NCBI GenBank assembly: GCA_903824045.1
Contig: CAIJVD010000026.1
Coordinates: forward strand, 1-64,000
Direction of reading: 5' to 3'
DNA length: 64,000 bases
Source of the DNA: an uncultured Chlorobiaceae bacterium
GTDB lineage: Bacteria > Bacteroidota > Chlorobiia > Chlorobiales > Chlorobiaceae
Part shown: positions 1 through 64,000 of the stretch, in pieces
Position numbering within the stretch: position 1 is the stretch's first letter
Layout: each line of letters opens with the position of its first letter
Made by a program: the position numbers and the translations under genes
The notes under the pieces: generated by a model
What the model was told of the DNA's origin: nothing
Databases searched by the model: none
Seen by the model: only the letters and a program-made list of their open reading frames with translations

Positions 1-630
1 GACAAGAACGGCCTGACGGCAACCTTGACCTCGACCGGCGAGAGCACACTTGCTGCGGGTGGAGATCTTACGGTCAGTGGTACATCCAACGACCTGACAA
101 CGACGACCACCAATGGCGGCGGCACCACCTTCGGTACCACCGCACTCACCGGGAACCTGACCACCACGAGCACTGGTGCGGTAACTCAGACCGGCCCACT
201 CACTGTTGCTGGCACAACGAGCATCACAGCCGATGGTAAGGATATTAGCCTCACCAACCCCGACAATGACTTTGTTGGTGATGTTACGGTAACGGGTAGC
301 AACGTGAGCATTACCGACAAGAACGGCCTGACGGCATCCTTGACCTCAACCGGCGGCGGCACGCTCACCGCAGGGGGAAATCTTGAGGTCACCGGTACCG
401 CCAAAGACCTGACGACAACCACCACCAATGGCGGCGGCACCACCTTCGGTACCACCGCACTCACCGGGAACCTGACCACCACGAGCACTGGTGCGGTAAC
501 TCAGACCGGCCCACTCACTGTTGGTGGCACAACGAGCATCACCGCCGATGGTAAAGACATTAGCCTCAGCAACCCGGGCAACGACTTTGTTGGCGGTGTC
601 ACCCTGGCGGGCGACAATATGGACATCGTG
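1..630 (+). repeat. Tandem 315-bp coding repeats in exoprotein gene
   Basis: The sequence beginning GACAAGAACGGCCTGACGGC at base 1 recurs at base 316, giving a period of 315 bp (105 codons, in frame). Within the unit, bases 106-208 are identical to 421-523 over 103 bp, while flanking parts differ at scattered positions. The second unit decays after about base 600. Further copies are likely upstream of the window. Confidence 0.85.
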
Positions 631-1374
631 GCGTTGCGTCATTTGACCTTTGATAACCTCACGACTACCGGCAACATGATTGCAACAGCAGGCAAAGACC
701 TGGTTTTTACTGCCGGTATGGTGGAAGGTAATCTCACAGCAACCAGCACGGGTGGTAATATCACCAAAACCACTGTCGTCAAGATCGGCGGAACAAGAAC
801 TCTGTCAGCGATTGCCGGCACTCTCAATGGCTTTTTTACAGAACTGCCGAGAAATATCATACCATCCGCAAGCCAGACAACATCGACCTCACAGGCTTCT
901 AATACCGTTGCGACAGTATCCCCCATGTTCAGCGGCACAGAAAACGCTGTCGTTGCAGGTGGAACTGGTGGAGCAGGTGGAGCAGGTGCAACTACTGCAA
1001 CTGGTAGAACAGCGGGAACTGGTGGAACCGCTGGAGCAGCCACTGACATCACGTTAGCAAGTAAAACTGACGGAGGAAGTACTGGAATCATCGTAGGCAA
1101 GCCGCTTGTGATTACCGCAGTTGCGAATTCGTTCTTCATCTATGAGCTTCCTCAGTCTACCTTTGTGGCAAACAATCCGAAGGCAACCTTATCGGTCGAA
1201 GTGCGATCAGTTAACGGTACGGCAATGCCGGAATGGATGTCCTTTGATGCTGCCAGGATGGTTATTACCGGGACTCCGCCAAAGAACGCCAAAGGGGAGT
1301 ACCGTGTAGAACTTGTCGCCAGAGACCAGTTTGGGGGCAAAGCCAGTACCGTGCTGGTGGTAAGGGTTGGTTAA
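1..1374 (+). CDS. TpsA-like repeat-rich exoprotein, C-terminal part (5' end outside window)
   Basis: The reading frame is open from base 1, so the start lies outside the window and about 457 residues of the C-terminus are visible. The first ~200 residues are Thr/Gly/Ser-rich and carry two copies of a 105-residue unit typical of filamentous-hemagglutinin-like beta-helix exoproteins (units such as LTTTTTNGGGTTFG and ISLTNPDNDFVG). The units are 315 bp apart in DNA and include a 103-bp identical run. A Gly/Ala-rich low-complexity stretch follows (GGTGGAGGAGATTATG, around bases 958-1040). The last ~80 residues (after IIVGKPLVITA) look like a putative Ig/cadherin-like domain with the ending MSFDAARMVITGTP. 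A TpsB transporter gene starts 22 bases downstream, so two-partner secretion to the cell surface or medium is inferred. It is probably an adhesin or surface-structure protein; the ligand is unknown. Confidence 0.8.
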   Translation, partial: DKNGLTATLTSTGESTLAAGGDLTVSGTSNDLTTTTTNGGGTTFGTTALTGNLTTTSTGAVTQTGPLTVAGTTSITADGKDISLTNPDNDFVGDVTVTGSNVSITDKNGLTASLTSTGGGTLTAGGNLEVTGTAKDLTTTTTNGGGTTFGTTALTGNLTTTSTGAVTQTGPLTVGGTTSITADGKDISLSNPGNDFVGGVTLAGDNMDIVALRHLTFDNLTTTGNMIATAGKDLVFTAGMVEGNLTATSTGGNITKTTVVKIGGTRTLSAIAGTLNGFFTELPRNIIPSASQTTSTSQASNTVATVSPMFSGTENAVVAGGTGGAGGAGATTATGRTAGTGGTAGAATDITLASKTDGGSTGIIVGKPLVITAVANSFFIYELPQSTFVANNPKATLSVEVRSVNGTAMPEWMSFDAARMVITGTPPKNAKGEYRVELVARDQFGGKASTVLVVRVG

Positions 1375-1396
1375 CAATATTTTATAATGTCATCTC

Positions 1397-3103
1397 ATGA
1401 ACTATTCAATGTCGCTGTCGATAAAAACAGTTTTGCTGGCTTCACTTCTGGCCATTCCTGCACCTGTCTGTTTTGCTGCCGATATTCCGGATTCAGGCCA
1501 GCTGCTCAGGCAGATCGCTCCCGTCCCTTCACCAGTGCAGAGAGAGTCCCCGAAAGCGCTCCCGCAGCCTGCCGAACAAAAGCCGGAAGTCTCAACAGGC
1601 GCAAAGGTCAAGGTTGCAGGATTCACCTTTAGCGGCAACACGCTCTTTTCGAGTAATGAGCTGTCGGCGCTGATGTCGGGTTATCTTGGCCGGGAGCTGA
1701 CCTTCAGCGAGCTTGAGGTTGCCGTCGCTGACATCACCAAGCTCTATCGTACAAAAGGGTATTTCCTCGCATCGGTGGTTATTCCTCCGCAGTCAGTCAA
1801 GCCGGGTATGCCACTTTCCATCAATATCATAGAAGGTACTCTTGAGAGGGTTCGTATTGAAACGACCCCTGTTGAGCCGGGCATAAAGAAGTGTGTCCTG
1901 CGAGGGTTTGCCAACAGAATTCCGGTTGGAAAACCGGCCGAGGAGAGCGCCATCACCTCAGTGGTCATGAACATCAATGAGTTGCCCAATATCTCTTCAC
2001 GCATCCTTCTCGAGCCCGGCATCCGTCCCGGTACAACCCAGGCAGTGCTCGAAGTTACTGAGGGCCGCCCTTACGGTTTTTCGCTTGATTCCGACAACTA
2101 TGGAAACGCTTCCACCGGCCGGTACCGTGTTGGCGGAGGCGTTGAACTCTACTCTCCGCTGCACATTGGCGACCTATTGAATCTGCGTTTCCAGAGCTCT
2201 ACCAATGGTGACCTTGAGAGCTTGCAGACTGGCTATACGGTGCCACTCTTGCCTGACGGGACAAAGGCCGGGATCACCTATAGCCATGTAAATTACAGGC
2301 TCGGCGCACAATTTGTCGACCTGAACGCCTATGGCAAGGCTAACAGCCTGAATCTCACGCTGACGCATCCGCTCATCAGACAAAGAGATCTTATTCTGAA
2401 TGCCACCCTCGGAGGGGAGGGGCAGCTGCTGGATGACCGTAACGAGAAAGACGGTTCAAGAAACTATCGGCATACCAGATCGGTGCAGGCTGGTATCTCA
2501 GGCATGCAGATGGACTCCTTTTTGGGTGGAGGCACGACGGTGTTTTCTGTCGGCGTGGTTGTTGGCCGTCTCGGAATTGATGATACCGATGCACTTGCCA
2601 ACGACCAGTCATCTTCAGGGCTTGCAACAAACGGCGGCTATAACAAGATGAGCATGAGTATGTCGCGCACCCAGACGATCAGCAGTGGGCTCTCGCTCTA
2701 TGCTGGCGCCTACGGTCAGTTGGCCGACAATAACCTGAGCAGCTCAGAACAGCTCTCTCTTGGCGGTCCATCAGGGGTTCGTGCTTGGCAGCCAGGTGAC
2801 TCCAGTGGAGACCGGGGTTTGGTGGCAACTGCCGAACTGCGATACCTGTTCACGAAGGCGGGCTTTATTCCCGGTTCACTGCAAAGCTCTCTGTTTGTAG
2901 ACCACGGCTACAGCCTTCTTCACCTCAATCCGCGTCCTGATGCGGGAGATAACACCCGGAGCCTCACCGGTGCCGGAGCTGGCATAAAATGGTTTGCCGG
3001 TAACAACCTCAGCGTGCAGACAAGCTGCGCCTGGAAACTCGCAGGCCAGAGCGGGCCAACCAATACTCCAATGCTTTATATCCAGGCGGTCACCCGGTTT
3101 TAA
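1397..3103 (+). CDS. TpsB outer-membrane transporter (ShlB/FhaC/HecB family)
   Basis: This 568-residue protein is the expected length for a TpsB secretion pore. It has an N-terminal signal peptide (hydrophobic stretch ending PAPVCFA), a Pro/Gln-rich linker, a POTRA_2-like domain at about residues 70-150 (FTFSGNTLFSSNEL ... YRTKGYFLASVVIPPQ) and a long ShlB-type beta-barrel ending in a C-terminal phenylalanine (QAVTRF), the usual BAM signal. The barrel contains the motif GGPSGVRAW, matching the conserved VRGY/VRGF-type loop element of the family. POTRA domains recognise the TPS signal of the partner exoprotein in the periplasm. The gene begins 22 bases after the exoprotein stop, so the two are probably one transcript and a secretion pair. 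An ATG at 1409 is an alternative start; no strong ribosome binding site separates them. Confidence 0.9.
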   Translation: MNYSMSLSIKTVLLASLLAIPAPVCFAADIPDSGQLLRQIAPVPSPVQRESPKALPQPAEQKPEVSTGAKVKVAGFTFSGNTLFSSNELSALMSGYLGRELTFSELEVAVADITKLYRTKGYFLASVVIPPQSVKPGMPLSINIIEGTLERVRIETTPVEPGIKKCVLRGFANRIPVGKPAEESAITSVVMNINELPNISSRILLEPGIRPGTTQAVLEVTEGRPYGFSLDSDNYGNASTGRYRVGGGVELYSPLHIGDLLNLRFQSSTNGDLESLQTGYTVPLLPDGTKAGITYSHVNYRLGAQFVDLNAYGKANSLNLTLTHPLIRQRDLILNATLGGEGQLLDDRNEKDGSRNYRHTRSVQAGISGMQMDSFLGGGTTVFSVGVVVGRLGIDDTDALANDQSSSGLATNGGYNKMSMSMSRTQTISSGLSLYAGAYGQLADNNLSSSEQLSLGGPSGVRAWQPGDSSGDRGLVATAELRYLFTKAGFIPGSLQSSLFVDHGYSLLHLNPRPDAGDNTRSLTGAGAGIKWFAGNNLSVQTSCAWKLAGQSGPTNTPMLYIQAVTRF

Positions 3104-3219
3104 CTTTCAGCCTGCGGCAGCATGTTGCTCATTCCGGCTTGCTTCTTCCTCTTATTGCCCCTATCTTTGAAGAAGAAGAGGCGATGATGAGGCGAATTTG
3201 ACTAAATGGAGATGACGGT

Positions 3220-3990
3220 ATGCTGAGTTTTGATCTTATGGCGGTGTTGATTGTGTTGGCTGCGTTTCTCGTCTCTGCAGTGAAGATATTGAAGGAGTAC
3301 GAGCGCGGGGTGATATTCCGGCTTGGCCGGGTGATTGGAGCCAAGGGGCCGGGAATCATCATCCTGATTCCGGGTGTGGACAAGATGGTGAAGATAGACT
3401 TGCGCACAGTTACACTCGATGTGCCGCCGCAGGACATCATCACCCGCGACAACGTCTCGCTGAAGGTGAGCGCGGTGGTCTATTTTCGTGTGATGGATGC
3501 AAACAAGGCGGTTGTTGATGTGGTCGATTTTCATTTTGCGACCTCCCAGCTTGCGCAGACGACGCTTCGCAGTGTCTGCGGCCAGGGTGATCTCGACAAT
3601 CTGCTCTCCGAGCGCGACGAAATTAACGAGCGCATACAGACGATTCTCGACAAGGATACCGAGCCCTGGGGCGTAAAGGTGAGCAAGGTTGAGGTGAAGG
3701 AGATTGACCTTCCCGAGGGCATGCGCCGAGCAATGGCCAAGCAGGCCGAGGCCGAGCGTGAGCGCCGCTCTGCGATCATCAACGCGGAGGGGGAGTATCA
3801 GGCGGCCCAGCGCCTTGCAGATGCCGCTCAAATTATCTCCGCAAGTCCCGCGGCCATTCAGCTCCGCTATCTTCAGACGCTGAAGGATATCGCAGCGGAG
3901 AACAACTCTACGACCGTGTTTCCTATCCCCATTGATCTCTTCAGGCCTTTTTTTGAAAACAGGCCTTCCGGCTCTTCGCAGGCAACCTAA
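3220..3990 (+). CDS. Slipin / stomatin-like SPFH-domain membrane protein
   Basis: A 256-residue protein with one N-terminal membrane segment (residues ~5-22) followed by a full SPFH/band-7 domain with the slipin signature [14 protein letters not shown] and the [13 protein letters not shown] strand. A charged coiled-coil region follows ([19 protein letters not shown]) and then a short C-terminal stretch ending in a Pro/Phe-rich tail. Length and motifs match bacterial slipins, which form large oligomeric scaffolds on the inner membrane and are often paired with an NfeD-type protein. No NfeD gene is next to it here. GGAG lies nine bases upstream of the ATG. The universal stress protein gene follows after 12 bases and is probably co-transcribed. 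The physiological role is not established by the sequence. Confidence 0.88.
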
Positions 3991-4002
3991 ACCATTCCGA
4001 TC

Positions 4003-4458
4003 ATGTTCAAGATTCATACGATTCTCTGCCCCGTCGATTTTTCGGATGCTTCCCGCAAGGCCGTCCGCTACGCCCAGGAGTTTGCCGGCAGCATGGGAGC
4101 CTCTCTCTATCTCCTGAATGTTGTTGAGCCGAGGCCGATGGCGGTCGACATATCGCTCAACTATGTGCCGCTTGAAGGGGATCTCGAACAGGCTGCAAAG
4201 GAAGATCTGGAGGTGGTGCTCAAAGAGCTGACAGACGGCGGTTTCAAGGCGGCGTGCGGTGTGGAGATCGGCAGCCCGGCCGATGTCATCCTCGACAAGA
4301 TTGATGAGATGGATGTCAATATGGTCATCATGGGTTCCCACGGCAAGAAAGGACTGAGCCGTTTGATTATGGGAAGCGTTGCCGAGACGGTCGTGCGCAA
4401 GGCAAACTGCCCCGTGCTGATCGTCAAGACCGAGGAGAAGGAGTTTATCGGAGAGTAG
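4003..4458 (+). CDS. Universal stress protein, UspA family
   Basis: A single-domain Usp of 151 residues, the normal length. It begins with the family strand ILCPVDFSDASRKAVRYA and ends with the ATP-binding pattern G-2X-G-9X-G-S, seen as GSHGKKGLSRLIMGSVAE followed by CPVLIV. Usp proteins of this ATP-binding type are cytoplasmic dimers linked to stress or energy limitation. It sits 12 bases after the slipin gene on the same strand. Downstream lies a short palindromic repeat and the convergent end of the propionate operon. Confidence 0.9.
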   Translation: MFKIHTILCPVDFSDASRKAVRYAQEFAGSMGASLYLLNVVEPRPMAVDISLNYVPLEGDLEQAAKEDLEVVLKELTDGGFKAACGVEIGSPADVILDKIDEMDVNMVIMGSHGKKGLSRLIMGSVAETVVRKANCPVLIVKTEEKEFIGE

Positions 4459-4475
4459 GGGTCTGGGTGCTTTGT

Positions 4476-4553
4476 TGTCATCCCGAACTGAAAGGAGGGA
4501 TCTGGTTGTTGTGAAAGAAGATCTCTCTGCCGACTCGTCGGGACGAGATGACA
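4476..4553. repeat. REP/MITE-like palindromic element
   Basis: A ~78-bp non-coding element between two convergent genes. It begins TGTCATCCCGA and ends with the inverted counterpart (GGACGAGATGACA), sharing the 7-base terminal inverted repeat TGTCATC. A nested perfect inverted repeat CTCGTC-GG-GACGAG lies at 4534-4547. The layout resembles dispersed intergenic palindromes found in many bacterial genomes. Only one copy is visible in the window. Confidence 0.5.
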
Positions 4554-4591
4554 GGGAGAGGGTTGTATATCACCGGGCTTGGGCGGAAAAG

Positions 4592-5619
4592 TCAAAATAC
4601 AAGACCTGACCCCAGGAATATTTCGATGAGTTTTTTTGCTCCGCTGAAGGGGCTCAGGGCGGAGGAGAGCACCTGCTCTTCAATTGCCGGTTTTGCCTCT
4701 GCGACTCGGGGATGGGAGTAGAACTCTTTTTTCAGCATCTCTTCAAGTACGGTGTTGAGGAGGTGGTTTAGTTGCTCCCTGCGCCGTTCCTCGAGAGTGC
4801 CGTTTTTGCGCATCTCCTCGAAGCCGGCTGCAATATCCTGCCATACTTCACTGATGCCAAGGCCTGTGATGGCGGAGGTCAGGAAGACCTTCCGTTTCCG
4901 GTTTGGGTGTTTTGCCGGAAGAATATGGAGTGCGGCTTCAAATTCAGCTTTCGAGATGGTGGAGATTCCGCTCTGCTGGCCGTCGCTCTTGGTGATGGCT
5001 ATGGCATCGGCAATCTCCATGATGCCTCGCTTGATGCCTTGCAGTTCATCTCCGGAGCCGGGGAGCATGAGGAGCAGAATGAAGTCAACCATGGTGTCGA
5101 CAACCACCTCCGATTGACCGACCCCTACGGTTTCAACAAGAATGACGTCATAGCCTGCGGCTTCGCAGAGGAGTATGGTTTCATGGGTTTTAGGCGAGGT
5201 GCCGCCGAGATAGCCCGATGATGCGGTCGGCCGTATGTAGGCCTCCTTTCGGGCAGCAAGCTTCTCCATCCTGGCCTTGTCACCCAGGATACTCCCTCTG
5301 GACTGCCGGCTGCTGGGGTCGATGGCAAGGACGGCCAGAGTGAGCCCCCGGCTGATGATCTCCTCTCCAAGTGCTTCGATAAGGGTGCTTTTGCCGGCTC
5401 CGGGTGAGCCGGTTATGCCGATGCGGATTGCGGAATGTTTTGTTGCAAGGCAACGGTCCAGAATGGCATGAGCTCTCTCTTCATGCTCCGCTTTCTGTGA
5501 CTCGACGAGGGTGATGGCGCGACTGAGCATCTGGCGGTCTCCCTCCATGATCCCCCTGACTACAGCATCGACATCCCCGTCGCGCCACTTTTTTCTGCCG
5601 GCCGGCTCCTGGTGCGCAC

Positions 5620-5623
<4 letters not shown>
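4592..5623 (-). CDS. meaB: MeaB/ArgK-family GTPase, chaperone of methylmalonyl-CoA mutase
   Basis: A 343-residue G3E-family GTPase with Walker [13 protein letters not shown] (about residue 70), the ETVGVGQSE switch segment and the base-recognition motif ITKSDG. Proteins of this family (MeaB, human MMAA) gate cobalamin loading and protect methylmalonyl-CoA mutase from inactivation. The assignment as mutase chaperone is supported by position: its ATG overlaps the stop of the mutase large-subunit gene by four bases, so translation is probably coupled. It is the last gene of a six-gene minus-strand operon. Confidence 0.93.
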
Positions 5624-7748
<2,125 letters not shown>

Positions 7749-7752
<4 letters not shown>

Positions 7753-9527
7753 TGCACTCCGGTTTTGCGTTGGAAGGTGGAAAGCGTCTCAAGGACGTCG
7801 ACGCCGGTATAGAGGAACCCTTCAAGCCCGGCAGCAGCGAGCTGTTCTGACTCTTTTGGAGGCCTGCCTGCCATCAGGAGAAGTATTGATGGATTGAGAG
7901 CCTTGAGGGATCGGCACATTGTTTCGGCTCTGCTCACGGGATCTTTTTCGGCAATACAGAGCACAACAAAAGCCGGGCTCCTCTCCAGGGCTCTCTTGCA
8001 GGAGCCCTCTTCAGGCGAAAGCGCCTCGCAGCCCGATATTTCGAAACCTCCGCATTTGAAGAGCTCCTCGCAGAATCCTGCCTGCCTTTGGCTTATGGTG
8101 GGGTCGCCAACCATCCAGATAAAGGCCGCAGGTGCACTGCCATGCTGCTTTCGATGGGAGAGCGTTTTCAGGCGCAGCAGCTCAAAGGCGGCGCTCTCAC
8201 TCGCGTCGGAGAGTGATGAGAGTTTTTCCTCGAGCAATCCGAGGTTTCTCTCCTGATCCGGGGTTAACGGCCAGGTGTAGCGGTTGACTCCAAGCAGTGT
8301 CTTTTTGCGCTTTACGATCTCCTTCTGACGTGCTTCCGCCGATTCACGAGCAAGCCGTTCGATCATTCCACTCCTCTTTGCTGCCGGAAGTCCGCCCGAT
8401 TTCTCGATCTGGCAGAAGAGACCCCAGGCTGATGCAGCAAGTTCGCGCGTTAGGGTCTCGATATAGTTGGAGCCGCCGGCAGGATCGACCACGCGGTCAA
8501 GCAACCCCTCCTCCTTGAGCACCAGATGGATATTGCCGGTGATGCGCCTTGCAACTTCAGGCTCAACCGAGAGTCCGTCGTCGAACACACGGAGCTGCAG
8601 GGTCTCATAGCCGCCGAGGATGGCCGAAACAGCCTCTGAGGTGAGGCGGAGAATATTGGTGTAGGGATCAAGCAGGGAGCGGTTCCTGGCGGAGGTTCTT
8701 GCAAAGAGTCGGGGCCGTGGGGTGCCAAGTGGAGCACCATAGGCTTTCAGAAGATGGCCAAGGAGGTAGCGCAGCGCTCTTGGCTTGGCAAGCTCGGTGA
8801 AGTGGCTGGAACCAACAGAGAGGATAATTTCCATTGACGTTGCAGCCTCACCCGCAGTGATGCCGGCCTGAAGAAAGCGGTGGATGAGGTCGCTTGCGCC
8901 GGCAAGCGCATAGGCGATCTCCTGTGAGGCGGTTGCGCCCTCTTCATGGAACGGGGTCGCATCGATCGAGAGCAGCGTGAAGCGGGGGTGTGAATGAATA
9001 AGTGCTGCGATATCGCGATCAACTTCGGGGTTTGTTTCGGGAAGCGGGGCCAAAAGGGCCCCTGAAGCATCCTGAAACCCTTTAAGTGAACTGAGTCTCT
9101 CAAACAGTTGAGCCGCAGGCGGCAGCGCTCCGGAAAAATAGAGCGAGATGGCCGGAAGTTCAATGCCTGCCAAAAGGGCGCCCAGATGTTCGGCAGTGAA
9201 GAGGGCGGGGTCGGTGAAGCAGAACTCAAGAGCACGGGCATCCTGTTTCAGGTAGCGCAAGGCCTCCGCGTTTGCCTGGGCGGGATTATTTACCGTGACG
9301 AGGAAGCAGCTTTTCCAGGAGTTGATGGAGCGGTTCAGGGGAATCGGGAGGTGGTGCACTTTTTCTGCAGATGAATACCAGGGCTCAAGCTTGAAGCCCT
9401 CCGGCGTATGCCAGATGATGCTTTCGTATGGGGTATCGTTGAGTTCGCTGGTGGCTTTCGCCTTCCACTCATCCCGGGTGATTGGCGGAAACTCGCTGAA
9501 AAGTGAGTCGGGCCGTGAATCTGTCAT
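7749..9527 (-). CDS. mutA: Methylmalonyl-CoA mutase, small (non-catalytic) subunit
   Basis: A 592-residue paralogue of the large subunit. It keeps the barrel fold (for example [16 protein letters not shown] near residue 350) but the C-terminal B12-like domain lacks the DxHxxG histidine motif, as expected for the structural beta subunit. It forms a heterodimer with the large subunit, whose ATG overlaps this gene's stop by four bases. The C-terminal domain retains only general Rossmann features ([17 protein letters not shown]). It lies 42 bases downstream of the fused carboxyltransferase gene, in the same operon. Confidence 0.93.
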
Positions 9528-9569
9528 AACAGGTGTTGAAATTGTTCGTGGTATTGGTATCCGGGGTTA

Positions 9570-11363
9570 CTATGCCTTGCTTTTTAGGCCATGTGACTTA
9601 TGCTGGTCGATGATCTCCAGAATTTCATGCTTCATATTCCAGGGGAGCGCGGTTTTTGTGGCAAATCCCTTCTGCTGCAGCCACCAGGTTGTCTGGAAAT
9701 CTTTTGTCGTGGGTTTGCCGGTGTACTGCTCGATGACCCGCTTGCCCGAGAACCCGATATTTCCGGCATTGTGCTCAAAGATTTTTATCCCTCTCGATCC
9801 AACCCCGATTGCCACGCCTCCGAGAGTCGGGTCGGTGATGATGGTGATGACCGGAAGCCCGGCTTTCTCGACACTCGACAGGGCAACATGGACCTTTGGA
9901 AGGCCGACCATAGACGAGCACCCTTCGTGCATTCTTGCGCCTCCGCCGGTTGCCTGAAGGACAAGAGGTTTGCCTTCCTCGATCGCAATCCTGCTTGCGC
10001 GCCAGATCTTTTCGGCCGTTGACATGCAGAATGAGCCCCCAAGAAAGTTGAAGTTGGTTGCGCAAAAGACAATCGGCTTGCCCTCAATGGTCGCGTTTCC
10101 GGTAATGAGTGATGATGCTGCACCGGTTTTTCGCTGTGCCTCTTCGATCTTTTTCTCGTAGTCGGGAAACCCGAGGATATCTTTGTCGACAATGTGGCGG
10201 GTATTTTCGTGCTCAATGAATGAGCCTTTGTCGAGCACCATGTCGATGTAGTCGTGGGCTGTCAGGCGGAGGTAGCGGTGGCCGCAGGTTTCACAGACAA
10301 AATTATCTGCCAGCAGCTTCCGGTAGAGTACCGGATCGAGAACCTTTTTGCCGGTGCTGTCGACACAGTTTCTGTGGCGGGCAACAAACATCGCTTTCTG
10401 CGGCTTGGGAATGAAATAGGTAACCGGCTTTTCGAAGGTTGCAATTTTCTCTTCGGTGATCTCTTTCCACTGCCCGATCTTTTCCCACCGTTTGACTCTT
10501 CGGGAGAAGACCTCTCTCTTCGGAATCCGGCTGAGCTCTTCAAGCCATGTAAGCATCGAGCTCTTGAATGAGTTCATCGCAGCTTCAGGAAAACGGTGTG
10601 CCGGTCCGTCAGGCTCAAGGATGAGCTCGTCAATAATTCCGTTTTTCAGGGCCTCTCTTGCCGTTATCTGCGAGATCTGTGCGGCCAGGTTGGCCTTCTC
10701 TCTCGAGCGGAAGAGGATGGAGGAGCATGCTTCGGGTGAGATGACGAGATAGGTGGCGTACTCCATGGCGAGCACGACGTCACACCCGGTAAGTGCAATG
10801 GCTCCGCCGCTGCACCCTCGGTTGATGATGACCGAGAGGGTTGGCATTCGGGATTCCGCCAGAGACTGCATGCAGCGGCCGATCTTCCATGCGATGCCGC
10901 CCCCTTCGGACGACTCTGTTGGGTCGGCTCCTGCTGTATCGATAACCGTGATGATGATGCGCTTTTCCAGTTCGGCAATTTCAATGGCCTGGATCGCTTT
11001 TTCAAAAGCGGCGGGAGTCGGCATGCCCTGATTCCATTTCGCTACCTGTTCAGGGCTCTTCATGAGCTTGCGCATGACCGCAAAATCGGAGGTTGGCCCC
11101 GACTGCTGGCCGATGAGCATGACCGGAATGTAGTGTTTTCCGGCCTTCATGGCGGCTCGGTGGGTCTGGATAACGCAGCTTCCGGGCAGGTCGTTCTGCA
11201 GGCACTCTTCGGGATACTCAAATACACTGAGGTAATCGAGATGTTTTGGTCGCTCGGGGTGAAAGGAGAGCTGATACTTTTCGTATTCTGTCAGCTTTTC
11301 GATGCTCTGGCGCGAGTAGCTGAAATTCTCTCTTTTCTCAAAAGGCAGGTAAAAATGTTTCAC
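9570..11363 (-). CDS. Fused AccA-AccD type carboxyltransferase (acyl-CoA carboxylase CT component)
   Basis: A 597-residue two-domain crotonase-fold protein. Residues ~30-290 align by eye with the AccA alpha subunit (HPERPKHLDYL; oxyanion loop GCSGGAIAL near 183; ISPEACSSIL near 209; PDGPAHRFPEA near 251). Residues ~345-590 resemble the AccD beta subunit (CETCGHRYLRLTAHD, TGGGARMHEG, DPTLGGV, IGFSGKRVIEQ). The order is alpha then beta, opposite to PccB-type subunits. The AccD four-Cys zinc finger is incomplete: Cys357 and Cys360 are present but only one upstream Cys (333) is visible. It would transfer carboxyl from carboxybiotin to an acyl-CoA; the operon context points to propionyl-CoA giving methylmalonyl-CoA. 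No biotin carboxylase or biotin carrier gene is in the window, so partners must come from elsewhere. Substrate is inferred, not shown. Confidence 0.85.
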   Translation of the reverse strand: MKHFYLPFEKRENFSYSRQSIEKLTEYEKYQLSFHPERPKHLDYLSVFEYPEECLQNDLPGSCVIQTHRAAMKAGKHYIPVMLIGQQSGPTSDFAVMRKLMKSPEQVAKWNQGMPTPAAFEKAIQAIEIAELEKRIIITVIDTAGADPTESSEGGGIAWKIGRCMQSLAESRMPTLSVIINRGCSGGAIALTGCDVVLAMEYATYLVISPEACSSILFRSREKANLAAQISQITAREALKNGIIDELILEPDGPAHRFPEAAMNSFKSSMLTWLEELSRIPKREVFSRRVKRWEKIGQWKEITEEKIATFEKPVTYFIPKPQKAMFVARHRNCVDSTGKKVLDPVLYRKLLADNFVCETCGHRYLRLTAHDYIDMVLDKGSFIEHENTRHIVDKDILGFPDYEKKIEEAQRKTGAASSLITGNATIEGKPIVFCATNFNFLGGSFCMSTAEKIWRASRIAIEEGKPLVLQATGGGARMHEGCSSMVGLPKVHVALSSVEKAGLPVITIITDPTLGGVAIGVGSRGIKIFEHNAGNIGFSGKRVIEQYTGKPTTKDFQTTWWLQQKGFATKTALPWNMKHEILEIIDQHKSHGLKSKA

Positions 11364-11392
11364 TGGGTGCGAACTGCTTTATCTCGTTTTTT

Positions 11393-11800
11393 CTAATGAC
11401 CTTTCTCTGCAAACTCAAGTAATACCCTGTTGGTCTCTTTGGGGTGAAGAAAGACAATCTTCTTGCCGCCAGCCCCCTCTTTAGGTTCTCCAAGAGGCTT
11501 GATGCCTTCGCCAAGAAGGCGAGCGGTCTCCTCTGAGAGCGAGTCGGTCTGCAAGGCAATATGGTGCATTCCCTCTCCGTTTTTGGCAAGGTATTTTGCG
11601 ATGGCACTCTCTGGGCTCATCGGTTCAAGAAGTTCGATCTTCGTCTCGCCCACAGGAATGAATGCAACGCGAACATGTTCCGAGGCAACCTCCTCAACCC
11701 TGATTGAGGCAGGGTCGCACCCGAGAACTTTGCAGAATGTCTCGAGTGCGCCTTCAAGGTTCTGGACAGCGATGGCTATGTGGTCAATCTTGCTGATCAT
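11393..11800 (-). CDS. mce: Methylmalonyl-CoA epimerase
   Basis: A 135-residue vicinal-oxygen-chelate protein of the usual epimerase length, with metal-ligand motifs in order: IDHIAIAVQNL at the N-terminus, IELLEP near residue 60, GEGMHHIAL near 85 and VLLEFAE at the C-terminus. It converts (S)- to (R)-methylmalonyl-CoA and so links a propionyl-CoA carboxylase to the mutase. It starts 8 bases after the acyl-CoA synthetase stop and is followed after 29 bases by the carboxyltransferase gene. Position and sequence agree on the function. Confidence 0.93.
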   Translation of the reverse strand: MISKIDHIAIAVQNLEGALETFCKVLGCDPASIRVEEVASEHVRVAFIPVGETKIELLEPMSPESAIAKYLAKNGEGMHHIALQTDSLSEETARLLGEGIKPLGEPKEGAGGKKIVFLHPKETNRVLLEFAEKGH

Positions 11801-11808
11801 TTTGTTTG

Positions 11809-13713
11809 TTATGGGCGTTTTGAAGCATAGCCGATTGTTTTCAGCGCGACACTGATCTCATCGAGAATCGCCGGATCGTCAATTGTTGCCGGCATGGTGT
11901 ACTCCTCGCTGTTTGCGATTTTGCGCATGGTTCCGCGAAGGATTTTGCCGGAACGGGTCTTCGGCAGGCGATCGACAATGACCGCGCTCTTGAACGAGGC
12001 GACCGGCCCGATGTTCTCCCGGACGTATTCGATGACGTGCTTGATGATCTGGTTGTGGGGTGTGTCGACGTTGTTTTTCAACACCAGGAAGCCGAGCGGC
12101 ACCTGGCCTTTCAGGTCGTCGTGAACGCCGATGACAGCGCTCTCTGCCACGTCGGGATGCTCGCAGAGCGCCCCTTCGATTGCGCCGGTCGAGAGGCGGT
12201 GGCCGGCGACGTTGATGACGTCATCGGTACGTGCCATGATATGGATGTAGCCGTCATCATCGATAAAGCCGGCATCGCTCGTCTGATAGTAGCCGGGGAA
12301 CTGCTTCATATAGTTGTCTACAAAGCGGTTGTCGGCTTTCCAGAGCGTAAGCATGGTGCCTGGAGGAAGCGGCAGCTTGACGACGATGTCGCCCATCTCT
12401 CCGGCCGGAAGCTCCTCCATCTCCTGATTGACCACCTGCACGTTGTATCCGGGAACGGCTCTTGATGCCGATCCGTACTTGATCGGGCCTGGCTCGATGC
12501 CCTGACAGTTTGCGGCAATAGCCCATCCGGTTTCGGTCTGCCACCAGTGGTCGATAACGGGAACCTTGAGCTTCTCCTCGGCCCATCTGACGGTATCAGG
12601 GTCGGCACGCTCTCCGGCAAGGAAGAGTGTGCGGAAATTGGAGAGGTCGTACTGCTTGATATAGTGGCCGTTCGGATCCTCCTTCTTGATCGCCCTGAAA
12701 GCGGTTGGTGCGGTGAAGAGCACCGCGACGTTGTACTCGCTGATGATTCTCCAGAAGGTTCCGGGATCGGGCGTGCCGACAGGCTTGCCTTCAAAGATCA
12801 GTGTGGTGCATCCGTAGAGCAGGGGAGCGTAGACGATATAGGAGTGCCCGACCACCCAGCCGACGTCACTCGCGGCCCAGAATACCTCTCCCGGCTCGAC
12901 GTTGTAGACGTTCTTCATGCTCCATTGCAGGGCAACCATGTGGCCGCCGTGGTCGCGCACGATACCCTTCGGCTGACCGGTCGTGCCCGAGGTGTAGAGA
13001 ATATAGAGGGGGTCGGATGATTCGACCTGCACACACTGAGCCGGTTCGGCTCCGAGGAGTGACTGGTTCCAGGTCAGGTCGCGCTCTTCGTTGAGTTCGG
13101 CCTTCAGCTGGTCGCGCTGCTTGATGATGCAGATTTCCGGCTTGAAGTGGGCAAGTTCGATGGCGAAGTCAAGCAGGCGCTTGTAGTCGATAATCTTGCT
13201 GTGCTCGATGCCGCATGATGCGGAGATGATCACTTTTGGCTTGCAGTCGTCAATTCTGATGGCAAGCTCGTGGGAGGCGAACCCTCCGAACACGACAGAG
13301 TGGATGGCGCCAATTCTTGCGCAGGCAAGCATGGCCACAACCGCTTCCGGAATCATCGGCATGTAGATGATGACACGGTCTCCCTTGCGAACCCCTCTCG
13401 ACTGAAGCGCTCCGGCAAAAAGAGCGACGATATCGCGGAACTCACGGTAGGTATAGCGGAGCTTGGTGCCGGTTACCGGGCTGTCAAAGATCACAGCTGT
13501 TTCGTTCCCTCGTCCTTCATCCACATGGCGGTCGAGCGCATTGTAGCAGGTATTGGTCATTCCCCCGGAAAACCAGCGGTGAAAGGGCGGGTTGCTGCTA
13601 TCAAGCACCTTGTTCCATTTCTTGAACCAGTGGAGCTTCTCTGCGGCTTCGCCCCAGAACGATTCCGGGTTTTCGATGGAGTGTTTATAGACGGTATTGA
13701 AGGACTGCGACAT
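11809..13713 (-). CDS. prpE: Propionyl-CoA synthetase-like AMP-forming acyl-CoA synthetase (PrpE/ACSS3 type)
   Basis: An ANL-superfamily ligase of about 634 residues. It carries the AMP-binding motif YTSGTTGQPKGIVRDHGG, the DHWWQTETGW motif that shapes the acyl pocket, and the C-terminal RTDDVINVAGHRLSTG hinge plus the acetylation-type lysine motif PKTRSGKILR. The block VDEGRGNETAVIFDSPVTGT and the RDHGGH segment resemble PrpE/ACSS3 more than standard Acs. The frame is open to an ATG at 13815, but the ATG at 13713 (MSQSFNTVYK) is preferred because family similarity begins there and GGGGG precedes it; the upstream 34 residues look non-homologous. It is the first gene of the propionate operon, giving propionyl-CoA from propionate. 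Activity on acetate cannot be excluded. Confidence 0.88.
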   Translation of the reverse strand: MSQSFNTVYKHSIENPESFWGEAAEKLHWFKKWNKVLDSSNPPFHRWFSGGMTNTCYNALDRHVDEGRGNETAVIFDSPVTGTKLRYTYREFRDIVALFAGALQSRGVRKGDRVIIYMPMIPEAVVAMLACARIGAIHSVVFGGFASHELAIRIDDCKPKVIISASCGIEHSKIIDYKRLLDFAIELAHFKPEICIIKQRDQLKAELNEERDLTWNQSLLGAEPAQCVQVESSDPLYILYTSGTTGQPKGIVRDHGGHMVALQWSMKNVYNVEPGEVFWAASDVGWVVGHSYIVYAPLLYGCTTLIFEGKPVGTPDPGTFWRIISEYNVAVLFTAPTAFRAIKKEDPNGHYIKQYDLSNFRTLFLAGERADPDTVRWAEEKLKVPVIDHWWQTETGWAIAANCQGIEPGPIKYGSASRAVPGYNVQVVNQEMEELPAGEMGDIVVKLPLPPGTMLTLWKADNRFVDNYMKQFPGYYQTSDAGFIDDDGYIHIMARTDDVINVAGHRLSTGAIEGALCEHPDVAESAVIGVHDDLKGQVPLGFLVLKNNVDTPHNQIIKHVIEYVRENIGPVASFKSAVIVDRLPKTRSGKILRGTMRKIANSEEYTMPATIDDPAILDEISVALKTIGYASKRP

Positions 13714-13891
13714 GGATGTGACCCCCAGAAAAATAAGTTGATGAAATACGGGAGGAAAAGCCAGCTGTAAAAATGGGAAAGTCGTTTGTGGGGTTGATGG
13801 TAGCTCTATCGACACAATGAGTTAATGTTAACAAAAAATACCCGTCAGCGCAACGAACAATTGTTTCTTCACCCTTGAGTTTTGAGTTCGT

Positions 13892-14680
13892 TCACAGATT
13901 AAGGGGCCTGAGCTGGCTGAAGAGCAGGAAAAACTCCTCTATCGTGAGCGCTTCGGCGCGAAGTTTCAAGGTGTCACTCGCGACGCCTTCAAGGTTCCAC
14001 CCCTCCTTGAGGTTATTGAGCAGCGTCTTGCGCCTCTGGTGAAATGCGGTGCGCACAAAGCGGCTGAACTCTTTCGTATTGGCAATCGGGTCACTCTTTT
14101 TGGGTGTCATGCAAATGACTGCGCTGTCGACTCCCGGCTGAGGGCGGAAAACCTTCCGTCCAACCTTGAAGAGATAGTCAACCTCGCAGAGCGCCTGCAT
14201 CTGTACGGCAAGGATTCCGTACTCCTTTGTGGAGGGTTTTGCGACAATTCTCATGGCGACCTCATGCTGCATCATCAGGGTTGCCGAGGTTATGATGCGG
14301 CGGTTTTCGAGGAGCTTGAAGAGGATTGGTGTGGTGATGGAGTAGGGGATGTTGCCGAGTACCCGGAGCATCTGCGTTCCGGCAATGCCATCAAGAGGTG
14401 TCTCGAGGAAGTCGGCTTCGATAACCTTGAGCTGCGGGTACTCCTCCCGGATGAAGGCCGCGAGTCGGGCATCTTTTTCAATGACGGTGAAAACCGGGCA
14501 TACCTCAACGATCTCTTTTGTCAGGGCACCGAAGCCCGGGCCGATTTCAACAAGGTTATCATCGGCTCCTGCTCCCGACAAAGCCACTATCTTTCTGGTG
14601 ATATTGCGGTCACAGAGAAAGTTTTGGCCTAATTTTTTTTTCACCGCGATTTCAGTATGCTTATATTCGACCTTTGTCAT
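13892..14680 (-). CDS. rsmA: 16S rRNA (A1518/A1519-N6)-dimethyltransferase
   Basis: A 262-residue protein (KsgA/RsmA, normal length ~270) with the diagnostic N-terminus [10 protein letters not shown], the SAM-binding motif [15 protein letters not shown] for the acidic loop and the catalytic NIPYSIT motif (NxPY type). It dimethylates two adjacent adenines in helix 45 during 30S maturation. It is divergent from the transketolase C-half gene, with 70 bases between the start codons holding both promoters. Confidence 0.95.
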
Positions 14681-14750
14681 GGGATCCGTCAGGGTTTGGC
14701 GTCGGGGAAGTCCGGAGGCGGTTTTTCTAATTTAAGTTATTCTGGAAGTA

Positions 14751-15734
14751 ATGGAAGAAAATATCATCGGGGCTGCGGAAGCGCGCTATGTTTCAAGGGG
14801 AAACAAGGCCACCCGCACCGGGTTCGGAGAGGCTCTTTTGCAGGCAGGCCGAGAGGATAGTTCTGTCGTTGCGCTCTGCGCCGACCTTACCGGTTCTCTC
14901 AACATGAATCTTTTCCGGGACGCATTTCCAGACCGCTTCATCCAGACCGGCATTGCCGAGGCAAACATGGTCTCCATGGCCGCCGGCCTTGCTACCACCG
15001 GCAAGATCCCTGTTGCTGCAAGTTTTGCGGTTTTTGCGACCGGAAGGGTCTACGACCAGATCCGCCAGTCGCTCTGCTATTCGAATCTTAATGTAAAGAT
15101 CTGCGCATCGCATGCTGGTCTCACGCTTGGCGAGGACGGGGCAACACACCAGATTCTTGAGGATATCGGCCTGATGCGAGGTCTGCCGAGAATGACGGTC
15201 GTTGTACCCTCCGACTACAGCGAAACCATCCGTGCCACTCGCGCCATCATCAAGCACCAGGGGCCGGTCTACCTTCGCTTCGGACGGCCGAACATTCCCG
15301 ACTTCAGCCGTGATGATGACGGCTTCGAGATCGGCAAGTCCATTGAGCTGCATCCCGGAAAGGATGTTACTGTTATCGCCTGCGGCCTCATGGTATGGAA
15401 GGCGCTTGAGGCTGCCCGTATCCTTGAAAAGGATGGTGTGGGTGTTCGCGTCATCAACATGCACACCATCAAGCCGATCGACACGCTCGCCATTGTTCGG
15501 GCGGCCAACGATACCGGAGCAATTGTGACAGCTGAAGAGCATCAGATCTATAACGGACTCGGCGACGCGGTTGCCAATGTCTGTGCACGAAACATTCCTG
15601 TACCCATCGAGATGGTTGCCGTAGAGGACCAGTTCGGAGAGTCGGGAAAGCCCGACGAGCTGCTTCAGAAGTACAAATTGACAACCGAAGATATTCTTGA
15701 AAAGATCTACCTGGCATTGCGCAGAAAGAGTTGA
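14751..15734 (+). CDS. Transketolase, C-terminal subunit (pyrimidine-binding and TK-C domains)
   Basis: A 327-residue protein matching the C-terminal half of transketolase as found in split enzymes of archaea and many bacteria. It has the pyrimidine-domain motif [15 protein letters not shown] (containing the Glu that activates TPP), the [16 protein letters not shown] segment, the conserved [14 protein letters not shown] and the C-terminal transketolase-C domain ([11 protein letters not shown]). It must pair with the N-terminal half at 27342-28253, 11.6 kb downstream on the same strand, to form the active alpha2beta2-type enzyme of the pentose phosphate pathway. It is the first gene in a plus-strand run with ybaB, recR and the desaturase. 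Confidence 0.92.
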
Positions 15735-15777
15735 CGGGAGAGGGGTCTAACATTTTAATTTGAAGGAGTGCGAAGCG

Positions 15778-16113
15778 ATGGCAATGCCCAATTTTGGCGA
15801 TATGATGAAGCAGATCCAGCAGGCTGGCGAGAAGATGCAGGATGTGCAGAAGCAGCTTGAAAAGCTCGTTGCGCACGGAGAGGCTGGCGGGGGAATGGTG
15901 AAGGCCTCGGTCAGCGGCAAGCAGAAGCTGCTCACCCTCTCGATCGATCCCGAGATCCTTGACGATGTTGAGATGGTACAGGACCTTGTGCTGGCGGCAG
16001 TCAACAACGCACTCGAGGAGTCCGGAAAGCTTGCACAGGAGGAGATTTCCAAAGCAGCAGGGGGCATGATGAACCCTGCAGATCTTCTCAAGAACCTCAA
16101 TCTCGGTAAATAG
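15778..16113 (+). CDS. YbaB/EbfC nucleoid-associated protein
   Basis: A 111-residue DNA-binding protein of the YbaB/EbfC family: an N-terminal helix ([20 protein letters not shown]), a three-stranded tweezer core ([20 protein letters not shown]) and a C-terminal helical stretch. The ATG at 15778 is chosen because GAAGGAG lies 9-15 bases upstream; the longer TTG start at 15760 would overlap that ribosome binding site. The gene lies directly before recR, a widely conserved pairing. Confidence 0.92.
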
Positions 16114-16120
16114 CCCGCAG

Positions 16121-16735
16121 ATGCGATATACGTCGGCAGCCATTGAGGCTCTGATTGAAGCGTTTGCCAAGCTGCCGGGTGTTGGACGAAAAACCGCCCA
16201 GCGCCTTGCCATGCATGTTCTCCAGGAGCCCCGCCATGAGGTGGAGAAGCTCTCGGAGGCCCTTTTGGATGTCAAGGACAAGGTCATTCGCTGTTCGGTA
16301 TGTCAGAATGTTACCGACGTGGAGAGAGATCCCTGTTCGATATGTGCAAGCACGGCTCGTGACCGATCGCTGATTTGCGTGGTTGAATCTCCGGTCGACA
16401 TGCTGGCCTTCGAGAAAACCGGCTACTTCAAGGGACTCTACCATGTTCTGCACGGAGTTATCTCCCCGCTTGACGGCATAGGTCCTGACGATATCAAGGT
16501 GAGGGAGCTTATCCTGAGGCTCTCGCGTGATGATGGCCCGGTGGTCAGAGAGGTCGTGCTTGCCCTCAATCCGACCGTCGAGGGCGAGACCACATCGCTC
16601 TACCTCAGCAAGCTTCTCAAGCCGCTTGGTATCGACGTCACCAGGCTTGCAAGGGGCATACCGGTTGGCGCGGAGCTGGAGTTTATCGATGATGCGACCC
16701 TTTCCAGGGCGATGGAAGGCCGGTCGGCCATGTGA
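16121..16735 (+). CDS. recR: Recombination mediator protein RecR
   Basis: A 204-residue protein with every RecR landmark: helix-hairpin-helix ([17 protein letters not shown]), a C4 zinc finger ([18 protein letters not shown]), the Toprim start [14 protein letters not shown] and [18 protein letters not shown]. It acts with RecF/RecO in loading RecA at gapped DNA. It begins 7 bases after ybaB and is probably co-transcribed with it. Confidence 0.97.
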
Positions 16736-16788
16736 GTTCGCATCGGTTGTGCGCATTCATGGAATAATCTTTAGAGTACTCTGAGCAG

Positions 16789-18177
16789 ATGAACGAAGCA
16801 AAAAAAACGGTACTGATTCTTGGCGGAGGCCTTGCCGGTCTCTGTGCAGCCAAACGCCTCACCGAGCGGGGGCTGCAGGTTCGGCTGATCGAAAAACGGG
16901 ATATCTATGGCGGCAAGGTCTCCTCATGGAAGGATGAAGAGGGGGACTGGGTAGAGTCGGGTACCCACTGTTTTTTTGGTGCCTACCAAGTGCTTTACGA
17001 CCTCATGAAGGAGATCGGCACCTATCATGCCGTTGACTGGAAAGAGCATCAGCTGACCTATACCCTTTCGGGTGGCGGGAGCTTCACCTTCGATACCTGG
17101 GATCTGCCAAGTCCGCTGCATCTTATGCCTGCCATAGTCCGTAACGGTTATTTTACTCCTGTCGAAATGGCCGCCTTTGCCCGCTCGCTTCTTCCTCTCG
17201 CCCTCGAGAAGGAGGCCTATGCGCCAAAGCAGGATCATCTTACTTTTGCCCAGTGGGCGACCGAAAAGAGGTTCGGCAAGCGGCTCATGGAGACAATGTT
17301 CCGCCCCATGGCGCTCGCACTGAAGTTCATTCCGCCGGAAGAGATATCGGCCAGAATCATTCTTGACGTTATCGAGACCTTCTATCGCCTGCCTCAATCA
17401 TCCTGCATGGGGTTCCTCAAAGGGGCACCCCAGGAGTATCTGCATCAGCCGCTCATCAACTGGTCCGCTTCGCGGGGTGCGGTTTTCAATAGCAATACCG
17501 CCGTCGATGAGCTGCTCTTCGATGGTCGGGAGATAAAGGGCGTGCAGCTTCGCAATGGCGAGATTCTGACGGCCGACTACTATCTGAGTGCTCTGCCGAT
17601 CCATAATCTCAACAAGGTGCTCGGCGACTCACTGAAAAAGCATGACGGCTTTTTCGGTTCACTCTCAAATCTTGAGGCCGTTCCCGTTATCTCGGTCCAG
17701 ATCTGGTACGACAAGGAGATTACGCCAATAGATAACGTTCTCTTCTCGCCGGACGGCGTTATTCCTGTCTATGCAAATCTCGCTCGCACAACCACTGACT
17801 ACCGCACACTCCGCGGCGAGCCGTTCACCGGCGGAACCCGCTTCGAATTCTGTGTCGCTCCGGCTGCACCCCTTATGGGACGCACCCGCGAGGAGATTAT
17901 CCGCATGGTCGATCTTGATGTGAGAAACTGCTACCCCGAGAGCTCCCGCGGGGCGAAGATTCTGAAGTCAACGCTGGTGAAGATTCCTCACTCGGTCTAT
18001 GCGCCCCTGCCGCATATGGAGCAGCATCGGCCGACACAGAGTACCCCCGTGGCGAACCTCTTTCTTGCCGGCGGGTTCTCCCGCCAGCTCTACTATGATT
18101 CGATGGGCGGGGCCGTGATGAGCGCCAACCTTGCCGCAGAGGGGATTGCCCGTGCGGCCGGCTTGATGGAGCTTTGA
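16789..18177 (+). CDS. crtP: Plant/cyanobacterial-type carotene desaturase (CrtP-like)
   Basis: A 462-residue FAD amine-oxidase-type desaturase with the dinucleotide-binding motif [18 protein letters not shown], followed by [16 protein letters not shown] and [12 protein letters not shown], and a C-terminal FAD/substrate motif [20 protein letters not shown]. The WKDEDGDW and W-K-E-H segments and [11 protein letters not shown] resemble cyanobacterial phytoene desaturase CrtP more than zeta-carotene desaturase CrtQ, but the two are close paralogues. Green sulfur bacteria use CrtP and CrtQ with CrtH rather than CrtI to make lycopene, which fits. It follows recR by 53 bases. Phytoene versus zeta-carotene as substrate is not decided by sequence alone. 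Confidence 0.75.
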
Positions 18178-18303
18178 TCCTGATTTCTGTCCGACACTTT
18201 TGGGTGGCTTCAAAAAATCGTCGGAAAATTGGAAAATCATTCTGTAAAGATTCGGAAAATAGTATCTTCACATTCCTGAACCGATTGGGGAATTCGATTG
18301 CAT

Positions 18304-18376
18304 GCCCTTGTAGCTCAGTGGATAGAGCAGTAGTTTCCGAAACTAAAGGTCGGCAGTTCGAGTCTGCCCAAGGGCA
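18304..18376 (+). tRNA. tRNA-Arg (anticodon CCG)
   Basis: A 73-base cloverleaf: acceptor GCCCTTG/CAAGGGC, D arm GCTC/GAGC, anticodon loop TTCCGAA with anticodon CCG (reads CGG), T arm GGCAG-TTCGAGT-CTGCC, discriminator A. The 27-43 pair of the anticodon stem is a G-A mismatch. CCA is not encoded. Confidence 0.92.
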
Positions 18377-18390
18377 CAGGAAAATTGTAT

Positions 18391-18463
18391 CGGGGTGTGG
18401 CTCAGTTGGTAGAGTGCTGCGTTCGGGACGCAGAGGCCGTGGGTTCGAGTCCCGCCACCCCGA
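18391..18463 (+). tRNA. tRNA-Pro (anticodon CGG)
   Basis: A 73-base cloverleaf: acceptor CGGGGTG/CACCCCG, D arm GCTC/GAGT, anticodon stem CTGCG/CGCAG with loop TTCGGGA and anticodon CGG (reads CCG), T arm GTGGG-TTCGAGT-CCCGC, discriminator A. CCA is not encoded. It lies 14 bases after tRNA-Arg and is probably on the same transcript. Confidence 0.95.
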
Positions 18464-18468
18464 CTCCA

Positions 18469-18509
18469 AAGGCGATTACGGCAAGCTCCGTGGTCGCCTT
18501 GTTCTTTTT
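18469..18509 (+). terminator. Rho-independent terminator after the tRNA pair
   Basis: A 13-bp stem (AAGGCGATTACGG with CCGTGGTCGCCTT, including two G-U pairs) closes a CAAGCT loop, then a T-rich tail GTTCTTTTTG. Confidence 0.85.
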
Positions 18510-18757
18510 GCCACATTTTCTTTGCTTCCCGCCAATCATCCTCCATAGAGCCCAGGCAACCCATTTTCGCTGTATTATTCCGTCAGTGTATTTTTTGCGG
18601 AGATAGCGGCGACTTTGATTGTTATGTTTATATTACTGTGAGAGTTGAGAATTTTCTGACCGTTCGGTGCACCAATGCTGTTTTGTGCGCAGTGTCCCCG
18701 CAAGAAGGCATTCGGAAATAGTTGACGTAACTGACCTTATAATACAACCCCAAGACA

Positions 18758-19486
18758 ATGGAAAATCAGAATCTGCCCCTCTTTTACCGCAATCCGGTAC
18801 CCCTCAACAGTGAGGCACATGCAGCGTTGACCATCAGCCCGAATCCGAATGGTTACCGATTCGCTTCCTCTGCCCGTACAATTCTGCTCTCGGTTTCCGA
18901 GTTTTATGATGCCGTCAGGCAGTTTCCGGTCATCTTTATCGGGTCACCCGATAATCGCATCTTTCCTGTGGCACTCATGGGCTTCGAAGAGAAGGAGAAC
19001 CTGTTTGTTGATGAAAACGGCAACTGGCTTGGCCAGTACATTCCTGCCTACATAAGACGATATCCGTTCATTACTACCGACGGCAGTGACGGTCAGCTGA
19101 CGGTCTGCATCGACGAAGAGTTCGAGGGATTCAATCTTGAGGGTGGAGTTCCGCTCTTCGAGGGTGGTGAGCCAACAGAGAAAACCAAGGAGATCCAGTC
19201 GTTTTTGCAGGATTACATGACCAGGATGGAGCAGACCAACCAGTTCTGTGCCATGCTCCAGGAGAAGGGACTGCTCCGCCAGACCGATGCCCAGGCCAAA
19301 CTGACCGATGGCCGGGTTTTTGCGCTCAACGGCCTTCTGGTTGTTGATGAGCAGAAACTTACAGAGCTTTCCGACAGCGATATTCTGACGCTTTTCAGAA
19401 ATGGCGGACTTGCGCTGATTCACGCCCATTTGCTTTCGCTGCGCAATCTCGATATTCTTATTGATCGCAAGATTAAACTGGCATAA
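18758..19486 (+). CDS. SapC-like family protein
   Basis: A 242-residue protein matching the SapC family: an N-terminal segment LPLFYRNPVPLNSEAH, FPVIFIG, PVALMGFEEKENLFVD, and the family hallmark YIPAYIRRYPF, followed by a helical second half. SapC is named from a Campylobacter S-layer locus, but its biochemical role is not established and most members are annotated by similarity only. There is no signal peptide or membrane segment. The gene stands alone, with a ~250-base upstream non-coding region and its own terminator at 19519. Confidence 0.8.
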   Translation: MENQNLPLFYRNPVPLNSEAHAALTISPNPNGYRFASSARTILLSVSEFYDAVRQFPVIFIGSPDNRIFPVALMGFEEKENLFVDENGNWLGQYIPAYIRRYPFITTDGSDGQLTVCIDEEFEGFNLEGGVPLFEGGEPTEKTKEIQSFLQDYMTRMEQTNQFCAMLQEKGLLRQTDAQAKLTDGRVFALNGLLVVDEQKLTELSDSDILTLFRNGGLALIHAHLLSLRNLDILIDRKIKLA

Positions 19487-19518
19487 CAATCCAACGCTCT
19501 TTTTGCATCCGGTTTACT

Positions 19519-19552
19519 GCAAAAGCCCCCATTACCCTGATGGAGGGCTTTT
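19519..19552 (+). terminator. Rho-independent terminator after SapC-like gene
   Basis: Inverted repeat AAAAGCCC ... GGGCTTTT around CCATTACCCTGATGGA, ending in a short T run, 33 bases after the stop. Confidence 0.7.
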
Positions 19553-19620
19553 GTGCATTACAGCAGGAAATATCTGATCTCCCGAGTATCTTTAGAGTGT
19601 ATTCTGTATAACTCAAGGCA

Positions 19621-22215
19621 ATGCAAGGTGTCGAACAGGGATCATCTATGAGGAGATCTCTTCCAACGGAGGAGTTTTCAGGCCTTTCTGAAGCCGAGGC
19701 CGCTCGGCGCATTCTGCAGGAGGGGTATAACGAACTTCCCGGGGCCTCCCGACGAGGGATAGTTGCCCTTGCTTTCGGCATACTCCGCGAGCCGATGTTT
19801 CTCTTGCTGGTTGTCTGCGGCGTTGTCTACCTGCTTTTGGGCGACATGCAGGAGTCGCTCATGCTGCTTGCTTTTGTCCTTTTTGTCATGTCGCTGACCC
19901 TCTACCAGGAGCGCAAGACGGAAACTGCGCTTGATGCCCTCAGAGAGCTCTCCAGTCCAAGAGCCTCTGTTGTGCGTGAGGGGATCGAGCGACGCATCCC
20001 TGGTCGTGAGCTTGCGCGGGATGATATTATTATCGTCAGTGAGGGAGATCGTGTCCCGGCCGATGCGGTGATTCTCTCCTGCCTGAATCTCTCGGTTGAC
20101 GAGTCCCTGCTGACGGGCGAATCGGTATCGGTCAGAAAGTCTGACGATGACTCCGCCGGAAGAGACCCGACTCCTGGAGGCGATGACCTTCCTTTTATTT
20201 TTTCCGGCACCATGGTTGTGGGGGGGCAGGGGATAGCCAGGGTTATGGCCACAGGTATCAATACCCGTATCGGTCTTATCGGAAAAGAGATAGAGTCTCT
20301 GAAGCCGGAGGTAACCCTTCTGCAGAAGGAGACTGCGCTCTGGGTACGGAAGCTTGCTATAGCAGGGATTCTGCTTTGTTTCCTGGTGATCATTTATTAC
20401 AGCCTTTCGCGGGGCGACTGGCTCAATGGACTGCTGGTAGGAGTGACCCTTGCCATGGCAACACTGCCAGAAGAGCTTCCGGTAGTGCTGACCATCTTTC
20501 TTGCCATGGGAGCGTGGCGTATAGCCAAAAATCAGGTGCTTACCCGCCGGATGCCTGCAGTTGAAACCCTCGGCTCCGCTACGGTACTCTGCGTCGACAA
20601 GACTGGCACCCTCACCATGAACCGGATGCGCGTCAGCAAGCTCTATGCATCGGGTGAGGTGATTGGCGTCGACAATCTCGCCCAAAACACTCTGCCTGAG
20701 CCCTGGCATGGAGTTGTCGAATTCAGCATTCTTGCCAGCCAGCTCGATCCTTTCGATCCAATGGAACAGGCTATCCGTCGAGTCGGCGATGATCACCTGA
20801 GCGACACCGAGCACATGCATGGTGACTGGGAGCTTGTGCATGAATATCCCCTTTCACGAGAGCTACTCTCCCTCTCCAGAGTCTGGAAATCCGACACTCT
20901 TGGGGAGTATGTCATTGCGGCAAAAGGTGCGCCTGAGGCGATTATCGATCTTTGCCATCTCGGTGAAGCGGATGTTAGTGAGCTTCTGGCCCAAATACGC
21001 CAGCTTGCTGATGAGGGGCTCCGAATTCTCGGGGTCGCCCGTGCATATTTCGGAAGCAGCGAGCTTCCTGACGCTCAGCATGATTTTATCTTTGAGTTTC
21101 TCGGCTTGATCGCGCTCAGCGATCCTGTTCGGCCATCAGTTCCGGCAGCTATACATGAGTGTTACAGCGCCGGTATCCGCATAGTGATGATCACCGGGGA
21201 TTATCCGGGTACAGCCTGTAATATTGCACGCCAGATAGGCCTTAATGAACCCGGAATATTTCTCACGGGCAGCGAGGTTGAGGTCATGGAGGAACGTGAA
21301 TTGGTGAAGCGAATCAGGGAGGTCAATATCTTTGCCCGAGTCGTTCCGGAGCAGAAGCTTCGTCTTGTTAATGCGCTCAAAGCAAACGGCGAGGTGGTTG
21401 CCATGACCGGAGATGGCGTTAATGATGCACCTGCCCTGAGGGCGGCAAACATAGGCATCGCGATGGGCGGGCGAGGAACCGATGTTGCCCGTGAGTCAGC
21501 AGCCCTCGTGCTTCTCGATGATGATTTCTCTTCGATTGTTCAGGCGATCAGGCTCGGGCGCAGGATTTTCGACAACATCAGGAAGGCCATCGCCTATATT
21601 TTTGCTATCCATGTCCCTATTGCCGGCATGTCGCTCATTCCAGTCCTTTTTAACTGGCCCCTTGTTCTCTTGCCTGCGCATATCGCGTTTCTTCAGCTTA
21701 TTATCGATCCGGCCTGCTCTATTATTTTTGAGGCCGAGCGAGAGGATCAGGATGTCATGAAACGGCCCCCTCGTTCACGAAAGGATGAGCTTTTCAGCAG
21801 GAGGACGGTCGTCTTGAGCCTCATTCAGGGTCTCGTCGTCCTTCTCTTTGTCTTTGCGGTATTCGCGTTCTCGATGTGGCGCGGAGACCCGGAAGAGGAG
21901 CGAAGGGCCCTGACCTTTACGACCCTGATGATCTCAAATCTTGGGCTTATCATGATCAACCGCTCCTGGAGCACGACCTCCGTTGCAATGCTCCGGTTTC
22001 CAAATGCGGCACTTTTTCCCGTGCTTGCCGGTGGCGTTGTTTTTCTCGGCGCCGTTCTCTATGTTCCGCTCCTGACCGGCCTCTTCAGGTTTGCATCCCT
22101 CCAAGGCCCCGACCTTCTCCTCTGCCTTTCGGCCGGCATCTGCAGTGTCGTCTGGTTCGACTTTATCAAGAGAACCGGGTTCATGCAGTTTACACTGAGA
22201 GGCAGAAGGCCCTGA
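19621..22215 (+). CDS. P-type cation-transporting ATPase (P2/calcium-ATPase-like)
   Basis: An 864-residue P-type ATPase with the N-terminal cation-ATPase domain, actuator motif LLTGES, phosphorylation motif DKTGTLTMNRM, MITGDYPGTA and hinge GDGVNDAPAL, and about ten membrane segments. M4 carries PEELP in place of the PEGLP of SERCA-type calcium pumps. The M6 motif reads QLIIDPA, keeping the Asp but with Gln where Ca2+ pumps usually have Asn. It is therefore a P2-type inner-membrane pump, with Ca2+, Mg2+ or another cation possible. An ATG at 19648 is an alternative start. A CDF-family transporter gene follows after 58 bases. Confidence 0.88.
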   Translation: MQGVEQGSSMRRSLPTEEFSGLSEAEAARRILQEGYNELPGASRRGIVALAFGILREPMFLLLVVCGVVYLLLGDMQESLMLLAFVLFVMSLTLYQERKTETALDALRELSSPRASVVREGIERRIPGRELARDDIIIVSEGDRVPADAVILSCLNLSVDESLLTGESVSVRKSDDDSAGRDPTPGGDDLPFIFSGTMVVGGQGIARVMATGINTRIGLIGKEIESLKPEVTLLQKETALWVRKLAIAGILLCFLVIIYYSLSRGDWLNGLLVGVTLAMATLPEELPVVLTIFLAMGAWRIAKNQVLTRRMPAVETLGSATVLCVDKTGTLTMNRMRVSKLYASGEVIGVDNLAQNTLPEPWHGVVEFSILASQLDPFDPMEQAIRRVGDDHLSDTEHMHGDWELVHEYPLSRELLSLSRVWKSDTLGEYVIAAKGAPEAIIDLCHLGEADVSELLAQIRQLADEGLRILGVARAYFGSSELPDAQHDFIFEFLGLIALSDPVRPSVPAAIHECYSAGIRIVMITGDYPGTACNIARQIGLNEPGIFLTGSEVEVMEERELVKRIREVNIFARVVPEQKLRLVNALKANGEVVAMTGDGVNDAPALRAANIGIAMGGRGTDVARESAALVLLDDDFSSIVQAIRLGRRIFDNIRKAIAYIFAIHVPIAGMSLIPVLFNWPLVLLPAHIAFLQLIIDPACSIIFEAEREDQDVMKRPPRSRKDELFSRRTVVLSLIQGLVVLLFVFAVFAFSMWRGDPEEERRALTFTTLMISNLGLIMINRSWSTTSVAMLRFPNAALFPVLAGGVVFLGAVLYVPLLTGLFRFASLQGPDLLLCLSAGICSVVWFDFIKRTGFMQFTLRGRRP

Positions 22216-22273
22216 ATCGGAGGAATTTTCTTATTATGAACCGAGCTGTTCGGGAAATTAATTCATCATCATC

Positions 22274-23269
22274 ATGACTGCCGCCAAGCAGAACTTCAGT
22301 TTTCAGAAAATCGTTGCAGCTACGGGTGTTGTGCTCTTTGTCGTCAAGCTGGCGGCGTGGTATCTTACGGGCTCGGTTGCCATTCTTACTGACGCCCTTG
22401 AAAGCACGGTGAACGTTACCAGCGCGTTTATAGGTCTTTACAGCCTCTATATCTCTGCAAAACCGAAAGACACCCGCCATCCCTATGGGCACGGGAAGGT
22501 GGAATTCATTTCTGCTGCCATTGAGGGGATGCTGATTTCCTGTGCCGGTCTTCTGATCATCTATGAGGCCGCCAGGAATCTTGGTGACCCGAAACCGGTC
22601 GGTCAGCTTGACTATGGCATTCTTCTGATTACGGCAACAGCCATAGTCAACTACTTTGTGGGCGCTCTGGCAGTCAAAAAAGGGAAGAGGAACAACTCGC
22701 TGGCTCTGATTGCAAGCGGGAAGCACCTGCAGTCCGACACCTATTCAACCGTCGGTATCATTATCGGCCTCGTGCTTCTTTACCTCACCGGGATGGCATG
22801 GCTGGACAGTGTTGTCGCACTGGTATTTGCCTTTCTTATCCTCTACACTGGCTACAGGATTATCCGCGATTCGCTAAAGGGAATTATGGACGAAGTTGAT
22901 GAAGGGTTGCTGGAGGAGATGGTGCGCTTGCTGCAGGCAAGCCGTTCTGAAAACTGGATTGATCTCCATAACATGAGAGTGATCAAGTATGGCAGTACGC
23001 TGCATCTCGATTGCCATTTGACGGTTCCCTGGTATCTGGATGTTCATCAGTCACACGCTGAAATAGATACCCTGTCCCGTCTGATCAATGACCGGTTCGG
23101 GGGGAGCATCGAACTTTTCGTTCATACGGACGGATGTCTCGACTACTCCTGTGAAATCTGCCTGAAAAAAGAGTGCGCCAAGCGCAAGGCCCCTCTCATT
23201 CAGCCGGTCGCATGGAGTGTTGCCAACATCTCCGGCAATCACAAGCATCACGCCGAAAGGGCTCTCTAA
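22274..23269 (+). CDS. Cation diffusion facilitator (CDF) transporter with Cys-rich C-terminus
   Basis: A 331-residue inner-membrane transporter with six predicted membrane segments. The CDF site residues appear as VAILTDALEST (Asp40) in TM2 and SGKHLQSDTYS (His and Asp) in TM5, with the loop motif RHPYGHGKVEF. The cytoplasmic domain ends with an unusual cysteine cluster, CLDYSCEICLKKECAKR. CDF proteins export Zn2+, Fe2+, Mn2+, Cd2+ or Co2+; the specificity is not readable here, but the HxxxD pair in TM5 is the pattern of Zn/Cd-type members. It is convergent with the TPR lipoprotein gene, with five bases between the stops. Confidence 0.9.
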   Translation: MTAAKQNFSFQKIVAATGVVLFVVKLAAWYLTGSVAILTDALESTVNVTSAFIGLYSLYISAKPKDTRHPYGHGKVEFISAAIEGMLISCAGLLIIYEAARNLGDPKPVGQLDYGILLITATAIVNYFVGALAVKKGKRNNSLALIASGKHLQSDTYSTVGIIIGLVLLYLTGMAWLDSVVALVFAFLILYTGYRIIRDSLKGIMDEVDEGLLEEMVRLLQASRSENWIDLHNMRVIKYGSTLHLDCHLTVPWYLDVHQSHAEIDTLSRLINDRFGGSIELFVHTDGCLDYSCEICLKKECAKRKAPLIQPVAWSVANISGNHKHHAERAL

Positions 23270-23274
23270 GGCCC

Positions 23275-23685
23275 TCAGTTGTTGGCGGGGACCCTGGATG
23301 CCATAAGAGTTGCGGCAGCAAGTGCATCACTAATGGCGCCAGATATGTCACCCTCGGCATATCTGGCCGTAGCCCTGCCCCAGAACGCGGCTGAAGATTT
23401 GCTGTCGAGCTCTATGGCCTTTGTAAAATCTGCCATTGCCCCTTTGCGATCTCCTGCGGCATATTTTACGGCACCTCTTCCTGCATATGCAGCCCCTGAT
23501 TCGGGATTGGTCGCGATGCTTTTGCTGAACTCCCCGATCGATTGCTCTGTCAGGTTGCTGGTGATCTTTCCTCGCGCATCTGCGGCAATACTCCCGGGCT
23601 CAGCAGGGATATTGTTGCATGCAGAAACGCCGCCGACCGTAAAAGCCATAGCGGGTATGAGCAGAAGTCTTGTAAGCTTGTTCAT
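23275..23685 (-). CDS. Small TPR-containing lipoprotein
   Basis: A 136-residue protein with a lipoprotein signal peptide (LLLIPAMAFTVGG then lipobox VSAC, Cys at residue 23). It is followed by two to three tetratricopeptide repeats (AAYAGRGAVKYAAGDRKGAM and AAFWGRATARYAEGDISGAI). It is expected to be membrane-anchored in the periplasm and to act as a protein-interaction scaffold. It lies five bases downstream of the zinc-ribbon gene on the same strand. Function unknown. Confidence 0.8.
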   Translation of the reverse strand: MNKLTRLLLIPAMAFTVGGVSACNNIPAEPGSIAADARGKITSNLTEQSIGEFSKSIATNPESGAAYAGRGAVKYAAGDRKGAMADFTKAIELDSKSSAAFWGRATARYAEGDISGAISDALAAATLMASRVPANN

Positions 23686-23690
23686 CTGGT

Positions 23691-23993
23691 TTAGTCAAAT
23701 AATTCACCAAGAAACCCGAGAGGGCCCCCTTGCCGTCTCCTTTTTCCGGTCAAGGGATCGGTTGCATGGCGATGTGAGTCATCTCCATCGTCATGGTGGT
23801 CATGTCGTGAATGCTCTCTGCCGTAGTGCTCTTCACGACTATCCATGCGCGTTGGCGAAACCGTGCGCTCAATGATTTTATCGAGTTCCCCTTTGTCAAG
23901 CCATACCCCTCTGCATGACGGACAGTAATCGATTTCGATTCCCTGTCGTTCGGAAATAAGAAGATCGGTGGTGATGCATTCGGGACATTTCAT
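23691..23993 (-). CDS. zf-TFIIB-type zinc-ribbon protein with His/Asp-rich tail
   Basis: A 100-residue protein. The N-terminus is a zf-TFIIB domain with two CxxC knuckles (MKCPEC and YCPSCRGVWLDKGEL), the standard pattern of this small-protein family. The middle is strongly His/Asp-rich (EEHYGREHSRHDHHDDGDD), which would bind divalent metals. The C-terminus ends GPLGFLGELFD. It is co-directional with the TPR lipoprotein gene (five bases apart) and convergent with the CDF transporter, so a link with metal handling is possible but not shown. Confidence 0.82.
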   Translation of the reverse strand: MKCPECITTDLLISERQGIEIDYCPSCRGVWLDKGELDKIIERTVSPTRMDSREEHYGREHSRHDHHDDGDDSHRHATDPLTGKRRRQGGPLGFLGELFD

Positions 23994-24231
23994 GGTTCTC
24001 TCCTGTAGTTGTTGGTATAGTTCTCAGATTCAGTCGGTCATCATACTTGTGTTTACAGCGCGCACTTTATGGCAGGAAGGCCATCTTTCAACCAATACCG
24101 GAAGTTTCACCTTCAACGATAAACCTTCATTCCTTAAATGACGCTGAGTGCCGGCTTAAATGATGGTTAAAATCATCGGGCATCTAACCACCGGGGAGGT
24201 GGTTGCCAAGAGACGTCTGGAGCCGGGATTG

Positions 24232-25260
24232 CTATTTGGTTATGCGCGCTTTCAAGAGCAGCGGAAGATGATCGGAGTATCCGCCTCTGTAGAGCCGTTT
24301 CTCATAGGTTGGCCATGGCTTTTTGCCGGAAGGATCCATCATCCTTGAGAGGTGGAAACAGCTGAAATCGCCTTCGCGGAAGGTGAGTCCCTTGTTGTCG
24401 AGCATGCCTCTTGAGAGGAGTATCTGATCGATTCGCTGCCAGTGATTGTGAAAGAAGTAGCTCCCGATTCCGCTATAACCGCTCCAACAGTTGTAGAGAA
24501 GCCGGTTGGCGCCGGCTTTGGCTTTCTGTCGGTTGAATGAAGAGCCGAGAACCTCACTGAGGGAGCGGTTTTGGGGCTCATCGTTGAAATCTCCCATGAC
24601 AATGATATCGGCGCCTGGTGTTCGTACCTGAAGGCTGTCGATAATATGGCGGGCAACAGAGGCGGCAAGCAGCCGTTTCTGTTCGCTCCATGCACTATCA
24701 AAGGCGCGTGAGGGCCAGTGGTTAAGGATGACATGAAAGGGGTGGCCTTTGGCGGAGAACCCTGCGACCACGATCTTGCGGGTCAAGAGGCCTTGCGACT
24801 TGAGGCTGTAGGCTTTTGAACCGGAGGCGGTGATGGTGCCGGGGTTGAAGGCGAGCCCGATATCTATGCCACGGGGATCGGCTGTATCGTGGTAGATTAC
24901 TGAGTAGCTGACCCCTTTGAGCCCCTGGAGGGTATTCAGAAATACCGTGCGATTTTCAACCTCTGCAAAAGCCAGAATGTCCGGGTATTTGGCGTACTTC
25001 GGGTGGGCTTCAATGGCCGAGAGCAGATAACGGATGCGCATCTGTTTCAGAGCAAGTTTTTTCTCTGTCCAGTTCATGCTCCCGGAAGGTGTGAACTCCT
25101 CATCCCGGGTCACCGGGTCGTTGAGGGTGTCGAAGAGATTTTCGACGTTCCACCACATGAACAGCACTCGCTCACTCTGCGCAGTACCAGCTTCCAAATG
25201 AGCTGAAAATCCGCTCATGGCGATAAACAGAAGAAAAATGCAATGGAGCGTTTTTCGCAT
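24232..25260 (-). CDS. Secreted endonuclease/exonuclease/phosphatase (EEP) superfamily protein
   Basis: A 342-residue protein with a signal peptide (LHCIFLLFIAMSGFSAHLEA). The EEP fold motifs appear in order: FMWWNVENLFDTLND, DILAFAEVENR (metal-binding Glu), ILNHWPSR (His), IVMGDFNDEPQNRS (GDFND catalytic motif) and the final GGYSDHLPLLL (SDH). It is thus a metal-dependent phosphodiesterase or phosphatase acting outside the cytoplasm; substrates could be nucleic acid, lipid phosphate or inositol phosphate. The start is close to a Fur-box-like palindrome at 25286-25304, which suggests iron-responsive control and perhaps phosphate or nucleotide scavenging. Confidence 0.88.
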   Translation of the reverse strand: MRKTLHCIFLLFIAMSGFSAHLEAGTAQSERVLFMWWNVENLFDTLNDPVTRDEEFTPSGSMNWTEKKLALKQMRIRYLLSAIEAHPKYAKYPDILAFAEVENRTVFLNTLQGLKGVSYSVIYHDTADPRGIDIGLAFNPGTITASGSKAYSLKSQGLLTRKIVVAGFSAKGHPFHVILNHWPSRAFDSAWSEQKRLLAASVARHIIDSLQVRTPGADIIVMGDFNDEPQNRSLSEVLGSSFNRQKAKAGANRLLYNCWSGYSGIGSYFFHNHWQRIDQILLSRGMLDNKGLTFREGDFSCFHLSRMMDPSGKKPWPTYEKRLYRGGYSDHLPLLLKARITK

Positions 25261-25285
25261 GGGAGCATCCGATGGAAATTCTTTT

Positions 25286-25304
25286 CATTACGATAATCAT
25301 TATG
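25286..25304. promoter_or_regulatory. Fur-box-like operator
   Basis: The 19-mer CATTACGATAATCATTATG matches the classical Fur consensus GATAATGATAATCATTATC at 15 of 19 positions by direct comparison. It lies 26 bases upstream of the EEP gene start (minus strand) and 62 bases before the hypothetical gene at 25366 (plus), so it could serve either promoter. Confidence 0.5.
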
Positions 25305-25365
25305 TAACTTAATCGGGATTTTTCAGCTCAGAATATTTTTTTTACCCAACGATCCGGAAAGCCTT

Positions 25366-25779
25366 ATGGCCCATAAGAGTGATGTCAAGGAGAGGGCTAA
25401 AGATATCCTCGAAGAGACCCTTGACAGAGAGGCGGTTATTGTGCTTGCAAGAATATCTGAAGAGATGCAGCTGCTCTTTACGGCTCATCCCGAGCCCAGC
25501 ATGGAGGATGTCGAGAGGATTGTTACCGGCTTTTTCCTTGAGAACGGCAAGAGTGAGCAGTTCATCGATGACTGGATGAAGACCTCTGAAGAGTATACCG
25601 CCACAAGAGGACTGAGTATTTCAGATCGCCCGAAAGCCATGCTCTCCGATTTTGGCGTTTTCCGGTTCATGAGTTTTCTGAAGGACAAGGGGCTGACTGA
25701 TGAGCAGATTACCATTGTGCTGACCGGTGCGGTTCAGCAGGCGGCTTTTGATCATCGGGGCAGTCCGGATGAGGTATAG
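25366..25779 (+). CDS. Uncharacterised acidic helical protein
   Basis: A 137-residue soluble protein that I do not recognise. It has no signal peptide, no membrane segment and no cysteine. It is rich in Glu, Asp and Lys and looks mostly alpha-helical (RAKDILEETLDREAVIVLA; DVERIVTGFFLENGKSEQF; LTDEQITIVLTGAVQQAAF). Codon usage is like its neighbours. It is divergent from the EEP gene and lies 61 bases upstream of purC on the same strand. GGAAAG precedes the ATG by a few bases. It is probably a real, lineage-restricted gene. Confidence 0.6.
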   Translation: MAHKSDVKERAKDILEETLDREAVIVLARISEEMQLLFTAHPEPSMEDVERIVTGFFLENGKSEQFIDDWMKTSEEYTATRGLSISDRPKAMLSDFGVFRFMSFLKDKGLTDEQITIVLTGAVQQAAFDHRGSPDEV

Positions 25780-25840
25780 CATTTTTTGAAAGTTCCCGGC
25801 TCTTCTGTGGAAGGGTCGAATAAATATTAAAACGTTTATC

Positions 25841-26551
25841 ATGAAAAAGACGACACAGCTCTACGAAGGCAAAGCGAAAAAAGTTTTTCTGACCGATGAT
25901 GCAGATCTGGTGATACAGGAGTTCAAGGACGATGCTACAGCGTTCAACAACAAGAAAAAAGGGAGTATCGCAGAGAAGGGGGTAGTGAACAATGCCATTT
26001 CATGCAAGCTCTTCACCCTTCTTGAAGCTGCCGGCATCAGGACCCATTTGGTCGAGAAGCTCTCCCCGAGGGAGATGCTCTGCCGTCACCTCGATATCAT
26101 CAAGGTAGAGGTCGTTGTGCGTAACATTGCCGCCGGGTCGCTCGTCAAGCGTTACGGCTTTGTTGAGGGCACTCAGCTTGAAAAGCCCATTGTGGAGCTC
26201 TATCTGAAAAACGATGACCTTGACGATCCGTTGATGAACGAGTCCCATGCTGTTGCCCTCGGCGTAGCATCGCTCGAAGAGCTTGGCGTGCTGAAAAGCC
26301 GTGCAGAGGCTATCAATGGTGTTCTTAGAGGCTTTTTTGCCGAGAGGAAGCTCAAGCTTGTCGATTTCAAACTTGAGTTCGGTCGCAACAACAACGAGAT
26401 ACTTCTCGGAGACGAGATCAGCCCTGACACCTGCCGGTTCTGGGACCTCGATACAAACGAAAAGCTCGACAAGGACCGTTTCCGCTTCGATCTTGGCGGC
26501 GTTGAGGATGCATACAGCGAGGTTCAGCGACGGGTTCTCGGTCAGAACTGA
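25841..26551 (+). CDS. purC: Phosphoribosylaminoimidazole-succinocarboxamide synthase
   Basis: A 236-residue SAICAR synthetase of normal length with LYEGKAKKVF at the N-terminus (ATP-grasp-like nucleotide loop), VEVVVRNIAAGSLVKRYG and the signature LKLVDFKLEFG followed by LGDEISPDTCRFWD. It ligates aspartate to CAIR in de novo purine synthesis. It stands between the uncharacterised gene and dedA; a GC-rich inverted repeat (26558-26577) lies after the stop but lacks a T run. Confidence 0.97.
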   Translation: MKKTTQLYEGKAKKVFLTDDADLVIQEFKDDATAFNNKKKGSIAEKGVVNNAISCKLFTLLEAAGIRTHLVEKLSPREMLCRHLDIIKVEVVVRNIAAGSLVKRYGFVEGTQLEKPIVELYLKNDDLDDPLMNESHAVALGVASLEELGVLKSRAEAINGVLRGFFAERKLKLVDFKLEFGRNNNEILLGDEISPDTCRFWDLDTNEKLDKDRFRFDLGGVEDAYSEVQRRVLGQN

Positions 26552-26628
26552 CAGAAAGGGGCGGCTCCGCCCCGCCCCTCATTCCAACAGGGGAGAGGGG
26601 CGCCTTGTAACCTGCAAAGATATTTTTC

Positions 26629-27273
26629 ATGCTTGAATCTGCGATCGCCTGGCTGCAGCATGCTGATCCATTAGCGGTCTACGCATTTCTGTTTGCTATC
26701 GCATATCTCGAAAATGTCGTGCCGCCGATACCAGGAGATCTTCCTGTCGCATTTATCGGCTATCTGGTCTACGGAAGCAATATCACCTTTGCCGGTGCGG
26801 TTCTCTTCTCTTCCCTCGGCTCCTCCTCCGGCTTTATGACGGTCTTTTTCCTCAGCAGGATTCTTGGTCTCAAGCTCTATTCTGACGGAGCCTCTCCGGT
26901 TCAGCACACTTTCCATAAAAGCATTCACAAATTCTTTCCTCCATCCGACATGGAGCTGCTTCGCCAAAAGTTCGCAACGCATGGCTATCTGGCAGTTCTG
27001 GTTAACCGCTTTCTTTTCGGCTCAAGAGCGGTCATCTCCGTTATGGCGGGCCTGATGCATCTCAATGTTTTCAAGGTGCTCGCGGCTGCGCTATTGAGTT
27101 CGACGGCATGGAATGTGTTGCTGCTCTATGGCGGATTTCTGCTTGGCAGTAACTGGACGCATATTGGAGGGTATCTGGCTCTCTACAGCATTCCGGTAAC
27201 AATCGCGTTTGCGGTGCTGCTTGTTTTTTCGGTCTGGAAATTTATTCAGGAAAGAAAGCGGAAGCATGATTGA
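26629..27273 (+). CDS. DedA/VTT-domain membrane protein
   Basis: A 214-residue protein with four to five hydrophobic segments and the DedA pattern: AYLENVVPPIPGDLPVAF (glycine/proline re-entrant loop), FHKSIHKFFPPS, RFLFGSRAVISVMAGL (conserved FxxGxR) and SSTAWNVLLLYGGFLLG. Members are inner-membrane proteins; some move undecaprenyl phosphate or phospholipids, others affect proton motive force. The specific substrate is not readable here. Confidence 0.9.
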   Translation: MLESAIAWLQHADPLAVYAFLFAIAYLENVVPPIPGDLPVAFIGYLVYGSNITFAGAVLFSSLGSSSGFMTVFFLSRILGLKLYSDGASPVQHTFHKSIHKFFPPSDMELLRQKFATHGYLAVLVNRFLFGSRAVISVMAGLMHLNVFKVLAAALLSSTAWNVLLLYGGFLLGSNWTHIGGYLALYSIPVTIAFAVLLVFSVWKFIQERKRKHD

Positions 27274-27341
27274 GTTTTTTTTATTATTTATCGACGGCCC
27301 CGTTTCAATTCGTTAACTCCCATGAATCCTCTTGACCGGCT

Positions 27342-28253
27342 ATGGCAAATGATTTAAAGGTTTATCCTGCTGAAAGAAAAGGCGAGCTTCTCGCTCTTCA
27401 ATCAATTGAAGATCTCAAGGAGATGGCCCGTCAGGTCAGGCGGGATATCGTGCGCATGCTCTCGATGGCCAATTCCGGCCACACCGGAGGCTCTCTTGGT
27501 ATGGCCGATATTTTCACCGCACTCTATTTTCGTGTTCTGTCGCACAAGCCGCATGAGTTCTGGCACAATCATGACCAGGATATGGTCTTTCTCTCCAATG
27601 GCCATATTGCGCCGGTATGGTACAGCGTCCTTGCCCGTTCAGGCTATTTTTCGCTCAGTGAGCTCGGTTCACTGCGCCAGGTCAACTCCTACCTGCAGGG
27701 TCACCCGACCTCTGAGTCGAGACTGCCAGGCATAAGGATCGCGTCCGGCTCCCTCGGTCAGGGTCTCTCCGCCGCTGTTGGCGCAGCTCTTGGTCTCCGC
27801 ATTGACCGGAAAGAGGGCGATGTGTTCTGCCTTATGGGAGACGGAGAGTGCCAGGAGGGTCAGATCTGGGAGGCTGCAATGAGCGCAGCCCACTACGGTC
27901 TTGGAAATCTTATCGGTATTGTCGATTACAACAAGCTTCAGATTGACGGAGAGGTTGCCGACGTCATGGGTATAGAGCCATTTGCCGACAAATGGCGAGC
28001 TTTCGGGTGGGATGTCTATCACTGCGACGGCAATGATATTGAGGATTTTGTCGATACCGTGGAAAGCCTTCGTGACGGTGGCCCCCGAAGCGCACCCTCA
28101 GTCGTGCTTGCCGAGACGATTATGGGCAAAGGGGTCCACTTTTTTGAGGGAAGCATGCCCGACAAGAGCAACTGGCATGGAAAGCCTCCATCGAAGGATG
28201 ACGCAGAAAGGGCTCTCGCACTGCTCGGCGATACCGTATTCGGTGACTTTTAG
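27342..28253 (+). CDS. Transketolase, N-terminal subunit (TPP-PP domain)
   Basis: A 303-residue protein equal to the N-terminal half of transketolase. Visible are NSGHTGGSLGMADIFTALYF, SNGHIAPVWYSVLARSGYF, GSLGQGLSAAVGAALG and the thiamine diphosphate/Mg motif starting GDGECQEGQIWEAAMSA and ending VDYNKLQIDG. It needs the C-terminal half encoded at 14751-15734. The separation of the halves by 11.6 kb is unusual, since split transketolase genes are usually adjacent. It is followed by rsmD after 14 bases. Confidence 0.93.
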   Translation: MANDLKVYPAERKGELLALQSIEDLKEMARQVRRDIVRMLSMANSGHTGGSLGMADIFTALYFRVLSHKPHEFWHNHDQDMVFLSNGHIAPVWYSVLARSGYFSLSELGSLRQVNSYLQGHPTSESRLPGIRIASGSLGQGLSAAVGAALGLRIDRKEGDVFCLMGDGECQEGQIWEAAMSAAHYGLGNLIGIVDYNKLQIDGEVADVMGIEPFADKWRAFGWDVYHCDGNDIEDFVDTVESLRDGGPRSAPSVVLAETIMGKGVHFFEGSMPDKSNWHGKPPSKDDAERALALLGDTVFGDF

Positions 28254-28267
28254 GACGAAGGAGATCT

Positions 28268-28852
28268 GTGCAGATTCTTGCAGGCATCTATCGCGGCCGC
28301 AAAATAAGGAGTACATCCGTGCAGGCCATTCGTCCCTGCAGCAGCCGTGTCAAAAAGTCTCTTTTTGACACCATTGGCTCGAGGATGGATTTTGAGGATA
28401 TCAAGGTGCTTGATCTCTTTGCAGGGTTCGGTTCTCTCGGTTTTGAGGCACTCAGTCGCGGCGCGGCCTCGGTCACGTTTGTCGATCAGCATGTTGACTC
28501 CCTCAAGTCGCTCAAGGCGACAACTCTTGAGCTCGGGGTTCAGGAACAAACAAGAGTTGTGAGTGCAGATGTCAAGGCATTTCTTGGACGTGAAGGGGGA
28601 GTTTTTGATCTGGTTTTCTGTGATCCGCCCTATTCATGGCAGGACTACCCGTTCCTGATCGAAAAGATTACTCGGGGAGGCAGGCTTGCCACTGAGGGAA
28701 TGCTTCTTATTGAACACAACGCGCATCTTGATTTTACGGAGTTGGAGAGCTACTCCTTTCATCGGGATTACGGCATGACAAGAGTCTCTTTTTTTTCAGC
28801 ATTGACAGGATCTTCAGATGAAACAGAAAGCAATATATCCGGGGACCTTTGA
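28268..28852 (+). CDS. rsmD: 16S rRNA (guanine966-N2)-methyltransferase
   Basis: A 194-residue methyltransferase with the RsmD N-terminus ([12 protein letters not shown]), [19 protein letters not shown] motif [20 protein letters not shown] and catalytic motif FCDPPYSW (DPPY). It starts at a GTG with AAGGAG seven bases upstream. The 3' end overlaps coaD by 35 bases, so the two are probably translationally coupled; the rsmD-coaD pair is common in bacteria. Confidence 0.94.
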
Positions 28853-29318
28853 CCCTTTTACGAACGGTCATCTTGATGTGCTTGAGCGAGCCCTCAACAT
28901 CTTTGATGAGGTCATTGTCGTCATTGCCGAGAACAGCCAGAAAAGCTCCCTGTTTACGATAGAGGCGCGCAGTGAGATGATCATGGAGGTGATTGCCGGG
29001 TACTCGGGCGTCAGTGTAGAGGTGCTCCATGAGGGCCTGCTTGCCGATTATGCGCGTCAGCAGGGCGCAAAGGCGATTGTCCGTGGTGTGCGCCAGGTCA
29101 AGGACTTTGAGTACGAATTTCAGATGTCCCTTCTCAACCGCCACCTCTATCCCGAAGTGACCACGGTTTTTCTGATGCCCAATGTGAAGTACACCTATGT
29201 GGCATCCTCAATCATCCGGGAAGTTGCGCTCCTTGGCGGTGATGTCAGCAAATTTGTTCATCCCACGGTGATGGACAAACTCAACGAGAAGCGTGAAGAA
29301 CGACAGAGCAAAAAATAA
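28818..29318 (+). CDS. coaD: Phosphopantetheine adenylyltransferase
   Basis: A 166-residue nucleotidyltransferase of exact family length with [19 protein letters not shown] (T/HxGH motif), the [19 protein letters not shown] segment and the ISSTxxR-like [11 protein letters not shown]. It makes dephospho-CoA in CoA synthesis. Its ATG lies inside the rsmD coding region, 35 bases before that stop. Confidence 0.97.
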
Positions 29319-29335
29319 ACAACAAACCACTCGAT

Positions 29336-30544
29336 ATGTCTACAACACTTACCCCGGAAGAAAAATATCTTACTCGCCGGGTACTCAGCATGCAGGAGTC
29401 TCAGACCATGAGAATCAGCAACCTTGCCGGAAAGATGAAGGCGGAGGGCAAGGATATTGTCAGCCTTTCTGCGGGCGAGCCTGATTTCCCTACACCCGAC
29501 ACGGTCTGCCAGGCGGGCATCGATGCCATTAAAGCCGGGTTTACCAGATATACAGCCAACTCCGGTATTCCGGAGCTCAAGAAAGCCATTGTTGAAAAGT
29601 TCAGGCGTGATAACGGTCTGGAGTTTCAGGAGAACCAGATCATCGTCTCCAATGGCGGCAAGCAGACACTTGCCAATACCTTTCTGGCACTCTGTCAGGA
29701 GGGTGATGAGGTCATCGTTCCTGCCCCTTTCTGGGTGAGCTTTCCCGAGATGGTCAGGCTTGCCGGCGGCACACCGGTAATTGTTGATACGACGATTGAA
29801 AACGACTACAAGATCACTCCTCTTCAGCTCGAGCAGGCGATTACTCCGAAGACCAAAATTCTGGTGCTCAACTCGCCATCGAATCCAACGGGCGCAGTCT
29901 ATAATGAGGCTGAGGTTCGCGCTCTCATGCAGGTCATCGAGGGCCGCGGGATCTTTGTCCTCTCGGACGAGATGTACGACATGATTGTCTACGGCGACGT
30001 CCGTCCCTTCTCTCCAGCAAGGATTGAGGCTATGAAGGAGTGGGTGATTGTGAGCAACGGCGTTTCGAAGGCCTACTCGATGACCGGCTGGAGAATCGGC
30101 TATCTGGCAGGCCCGAAATGGCTGATTGATGCCTGTGACAAGATTCAGTCGCAGACCACCTCCAACGCCAACTCCATTGCCCAGAAAGCAGCTGTCGCAG
30201 CTCTGAATGGTGACCAGTCACTTGTTGAGGCGCACCGTCAGGAGTTCGAGAAGAGGCGTGATTACATGTATCAGGCGCTCAACAGCATCCCCGGCTTCAA
30301 GACGGCTCTGCCCCAGGGTGCGTTCTATATCTTCCCGGATATCAGCGGGGTGCTTGGCAGGACATTTAACGGCGTAACGATGAAAGACTCGGCAGATGTG
30401 GCGGAGTATCTCCTCAAGGAGCACTTTGTGGCAACCGTTCCGGGAGATGCGTTCGGCGCTCCGAACAATCTGCGTCTCTCCTATGCGGCATCGATCGCCT
30501 CTCTTGAGGAGGCTGTCAACCGTATCAGGAGAGCATTCCAGTAA
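29336..30544 (+). CDS. Aspartate aminotransferase-type class I/II aminotransferase
   Basis: A 402-residue PLP enzyme of aminotransferase subgroup I-gamma. Motifs: [49 protein letters not shown] and the PLP-lysine segment [17 protein letters not shown]. This subgroup includes thermostable AspB-type aspartate and aspartate/prephenate aminotransferases, so the enzyme likely links oxaloacetate to aspartate and may act on prephenate. It lies 17 bases after coaD. Confidence 0.9.
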
Positions 30545-30545
30545 A

Positions 30546-31310
30546 ATGACAATGCTGAAGGTTCGTCGAAGCTGGCTCTATACCGTGTGGTTCAGCTGGT
30601 ATTCGCGCCGGCAGTTCCGGAGGTATTTTAACTCGGTCGGCGTTTTTATGCAGCCCGGAGTGCAGGGGATGGATCCCGGCACTCCGGTTATCTTTTTTGC
30701 CAATCACGCTTACTGGTGGGACGGCTTCTGGTCGCCGCTCTGTACCGAAGAGTTTTTCAATCAGTACCTGCACATCATCATAGAGTACCAGCAGCTCAGC
30801 AAGCACCGGTTTTTCACCCGCATCGGCGCGTTCTCTCTCGACCGATCCAGACCAAGGACACTGCCTGAAACGATTCGGTATGCCGCTGAGCTTCTGACCG
30901 CTCCTGCCGACCGCCAAAATGCCCTCTGGATCTTTCCCCAGGGCAGGATTGAACATGTCGATATCCGGCCGCTTCACTTCTACAAGGGAACGGCTTCAAT
31001 CATAGCCAAAGTTCTTGACAAGGCGCCCAGGGTTCATCTGGTCTCAGTAGTCAGCAGAATTGACTATCTCGAAGAGCAGAAGCCCGAACTCTTCCTCTCC
31101 TTTAAAGAACCGATGACGCTTGCACCGGCTGATTTTCCGGGTACGGAGGAATTGACCCTCCAGATGCAGCGCTTGACCGAATCTCATCTCGATGAACTTG
31201 GCGAAAAAATCCGAAACCGGTCATTTGAGGGCCTTCGGGTTGTTCTGCAGGGAAAGGCCTCCATCAACAGGAGGGTGGAAACTCTGCGCCGGATGCTCCA
31301 TCTGGATTGA
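30546..31310 (+). CDS. Lysophospholipid acyltransferase (PlsC)-like acyltransferase, CruD candidate
   Basis: A 254-residue protein with the acyltransferase catalytic motif HX4D, seen as NHAYWWDG (His54, Asp59), and a second block FPQGRIEHVD near residue 130 in the place of the FPEGTRS motif. An N-terminal hydrophobic region suggests membrane association. The ATG at 30546 is preferred, one base after the aminotransferase stop; an upstream-extended frame would run inside that gene. In green sulfur bacteria, CruD is a PlsC-like enzyme that adds laurate to chlorobactene glucoside; this gene is a candidate for that role or for phospholipid synthesis. Choosing between them is inference. Confidence 0.75.
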   Translation: MTMLKVRRSWLYTVWFSWYSRRQFRRYFNSVGVFMQPGVQGMDPGTPVIFFANHAYWWDGFWSPLCTEEFFNQYLHIIIEYQQLSKHRFFTRIGAFSLDRSRPRTLPETIRYAAELLTAPADRQNALWIFPQGRIEHVDIRPLHFYKGTASIIAKVLDKAPRVHLVSVVSRIDYLEEQKPELFLSFKEPMTLAPADFPGTEELTLQMQRLTESHLDELGEKIRNRSFEGLRVVLQGKASINRRVETLRRMLHLD

Positions 31311-31323
31311 AACGGTGCATTTC

Positions 31324-31354
31324 CAAAGAGGGAGCGCGGAAGGGCTCTCTTTTC
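31324..31354 (+). terminator. Probable terminator after acyltransferase
   Basis: Imperfect inverted repeat AAAGAGGGAGC ... GGCTCTCTTTT with a seven-base loop, starting 14 bases after the stop and ending in a T run. Confidence 0.5.
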
Positions 31355-31529
31355 AGTGTGCGGGGTTCCAAAAATAGTGTAAATTTGCCTACATTCAGGG
31401 TTGAATACTCTCCACTATCACGAGCCGGCAGAGCGCGGCTTCTGAGTCTCAGGCGGGCGCCACTGATGGTTATGAGTACAGGTATGATAATGCGCAGGGC
31501 CGATTGTCCTGCATTTCAAATAGTCTGAT

Positions 31530-32513
31530 ATGAGCAATGTAATTTGCAGTTGTCTTCTTGGCGATAATGCGAGTGTGAGGTTGCGGCTCTCCCAGATGCT
31601 GCACAATGAAATAGAGGCCATATACGGGGCCGAATCCAGTGAGCCCTCGGTTGATATCTGCGAGGTGGAGCTGCAGGGGTGCCGAAGGGAGTTTTTTGTT
31701 AATAAAACCGGTGAGTCGTTCTCTGTTGGTCAGCAGGTTATTGTCGAGAGTGACGGGGGATTTGATTTTGGCATTATCTATTCAGCCGGCAGGATTGCCC
31801 TCAAGAAGCTTCGCTTGAAAGGGCTCGAGAAGAATGTTGAACAGCTCTCTCTGCTTCTGCGTTCTGCCGATGAGAGTGACGAGCTTGCCATCAGCGAACT
31901 AAAAAAACGTCAGACCGAGATCCGTGATCTCTGTGTTGCAAAGATCAAAAAGCACGCTCTTGAGCTGAAGCTTGTTGGCGTTGAGCTGCGCATGGATCAG
32001 CAGAAGCTTTCGGTCTACTACACCGCCTCCCACCGTGTTGATTTCCGCTTGCTGGTCAGGGATCTTGCCGGAGAGTTCAAGGCGAGGATTCAGATGGTCC
32101 AGATCACTACCCGTGAAGAGGCAAGAAGGGCCAATGCCGCTGGCCCGTGCGGCTGTCTTCTCTGCTGCTCCAGCTGGCTCCAGAAAATTCACGCCAATCC
32201 CTTTGCCGAGAAATCCCACTATTCGGAAGCTTCGGGCAATGAAAGTCACGCATTCAACATTACAGGCCTCTGCAATCGCCCGAAATGCTGCCTTGGCTAC
32301 TCCAAGCACGAAAAGGGGTGTTCGCATTATGGGCACTCTCCGGCCCTGCCTGCTATCGGAACAACTGTTTCTACCCCTGACGGACCTGCGAGGGTTGAAA
32401 GTATCGACACCCGGAACAAAACCGCTCTGCTTCTCTACCAGAACAGCAAGCAGAAGCGCAGAGTGCCTCTTGAAGCACTGCTTGCAAACTCCTCTTCAAA
32501 CGGCAACAGATGA
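31530..32513 (+). CDS. ricT: PSP1-domain protein, RicT/YaaT family
   Basis: A 327-residue protein with a PSP1 C-terminal domain. The cysteine clusters GPCGCLLCCSSWL and CNRPKCCLGY match the conserved Fe-S-type cysteines of Bacillus RicT/YaaT, where RicT works with RicA and RicF in RNA processing and in phosphorelay control. The extended C-terminus (HEKGCSHYGHSPALP, then a KOW-like PDGPARVESIDTRNKTALL) is normal for Bacteroidota/Chlorobiota members. It lies 33 bases before metG. The role in this phylum is not established. Confidence 0.85.
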   Translation: MSNVICSCLLGDNASVRLRLSQMLHNEIEAIYGAESSEPSVDICEVELQGCRREFFVNKTGESFSVGQQVIVESDGGFDFGIIYSAGRIALKKLRLKGLEKNVEQLSLLLRSADESDELAISELKKRQTEIRDLCVAKIKKHALELKLVGVELRMDQQKLSVYYTASHRVDFRLLVRDLAGEFKARIQMVQITTREEARRANAAGPCGCLLCCSSWLQKIHANPFAEKSHYSEASGNESHAFNITGLCNRPKCCLGYSKHEKGCSHYGHSPALPAIGTTVSTPDGPARVESIDTRNKTALLLYQNSKQKRRVPLEALLANSSSNGNR

Positions 32514-32546
32514 GGTACCGACCAATAACCGCAGTTATCGAGACCA

Positions 32547-34655
32547 ATGCACCAGTTTAAAAGAACTCTTGTCACGACAGCACTCCCATACGCCAACGGC
32601 CCGGTTCATCTGGGTCACCTGGCCGGCGTCTACCTGCCTGCAGATATTTATGTCCGCTACAAAAGGCTGAAAGGCGAAGATATTATCCATATCGGTGGTT
32701 CAGACGAGCATGGTGTGCCCATTACCATCACCGCGGAACGGGAGGGCATTTCGCCGCAGGAGGTTGTTGACCGCTATCACAGCATGAACCTTGCGGCTTT
32801 TCAGAAGTGCGCTATCTCCTTCGATTACTACGGGAGAACCTCTTCCAGGGTTCATCATGTCACCTCACAGGAGTTCTTTTCTGAAATAGAGCAGAAGGGG
32901 ATCTTCAAAAAGAAAACCGAACAACAGTTTTTCGACAGCAAGGCCGGACGATTTCTTTCGGACCGCTATGTGACCGGGACCTGCCCGGTATGCGGCAGCC
33001 TCGAAGCCAATGGCGACCAGTGCGAACAGTGCGGAACCCACCTCAGTCCGCTTGAGCTGATCAATCCGAAAAGTAAGCTCTCCGATGCAACGCCCGAGCT
33101 GCGTGAAACGATGCACTGGTACTTTCCTCTCGGCCGCTTTCAGTCCGCACTTGAGGAGTATGTGACGGCGCATGAGGAGGATTGGCGCCCGAACGTTATC
33201 AACTACTCCCGCACCTGGCTTAAGCAGGGGCTTAATGACCGGGCGATAACCCGCGATCTGGGGTGGGGAATCAAGGTCCCGCTCGATACGGCTGAGGCTT
33301 CCGGAAAGGTGCTCTATGTCTGGTTCGATGCGGTTTTGGGTTATATCTCCTTTACCAGGGAGTGGGCTGCGGAACTTGGTCGTCCCGAGCTATGGAAGGA
33401 GTACTGGCAGAACCCCGAGTGCCGTCTGGTGAATTTCATCGGCAAGGACAATGTTGTCTTCCATACCCTCATGTTCCCCTCAATCCTCATGGCATGGAAT
33501 GAAGGTCGCCAGAGCGGATGCTACAATCTTGCCGATAATGTGCCGGCCTCTGAATTCATGAATTTCGAGGGAAGAAAGTTCTCCAAATCAAGGAACTATG
33601 CGGTCTATCTCGGCGAGTTTCTTGAGAAGTTCCCCGCCGATACCCTGCGTTACAGCATTGCAATGAACTATCCGGAGAACAAGGATACCGATTTCAGCTG
33701 GCAGGACTTCCAGAATCGTACCAATGGGGAGCTGGCCGATACGCTTGGTAACTTCATCAAGCGGTCGGTTGATTTTACCAATGCCCGGTTTGAGGGAGCG
33801 GTGCCTTACCAGTGTAGTGATGCAGACTGGAACTCTCTTGGCATCGACTGGAAGGAGACCCTGGAACAGCTCGACAGGGCATTTGAAGAGTATCATTTCA
33901 GGGAGGCCGTTACTCTCGGTATGGATATAGCCAGGGCGGCCAACCGCTTCCTTACTGAATCCGAACCATGGAAGGTTATAAAGACGGATAAGGATGCCGC
34001 AGCACGCACAATGGCCCTCGCACTGAATCTCTGCCATGTACTCTCAGTAGCACTTTACCCGGTAATTCCCGAGACCGCTAATTCCATTCATGCCATGCTC
34101 GGCTGCACAGGTGGCATTGAGGAGCTGATTCGACGAGGCGACTCTCTCATGACGAACCTTCTTCATCCGACGCTTCACAAGGATCACCGGCTCCGCCCGA
34201 ACTCTGAAATCCTCTTCACAAAGATCGAGGATGCCGATATCGCTCCGGAGCTCAAAAAAATCGAGCAGCTGGTTGCCGAAGCCGAAAAGCGTGAGGCCGG
34301 CGCCGCCCAGGAGCAGATGGAGTTCAAGCCGGAGATAAGCTTCGACGACTTTCAGAAGGTGGATTTGAGGGTGGCCAGGGTGCTTTCAGCCGAAAAGGTG
34401 CAGAAAGCCAGCAAACTGCTCAAGCTTCAGCTCCAAATCGGTCCTCGGACAAAACAGGTACTTGCCGGAATTGCTCTCTACTACAGGCCTGAAGAGCTTA
34501 TCGGTAAAAATGTTATCCTTGTTGCAAATCTTGCAGAGAGAAAGATCCGCGACGAACTCTCCCAGGGGATGATTCTTGCCGTCGAAGACAGTGACGGGAA
34601 GCTTTTTGTTGTTGAACCTGCCGGAGACGCAAAAAGTGGAGGACAGGTACAATAA
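32547..34655 (+). CDS. metG: Methionyl-tRNA synthetase with C-terminal tRNA-binding domain
   Basis: A 702-residue class I synthetase. It has the HIGH-type segment PYANGPVHLGHLAG, the zinc knuckle CPVCGSLEANGDQCEQCG, the KMSKS-type loop written KFSKSRN, the anticodon-binding helical domain and a C-terminal EMAP/OB-fold tRNA-binding domain (FDDFQKVDLRVARV, ~600-702). This is the long E. coli-type dimeric form. An initiator tRNA-Met gene lies 45 bases downstream on the same strand, with a terminator after it, so both may share a transcript. Confidence 0.97.
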   Translation: MHQFKRTLVTTALPYANGPVHLGHLAGVYLPADIYVRYKRLKGEDIIHIGGSDEHGVPITITAEREGISPQEVVDRYHSMNLAAFQKCAISFDYYGRTSSRVHHVTSQEFFSEIEQKGIFKKKTEQQFFDSKAGRFLSDRYVTGTCPVCGSLEANGDQCEQCGTHLSPLELINPKSKLSDATPELRETMHWYFPLGRFQSALEEYVTAHEEDWRPNVINYSRTWLKQGLNDRAITRDLGWGIKVPLDTAEASGKVLYVWFDAVLGYISFTREWAAELGRPELWKEYWQNPECRLVNFIGKDNVVFHTLMFPSILMAWNEGRQSGCYNLADNVPASEFMNFEGRKFSKSRNYAVYLGEFLEKFPADTLRYSIAMNYPENKDTDFSWQDFQNRTNGELADTLGNFIKRSVDFTNARFEGAVPYQCSDADWNSLGIDWKETLEQLDRAFEEYHFREAVTLGMDIARAANRFLTESEPWKVIKTDKDAAARTMALALNLCHVLSVALYPVIPETANSIHAMLGCTGGIEELIRRGDSLMTNLLHPTLHKDHRLRPNSEILFTKIEDADIAPELKKIEQLVAEAEKREAGAAQEQMEFKPEISFDDFQKVDLRVARVLSAEKVQKASKLLKLQLQIGPRTKQVLAGIALYYRPEELIGKNVILVANLAERKIRDELSQGMILAVEDSDGKLFVVEPAGDAKSGGQVQ

Positions 34656-34700
34656 CTATTTGGAAAAAAGTAATTCCCGCTTATATTAGGAGTACAACAT

Positions 34701-34776
<76 letters not shown>

Positions 34777-34778
34777 GC

Positions 34779-34808
34779 AAAGCCGCCTCCTGAAGGGCGG
34801 CTTTTTTA
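34779..34808 (+). terminator. Rho-independent terminator after tRNA-fMet
   Basis: Stem AAGCCGCC/GGCGGCTT with loop TCCTGAAG, followed by a T run, three bases after the tRNA CCA. Confidence 0.88.
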
Positions 34809-34828
34809 TTCCCTAACGACCTACAGCG

Positions 34829-36082
34829 ATGAGCTGCTCCTTCAAACTCTCCCTCAAGCGTCCGCGCCTTCAGAAAGCGCTTCTCACTGCTTTTTTTGTT
34901 CTCTCCTTTTCATTCCTCTTTCAGCCTTGTTCAAGAGCAGCCCTGCGTTGCGGTATTGACCGTCTTGAAGAGTCTGGATTTGCAGAGCTCTCTGGTCTCA
35001 GAGTTGGCCTTGTCACCAATGCTGCGTCGCTCTCCGCCACGGGAGAGGCAACCTACCGGCTCATGCTTCAGCATGGAGTCAAGCTGAAGTTTATCATGGC
35101 ACCCGAGCACGGGTTTTCGGTTGATAGTGAGGCTGGCCAAAGAGTTGGCGGATCAGTTGTCGCCGATTCTCTGCCGGTCTATTCGCTCTACGGGGCATCA
35201 AAAAAGCCGGATATTGCACTGCTGAAGAAGATCGACATTCTCCTCTTCGATCTTCAGGACGTCGGGACTCGCTGCTATACCTATATCTCCACCATGAAAA
35301 ATGCCATGGCGGCCTGCCAGGAGGCATCAATTCCCTTCATGGTGCTCGATCGCCCCAATCCCATAGCACCGCTCTCGCCTCAGGGTTTTATGGTCGCCCC
35401 CGGCTATCGCTCCTTCGTCAGTGCCGTCAACATTCCCTTTGTTCATTCAATGACGGTCGGGGAGATAGCCGTTATGCTCAAGCGTGAGCAATACAGATCG
35501 CTTGAGTTGAAGGTCATAACCATGAGCGGGTACAGACGCAACTGGTTTGCCGACGACTATCATGGATTCAGCTTTGTAAGCCCGTCGCCGAACATCAGAA
35601 GCGTAGAGGGAGCGATCGCCTACCCCGCAACAGTCTTGCTGGAAGCAACAGCCGTGAGTGAAGGGCGGGGGAGTGAGGCCCCCTTTCAGCAATTTGGAGC
35701 GCCGTTTATCGACAGCCGCCACCTTGCGGCCGCTCTTGAAGCGTACAAACTGCCTGGCGTTACTTTTGAGAGTACCGAGTTCACGCCTTTGTCAGGAAAG
35801 TTCAAAGGTGAGCGTTGCAGGGGAGTCCGTCTTAAGGTCAACGATCGCAGCATATTCCAGCCCTTTCGTACAGGTGTTGCGCTTCTTCTCGAGATGCAGC
35901 GCCTCTATCCCGAAAAGCTTGCACTGGACAAAAACAGTGCATTCTTCGACAGGCTGGCAGGTTCCCCGCGTTTGCGGGCGATGATCATCCGCCTGAAGCC
36001 GCTTGAAGCCATCATGAGTGAGTGTCGCCCTCAGCTTGAAGAGTTCACGAAGAGTCTCAACTCCTACCGCCTTTATCAGTGA
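34829..36082 (+). CDS. NamZ/YbbC-like (DUF1343) exo-beta-N-acetylmuramidase
   Basis: A 417-residue secreted protein with a signal peptide (LLTAFFVLSFSFLFQPCSRA). The core has DUF1343 landmarks: GLRVGLVTNAAS, MAPEHGFSVDSEAGQRV, LLFDLQDVGTRCYTYISTM, MVLDRPNPI and VSEGRGSEAPFQQFGAPF. Family member NamZ of Bacillus removes terminal MurNAc from peptidoglycan fragments, so a role in cell-wall turnover or recycling in the periplasm is likely. It is convergent with the cyclopropane fatty acid synthase gene, four bases between stops. Confidence 0.88.
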   Translation: MSCSFKLSLKRPRLQKALLTAFFVLSFSFLFQPCSRAALRCGIDRLEESGFAELSGLRVGLVTNAASLSATGEATYRLMLQHGVKLKFIMAPEHGFSVDSEAGQRVGGSVVADSLPVYSLYGASKKPDIALLKKIDILLFDLQDVGTRCYTYISTMKNAMAACQEASIPFMVLDRPNPIAPLSPQGFMVAPGYRSFVSAVNIPFVHSMTVGEIAVMLKREQYRSLELKVITMSGYRRNWFADDYHGFSFVSPSPNIRSVEGAIAYPATVLLEATAVSEGRGSEAPFQQFGAPFIDSRHLAAALEAYKLPGVTFESTEFTPLSGKFKGERCRGVRLKVNDRSIFQPFRTGVALLLEMQRLYPEKLALDKNSAFFDRLAGSPRLRAMIIRLKPLEAIMSECRPQLEEFTKSLNSYRLYQ

Positions 36083-36086
36083 CTTT

Positions 36087-37205
36087 TTACCGCGGAATCC
36101 GGGTGCCTTCCTTTAGCCCCTCTGTTGAAAGCAGTAGCTGCCAGAGTTCGATTGAGCGGGCCCGGAAGGAGCCTGCAAAGCTTGCGAGGTAGTAGCGCCA
36201 CATGCGGTAGAACTTGTCGCTGTAATGCTCGCTGAGTTCCGGCCAGTGCTTTTCAAAGTTGATAAGCCACTCTCGCAGTGTCAGGGTATAGTCGTAGCCG
36301 AACACATGCCAGTCTTCGAGGGTGAAGAGTCCCTCGTAGTTACTGGTAATCTGGCTTGCTGCTGGCAGCATTGAGTTTGGAAAGATGTATTTGCAGCTCC
36401 AGGGATCACCATTCGTAGAGGGCATGTTTCCCCCTATCGTGTGCAGGAGCGTCAAGCCGTCTGGCTTTAACGATCTTCGGACGGCGCTGAAGTACTCTCG
36501 ATAGTTTTTATACCCTACATGCTCGAACATTCCTATCGAGTATATCCGGTCGAATCTCCCTTTTATGGCGCGATAGTCCTCTAACACTACCTCCACAGGC
36601 AGCCCGGCGCATCTGACTCTTGCCAGTTCAGCCTGCGCGGTGGAGACCGTTATGGCCGTTACCGAAACCCCATACTGCTGTGCGGCAAACTGCGCTGCAC
36701 CTCCCCATCCGCAGCCGATATCAAGCAGATGCATGCCTTGCTTCAGCTGGAGCTTGTCAAACACCAGGCGAAGTTTATTCTCCTGGGCCTCATCGAGGTT
36801 TTTCGCTCCCTTCCAGTAGCCGCAGCTGTAGATCATGCGTGTGTCGAGCATCTTTTCAAACAGGTCGTTGCCGGTGTTGTAGTGATGCTCACCGACAGCA
36901 AATGCCCGCGACCCGGACTGAAGGTTGCTGATGCATCCTAAGAGCCTCCAAAATATCAGTGCCGGGGTCACGACTTTTTCATCTGCTTTTACCCGCAGGA
37001 CCCGGAAAAAAAACTCTTCAAGGTCCCGGCACTCCCACCACCCCTCCATATAGGACTCTCCAAGCCCGAGATTGCCCTCTGTAATTGCGCGCCGGAATAC
37101 AAGCGGCTTGTGAACCTCGATATCCCATGGACGGCCTCCGTCTATTCGGATGTCGGCCGTTGCCAGCAGCTTTTCCAGCTTCTCTTGGCAGTAACGGTTA
37201 AACAT
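36087..37205 (-). CDS. cfa: Cyclopropane-fatty-acyl-phospholipid synthase
   Basis: A 372-residue SAM-dependent enzyme (E. coli Cfa is 382). It has the N-terminal lipid-binding segment GNLGLGESYMEGWWE, the HHYNTGNDLFEKML motif, SAM motif LLDIGCGWGGAAQFAA and the catalytic region IGMFEHVGYKNYREYF. It adds a methylene to the double bond of membrane phospholipid acyl chains. The gene stands alone on the minus strand; a 364-base non-coding stretch lies upstream. Confidence 0.95.
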   Translation of the reverse strand: MFNRYCQEKLEKLLATADIRIDGGRPWDIEVHKPLVFRRAITEGNLGLGESYMEGWWECRDLEEFFFRVLRVKADEKVVTPALIFWRLLGCISNLQSGSRAFAVGEHHYNTGNDLFEKMLDTRMIYSCGYWKGAKNLDEAQENKLRLVFDKLQLKQGMHLLDIGCGWGGAAQFAAQQYGVSVTAITVSTAQAELARVRCAGLPVEVVLEDYRAIKGRFDRIYSIGMFEHVGYKNYREYFSAVRRSLKPDGLTLLHTIGGNMPSTNGDPWSCKYIFPNSMLPAASQITSNYEGLFTLEDWHVFGYDYTLTLREWLINFEKHWPELSEHYSDKFYRMWRYYLASFAGSFRARSIELWQLLLSTEGLKEGTRIPR

Positions 37206-37569
37206 GACTCTGGACGTTAAGGTTGTTGTTGAGTTACCCTGAATCTCCAGTCGAATGCCTTTGGTTAACAGGGGTGGCGCCAGAAGAGAACGTCCTGGAC
37301 TCTCCTCTGCAAAAGGGGGAAGGTAAAAGCCGTATAAAGTGATGCTGGTTGTCGTAAACGACTACATACCGCCGATAGAGAGTATCCGGGGTAAGGAGTG
37401 TTTTTGAAAAAGGGAGGTTGAGCAACTCTCTGTACATGATATCCCCCATGGTGAAAAGAGATCGATTTCTTTTCGGGGGGAATTGCCAGTTGCACGACAA
37501 AATATACGTACTTCTTTGCGTTATGTCAAGCGGAAGTGACTATAACGGAGAGTGTAGCTGCGGGGGGGG
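37206..37569. other. 364-base intergenic region upstream of cfa
   Basis: No convincing gene. Open frames on the minus strand (37234-37500) have no ribosome binding site and no recognisable protein character. The region holds a run of nine G at about 37561-37569 and a small inverted repeat GTCGT-AA-ACGAC near 37350. It must contain the cfa promoter, on the minus strand. Confidence 0.5.
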
Positions 37570-38178
37570 TTACTCCTCAAGATCCTTTTCAGGCGGCAGA
37601 TCGTCGGCAGTTTTCTTTGGTCTGCCTCTTTTTTTTGATACAGGATCCTTGCCCTCATCTGCAATCGGTAGATCGGGTTTAATATCAAGCTCATCACCGT
37701 CCACGAGCGATTCATGGAGGTGTTCATCGTGAAGGTCGCTTTCGGCAATAAGATCAATCTCATCAAAGTGCTCATCGATGACCTCATCGGTCGCGGCGGA
37801 CGCCTTCCCTTTTTGCCCACGCTTGCTTTTCATGGCGGGCTCGATGAGCGTCATCACTTCATTGATTGAGGAGAAGATATAGAGCTGCTTGTCGAGATTG
37901 GTCAGCTTGAGGAGCTCCTTGATTTGCTGGCAGAGAGAGACAAAGAGAGCCAGACCCTCAGACTGGTTTGCGAGCTGATGGGCAAGCAGCATGGAGCTGA
38001 TGCCGCAGGAGTCAATCGCCTTGACCTGGGAGAAATCAAGAATCAGGTTTTTGTTTTTTTCCTTATGGACCATCAGCTCAATCGCGTCCTTGAACGAGGC
38101 TCCATGACGAAAATCGAACACATCCTCCTCGATTTTGATTATGGTCAACTCTTTTCGGGTCGAAACGGTATAATTCAT
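37570..38178 (-). CDS. STAS-domain protein with acidic tail and AT-hook-like C-terminus
   Basis: A 202-residue protein. Residues 1-115 form a STAS domain of the anti-sigma-factor antagonist type (SpoIIAA/RsbV), with the phosphorylatable Ser57 in AIDSCGISSMLLAH. Residues ~116-180 are a long Glu/Asp-rich stretch (DEHFDEIDLIAESDLHDEH), and the end has a KKRGRPKK AT-hook-like motif followed by DDLPPEKDLEE. Normal RsbV-type antagonists are ~110 residues and lack this extension. It would bind a RsbW-type kinase in a partner-switching system; a kinase-like gene is at 53980-54414. The direct partner is not known. Confidence 0.85.
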   Translation of the reverse strand: MNYTVSTRKELTIIKIEEDVFDFRHGASFKDAIELMVHKEKNKNLILDFSQVKAIDSCGISSMLLAHQLANQSEGLALFVSLCQQIKELLKLTNLDKQLYIFSSINEVMTLIEPAMKSKRGQKGKASAATDEVIDEHFDEIDLIAESDLHDEHLHESLVDGDELDIKPDLPIADEGKDPVSKKRGRPKKTADDLPPEKDLEE

Positions 38179-38441
38179 TGTAAATCCCTACGATAAAAAC
38201 TGTAAGACATTACTTGATCTTCAAGAGGAGGCGTTTATGCTTGGCTGGATAAAGGGGGCCTGGTTTTATGAAAGATGCAGGCAGAACCCCTGAGAATTCG
38301 GCCTTGTGCAAGCTCTTTCCCTATAAGGTAAAAAAAAAGAGCAATCTTAATATTTATTTTTGTGGCGAAAAAAAAATCAGCCGCAAATTTCACAATGAGC
38401 ACGCTGCTGTGGTGATTGTGCTCTGGAGCCGGCAAGCATCG

Positions 38442-39416
38442 TCAGCTCATTGCAGCAATCTCATCGGCAATTCTCTCCCATGCATCAAGCTCTTCCGGCG
38501 CAGCTATCCATCTGGTGTCGAGACGGTTTTTGAAAAATGTCATCTGCCGTTTTGCGTAGTTTCGGGTGTGTTGTTTTATAAGGCTGACAGCCCGGTCAAA
38601 ATCAATGGTACCGGCAAAGTATTCGAAGAGCTCCTGATACCCCACAGATTGCAGCGCGGGTATTTTTTTTTCGCCAGGATAAGGCTGAAACCTTCGATAG
38701 AGCGCTTCGGCCTCATGAGTGAGTCCACTCTCGATCATCACTTCTGTGCGCCGGTTGATAGTTTCATAGAGCCTCTGGCGGGGTACATCAATGCCGATTG
38801 GAATAAAGCGAAGGCTGCTTTGGGGGCTGGATCCAGCCGCTTGAAGTGCGGTGACGCTTTGGCCGGTCAGTGTGATAATCTCAAGGCTTCTGATGAGCCT
38901 GTGTGTCTTGGTCGGATCAAGGGTCGCAGCCTGAGCCGGGTCAAACTGGCGCAGCCTTTCAAAGAGCGCCTCATTGCCGAATTCCTGAAGCTCAAGGATC
39001 AGCTTTGCCCGTATTTCGGGATCCGAGGGGGGGAGAGGGGCAAACCCCGAAACAAGACCTTCAAGGTAGAGTGTCGAGCCGCCAACGACAATCGCCCTTT
39101 TCCCGCGGCGGTGAATCTCGTGAACTCTCCCCAGAGCTTCAGTAGCAAAGTCGCCGGCACTGAAAGGCTCGCCAATACTCTTTTCGTCTATGAAATGATG
39201 GGGGATCTCCTGAAGGATCTCTTTTGGGGGTTTGGCCGAGCCGATATCGAGTTCCCGGTAGATCTGGCGTGAGTCGGCCGAGATGATCTCGGCACCGGTT
39301 TTGCGGGCAACTGCTACGGCGAGGGCGGATTTTCCCGATGCAGTCGGGCCGAGAATGACAACGACCGGGGGAAGAGATAGAGAGGAGTGCATGGCTATCT
39401 TGTGAGCAGATTTCAC
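38442..39416 (-). CDS. miaA: tRNA dimethylallyltransferase
   Basis: A 324-residue protein with P-loop [11 protein letters not shown], the [18 protein letters not shown] block (DSxQ), [17 protein letters not shown] and the SLEIITLTG segment. It prenylates A37 of tRNAs reading UNN codons. The ATG overlaps the maf stop by four bases, so the pair is translationally coupled. Confidence 0.96.
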
Positions 39417-39994
39417 CGGATGAACTGTTTCATCGCAAGGCAGACTCTTGAGAGGGGGAGGCCGACCACATTATAGTAGCACCCCTCAATACGCCTGACA
39501 TGGCATGCCATAAGCGGGTCCTGAATGCCGTAGGAGCCTGCCTTGTCATAGGGTTTGACGGCGAGCAGATAACGTGTGATCTCTTTGTCACTCATCGGTT
39601 CAAACTCAACAGAGGTCGATACGCACTCTGTGTGGGTTGCGTCTGCCGAAAGCAGCACGAAACCGGTATAGACCTGATGTGATCGGTTCTGGAGGCTTTT
39701 AAGCATCGAGAAGGCCTCGTCGAATCCGGATGGCTTTCCGAGCACACGGGTGCCTTTTGCAACGACGGTATCAGCTCCGAGAAAGATCGTTCTTCCACCG
39801 GGTTCAGCAAGCTGTTTCTCAGCCGCACGGGCTTTTTCGAGCGCTATGCGCGTGAGATTCTCTTCGATCGAACAGTCAGGCTCAAAGAGCTCCTCGGTAT
39901 CAACCGACAAGGTCTCAAAAGGTATCTGCATGAGCGAGAGAATATCCCTTCTTCTCGGAGATTTCGATGCAAGAATAAGTGCAGGTTGTTTCAT
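39413..39994 (-). CDS. maf: Maf-family nucleotide pyrophosphatase
   Basis: A 193-residue protein with the Maf signature [12 protein letters not shown] at the N-terminus, [16 protein letters not shown] and [11 protein letters not shown] near residue 155. Members hydrolyse non-canonical or canonical nucleoside triphosphates (dTTP, UTP, m7GTP depending on subtype) and are linked with housekeeping and septum control. It overlaps miaA and follows the symporter gene by 10 bases. Confidence 0.94.
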
Positions 39995-40004
39995 GAAAGG
40001 CTCT

Positions 40005-41771
40005 TCAGTTAAGGTTGTTCCAGCCCCGGCGGTTCAGGTCAAGATAGATAAGACCTCCGGCAACCGCTCCTGCCAACAGAAACAGAGAGCCCTGAATGAT
40101 ATCGCCAAAGATAATTCGGCCGGTGCCGAACAGGATGGTATAGATCATGACGATGCCAAGCGCCCAGTCTGCAAAGAGCATCAAAAACCCTTTGTCGGAC
40201 TCAACATCCGCCATGTTGACGGACACCTTTTTCCAGAGCACCCCGCCGACTCTTGTGGTCCGGTAGAAGGTTTCAAGCTGTGCGATTTCGGTTGGCTTTG
40301 TCAGAAAGGTGACCGATAGGGTGACGACGATAGTAAAGGCGACAATGATAAAAATCGACTCAGGAAACTCAATAGCGGTAAAGAGCCGCAGGAAGGTGTA
40401 TGCGATAAACGGAGCGACCATCGAGGTGATTTCCGACCAAGCGTTCAGGCGCCACCAGAACCAGCGGAGAATAAGCACAAAGCCGGTGCCGGCGCCGCAC
40501 TGGATGATGAACTCCCAGGCTCCTGTAATCGTCTCGAGCACAAAAAAGGTGATATAGAGCGCGAAGGCTGCAGTCAGGAATGTCGTTATCTTGGAGACAT
40601 TGACATAGTGCTTCTCATTGCCATCCTTTTTCAGGAAACGCTTGTAGAAGTCGTTGATAAGGTAGCTCGTACCCCAATTCAGATGGGTTGAAAGGGTCGA
40701 CATGTAGGCCGCAAGAAACGCGGCAATCAGGAGCCCCTTGAGTCCGGATGGGAGGATTGCCTTCATGACATAGACAAAGCCGTCCTCCTTCTGGGCCATT
40801 GGGAGGTTCGGGAACATGACAAGACTCGCCAGACCCACAATGATCCATGGCCATGGCCTCAGGCAGTAGTGCGCGACGGTGAACCAGAGCGTGGCGAGCA
40901 GTGAGTGCTTCTCGTTTTTGGCGCTCATCATGCGCTGGGCAATGTAGCCTCCGCCTCCGGGCTCAGCTCCTGGGTACCAGGATGCCCACCACTGCACAAA
41001 TGCCATGGCGGCAAACGATGCGAAGGGAAGAGCAACAGCACCCGTTGCGCTCGTCGAGCTTGAAGAGCCAAAGGAGGGGAAAAAGTCGAACATCCATGCG
41101 GGGAGCGCTTTTGTCAGTCCGCCGGCAGAAACGACCGCGGGTGACTGGACGGCGAGCACGGCAAGGATAATGCAGCCGGCCATGGCAATAACGAACTGCA
41201 CTGCGTCAGTGATGGATACCCCCCAAAGGCCGGAGAGACCGGAGTAGAAGGTTGTCAGTATGACCAGCGCAATGATGGTAAGCACAGGGTCAAGCTCTGG
41301 AACCATGATTTTGATAATCTTGAACATGGCCAGGTTAACCCATCCGATGATGACCGCATTGATGAAGAGCCCGAAGTATACGGCCTTGAAGCCTCTGAGA
41401 AACCTGGCGGCTTTGCCGCTGTAGCGCAGCTCGATGAATTCGAGGTCTGTAAGGATTTCAGCCCGTCGCCAGAGTCTTGCAAAAAAGAAGACGGTCAGCA
41501 TTCCTCCAGATACGAACGTCCACCATACCCAGTTGCCGGCGATGCCGTTTTTGGCGACGAAGCCTGCAACGGCAAGCGGTGTATCGGCGGCAAAGGTTGT
41601 TGCAACCATCCCTGTTCCGGCAATCCACCAGGGAAGCTGCCGCCCGGAGAGAAAGAATTCATCGACGTTTTCCGAGGCCCTGGAAGAGAACCAGAGGCCG
41701 ATGATGAGCGTCAGAACGAGGTATCCGACGATAAAACTGTAATCAAGGATGTTGAGCTGATCCATAGACAA
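40005..41771 (-). CDS. Sodium/solute symporter (SSS family)
   Basis: A 588-residue inner-membrane protein with about 13 hydrophobic segments. The LeuT-fold SSS pattern shows in ENVDEFFLSGRQLPWWIAG, TTFAADTPLAVAGF, EFIELRYSGKAARFLRGF and FYSGLSGLWGVSITDAVQF. It is near PanF/PutP in layout, but substrate residues cannot be assigned. Upstream, 116 bases away, is a PfkB-family kinase on the same strand, hinting at a sugar or nucleoside substrate, though this is only suggestive. Confidence 0.88.
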   Translation of the reverse strand: MSMDQLNILDYSFIVGYLVLTLIIGLWFSSRASENVDEFFLSGRQLPWWIAGTGMVATTFAADTPLAVAGFVAKNGIAGNWVWWTFVSGGMLTVFFFARLWRRAEILTDLEFIELRYSGKAARFLRGFKAVYFGLFINAVIIGWVNLAMFKIIKIMVPELDPVLTIIALVILTTFYSGLSGLWGVSITDAVQFVIAMAGCIILAVLAVQSPAVVSAGGLTKALPAWMFDFFPSFGSSSSTSATGAVALPFASFAAMAFVQWWASWYPGAEPGGGGYIAQRMMSAKNEKHSLLATLWFTVAHYCLRPWPWIIVGLASLVMFPNLPMAQKEDGFVYVMKAILPSGLKGLLIAAFLAAYMSTLSTHLNWGTSYLINDFYKRFLKKDGNEKHYVNVSKITTFLTAAFALYITFFVLETITGAWEFIIQCGAGTGFVLILRWFWWRLNAWSEITSMVAPFIAYTFLRLFTAIEFPESIFIIVAFTIVVTLSVTFLTKPTEIAQLETFYRTTRVGGVLWKKVSVNMADVESDKGFLMLFADWALGIVMIYTILFGTGRIIFGDIIQGSLFLLAGAVAGGLIYLDLNRRGWNNLN

Positions 41772-41887
41772 TTTCCTTGCAGGGGTTGTGGCGTTGAAGT
41801 GGCCTCATACTGGATCAATCCGCATGAAGATGCCGCCATAGGGGGGGCCGCCTGGAGGCCTCCCCTGGCTTGGCGAAGGTATGAGGG

Positions 41888-42799
41888 TTACTCGTCAGTT
41901 CTGGAGAGCTCGCGGAAGCTCTGGAAGCGGTCTTCAATTTCGAGGAGATCGAGCGCAGCAATCTTTTCGGTCCCGAATTTCTCGACACAGAAGCTTGCCA
42001 TGGCGCTGCCGTAAAGAACGGCACGGCGCAGTTCAACATCATTGACTCTTTCGCATCTGGCAAGATGTCCGATAAATCCTCCTGCAAAGGTATCGCCGGC
42101 TCCTGTGGGGTCGTAGATGGATTCGAGCGGATAGGCCGGTGCGGAGAAGATGCCGCTCTCTGTAAAGAGCAGTGCGCCGTGCTCGCCTTTTTTAATGATC
42201 AGGGTTTTAGGTCCGAGGTTGCGGATGATGCGTGCCGCCTTGACAAGGTTCGGCTCACCGGCCAGAATTCTTGCTTCGCTGTCGTTGATAATGAAGATAT
42301 CTATGCGCTCGAGGGTTTTCTTGAGCTCCTCGGGTTTGCCTTCAATCCAGAAGTTCATGGTATCCATAATGACAAGCTTCGGCTTGCTGATCTGATCAAG
42401 AACCTTGAGCTGGAGTTCCGGGTCGATGTTGCCGAGGCAGACAAATTCGGCATCGCGGTATTGATGGGGAACGACAGGGTCGAAATCAGCAAAGACGTTG
42501 AGCTGTGTATCGAGCGTGTCGCGGGTGTTCATGTCGTAGTGATATCGTCCTGCCCAGCGGAAGGTTTTTCCATTCTCAACCCTCTGGATTCCCTTTGTAT
42601 CGATATCCCTGGAGTGCAGAAGCTGAAAGTGTTCATCACCGAAGTCAGAACCGACGACGCCGACGAGCTGCACTTTTTGTGTGAAATAGCTTGCCGAGAG
42701 GGCAATATAGGTGGACGATCCTCCGAGGGTGTTGTCCGAGCGCCCGAACGGAGTTTCGATATCATCAAAGGCGAGTGATCCGACAATGAGAATAGACAT
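41888..42799 (-). CDS. PfkB/ribokinase-family carbohydrate kinase
   Basis: A 303-residue kinase with the N-terminal glycine pair motif (TLGGSSTYIALSASYF), IINDSEARIL, and the C-terminal PfkB signature DPTGAGDTFAGGFIG, holding the catalytic Asp and anion hole. Substrates in this family include ribose, fructose, adenosine and inositol; the sequence does not decide. It precedes the symporter gene and follows the GH13-like gene on the same strand, so the trio may act together on a sugar. Confidence 0.88.
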   Translation of the reverse strand: MSILIVGSLAFDDIETPFGRSDNTLGGSSTYIALSASYFTQKVQLVGVVGSDFGDEHFQLLHSRDIDTKGIQRVENGKTFRWAGRYHYDMNTRDTLDTQLNVFADFDPVVPHQYRDAEFVCLGNIDPELQLKVLDQISKPKLVIMDTMNFWIEGKPEELKKTLERIDIFIINDSEARILAGEPNLVKAARIIRNLGPKTLIIKKGEHGALLFTESGIFSAPAYPLESIYDPTGAGDTFAGGFIGHLARCERVNDVELRRAVLYGSAMASFCVEKFGTEKIAALDLLEIEDRFQSFRELSRTDE

Positions 42800-42859
42800 G
42801 GCGCAATAGTGGTTTGGGTTTAGGCGAAATTACCGAAGATACGTTTTTTGCGGCTTTTT

Positions 42860-44803
42860 TTATGGAACCTCCGGAAGTTCAAAAAGCAGGCACTCTCCAG
42901 CCCGACAGCTAACTTCGAGACGGTTATCTGCTATCGAATATGCTTTGCCGGTGATAAGCTCGGTGAGCCCTGCACTCTTCATGCTGAATTCAAGGGAGCC
43001 GCCTCTTTGCTCATGAATGTTGCTGTTGCCGACAAAGAGAAGGGTGCGGCCGCCGGAACTCCGCATGACAGCGAAGAGCTCAGGCTCGCTCACATAGGGG
43101 ATCGTCATTGATCCTGTGTCGCCACAGAGGACAAGGTCAATATATCGCTTGCGGATATCGAGCACCCTCGAAATATAGCTGTTAAGCGGTTCAAGGCCGT
43201 TAGAGGTTGACCAGTCATAGCCGAATGCGCTGAAAAGGGGAAGCTTTTCGGGCGGATAGAGCTCCCTGTCCTCTTCACGGAAATTGAGGCCGAGGTTCAC
43301 CGGATGCCATTCGCACAGCTCCATGCCTGACTGGAGGAAGGGGATTGCGGGCAAGATGGCGCTGAGGGTGAAGATAAAGATCGAGTGGTTGCGTCCGGCC
43401 TCCTGGCGAGGATAGCGAAAGCAGACTCTTGGCGTGTTGTGGTTTTCGCCAGTGCCGAAAAACGGGAGTGCGACACCGGTTTTATTGAGGTAGTTCAACA
43501 GCCCCCTGATGAAAACGATATCGTGGATAACGAAGGGGAGCGAGCCAAAGACTGCGTCGAACCCTTCATCGCGAATGGAGGGCGTTGGGTCGAAGTTTTC
43601 GTCCCAAAAAGCAAAGTCCGGCTTTCTCTCACGGGCTTTGCGCACTATTGTCTTTTTCAGGAGTGAGGGGAGCGCGTGACCCATATCAATCATTGCACCG
43701 TCGATACCGTAGGTATCCTGATAATCCGGGATAATTCCGGAGATCTCCTCCCAGAGCGGAGTGTTGAAGGTCTCGGGGGCTTCAAGCGCACGGTCGTACA
43801 TCCTGATGGTGTTGTATGCGATGTAGTTGAACGCTTCATGGTCATGCATCTTCAGGTAGGTCACGTCAGTCCATGGCGGCTGACGGTCATCAGGTGGCCA
43901 GTCAGAGAAGGCACTTGCGATTTTGCATGGGGTTCCATCGATTCCGGAACACTGAAGAGCGCCGTCGGCATGTTTGGCTACCCTGACAGGCTGGGGGATG
44001 AACTGGTGACGGTAAGACTCGGAAGGCGCAGGCAGGTTGTGCAGTTCATGGCGGTCGACCACCTCGAAAATCCTGTTGAGCGTCTCCTGGTCGAATCCTG
44101 GAGGGCCGTAGTTACGGGTGCTCTCGTCATCCCGGAGCCAGTAAAACCAGTCGGGATGTTCCGCTATCCAGCTGCTGTCGATCGATGCGGTCCTGAAAAC
44201 AAATTCAAAGACAACCCTGATGCTTAGCAGATGAGCGGCTTCGACAAAGGCCTTGAGAAGCACCTCAACCGAAAGACCGAGCGCGGGTTCATCAAGCATC
44301 GGGTCAAGCTTGTGCGGATTGCGCACAGCATACGGTGAGCCCAGAGAGCCCTTTCTGCACTCCGATCCGATTTCGGTGAGAGGGAGAAGATAGAGCGTAT
44401 TTGCGCCGAGATTTTTAATATAGGGGAGGAGCGCTATGGCTTTAAGGAGTGTTCCGGTCTCCCTGAACCCGCATTCGAGCGGTTCAGTGCCGATCACGCC
44501 GTCACCGTCATGATCAAACGCTCCTGTCAGGCGCACAAAGAGGTTGTAGACAATGGCGTGGCGCTTCCAGTCACCCTCGCCAACGCTCTTAGGGCTCGAA
44601 ATGTCCGCCTGGAGTATGCTTTCGACGATCTTTCGGTAGTACTCCGAGGGGTTGACTCTTTCGGTGGGGGTCTTTTTTCCGGTCCAGATTCCGGGTACCG
44701 TGTAGGTGCTTCCTTGTATGGGCTCATCCAGGCGATTCAGCGCCTGCAGGAGCAGCGAGAGGTGAGTTGTCTGCAACGTTCCTTTGTTTTCGGGAGATAA
44801 CAA
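42860..44803 (-). CDS. GH13 alpha-amylase-family protein, GlgE-like, with altered catalytic motifs
   Basis: A 647-residue protein with a GH13 TIM barrel and a C-terminal beta-domain. It resembles maltosyltransferase GlgE in the segment [13 protein letters not shown] and nearby barrel strands. Three catalytic regions can be lined up. The nucleophile region reads [13 protein letters not shown], with Asp373 present but Met371 where family members have Arg. The acid/base region is [10 protein letters not shown] with Glu402. The third region reads GENHNTPR, with Asn456 where the invariant Asp of NHD is expected. These changes suggest loss or change of hydrolytic activity. The gene is divergent from truA, 51 bases apart. 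Sugar or glycogen context is inferred from the fold only. Confidence 0.85.
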
Positions 44804-44854
44804 GAAGATAATTATTATAGTGAAAGCAATGTACTAAAGATATTCGATCTCTGC

Positions 44855-45586
44855 ATGAAGAACATCCGTATAAGCGTTGAATATGACGGCACATCCTTTG
44901 CCGGATGGCAGCGGCAGCCGGGCGGAATAGTCACCGTCCAGGGTGAGATAGAGGGGGCGCTCGGAAGGATTCTTCAGGAAGCGGTCACTCTTTCTGCCGC
45001 AGGAAGGACCGACCGGGGCGTCCATGCCCGTGCCCAGACGGCCAGTTTCCATACGGCCTCATCAATGGAGCTGTCAAGAATGGTTCACTCACTCAACTGT
45101 CTGCTTCCTGATACCGTCAGAGTTTTCGATCCGGTTGAGGTCTCCCCTGATTTCCATGCCCGCTTCAGTGCCAAAGAGCGACACTACCGATACTTCCTGC
45201 TCGAACACCCCTCGGCTATTTACGGACGCTTTGCTGGCTGCTCAAATGGCACACTCGATCTCGATGTTATGAATTGTTTTGCCCGGGAGGTCGTTGGCGT
45301 TCACGATTTCAGTGCATTTGCACGAGAGGATCGCGACAGCAGCGGCAGCGACTGTCATGTATACTCATGCGGGTGGAGCCGTGAAGATCGCACTCTTGTG
45401 TTCAAAATAGAGGCTAACCGTTTTCTGCGGAGCATGGTGCGCTACCTCGTCGATGCGATGACTCGTGCAGGCAGGGGAGAGCTCTCAAAGGGCGATTTCG
45501 TGGCTATGCTCAGCTCCGGCAAGGGAAGCTCATCGCTCACCCCCGCATCCCCGGCGGGTCTCTTCCTCTGGAAGGTAACCTATTAG
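44855..45586 (+). CDS. truA: tRNA pseudouridine(38-40) synthase
   Basis: A 243-residue protein with IRISVEYDGTSFAGWQRQP, the catalytic motif AAGRTDRGVHARAQTASF (Asp in GRTD) and the C-terminal NRFLRSMVRYLVDAM. Length fits TruA. It modifies uridines in the anticodon arm. It has no close plus-strand partner; MltD follows after 129 bases. Confidence 0.95.
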   Translation: MKNIRISVEYDGTSFAGWQRQPGGIVTVQGEIEGALGRILQEAVTLSAAGRTDRGVHARAQTASFHTASSMELSRMVHSLNCLLPDTVRVFDPVEVSPDFHARFSAKERHYRYFLLEHPSAIYGRFAGCSNGTLDLDVMNCFAREVVGVHDFSAFAREDRDSSGSDCHVYSCGWSREDRTLVFKIEANRFLRSMVRYLVDAMTRAGRGELSKGDFVAMLSSGKGSSSLTPASPAGLFLWKVTY

Positions 45587-45715
45587 TAAGGCGGGGTGTT
45601 CAGAAATCGGTTTTTGTATTAGTCACGAACTGTTTTTATGTTACTTGTTCAATAGTGATTTTTGCTGTTTCAGCATTGATCTTAAGCATTCCCTCCCCTA
45701 AAGGATCTGCCGCTT

Positions 45716-47332
45716 GTGAAAATAAGGTTCACTACTATACGTTTCAAGGTGCTCCTTACGGCACTGTTTCTCCAGATGTTGACGCTGCCAGTCAAGGCTG
45801 CGGAGCCCGCATCCGGGGAGAAGGGCTCAGTCAGGCGGTCGTCTGTTTCCGATATTCTGGACAGTCTTGTCAATGCGACCTATTTCAAGGATGAGCATTT
45901 TGCCCCCCCTTCAAAAGAGAGTGAGAAGTACGGATTTCCTTCGAACTTTGTGCCGCAATACAGCGACTCCGTCTATGCCGCACGAATCAACGCCCTTGGA
46001 AAGAAAACCCCGTTTAACCTCGTCTACAATGAGCATGTTCGGGGATTTATACGGATTTATGCGGTTGACAAGAGGAACCTGACTGCCAAGATTTTAGGGC
46101 TGACCAAGATCTATTTCCCCCTGTTCGAGGAGAAGCTTGACGCCTACAACGTCCCTCTTGAAATGAAGTATCTCGCCATTGTCGAGAGTGCGCTGAATCC
46201 TACGGCGGTCTCCCCGGCTGGCGCAAAAGGGCTCTGGCAGTTCATGTACGGCACGGGAAAGATGTATGGCATGCAGTCCTCCTCCTTCATCGAAGACCGG
46301 TATGACCCCGAGAAGGCGACGGTTGCCGCGGCCCGTCATTTGAGAGACCTGCATAACATCTATGGCGACTGGTTCCTGGCGCTTGCGGCCTATAACTCTG
46401 GCCCGGGCAATGTCAACAAAGCCATAAGGCGCGCCGGCGGTATCAAGAACTACTGGGCGATCTGGGACTACCTGCCTGCTGAAACAAGGGGTTATGTGCC
46501 GGCGTTCATTGCGGTCAACTATATCATGAACTACTACGCAGAGCATAACATCCGTCCTGTCGAGCCCGGTTTTCTTTATAATGATGTTGATACGTTGAGA
46601 ACTTCCCGCGCCCTCTCGTTTGAACAGATCAATGAGACCATTGGTGTTCCGGTCCGGGACCTTCAGTTTCTGAACCCCCAGTACAAGCTTGGCATCATCC
46701 CTTCGGCCGGAAGTTCGAGTAACGTCCTCAGGCTCCCCAAAAAGTACATCTCCCAGTTTCAGAAGAGGGAGCAGGATATCTATGCATACAAGTCCCCCAG
46801 GGCGCTTGAGCGTGAGCAGCTGCTTGCAAGGGCTGAAGGACTCAGGGGTGGCCGTCCGGGTGGCGGTGAAGGGGGAGAGAAAACTCATATCGTCCAGCAG
46901 GGCGAGACTCTTGGCTCCATCGCAAGGCTCTATCGTGCTTATATAAGCCAGCTTATCGCATGGAACAATCTTAAGGATCCAGAGGTAACTCCCGGCCAGA
47001 AGCTTATTGTCTTCGGCGGCAATGAAAATGGAGGAGATGGAGGAGGTGGCGGGGAGCCGCGATCATCGAGGATCAAGGTGATTGTGTTGAAGCACAAGGT
47101 CGGCAAGGGAGAGACTCTTTTTTCGATAGCCAAAAAGTATGGTACATCGGTACAGCGTATCAAGGAGCTCAATAATATCGAGGGCAAGAAGGGGATTGCA
47201 ACCGGCCAGCGCATCAAGATAGAGAGAGAGGTCGCTGCTGCACCATCGCGCAAATCATCAAAGCATTCGCTCTCGGCCAAAGGCAAAAAGGCAAAACAGA
47301 GCGCTTCAAAACGAAGGAAGCACAAGCAGTAA
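45716..47332 (+). CDS. MltD-like membrane-bound lytic transglycosylase with two LysM domains
   Basis: A 538-residue secreted protein starting at GTG. Signal peptide [23 protein letters not shown] (GH23) domain at ~145-285 with the catalytic Glu in [20 protein letters not shown] and [14 protein letters not shown]. Two LysM domains follow, [19 protein letters not shown] and [19 protein letters not shown], separated by a Gly-rich linker, and a Lys/Arg-rich tail of ~35 residues. It should cleave peptidoglycan glycan strands in the periplasm with LysM-mediated wall binding. MltD of E. coli is a lipoprotein; no lipobox Cys is seen here. Confidence 0.92.
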
Positions 47333-47534
47333 GCGATGAGCCGCCTGAGAGGTGGCCAGATAACCTGAGAGCGGGCCGGTTATCTCTCGGCTTTAAATTT
47401 TATGGCTATTGATGTGCTCGATTGAATGATATATTTATTATCTTTCGGCTCTTTATATCGCAGAACTGATGAGGAGATTGGTGTGGAGAAGCTGCTTTAT
47501 TCAATAATTCTTTAATTGAGAATCATTAAAACGT

Positions 47535-48722
47535 ATGCGTAATATCATTTTTACCGGAAAGGGTGGGGTAGGAAAAACCTCAGTCGCTGCCGCAACCGCG
47601 CTTAGAGCTGCCGACATGGGTTACAAAACCCTTATTATGTCAACTGATCCGGCACACAGTCTTGGCGACTCTCTTGATGTTCAGCTTGGACCATCTCCCA
47701 TTAAAGTTGCTGAAAACCTTTGGGGCCAGGAGGTCAGTGTTTTCGGTGACCTCAATCTTAACTGGGATGTAGTCAGAGAGCACTTTGCATCACTCATGGA
47801 GGCCCGTGGTATTGAGGGTGTTTATGCTGAAGAGATGGGCGTGCTTCCCGGAATGGAAGAGCTTTTCTCGCTCTCCTATATCAAGAGATACAATGAAGAG
47901 CAGCAGGATTTCGATCTTCTTGTTGTCGACTGCGCACCGACCGGTGAAACGCTTCGTCTTCTTTCGCTTCCTGAAACATTCGGCTGGTTTATCAAGCTGA
48001 TCCGCAATGTCGAGAAGTTCATGGTCAAGCCTGTTATCAGGCCACTCTCCAAAAAAATCAAAAAAATAGATGACTTTGTAGCACCTGTAGAGGTTTACGA
48101 CAAGGTCGACAACCTTTTCTCTTCCACAGAAGGCATCATTGATCTGCTTGCCGACGGTTCCAAAACCACCATGCGTCTTGTCATGAACCCGGAAAAGATG
48201 GTTATCAAGGAGTCGATGCGTGCTTTGACCTACCTCAACCTTTACGGTATCACTGTCGATCGCATCACGATCAACCGCGTTATGCCCGACCAGAGCCCGG
48301 ACCCCTACTTCCAGAAATGGCGTGGTATTCAGCAGAAATATATTGAGCAGATTCAGGCGGCTTTTGCGCCGATTCCAATTGTGGAAGTTCCGCTTTTCGA
48401 CGATGAAGTTGTTGGACTGGCTATGCTGCGCAGGGTTGGCGAGAAGGTTTACGGCGACAGCAACCCCCTCGACATCTGCTTCAAGGAGAACCCGATCGAC
48501 ATCAAGAAGGTTTCTGACGGTCACTACAAGGTTCGCGTCCGTCTTCCCTTTATGGAGAACATGGGTCTTGAGCCGAAAATCCTCAAGCTTGGCGATGATC
48601 TTACCATCCGTATCGGTGACTATCAGAAAGTTGTTGCCCTGCCTATCTTCCTTGCAGGTATGGAGTCTACCGGTGCATCCTATGAAGACAAATGGCTGAG
48701 CATCGATTTCGCAAAAGCCTGA
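47535..48722 (+). CDS. ArsA/Get3-family ATPase with C-terminal HSP20-like domain
   Basis: A 395-residue protein with one ArsA ATPase half: deviant Walker [29 protein letters not shown] switch I, and [16 protein letters not shown] (switch II region). Residues ~325-395 ([19 protein letters not shown], then [15 protein letters not shown]) match the ArsA HSP20-like C-terminal domain. There is no second ATPase half as in true arsenite-pump ArsA and no arsB gene nearby. Green sulfur bacteria carry several such proteins, and their function is not established; a targeting or membrane-protein insertion role (Get3-like) is an alternative to arsenic resistance. Confidence 0.85.
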
Positions 48723-48742
48723 TCTTTGTTAAGAGCTACAAT

Positions 48743-48771
48743 AAAAACCTGCCTCTCCGGCAGGTTTTTTA
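48743..48771. terminator. Bidirectional terminator between ArsA-like gene and serA
   Basis: Stem AAACCTGCC/GGCAGGTTT around TCTCC, with A and T runs on either side, between two convergent genes. Confidence 0.85.
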
Positions 48772-48796
48772 TTGTCTAAAATCAGGGTGCGAAGCT

Positions 48797-50377
48797 CTAC
48801 AGCGATACGAGGCAGGCGCTTGATACTCCATTGACGGTTCTGATCTCTCCAAGAAGTTCAGGTGTGACATCTCCGTCGACGACGATAGCTGTCATGGCCT
48901 CCTTCTTTTCCTCATCCCTTGACAGTGCGATGTAGGCGACGTTCAGGTTGTGCTGGAGCAAAAGCTGGGTAACATTGGCAATCACGCCAGGCTTGTCGAT
49001 GTTGTTGTAGATGATAATGTTTCCCTCTGGCTTGAATTCAACAAGGAACCTGTCGATCATAACGATGCGGACCTCCTTGTCGCCAAAGACCGTTCCGCCT
49101 ATCATCCGCTTGGTGCTCCCGTTTTCAAGCTCAACACGAATCAGGTTGGTGTAGTCAGGGTTTTCCTTCTCGAACTTCTGCTCAAGGCTTATGCCGCAAT
49201 CCTTGGCCATCGTGAAAGCATTGATGTAGTTTGTCTCTTTCGAGAGGCGAACATCAAGAAAACCTTTAAGCGCGGCCGCGGTTATTACTTCATTGAACTT
49301 CTGGAGGAACTCGCCGGAGGTTCTGACAGTCATCTTTTTGGCTTCCTGCGCTGCAAGCTGGGCAAGGGTGGCTCCGAGCTTTTCGGCAAGCGTGAGGTAT
49401 GCCCGGACTCCAGGTGCCTGGGCAAGCTCTACGGCCGAAGCGTTTACTGCGCCCTCAAGGCGGCCATTCTGTTTCCATGCGACAATCTGTTCTGCAATCT
49501 GTACCGCAACTTTCTCCTGGGCCTCATTGGTAGAGGCCGCAATATGAGGCGTGGCAATAACTCGGTCGAGCTTCAGGAGCGGGTTTTCAGGGCTGACCGG
49601 TTCGGTTTCGAAGACATCGAGTGCTGCACAGGCCACTTTGCCCGACTCTATGGCCTCGGCAAGATCGGCCTCATTGATGATGCCTCCTCTGGCGCAATTG
49701 ACGATGATGACTCCCTTTTTCATCAGCTCGAAGGTATCGCGCGAAAGAAGATTGCGTGTTGATTCGTTCAGCGATGAGTGGATGGTGATAAAGTCTGCGC
49801 GAATGAAGTTTTCGTGGAGGGGAAGAAGCTCTATCTGCAGGTGGGCAGCATATTCATCGGGAATCATAGGGTCGTAGGCGATGGTTTTCATGCCGAATGC
49901 CTGCATCCTTTTGGCTACCTCGCGGCCGATCTTGCCGAGTCCTATGATGGAGAGTGTTTTTCCTTCAAGCTCAACGCCTGTGAATTTTTTCTTGTTCCAG
50001 TTGCCCTGCTTGAGGTCGGCGGTAGCCTGGGGAATGAGGCGTGCTGCAGAGAGCATCATCGCACAGGCGTGTTCAGCCGCGGAAATGGTGTTGCCTCCAG
50101 GGGTGTTCATGACAATGATTCCGTTGCGGGTCGCAGCCTCAATGTCGATATTGTCGACTCCCGCTCCGGCCCGCCCTATCAGCTTGAGATTCGGGGCATA
50201 TTCGAGAATCTCAGCGGTGACCTTAGTGGCGCTTCTGACGATCAGCTTGTCAAAGCCCCCGATGATCTCCTTGAGCTCCTCTTTGGTAATTTTCGGTTTC
50301 TCGGTAACTTCGAACCCGTTTTGAGCGAGGATTTGACCGCATTGAAAGTCAACGCCGTCAGTGATCAGTACTTTCAT
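48797..50377 (-). CDS. serA: D-3-phosphoglycerate dehydrogenase
   Basis: A 526-residue long-form enzyme. It has the NAD-binding GLGKIGREVAKRMQAFGMK, the catalytic RGGIINEADLAEAIESG and the HIAASTNEAQEKVA histidine motif, an intervening ASB domain (~320-450), and a C-terminal ACT domain (NIDKPGVIANVTQLL). It commits 3-phosphoglycerate to serine synthesis; the ACT domain usually gives serine feedback. It is divergent from the DAHP synthase gene. Confidence 0.97.
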   Translation of the reverse strand: MKVLITDGVDFQCGQILAQNGFEVTEKPKITKEELKEIIGGFDKLIVRSATKVTAEILEYAPNLKLIGRAGAGVDNIDIEAATRNGIIVMNTPGGNTISAAEHACAMMLSAARLIPQATADLKQGNWNKKKFTGVELEGKTLSIIGLGKIGREVAKRMQAFGMKTIAYDPMIPDEYAAHLQIELLPLHENFIRADFITIHSSLNESTRNLLSRDTFELMKKGVIIVNCARGGIINEADLAEAIESGKVACAALDVFETEPVSPENPLLKLDRVIATPHIAASTNEAQEKVAVQIAEQIVAWKQNGRLEGAVNASAVELAQAPGVRAYLTLAEKLGATLAQLAAQEAKKMTVRTSGEFLQKFNEVITAAALKGFLDVRLSKETNYINAFTMAKDCGISLEQKFEKENPDYTNLIRVELENGSTKRMIGGTVFGDKEVRIVMIDRFLVEFKPEGNIIIYNNIDKPGVIANVTQLLLQHNLNVAYIALSRDEEKKEAMTAIVVDGDVTPELLGEIRTVNGVSSACLVSL

Positions 50378-50648
50378 GTTCTTTCAGGATTAGGATTGCC
50401 CAGGCGACTTGCCGTCTCTCTGGGGCGATTATCGTTCTCTGCTTCTTGACTGGTATAATATATTTTTTTAAAGCCATTAGATTGAAGAAAATCGTGCCGC
50501 TCTATCGAGCATCTATCGTATTACATACCAAGGGATGCCGGTGTGCGTCCCGCTACTGAATTAATAAGTCCGGAACCGATTATATATTGCGGTTTTTTTT
50601 ATCTTGCAGGCATTGAATTTCATTGATGTTATTATTGTTGTCAAGCTG

Positions 50649-51701
50649 ATGGAACAGTTACATGATCTGAGGGTTTCACGAATTATCCGTCTCTCTTCAC
50701 CCAAGGCGCTCAAGGAGAGTCTTCCGGTAGATGAGCGTATTGCTGAAACGGTTATTGCAGGACGGCGTGAGGTTGAAAATATATTGACGGGCAAGGATTC
50801 CAGAATGCTGGTGATCGTTGGGCCCTGTTCGATTCATGACCAGAAGTCTGCGCTTGAGTATGCCGCCAAGCTCTCTGTTTTACGCAATGAGCTGCGTCAG
50901 GATCTCTGCATCATGATGCGGGTCTACTTCGAAAAACCCCGCACAACAGTCGGATGGAAGGGGTTCATCAATGATCCTCATCTTGATGATACCTATGATA
51001 TTGAGCACGGGCTTTTCCATGCCCGCAAGCTCCTCATCGACATCAATGAGCTTGGCCTCCCGGCGGCAACCGAGTTTCTCGATCCCATTACCCCGCAGTA
51101 TCTGGCTGATGTTGTCAGCTGGGCTGCAATAGGTGCCCGGACCATCGAGTCTCAAACCCACCGCCAGATGGCCAGCGGACTCTCAATGCCTGTTGGCTTC
51201 AAGAACTCTACGGACGGACGACTCAATGTAGCTGTCGATGCTATCCGTTCTGCCATGCACCCCCACAGCTTCCTCGGTATCGACCAGGAGGGGCGCAGCA
51301 GTGTCATCACCACCAAAGGCAATCCGTTCGGTCATCTCGTGCTTAGAGGTGGCGAGAAGCCCAATTACGACGCCAAAAGCATCGCTCTTGCCGAATCATG
51401 GATTGAGAAAGCCGGACTTGAACAGTCACTGCTTGTCGATTGCAGTCATGCGAACTCAGGCAAAAAGCACCAGCAGCAGCTGAAAGTATGGGAGGATATC
51501 CTCTCGCAGAAGGAAGCGGGCAATAAAAGCATTGCAGGTGTCATGATTGAGAGCAATATCTGTGAAGGCAATCAGCCCTTCCCCGAAGATCCGGAGAAGC
51601 TGCGCTATGGTGTCTCCATTACCGATGAGTGTTTGTCGTGGGGTGAGACCGAGCGCATGCTTCGTGAAGGTGCGGCTAAAATCCACAAGCTTATCAGCTG
51701 A
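50649..51701 (+). CDS. aroG: 3-deoxy-7-phosphoheptulonate synthase (DAHP synthase, class I)
   Basis: A 350-residue enzyme, the same length as E. coli AroG. It carries [16 protein letters not shown] (PEP and metal site), [46 protein letters not shown] and [14 protein letters not shown]. It makes the first committed intermediate of aromatic amino acid synthesis. The ATG at 50649 (MEQLHDLRV) is preferred over the TTG at 50604, since family similarity begins there; no strong ribosome binding site is visible for either. No fused chorismate mutase domain. Which of the AroF/G/H feedback types it is cannot be told. Confidence 0.94.
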
Positions 51702-51766
51702 TAGCGTCTTTAACGGCGTTGCCCTTATCCCCATCACCATTATTTCGTTACTGGCAGGGGTTATTC

Positions 51767-51772
51767 TATAAT
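51767..51772 (+). promoter_or_regulatory. Candidate -10 box upstream of GNAT-like gene
   Basis: A perfect TATAAT lies 51 bases upstream of the ATG at 51824. The region 17 bases upstream of it (TTCGTT) is a poor -35 match, so support is weak. Confidence 0.3.
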
Positions 51773-51823
51773 CCGGGTATGCAAGCAGAATGCACGCATG
51801 CCATAACGTGAGGGAGCATCACC

Positions 51824-52957
51824 ATGGCTATAGAGATCAGGCAGGTAACGAACAAAAAGGAACGAAAGGAGTTTATCCGGTTTGCGTGGAAGATCTACCG
51901 CAATGACCCGGAGCTCAATCGATACTGGGTACCTCCAGTTATCGACGATTACATGAAAACCCTCGACACAGAAGCCTTCCCGCTCTATGAACATGCCTCT
52001 CTCGCCATGTTTACCGCATGGAAGGATGGCCAGATGGCCGGCACCATTGCGGCCATTGAGAATCGTCGGCACAATGAGACGCATGGCGACAAGGTCGGCT
52101 TTTGGGGCTTTTTTGAGTGCATCAACGATCAGCAGGTGGCAGACGCGCTCTTCAAGGCAGCTGCCGACTGGCTGAAGAAGAAAGGGCTTAATGCAATGCG
52201 CGGCCCGATCAGCCCCTCCATGAACGACCAGTGCGGGATGCTCACCCGTGGCTACGACAGCCCGCCAGTCTTTCTCATGCTCTATAACCCGCCTTACTAC
52301 AACGACTTGGTACGCAACTATGGCCACCGTGTCGGACAGGAGCTTCTTGCCTGGTATATCGATCAGAAAATCATTGATATCGCACGTCTTCGCAAGATTG
52401 CCCAGCATGTTATGAAGCGGGAGCAGTTGTCGATCAGGATCATGAACATGAAGGATTTTGATCATGAAATAGAGCGCATCAGGGATATCTACAACAAGGC
52501 CTGGGAGAAGAACTGGGGATTTGTGCCCATGACCGACAAGGAGTTCAATTTTCTTGCAAAAAGCCTTAAGCCCCTTGCCAACCCGAACTACATCTACTTT
52601 GTTGAAGACAAAAACAAGAGAACTGTCGGGTTCTCTCTCTCTCTTCCCGATATCAACCAGGCATTGAAGCATGTAAACGGCAATCCGTTTTCACCGCTTG
52701 GGCTCATCAAATACCTCTGGTACAGCAGAAAGATCTCGATGGTTCGCACGATAACCATGGGCGTACTGCCCGAGTATCGCAGCAAGGGCATCGACAGCAT
52801 TCTCAACACGCATATTGCTGACTATGGTGGAAAGCACGGTGTGTTCGCCAGCGAGATGAGCTGGGTGCTCAAATCAAATGAGGCAATGAGCAAGCTGGCA
52901 AAGGTGATCGGCGGGGTGCCCTACAAAGAGTATGTGATCTACGAAGCAGATATCTGA
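51824..52957 (+). CDS. GNAT-like acyltransferase-superfamily protein
   Basis: A 377-residue soluble protein with two GNAT-like halves. The N-terminal part has RQVTNKKERKEFIRFAWKIY; the C-terminal half has ITMGVLPEYRSKGIDSIL, which fits the acyl-CoA-binding motif A (V-x-P-x-x-R-x-x-G). Motifs RGPISPSMNDQCGM and PPYYNDLVRNYGH are typical of a widespread uncharacterised subgroup. I do not know the acyl donor or acceptor. It has its own terminator and no close partners, so it is probably a single-gene unit. Confidence 0.75.
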   Translation: MAIEIRQVTNKKERKEFIRFAWKIYRNDPELNRYWVPPVIDDYMKTLDTEAFPLYEHASLAMFTAWKDGQMAGTIAAIENRRHNETHGDKVGFWGFFECINDQQVADALFKAAADWLKKKGLNAMRGPISPSMNDQCGMLTRGYDSPPVFLMLYNPPYYNDLVRNYGHRVGQELLAWYIDQKIIDIARLRKIAQHVMKREQLSIRIMNMKDFDHEIERIRDIYNKAWEKNWGFVPMTDKEFNFLAKSLKPLANPNYIYFVEDKNKRTVGFSLSLPDINQALKHVNGNPFSPLGLIKYLWYSRKISMVRTITMGVLPEYRSKGIDSILNTHIADYGGKHGVFASEMSWVLKSNEAMSKLAKVIGGVPYKEYVIYEADI

Positions 52958-52983
52958 GAAGTGCTGAACTGACAAATTCCACT

Positions 52984-53025
52984 AAAAAAAAAGAGGCCGC
53001 TTCAACAACGGCCTCTTTTTTTTAT
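52984..53025. terminator. Bidirectional terminator between GNAT-like and porin genes
   Basis: Inverted repeat AAAAAAAGAGGCCG/CGGCCTCTTTTTTT around CTTCAACAA, serving the plus-strand GNAT-like gene and the convergent porin gene. Confidence 0.9.
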
Positions 53026-53060
53026 TACCTAACGGAAAGAACAACAGACAAACTTTTTTA

Positions 53061-53747
53061 TCAGAACGATGCCATGAAGACAAGGCTCGATTTCTCGGTG
53101 TCGGGGTTGTAGACAAAGGATGCTGTGTAACGATCCTTTGCTACGGAAATACCAGTGTTAACAACTGCGATTTTGCTGGTTGCTGAAAGGTCACCGTAGA
53201 AGTCTTTGTCGCCAACGCCGACGACAGCCTTGGCTGTGTAACCATCCTTGTCGTAGACCTTGTAGCCAGCCTCAGCATACTTTGCGCTTTTTGCTCCGGC
53301 CAATTCACTGCCGGCAACGTTGATGGCAGCCAGAAGGCTGAGGCTATCCTTGGCATAGGCAGCGCTGAGCTCAACGACGTTCGGTCCGTCATTAGAGAAG
53401 TCAAACGTTTTCGATGTTGCACTGTTAACGTAGTAGTTGGTGACGGTAAAGCTGAAATCACCAGCAGGAACTGTTGCATAAAGATCAACTTCCTGACGCC
53501 TTGTCGGGTTGGCACTGGCAGTCTCTGTTGCTGCAGCAGAACCCCATGCACCGATAACAATGCCGCTGTCCTTGAGTGTATAGGATACTGCAGGCTGAAT
53601 GTTCGGTGAGTTGTTGATTTCAGTGCCTCTCCATACGTAGGTGTTGACGAGGTCAACGCCAACCTTGAAATCAGCGGCCTGTGCGGCGGTTGCGGATCCT
53701 GCGGTAAGCGCAAGGGCAAGGGTTAAAAACTTTGCTGTTTTTTTCAT
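53061..53747 (-). CDS. TorF-like putative porin (Gcw_chp-type outer-membrane barrel)
   Basis: A 228-residue secreted beta-rich protein with a clear signal peptide (TLALALTAGSATAAQA, cut before ADFKVG). The first strand motif DLVNTYVWRGTEINNSPNIQ matches the family pattern around x-YVWRG, and it ends in an aromatic residue (VFMASF) typical of outer-membrane barrels. Such proteins are predicted 12-strand porin-like barrels of unknown substrate. It is divergent from the RsbW-like gene, with a 232-base AT-rich gap that contains a perfect 14-bp inverted repeat. Confidence 0.8.
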   Translation of the reverse strand: MKKTAKFLTLALALTAGSATAAQAADFKVGVDLVNTYVWRGTEINNSPNIQPAVSYTLKDSGIVIGAWGSAAATETASANPTRRQEVDLYATVPAGDFSFTVTNYYVNSATSKTFDFSNDGPNVVELSAAYAKDSLSLLAAINVAGSELAGAKSAKYAEAGYKVYDKDGYTAKAVVGVGDKDFYGDLSATSKIAVVNTGISVAKDRYTASFVYNPDTEKSSLVFMASF

Positions 53748-53859
53748 TGATTAACTCCTGTTTCGGTTATTGTTTGGTTGAGTGGTGTCATGCATCACTT
53801 TTTCGATCCGTTAAAAATCCGAAGACCTTTAGCAGATCGTCACTTTCAATGTAAATAAT

Positions 53860-53893
53860 TTATTAATTATTACAAAATAGTAATAATTAATAA
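53860..53893. promoter_or_regulatory. Perfect 14-bp inverted repeat in divergent intergenic region
   Basis: TTATTAATTATTAC at 53860-53873 is the exact reverse complement of bases 53880-53893, separated by AAAATA. No T run follows, and it lies 113 bases upstream of the porin start and 86 before the RsbW-like start. This suits an operator better than a terminator. The binding protein is unknown. Confidence 0.5.
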
Positions 53894-53979
53894 GGCTGTT
53901 CGGCTGTGTCAATTAAATAATTAATGCATACAAATCCTTTGCGCACTCTTGTCATCGACTATGCTTCGTTGTACATTTG

Positions 53980-54414
53980 ATGCAGGGTCTCTCTTCATGC
54001 AATCTTTTTAATATGCATGGATCTGCTGAAATAGTGGTCATGAGTAGCTATGCTGAATACGCAGCGATTCATCGTTTTATTGATGCTTTTTTTTGCGGTG
54101 AACGCTACAGTGCCCGGTTTGGCGAAAGTTTTCAGCTTGCAATCAAGGAGGCTTTTGTCAATGCAGTAAGGCATGGCAACAGGGAGCTTGAAGATTTGAG
54201 CGTTGGGCTCTCACTCTCCTCTTCATCCGGGAGCCTTTTTGCGAGGGTTACGGATTGCGGAAACGGCTTTGACCCCGATGCGATTCCCGATCCTCGCCTT
54301 CACCAGAATCTTTGCGGAAGAGGTCTTTTCATTATCAGAAGTATCGCTGAAATAATCGGACTGGAACGAACCGCCGGGAGCTTCACCATCCGCCTGCGTT
54401 CAACCCCGTTTTAA
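53980..54414 (+). CDS. RsbW-like anti-sigma factor / GHKL serine kinase domain protein
   Basis: A 144-residue single HATPase_c domain. N-box EAFVNAVRHGN (Asn61), G1-like DCGNGFDP (92-99) and G2-like GRGLFIIRSIAE (113-124) are all present, so ATP binding and kinase activity are expected. Proteins of this form phosphorylate STAS-type antagonists and bind sigma factors. A TTG three bases upstream would extend it by one residue; the ATG is used. It lies 53 bases upstream of pgi on the same strand. A STAS-domain gene is at 37570-38178, but no linked sigma factor is in the window. Confidence 0.88.
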   Translation: MQGLSSCNLFNMHGSAEIVVMSSYAEYAAIHRFIDAFFCGERYSARFGESFQLAIKEAFVNAVRHGNRELEDLSVGLSLSSSSGSLFARVTDCGNGFDPDAIPDPRLHQNLCGRGLFIIRSIAEIIGLERTAGSFTIRLRSTPF

Positions 54415-54467
54415 ACACCGCTTTCCTTTTTATGACTACAACTTTAACTAACGAATAAGGATACCAG

Positions 54468-56150
54468 ATGGATTTATCGCGCAGCGCGGCATGGAGTGCT
54501 CTTGTCTCCCACCGCCAGGAGATTGACAAAACAAGCATGAGGGAGCTTTTTCTCCGTGACAGCGAGCGGTTCAGCCGTTTCTCGATCAACTGGGGAGACC
54601 TGACACTTGATTATTCAAAAAACAGGGTTACCTCCGCAACCATGGAGCTGCTGCTTGAGCTTGCACGCAATGCTGGAGTCGAAGAGAGAAGAGACGGGAT
54701 GCTTGAAGGCGAAGCGATCAACTTCACCGAGCGCCGTGCGGTGCTGCACACAGCGCTGCGCCATCCGCCAGGCTCGAAGCTTACGCTTGAGGGTGTTGAT
54801 CTTTCCGCTGAGGTCGCCGATGTTCTCAGCCAGATGAAAGCCTGCTGCGAGCGCGTTATCGGCGGGGCGTGGAAAGGCTACACCGGCAAGGTGATGACCG
54901 ATGTGGTCAATATCGGTATCGGCGGATCTGATTTGGGGCCATATATGGTGACCGAAGCGCTGCGTCCTTTTGCCCATGGAGGACTGCGGGTCCATTTTGT
55001 CTCCAACATTGACGGTACACATATTTGCGAGACCCTGAAAAAACTCAATCCGGAAACGACGCTCTTTATCATAGCCTCCAAAACATTCACAACACAGGAG
55101 ACCCTCACCAATGCTATCTCAGCAAGGGAGTGGTTCCTTCGTCGTGCCGAAGATGAGCTGCACATAGCAAAGCATTTTATTGCGGTATCGACAAACCGCG
55201 CAAAGGTTGTAGAGTTTGGTATCGATGAGGCGAACATGTTCCGCTTCTGGGACTGGGTTGGCGGACGCTACTCCCTCTGGTCTTCGATCGGACTCTCCAT
55301 TGCGCTCTATCTTGGATTTGAGTGTTTTGAGCAACTGCTTGCTGGTGCCCATGCGATGGATGAGCACTTCAGAACCGAGCCTCTTGAGGGGAATATTCCC
55401 GTTCTGCTTGCACTGCTCGGCATCTGGTACAATAACTTTTTCGATGCCCAGTCGCATGCTGTAATTCCTTACGACCAGTATCTGCATCGCTTTCCGGCAT
55501 ATCTCCAGCAGCTTGATATGGAGAGCAACGGCAAACGCGTGGACCGGCTTGGACAAAGTGTCGAATATGCGACCGGTCCTGTGATATGGGGCGAGCCGGG
55601 CACCAACTCACAGCACGCCTTTTTCCAGCTCCTGCATCAGGGCCCCGGATTCATTCCTGCGGATTTCATTGTTCCGCTGAAGAGCAAAAATCCGATAGGG
55701 GAGCATCACGATATTCTTCTGGCCAACTGTTTTGCCCAGACGGAAGCCCTCATGAAAGGCAAGAGTGAGCAGGAGGTCCGTCTTGAACTCGAAGGTGCCG
55801 GATGCAGCGCCGCAGAGATGGAGATGCTCCTCCCGCACAAGGTCTTCCCCGGAAACCGGCCGACCAATACGATTCTCTTCAGCGAGCTCAACCCGTTTAA
55901 CCTTGGCAGCCTCATCGCCATGTATGAACACAAGGTTTTCGTGCAGGGAGTTATCTGGGAGATAAACTCGTTTGACCAGTGGGGAGTCGAGCTTGGCAAG
56001 CAGCTGGCAAAAGCCATATTCCCTGAAATACAGGGAGATGCGGAGGTGACAGGCCATGACTGTTCAACAAATGCACTCATTAACCGCTATCGCGAGGCCC
56101 GCTTGATAAATGCACGCGACTCGGGTTCTCAGCTCTCATTTTTCAGCTGA
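54468..56150 (+). CDS. pgi: Glucose-6-phosphate isomerase
   Basis: A 560-residue enzyme with the isomerase signatures: [62 protein letters not shown] (signature 1) and [22 protein letters not shown] written in two parts, including the active-site FDQWGVE. AAGGA precedes the ATG by about 6 bases. It links hexose phosphate pools to glycogen and the pentose pathway. It follows the RsbW-like gene and ends at a bidirectional terminator. Confidence 0.97.
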
Positions 56151-56191
56151 CACGCCGCGCTGTTGCGCATTGTAAAAAACAGTATAAACAG

Positions 56192-56224
56192 AAAAGCCGC
56201 CTTGTATAACGGGCGGCTTTTCTG
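56192..56224. terminator. Bidirectional terminator between pgi and glnB
   Basis: Stem AAAAGCCGCC/GGGCGGCTTTT around TTGTATAAC, between two convergent genes. Confidence 0.8.
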
Positions 56225-56250
56225 TTTGTATCTGGAGGGTGTAGAGGAGA

Positions 56251-56598
56251 TCAATCCTTGTTATACATTGAGTCATCTCCACTCTCGCCGGTACGGATAC
56301 GGTAGGACTCGTCAATGCTCCAGACGAAGATCTTTCCGTCGCCAATCTCACCGGTATAGGCTGCTTTCAGGAGGCAATCGACGGCTTTGCGCAGGTTGAT
56401 GTCGCGAACGACGATCGAGAGGGTCAGACGCGAGATGTAGTCGGTATCGGTTGATCCGCGGAATACATCCTTCTTCTTCCTTTCGTTTCCTACGCCATGG
56501 GTCTCGAAGTAGGTGAAGAAGTCAATGTCGATCTCATGCAGGGCCTTTTTTACCTCTTCAAATTTGGAGCGCCGTATAATGGCTTCAATTTTTTTCAT
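56251..56598 (-). CDS. glnK: P-II family nitrogen regulator (GlnB/GlnK-type), no Tyr51
   Basis: A 115-residue P-II protein. It has the family ends KKIEAIIRRSKFEEVKKAL and AYTGEIGDGKIFVWSIDESYRIRTGE. In the T-loop, RG at 47-48 is followed by STDTDYISRL, so the residue lined up with uridylylated Tyr51 is Asp; the nearest Tyr is at 54. It is directly downstream of amtB (88 bases) on the same strand, as in many glnK-amtB pairs but in reverse order, so it is expected to bind and block the ammonium channel. Control by uridylylation is unlikely at the usual site. Confidence 0.9.
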   Translation of the reverse strand: MKKIEAIIRRSKFEEVKKALHEIDIDFFTYFETHGVGNERKKKDVFRGSTDTDYISRLTLSIVVRDINLRKAVDCLLKAAYTGEIGDGKIFVWSIDESYRIRTGESGDDSMYNKD

Positions 56599-56686
56599 AA
56601 TCCAGTCGTTTACGATTTAGAGATTCTCCGGGAGAGTGGATGGCTGATAATGAATCGGTCAGTGCATCCACTCTTCAGAATTTAAG

Positions 56687-58168
56687 TTAATCGGTGTATG
56701 CCTCTGCACCGTGCTCGAAGACATCAAGACCGCCGACGCCGGTTTCACCTTCAGGCTCAACACGCAGCTTGAACGGATAAGGGAGCTTCATGATTACCCA
56801 CATAAGAACGATTGAAACGATAAAGGTTGTCAGGGTAATGATTCCGTTTCCAATAAACTGGGCAAGGAACACATTCCATCCTCCGCCATAGAACAGGCCG
56901 GCAACAGGAGCGGCATTATCAGGGCCGAAAGGAGTTGAGCATCCATACTGACCGGTTGCGAACAAGCCGATAGCCCAGGTACCGAAAATGCCGTTCAGAC
57001 CATGAACAGGAACCGCGCCGACAGGGTCATCAATTCTAAGATACTCGAGAAGGTAGATGCCACCAAACACAATGGCGCCAGCAACAAGACCTATGATGAT
57101 CGAGCCGAACGGAGAGACCCAGTAACAGGGGGCCGTGATGGCAACCAGACCGCCGAGAAGACCGTTAACGGTGAAACCAACGTCAAACTTGCCTTTGAAA
57201 GAACCGAGATAAAAGGCGAGGAACATTGCACTCAGGGCACCTGCACATGCTGCGAGGGTGGTGTTAGCGGCAACGCGTCCGATACCAACTGCATCAAGGG
57301 CGGAAAGGGTGCTTCCAGGGTTGAAGCCGTACCATCCGAACCAGAGCAGGAATGCACCTGTAACAGCAACCGGAAGGTTGTGGGCTGCAGGCAGACCGCC
57401 TCTCTCCTTGTCATCCCTGAGGAATACGCGACCGATACGAGGTCCCAGAACAATCGCACCAGCAAGTGAAACAACACCACCAATGGTGTGAACAACCGTA
57501 GATCCGGCAAAGTCACGGAAAGGGTTGCCAAGTTCAGGCAGAAATTTTCCGGCAGATCCCATTGTTACGAGGAAGCCGTCAGGACCCCATGCCCAGTGAC
57601 CGATGATCGGATAGATGAAAGCCGTCACGCCGATACTGTAGAGAATGTCGCCACGAAAGCTTGTACGACCGATCATAGCACCAGAGGTGATGGTGGATGC
57701 AGTGTCAGCAAAGGCAAACTGGAATACCCAGTGAGCAAGAAGAGCTACACCAGTTGTTCCGTAGGTTTCCGGAGCACCCTGCAGGAAGAACCACTGCTGG
57801 CCGATGAAACCATTTCCTTCACTGAACATGAATGCGTATCCGATAGCCCAGAAAGAGATGCCGCAGATAGCAGTATCAAGCACACACTCAATCAGGACGT
57901 TAACGGCTTCACGCTTTCTTGCAAATCCAGCCTCAAGCATCACGAATCCAGCCTGCATGCCAAAAACAAGAGCTGCGGCAACAAGTGTCCAGACGGTGTT
58001 GATTGAGTTGATAAGCTTCGTCTCAATCGGAGAGTAGGTGTCCGCAGCCATTGCAGGGAGACCAAGGAATCCGGTTAACGAAGACATTGCAAGGAGAACA
58101 AGAAAAAGCCCTATCAGCTTGCCTGCAAATACGGTTGCACCAAGTTTCCAGTTTTTCTTCTTTGACAT
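56687..58168 (-). CDS. amtB: Ammonium transporter
   Basis: An Amt protein of about 493 residues with a signal-like first segment, eleven core membrane segments and the conserved pair of His in the pore (IGHWAWGPDG and VPVHGLNGIFGTW), plus ADTASTITSGAM. The ATG at 58168 (MSKKKNWK) is preferred for its AGGGAG upstream; an ATG at 58228 extends the frame by 20 residues but has no ribosome binding site. It moves ammonium into the cell under nitrogen limitation. The P-II gene follows after 88 bases, probably co-transcribed. Confidence 0.95.
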   Translation of the reverse strand: MSKKKNWKLGATVFAGKLIGLFLVLLAMSSLTGFLGLPAMAADTYSPIETKLINSINTVWTLVAAALVFGMQAGFVMLEAGFARKREAVNVLIECVLDTAICGISFWAIGYAFMFSEGNGFIGQQWFFLQGAPETYGTTGVALLAHWVFQFAFADTASTITSGAMIGRTSFRGDILYSIGVTAFIYPIIGHWAWGPDGFLVTMGSAGKFLPELGNPFRDFAGSTVVHTIGGVVSLAGAIVLGPRIGRVFLRDDKERGGLPAAHNLPVAVTGAFLLWFGWYGFNPGSTLSALDAVGIGRVAANTTLAACAGALSAMFLAFYLGSFKGKFDVGFTVNGLLGGLVAITAPCYWVSPFGSIIIGLVAGAIVFGGIYLLEYLRIDDPVGAVPVHGLNGIFGTWAIGLFATGQYGCSTPFGPDNAAPVAGLFYGGGWNVFLAQFIGNGIITLTTFIVSIVLMWVIMKLPYPFKLRVEPEGETGVGGLDVFEHGAEAYTD

Positions 58169-58228
58169 GTTCTCCCTGATTCGGGTGAAGTAGTCACCCC
58201 TTCCAGGGCTTGCTGTTGTTGATTTCAT

Positions 58229-58636
58229 GATTGATTATTTATTGTTAACGAAAAATAGAGAAACGTGCTTATCCGAAAACCAACCCGCCTCGGTGAGGCC
58301 CCTCTTTTTCTTTCCTCAGCTACTTGCCGAGAGCCTTACCAATAATAGACGACCTAACTTTTGTTGTGAACCTGGATCGTTTGGGTTAATTATTTAGGTT
58401 CTTCTAAAAAGTAATAGAATATTTTTAATATAAAAAGACAAAAGCGTGAAAAATCTTAGTTTTCTGACTTTTTTGTATAAAAAATGATGGCGCAAGAGCC
58501 CTCCTGCCGAAAATAATTAAGCGGCATGCTTTTGTGGCGGGATCTTTGTGAGGCGGGAATGGCCGTGTATAATAAAAAAGCCCTGCGAATGGTTTCATTG
58601 CAGGGCTTAAATGCCAGAATGGGGCGGGTGGGGAGC
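58229..58636. other. 408-base amtB upstream region, AT-rich, with hairpin
   Basis: No gene is supported. It is AT-rich (around 58395-58490) and holds a 5-bp hairpin GCCTC-GGT-GAGGC at 58287-58299. The amtB promoter must lie here on the minus strand. I looked for a sigma-54 (-24/-12) pattern and did not find a convincing one. Its right end holds the purB terminator. Confidence 0.5.
58577..58609 (-). terminator. Terminator downstream of purB
   Basis: Stem AGCCCTGC/GCAGGGCT around GAATGGTTTCATT; read on the minus strand it is followed by a T run (AAAAAA on the plus strand at 58573-58578). Confidence 0.85.
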
Positions 58637-59941
58637 TTAAAAGCCGTTTCTTTCGAAAATGATATCGACGCTTGACTTCAACTTGTTAAGGATGTTTTCA
58701 AAGCTGAAGAGCTCTCCTATCTCCTCTTTTGAGATGTGCTGCAGAAGCTCTTCATCCTTGAGCACAAGCTCGCGAAGGTGGACCTTTGTCGACCAACTCT
58801 CCATGGCGTTGCGCTGCACGAGGCGGTAGGCATCTTCACGGGTCAGACCTTTGGCGGTAAGGGCGAGCAGCAGTGTTTGCGAGGTGGTAAGGCCATAAGA
58901 GGAGTTGAAGTTCTCCTCCATGCGCTCTGGATAGACCAGGAGTGTATCAAGGGCCTCGCTTAAGGTGCGAAGCATGTAGCAGAGCGCCGTTGTGGAGTCG
59001 GGCATGATGATTCGCTCGACAGAGGAGTGGGATATGTCACGCTCATGCCAGAGAGCAACATTCTCCATGGCGGCAATGGAGTTCGAACGGACTACTCGGG
59101 CAAGACCGGTTAAGCGCTCAAAGGTTATCGGGTTCCGTTTGTGCGGCATGGCCGAGCTTCCTTTCTGCCCCTTGCTGAAAAACTCTTCAGCCTCACGGAC
59201 CTCTGTTCGCTGAAGGTGTCGAAGCTCGACGGAGAACTTTTCGATTGAGGATGCGATGATTGCCAGCGTGGTTGCAAATTCCGCATGCCGGTCACGCTGA
59301 AGAATCTGGGTTGAGATGCTTGAGGGCGTAAGGCCGAGCTTGCGGCAAACCGCGGCCTCAATATCAGGGGAGAGATGCTGGTAGGTGCCGACTGCTCCGG
59401 ATATTTTACCGACTGAAACGGTTTCGACCGCCTTTTTCATTCTCTGAAGATTGCGAAGCATCTCCTGATGCCAGAGAAGAAGCTTAAGGCCAAAGGTTGT
59501 CGGCTCGGCGTGAATGCCGTGCGTCCGACCCATCTCAACGGTATACTTGAACTCCTGAGCCCTTTTGGCAAGTACAGCTATCAGCTGCTCAATGTCTGCA
59601 AGCAGAATTTTACCGGCATCACGCATCTGCATGGCAAGGCAGGTGTCGACCACATCGGAGGAGGTCAACCCTTCATGGATATAGCGTGAGTCGGGTCCGA
59701 CATATCCGGCAACATTGGTAAGAAATGCTATGACGTCATGTTTCGTCTCTTTCTCGATCTCAAGAATCTCTCCGACATTGAACGTAGCCCGCTCCTTGAT
59801 GTTGGTGAGCGCATCTTCAGGCACCATGCCGGCTTCCATACGGGCTTCAACTGCGGCTATTTCAAGCTGGAGCCATCTCTGGAATTTCGCATCTTCAGTC
59901 CAGATTGCCGAAATGTCCCTTGGGGAGTAACGAGGTATCAA
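58637..59941 (-). CDS. purB: Adenylosuccinate lyase
   Basis: A 434-residue fumarase/aspartase-superfamily lyase. It has the signature [11 protein letters not shown] (residues ~265-275), [14 protein letters not shown], and [14 protein letters not shown]. It acts twice in purine synthesis: on SAICAR (made by PurC encoded at 25841) and on adenylosuccinate. It stands alone with a terminator; upstream 100 bases separate it from the nucleotidyltransferase gene. Confidence 0.97.
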
Positions 59942-60041
59942 GGTAGGTAGGGTTTAAAGTTTGTATGGAGCGTGAGCTTTGTGAAAACGATCAATATAAT
60001 GAGCGGCAGGCGGAAATGCCACTCTTTGCCACAACGAGCAA

Positions 60042-61499
60042 TCAGGGGCTCTCTGGAGCCACGCCATCTTTCGGCATGTTGCGGTAGTAGGTTCTGACAA
60101 AATCGAGGGCGGCATCACGATCGTAGGAGATGAGACCGTCAATGACGGCATTTTCCATCGCCTTCTTGATCACTCCCACGACTTTTCCGGGAGCCAGGCC
60201 TAGCTCATCCATGATATCCTGCCCGCTTGCTGGCGGCCGCCATTTGGCAAGGAGATCCTTCTCGGCCACCTCAGCGATCTTCTTTTCGACATAACTGAAG
60301 TTGTTCATGACCATGGTCACCTTGCGCGGGTTCTTGCTGGTAACATCCGCCCTGCAGAGCGTCATGAGATCCTGAAGATCCTCTCCGGCATCGAACATAA
60401 GGCGCCTGATGGCCGAATCGCTGATCTCCTCTTTGGAGAGGGGGATGGGGCGGTGGTGGAGTCGGACCATTTTCTGGACATATTCGAGCGGATCAAGCGG
60501 CCAGTGCATCTGCTTGAAGATTCGGGCTGTGACTCTGACGCCAACGGCATCGTGGCCGTGAAAACTCCATCCGGAAGATTTGCTGAACCTTTTTGTTGCC
60601 GGCTTTGCAATGTCATGAAAGAGCGCTGCCATTCTGAGCCAGAGATTTTCGGAGGCCGCGGCGACGTTATCAATAACCTGAAAGGTATGGAAGAGAGTAT
60701 CCTTGTGGCCGAGGCCGTCAACCTGTTCGATTCCTGCCATGGCCGCTACGTCGGGAAGAATATCCCTGAGCACTCCTGTTTCATGCAGAATGATCAGCCC
60801 GGTCGAGGGTCGCGCAGAGCGCATGATCTTGAAAAACTCCTGGCTGACTCGCTCTCTTGATACGATCTCAATGCGCGACGACATCGTCTTCATTGCATCA
60901 ATAACCACGGGAAGAACCGTGAATCCAAGCTGGGCTGCAAATCTGGCAGCTCTCATCATGCGGAGCGGATCGTCGGAAAAGGTCTGCAAAGGGTCAAGGG
61001 GAGTGCGAAGAATACGCCGCTCGATATCGCCGAGACCGTCAAAGCGGTCAATAATCTGATTACGACTCTCACTGTTGAGCGACAGGGCCAGCGCATTGAT
61101 GGTGAAATCCCTGCGCGAGAGATCGTCGTCGAGAGTGCCGATAAGGGTTACCGGTTTTCTTGAATCCTGGCTGTACGACTCTTTTCGGGCCCCGACCAGT
61201 TCAAGCTTGAATGATCCGAAGGAAGGGTCGTCAAGTTCAAGCTGGGCGGTGCGGAATCGTTCAAACAGAACAAAGTTTCTTCCATGGAGCTCATCCCTGA
61301 CCTGTTTGGCAAAGGGGAGCGGGTCGCCGGTGACCATGATGTCGATATCAGTGCAGGGCCGCTGCATCAGGAGGTCTCGCACATACCCGCCAACAAGGTA
61401 GCAGCCGAGGCCGTTTCTGTCGGCAAGGTCGCCTATATGGCAGAGGATTTCGGGCAGGGCCGGCTGGATAGGATGAGTCATCTCCTGTGGGTCATTCAT
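60042..61499 (-). CDS. tRNA nucleotidyltransferase / poly(A) polymerase family protein with HD domain
   Basis: A 485-residue class II nucleotidyltransferase. It has the head-domain motif YLVGGYVRDLL, the metal pair in CTDIDIMV, RRDFTINALAL and DDPLRMMRAARFAAQLG, plus an HD domain (LFHDIAKPATKRF, with HGHD). It is of the CCA-adding type by layout, and the C-terminal HD region is as in E. coli-type enzymes. It is essential for tRNAs whose CCA is not encoded, such as the tRNA-Arg and tRNA-Pro genes in this window. Its start overlaps the stop of the Gfo/Idh gene by four bases, so it is co-transcribed. Confidence 0.9.
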   Translation of the reverse strand: MNDPQEMTHPIQPALPEILCHIGDLADRNGLGCYLVGGYVRDLLMQRPCTDIDIMVTGDPLPFAKQVRDELHGRNFVLFERFRTAQLELDDPSFGSFKLELVGARKESYSQDSRKPVTLIGTLDDDLSRRDFTINALALSLNSESRNQIIDRFDGLGDIERRILRTPLDPLQTFSDDPLRMMRAARFAAQLGFTVLPVVIDAMKTMSSRIEIVSRERVSQEFFKIMRSARPSTGLIILHETGVLRDILPDVAAMAGIEQVDGLGHKDTLFHTFQVIDNVAAASENLWLRMAALFHDIAKPATKRFSKSSGWSFHGHDAVGVRVTARIFKQMHWPLDPLEYVQKMVRLHHRPIPLSKEEISDSAIRRLMFDAGEDLQDLMTLCRADVTSKNPRKVTMVMNNFSYVEKKIAEVAEKDLLAKWRPPASGQDIMDELGLAPGKVVGVIKKAMENAVIDGLISYDRDAALDFVRTYYRNMPKDGVAPESP

Positions 61500-62530
61500 T
61501 CAAATAATGCGGCATTGGCTGCAATCTCTTCGGCGATTTTGCCGGCGACCATGATCGCCCGGCGTCCGTCGAGAGAGGAGACCGCCACAGGGCCATTGGT
61601 GGAGACTGCATTGATGAACTGTTCGAGCTCGTCTCGCAACGCGTTGACTTTAGGCGCCTCAGGATGAATATAGTCAAGAACCATACCCTGCATCGACTCC
61701 TGTATCTCACCGAACTGCTCAAGTATTTTTCTTGCAGCGAACGATTTAAGCGGATTTTTCGAAGAGGCCTCAGCGGGCTTGACCAGACGGAAAACCTCCG
61801 ACTTTCCGGTTGTCAGATCAAGTGATGCATAGCTTTTCGGGGATGTTCCGAAAAAACGGAGCTTGCGCATTCGGCTCCGACTCAGGCGGCTCGCTGTAAC
61901 GTTGGCAGTAGCTCCGTTCATGAAGTCAATTCTGGCGGTTGCCATGTCGAGCTCGTTGGAGAAAACCCTTACTCCTGAAGCAGAGATGTTGCGGATCTCG
62001 GAGGGAATGAGGGAGAGGACAAGATCGATATCATGAATCATGAGGTCAAGCACAACGGAGACATCGGTCACCCTTCTCGAAAAACCGCTCAGCCGTTCGG
62101 CCTGGATATACATGGGTTGTCCGATATATGCCTCAACTGCCCGGAGCGCAGGATTGAACCGTTCGATATGGCCAACCTGAATACGAACGTTGTTTTCAGC
62201 TTCAAGACGGATGAGTTCATCCGCCTCCTCAACCGTTGTGGTTATCGGCTTCTCGATAAAGAGGTGAAGCCCCAAAGTGAGGAGCTGTTTTGCTATGGCG
62301 AAATGGGAGCTGGTTGTTGTGGCGATAACGGCAGCATCGCACTTCTCGGCAAGCTCGTCGAGGGAGGTGAAGCAGTGCACACCGTACTTCTGCGCAATTT
62401 CATCCGCACGGCTGCTGTCGAGGTCAAAAATGCCGGCACAGGTGGTTCCCGGAGATTGCCCTGCTATCTCCACAAGCAGTTTTGTATGGAACTCGCCGAG
62501 CTTGCCGACACCGATAACTCCTATCTGCAT
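61496..62530 (-). CDS. Gfo/Idh/MocA-family oxidoreductase
   Basis: A 344-residue NAD(P)-dependent oxidoreductase. N-terminal Rossmann domain IGVIGVGKLGEFHTKLL; the family's EKP motif in HLFIEKPITTTVEEAD; and a C-terminal alpha/beta domain (HIERFNPALRAVEAYIGQP). Substrate is unclear. Related proteins make UDP-sugar 3-keto intermediates such as in GnnA (2,3-diamino lipid A), which would fit the outer membrane of this group, but that is speculation. It overlaps the tRNA nucleotidyltransferase gene and lies 40 bases downstream of the MFS gene. Confidence 0.85.
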   Translation of the reverse strand: MQIGVIGVGKLGEFHTKLLVEIAGQSPGTTCAGIFDLDSSRADEIAQKYGVHCFTSLDELAEKCDAAVIATTTSSHFAIAKQLLTLGLHLFIEKPITTTVEEADELIRLEAENNVRIQVGHIERFNPALRAVEAYIGQPMYIQAERLSGFSRRVTDVSVVLDLMIHDIDLVLSLIPSEIRNISASGVRVFSNELDMATARIDFMNGATANVTASRLSRSRMRKLRFFGTSPKSYASLDLTTGKSEVFRLVKPAEASSKNPLKSFAARKILEQFGEIQESMQGMVLDYIHPEAPKVNALRDELEQFINAVSTNGPVAVSSLDGRRAIMVAGKIAEEIAANAALFE

Positions 62531-62570
62531 AGGTATCTCTCCCTTGTTTCAATAACGTTGCTGGCTCAAT

Positions 62571-63845
62571 TCACTCAGGTATTGCCAGTTCGGCCGAGGG
62601 TTCAAGCGCTTCAATTTTGTACTTGAACAGGGCGATGGCGATGACGGTGCCCAGAAGCGTCAGAATACCGGCAAAAATATAGGGGGCGTGGAAATTCATG
62701 CCGTAAAGAATGCTTCCGCTGAAAGGTCCCATAATACGCGCAAAAGAGTTCACCGACTGGGAAAGGCCAAGAATCTGCCCCTGCTGCTGCTTGTAACTGT
62801 AGAGGGAGATCATGGAGAAATTGATCGGAGAGACCAGGCTTGTGCCTATTGCAAAAAAGAAGAGGATGAAGAGACCGATGGAGAAGAGCGATTCACGCGG
62901 AGCGAAGGGCACGAAAAAGACCCCGACAAAGGTGAAGAGGTGTCCCCACAGGAAGAGCTTGTGTTCGCCGAGCTTTTTGATCAGCTTGCTGATAAGTCCG
63001 CCCTGTACGACGACCGACCAGATGCCGACATAGGCGAAAATGTAGCCGATCTGCTGATCAGAGGCAGAAAAATACTCTTTCCAGAGCAGTATTGAGGCAA
63101 CCTGCATATTGACGATCGCAAAGGTATAGACATAGTTTGCGATCATGAGAAGCGCGAGCGGGCGAGAGCTGAAGACCAGACGCATTCCTTCACCGGATTC
63201 CCGTACTTTCTGCATGGCCAGAGTGGGCAGCGAGAGCCTTTCTTCGCCAGGAGTTGAAGGTTTTAAGGGGAATGCAAGAGAGAGCTTTTTGGCATTGCTG
63301 TTGGATTCAGGGAGGAGGAATATGGCAAGAAGAAAATCGAATGCAATAAGGGCAGAGGAGACATAGCCGACCATCGCAATGCCGTAATTATGCTTGAGCA
63401 GTCCGCCGATAATCGGACCGATGATAAAGCCGATTCCGAAAGCTGCGCCCATCATTCCCATAGCCCCGGAACGGTTCTTGCTGTCGGTAACGTCAGTGAT
63501 ATAGGCCTGTGCTGCTGCAATGTTCGCTGAGCCGATGCCGGAGAGACCCCTGGCAAAAATCAGAAGCGGAATTGTATTTGCTTGTGAAAAGACAAGATAG
63601 GAGAGTGCTGTGATGAAGATGCTGATCAGCATGACAGGGCGTCGGCCGATCCTGTCGCTAAGCTTACCCCAGAGCGGCGAGAAAATGAACTGCATGATGG
63701 AGAAAATCGCGGCAATCATGCCAATCATAAACGGATTGGCGCCAAGATCCTTTGCGTAGGTCGGAAGCAGGGGAAGCACAATACCAAATCCTATCAGATC
63801 CAGTAATACCGTAAGGAGCAGGATGAGAAGAGGAGAGCGCTTCAT
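62571..63845 (-). CDS. MFS exporter, TetA/TCR-like
   Basis: A 424-residue transporter with 12 predicted membrane segments. The MFS motif A is [18 protein letters not shown], and the TCR-family pattern shows in [32 protein letters not shown] and [15 protein letters not shown]. Members of this subfamily export drugs or metabolites by proton antiport; tetracycline resistance cannot be assumed. It is the first gene in a probable three-gene minus-strand unit with the Gfo/Idh and nucleotidyltransferase genes. Confidence 0.88.
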
Positions 63846-63938
63846 GAAAACATAGAGTTTTGTTCCGCCAAAGGCACAAAGATATAAAAATAAACCCCTT
63901 TTCTGGTAGCCGGAATCAAAATATCGGAAGCGCGGGCC

Positions 63939-64000
63939 TCACTTCCGCAGGATAGTTTCGTGAAGCTGACGCACAGCCTCCAGCACTCTGGGTCCGGGTC
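63939..64000 (-). CDS. C-terminal tip of a probable ABC-type helical-backbone solute-binding protein (partial)
   Basis: On the minus strand the frame is open from the window edge to a TGA at 63939. The 19 complete visible codons read PGPRVLEAVRQLHETILRK. The pattern PGPRxLEAxxxLHxxL resembles the C-termini of BtuF/FhuD-type metal-chelate binding proteins. The evidence is short and the call is tentative. Confidence 0.4.
   Translation of the reverse strand, partial: PGPRVLEAVRQLHETILRK

Follow-up and report, generated by a model that had tools for sequence, protein, structure and literature searches.

A fused AccA-AccD carboxyltransferase in the propionate operon of Chlorobiaceae, probably acting on propionyl-CoA

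Here we describe a carboxyltransferase that joins an AccA-like and an AccD-like domain in one chain, found in the 64-kb stretch of Chlorobiaceae DNA that we analysed (the window). Its gene lies between the epimerase and mutase genes of an operon with the order prpE/acs-epi-fusion-mutA-mutB-meaB, and the protein probably serves as carboxyltransferase in a propionyl-CoA carboxylase that relies on the shared AccBC. We infer the substrate, direction and carrier choice of the fusion, together with its zinc binding and oligomeric state. The operon genes are as follows.

4592..5623, minus strand: meaB, mutase-associated GTPase (PRK09435, 447 bits, cut-off 329)
5620..7752, minus strand: mutB, methylmalonyl-CoA mutase large subunit with B12 domain (PRK09426, 1277 bits, cut-off 876)
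7749..9527, minus strand: mutA, methylmalonyl-CoA mutase small subunit (TIGR00642, 275 bits, below the cut-off of 617; syntenic)
9570..11363, minus strand: fused AccA-AccD carboxyltransferase (ORF of 597 aa with a GTG start)
11393..11800, minus strand: methylmalonyl-CoA epimerase (TIGR03081, 131.4 bits, cut-off 114.95)
11809..13815, minus strand: propionate/acetate-CoA ligase of PrpE/Acs type (PRK10524, 771 bits, cut-off 955; PRK00174, 663 bits, cut-off 657)

The epimerase stop and the fusion start are separated by 29 nt. An earlier, sequence-only reading of this DNA had placed the fusion between epimerase and mutase genes with no biotin carboxylase or carrier nearby. The placement is borne out by the above-cut-off epimerase match and by the mutA, mutB and meaB neighbours, and neither a biotin carboxylase nor a carrier gene adjoins the fusion. 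In the ligase ORF the ACAS_N domain begins at aa 41, and the true start is probably about 34 codons inside the ORF as listed. A promoter and terminator scan gave signal no better than that of shuffled sequences. Elsewhere in the window, positions 25-3103 hold the C-terminus of a repeat-rich surface protein, then an ORF similar to two-partner secretion transporters.

The domain order of the fusion, A then D, is the reverse of the PccB order. Pfam assigns aa 16-297 to ACCA (195 bits) and aa 378-555 to Carboxyl_trans (105 bits), while NCBIfam gives AccA at aa 17-301 followed by AccD at aa 343-590. In a profile comparison, aa 118-272 of the A half correspond to PccB 340-500, and about aa 362-555 of the D half to PccB 32-213. 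All three agree with the earlier claim of an AccA-like N-terminus and an AccD-like C-terminus; by profile, the halves come out as AccA and then AccD, not as PccB in standard order. The fusion therefore differs from PccB/MmdA-type proteins, in which the AccD-like domain comes first and the AccA-like domain second, and from single-chain AccADCB, as it has the A and D domains only. It scores well below the AccA equivalogs NF004344 (189.8 bits, cut-off 357) and TIGR00513 (169.9 bits, cut-off 319) and the AccD equivalog TIGR00515 (175.1 bits, cut-off 317), and the Neomarinimicrobiota fusions likewise fall under the NCBIfam AccA cut-offs. The biotin-independent malonate decarboxylase subunits MdcD/MdcE were rejected as a match, at 58 bits against a cut-off of 278 (TIGR03133) and 25 against 237 (TIGR03134). 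Within the fusion we located these features.

9594..10337, minus strand: AccD-like domain, aa 343-590 (TIGR00515, 175 bits; Foldseek matches to AccD chains)
9816..9821, minus strand: Gly515-Gly516 of the AccD half, oxyanion-hole position (invariant in 48 sequences; aligned to AccD TDPTMGGV)
10284..10376, minus strand: putative HCCC zinc site, H330-x2-C333-x23-C357-x2-C360 (fixed spacing in 90/90 full-length fusions)
10473..11318, minus strand: AccA-like domain, aa 16-297 (PF03255, 195 bits; structural match to AccA)
10803..10808, minus strand: Gly186-Gly187 of the AccA half, oxyanion-hole position (SGGA in 90/90; aligned to AccA SGGA)

The AF2 model of the fusion has a pLDDT of 88.1 and a pTM of 0.89. 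Its A half matches E. coli AccA (2f9y_A) with a Z of 31.7 by VIA-align, AccA chains in general lying near 32, and its D half has Foldseek matches to the AccD chains 2f9i_B and 2f9y_B. PccB-type chains superpose well on the model only one domain at a time. Taken with the structural matches and motifs, the two crotonase-like domains and the oxyanion glycine pairs place the protein in the carboxyltransferase superfamily.

The D half lacks the two CxxC pairs of the AccD zinc ribbon. C357 and C360 correspond in the alignment to the second CxxC of AccD, the first being absent; all 90 fusions instead carry one CxxC and an invariant HxxC. Because this HxxC occupies the place of the missing pair, the motif resembles a complete HCCC site more than a half-lost one, with zinc binding predicted from the sequence pattern. 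The single CxxC of the earlier description thus stands, and its half-lost motif does not. Invariant departures from AccA and AccD cluster near the active-site motifs, at N181, R182, C184, T149 and W159, and in the D half at M447, G473, C482, I519, G520 and R524. We dropped an equivalence between R182 (Glu in AccA) and a conserved PccB arginine, as the pairing in the profile alignment is ambiguous. A specificity residue like PccB Asp422 is also not transferable, since that position holds a small residue in AccA-type halves, whether fused or separate.

Trees built for each half group the fusions into a single clade (100/100 support), whose long stem lies apart from the AccA and AccD sequences sampled. 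This pattern fits an old paralogue that was fused once. Origin by local duplication of the accA/accD of Chlorobiota or Neomarinimicrobiota was rejected, as the fusions fall outside both in trees whose outgroup sampling is small. Among known systems, AccA and AccD of heteromeric acetyl-CoA carboxylase (E. coli 2f9y, S. aureus 2f9i) share the folds and oxyanion glycine pairs and give the best sequence matches, but the fusion differs in its single chain, its H-x2-C-x23-C-x2-C in place of two CxxC, its scores at about half the curated cut-offs and its long tree stems. The AccS/AccADCB acetyl-CoA carboxylase of Shewanella oneidensis (PDB 9kkm) has the same A-D order and superposes over 483 residues at 3.2 Å across both domains; however, it spans 1517 aa to the 597 of the fusion, which has no BC or BCCP domains, and is distant in sequence (17% over the alignment). 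Fused carboxyltransferases of actinobacteria (Pseudonocardia, Collinsella, Nonomuraea) also combine AccA and AccD domains in one chain, but in the opposite order, D then A. The PccB-type beta subunit of propionyl-CoA carboxylase would share the proposed reaction and is distantly homologous to each half, with the order reversed. In the plasmid collection, the matches examined held accA/accD only as separate or D-A ordered genes. A literature search of partial coverage for accA/accD fusions linked to propionyl-CoA returned nothing on this family, and an earlier description is possible.

The window's assembly (2.09 Mb, 99.96% complete) groups with the genus Chlorobium. It has a separate accA (475 bits) adjoining accB-accC on contig C8 and a separate accD on contig C13, so the fusion is not the housekeeping acetyl-CoA carboxylase, as it would have been had the genome held no other accA/accD. 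A PF02785 search found one full biotin carboxylase, the AccC beside AccB. This single clear biotin carboxylase makes the borrowing of AccBC, which the sequence-only reading had suggested, the only visible option. Further ATP-grasp matches on contigs C2 and C24 appear to be carbamoyl-phosphate synthase halves (on C24 by match pattern only); the large subunit is apparently encoded in two pieces, one on each of these contigs (L053 5172-6953; L016). Contig C6 holds a cluster of MmdA, OAD-gamma, a carrier and OadB that lacks a biotin carboxylase and is therefore read as a Na+-pump decarboxylase, and contig C1 encodes a PycB/OadA-type protein that includes a biotin domain. The C6 MmdA belongs to the same superfamily as the fusion, likely with methylmalonyl-CoA chemistry as well, and it counts against the proposed role of the fusion in that it could handle methylmalonyl-CoA itself; it differs in having the PccB order plus its own carrier and membrane subunits.

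Alternatively, the fusion might make malonyl-CoA, as an additional or conditional acetyl-CoA carboxylase or as a carboxylase that accepts a broad range of acyl-CoA substrates, its operon placement being incidental. Both halves are indeed nearer to AccA and AccD than to PccB in sequence. We nevertheless consider this unlikely, given the separate accA and accD, the long stems that set both halves away from AccA/AccD, the invariant substitutions that ring the active-site motifs, an operon order kept across Chlorobiaceae, and an absence of the fusion that tracks absence of the mutase rather than of accA/accD.

Searches for relatives recovered 90 full-length fusions. A contig scan listed 80 of 96 confirmed loci; among those listed, most are from Chlorobiaceae and the rest from Neomarinimicrobiota or unassigned FCB bins. 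The order acs-epi-fusion-mutA-mutB-meaB recurs in Chlorobiaceae loci with enough flank, except at L082, where extra sequence separates the fusion from mutA. The fusion is present in 33 of the 37 Chlorobium-genus genomes and in 0/24 genomes of other families. G011, a Chlorobium-genus genome that is 100% complete, has neither the fusion nor the mutase, and no PccB-type protein either; G018 and G032, less complete than G011, lack fusion and mutase and keep mmdA. For G025, the apparent absence seems to arise because its contig ends inside mutB. By this operon and by co-occurrence, the fusion is coupled to epimerase and mutase. As for biotin carboxylases, of the fusion-bearing Chlorobiaceae tested, G000 (the window's assembly), G003, G020 and G035 have one each, and G001 and G029 have a second of a longer type.

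Several further observations concern these loci. An apparent frameshift splits the fusion at L113:3368-5135, through assembly error or decay. In L068:7798-11085 and L073:7683-11087, mutA and mutB are merged into a single ORF (1095-1134 aa) in which the catalytic part of MutA runs straight onto MutB, apparently without the MutA C-terminal domain; several other Chlorobiaceae loci have the same match pattern. MutA is 40-61% conserved across Chlorobiaceae loci, far below MutB (mostly 76-90%).

The operon also bears on direction. A decarboxylating or transcarboxylating route from succinyl-CoA through methylmalonyl-CoA to propionyl-CoA, in which a biotin carrier would receive the carboxyl group, as in dark propionate fermentation, would agree with some dark propionate release by green sulfur bacteria (PMC11269200) and with the PycB/OadA-type protein and Na+-pump cluster of the window's assembly. 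It is very unlikely, as the first gene of the operon encodes a propionate/acetate-CoA ligase, the same review reports uptake of labelled propionate, and genomes that lack the mutase still keep the Na+-pump cluster.

In Neomarinimicrobiota, fusion and PccB exclude each other. Of the 199 genomes of this phylum, 33 carry the fusion (full-length in 28, fragmentary in 5) and 90 a PccB-type protein; the two never occur together, and 76 genomes have neither. Fisher's test gives p 3e-10, with neither this value nor the counts adjusted for common descent or for the many MAGs that are incomplete. The mutase is present in 33/33 fusion-bearing genomes. Nearly all of the 76 have it too, and it therefore does not always imply either enzyme. 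Many PccB-type genes there sit within a few kb of a mutase gene, which supports reading the fusion as a replacement for PccB. The fusion itself lies outside the mutase operon in this phylum, with a mutase gene about 8-20 kb off in several genomes, and follows etfB-etfA-Fe-S oxidoreductase in 11/11 loci with enough flank (e.g. L118:2125-7737). Fusion-bearing genomes have one biotin carboxylase each (9/9 tested) and one clear small AccB-type carrier (14/14 tested; G062 adds a contig-edge fragment), and thus the fusion there must share AccBC, if it is biotin-dependent. In the three PccB genomes sampled a second AccB-type carrier is present. Separately, the PccB-type proteins of L153-L156 (G065-G068) are MccB-like, with genes adjoining an HMG-CoA-lyase-like gene; because each of these genomes has a single biotin carboxylase, their methylcrotonyl-CoA carboxylase may also borrow AccC. 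The etfBA neighbourhood and the 76 genomes with neither enzyme count against propionyl-CoA as the substrate. Another acyl-CoA, for example from fatty-acid or branched-chain breakdown, would suit the genes directly upstream at those 11 loci but is most improbable, as odd-chain and branched-chain breakdown themselves give propionyl-CoA, every sampled fusion-bearing genome has the mutase, and the Chlorobiaceae operon includes both epimerase and mutase.

The recurring Chlorobiaceae operon and the mutual exclusion in Neomarinimicrobiota support propionyl-CoA carboxylation as first proposed for this gene, at the level of a predicted substrate. In the pathway we propose, the adjacent ligase would supply propionyl-CoA from propionate, and AccC, the sole biotin carboxylase of the window's assembly, would charge the biotin of a carrier protein, in all likelihood that of AccB. 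Joined in A-D order, the two halves of the fusion would jointly form one carboxyltransferase and carboxylate propionyl-CoA to (S)-methylmalonyl-CoA, which the epimerase and then MutAB with MeaB would take to succinyl-CoA. Labelled propionate is reported to be assimilated by C. limicola, probably via methylmalonyl-CoA (review, PMC11269200). We further think it reasonably likely that the fusions are a distinct propionyl-CoA carboxylase class: an A-D fusion of AccA/AccD lineage with a variant HCCC site that replaces PccB in two phyla and takes a single AccBC pair as donor, leaving one carboxyl-donor pool for fatty-acid synthesis and propionate use.

With scores this far below the curated AccA/AccD cut-offs, naming the fusion an acetyl-CoA carboxylase would likely mislead metabolic models. 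The gene is instead a candidate for the propionyl-CoA carboxylation step inferred in green sulfur bacteria from labelled propionate (PMC11269200). It suggests that propionyl-CoA carboxylases arose from the carboxyltransferase superfamily more than once, and it offers a system in which competition between acetyl- and propionyl-CoA carboxylation for a single biotin carboxylase and carrier could be tested.
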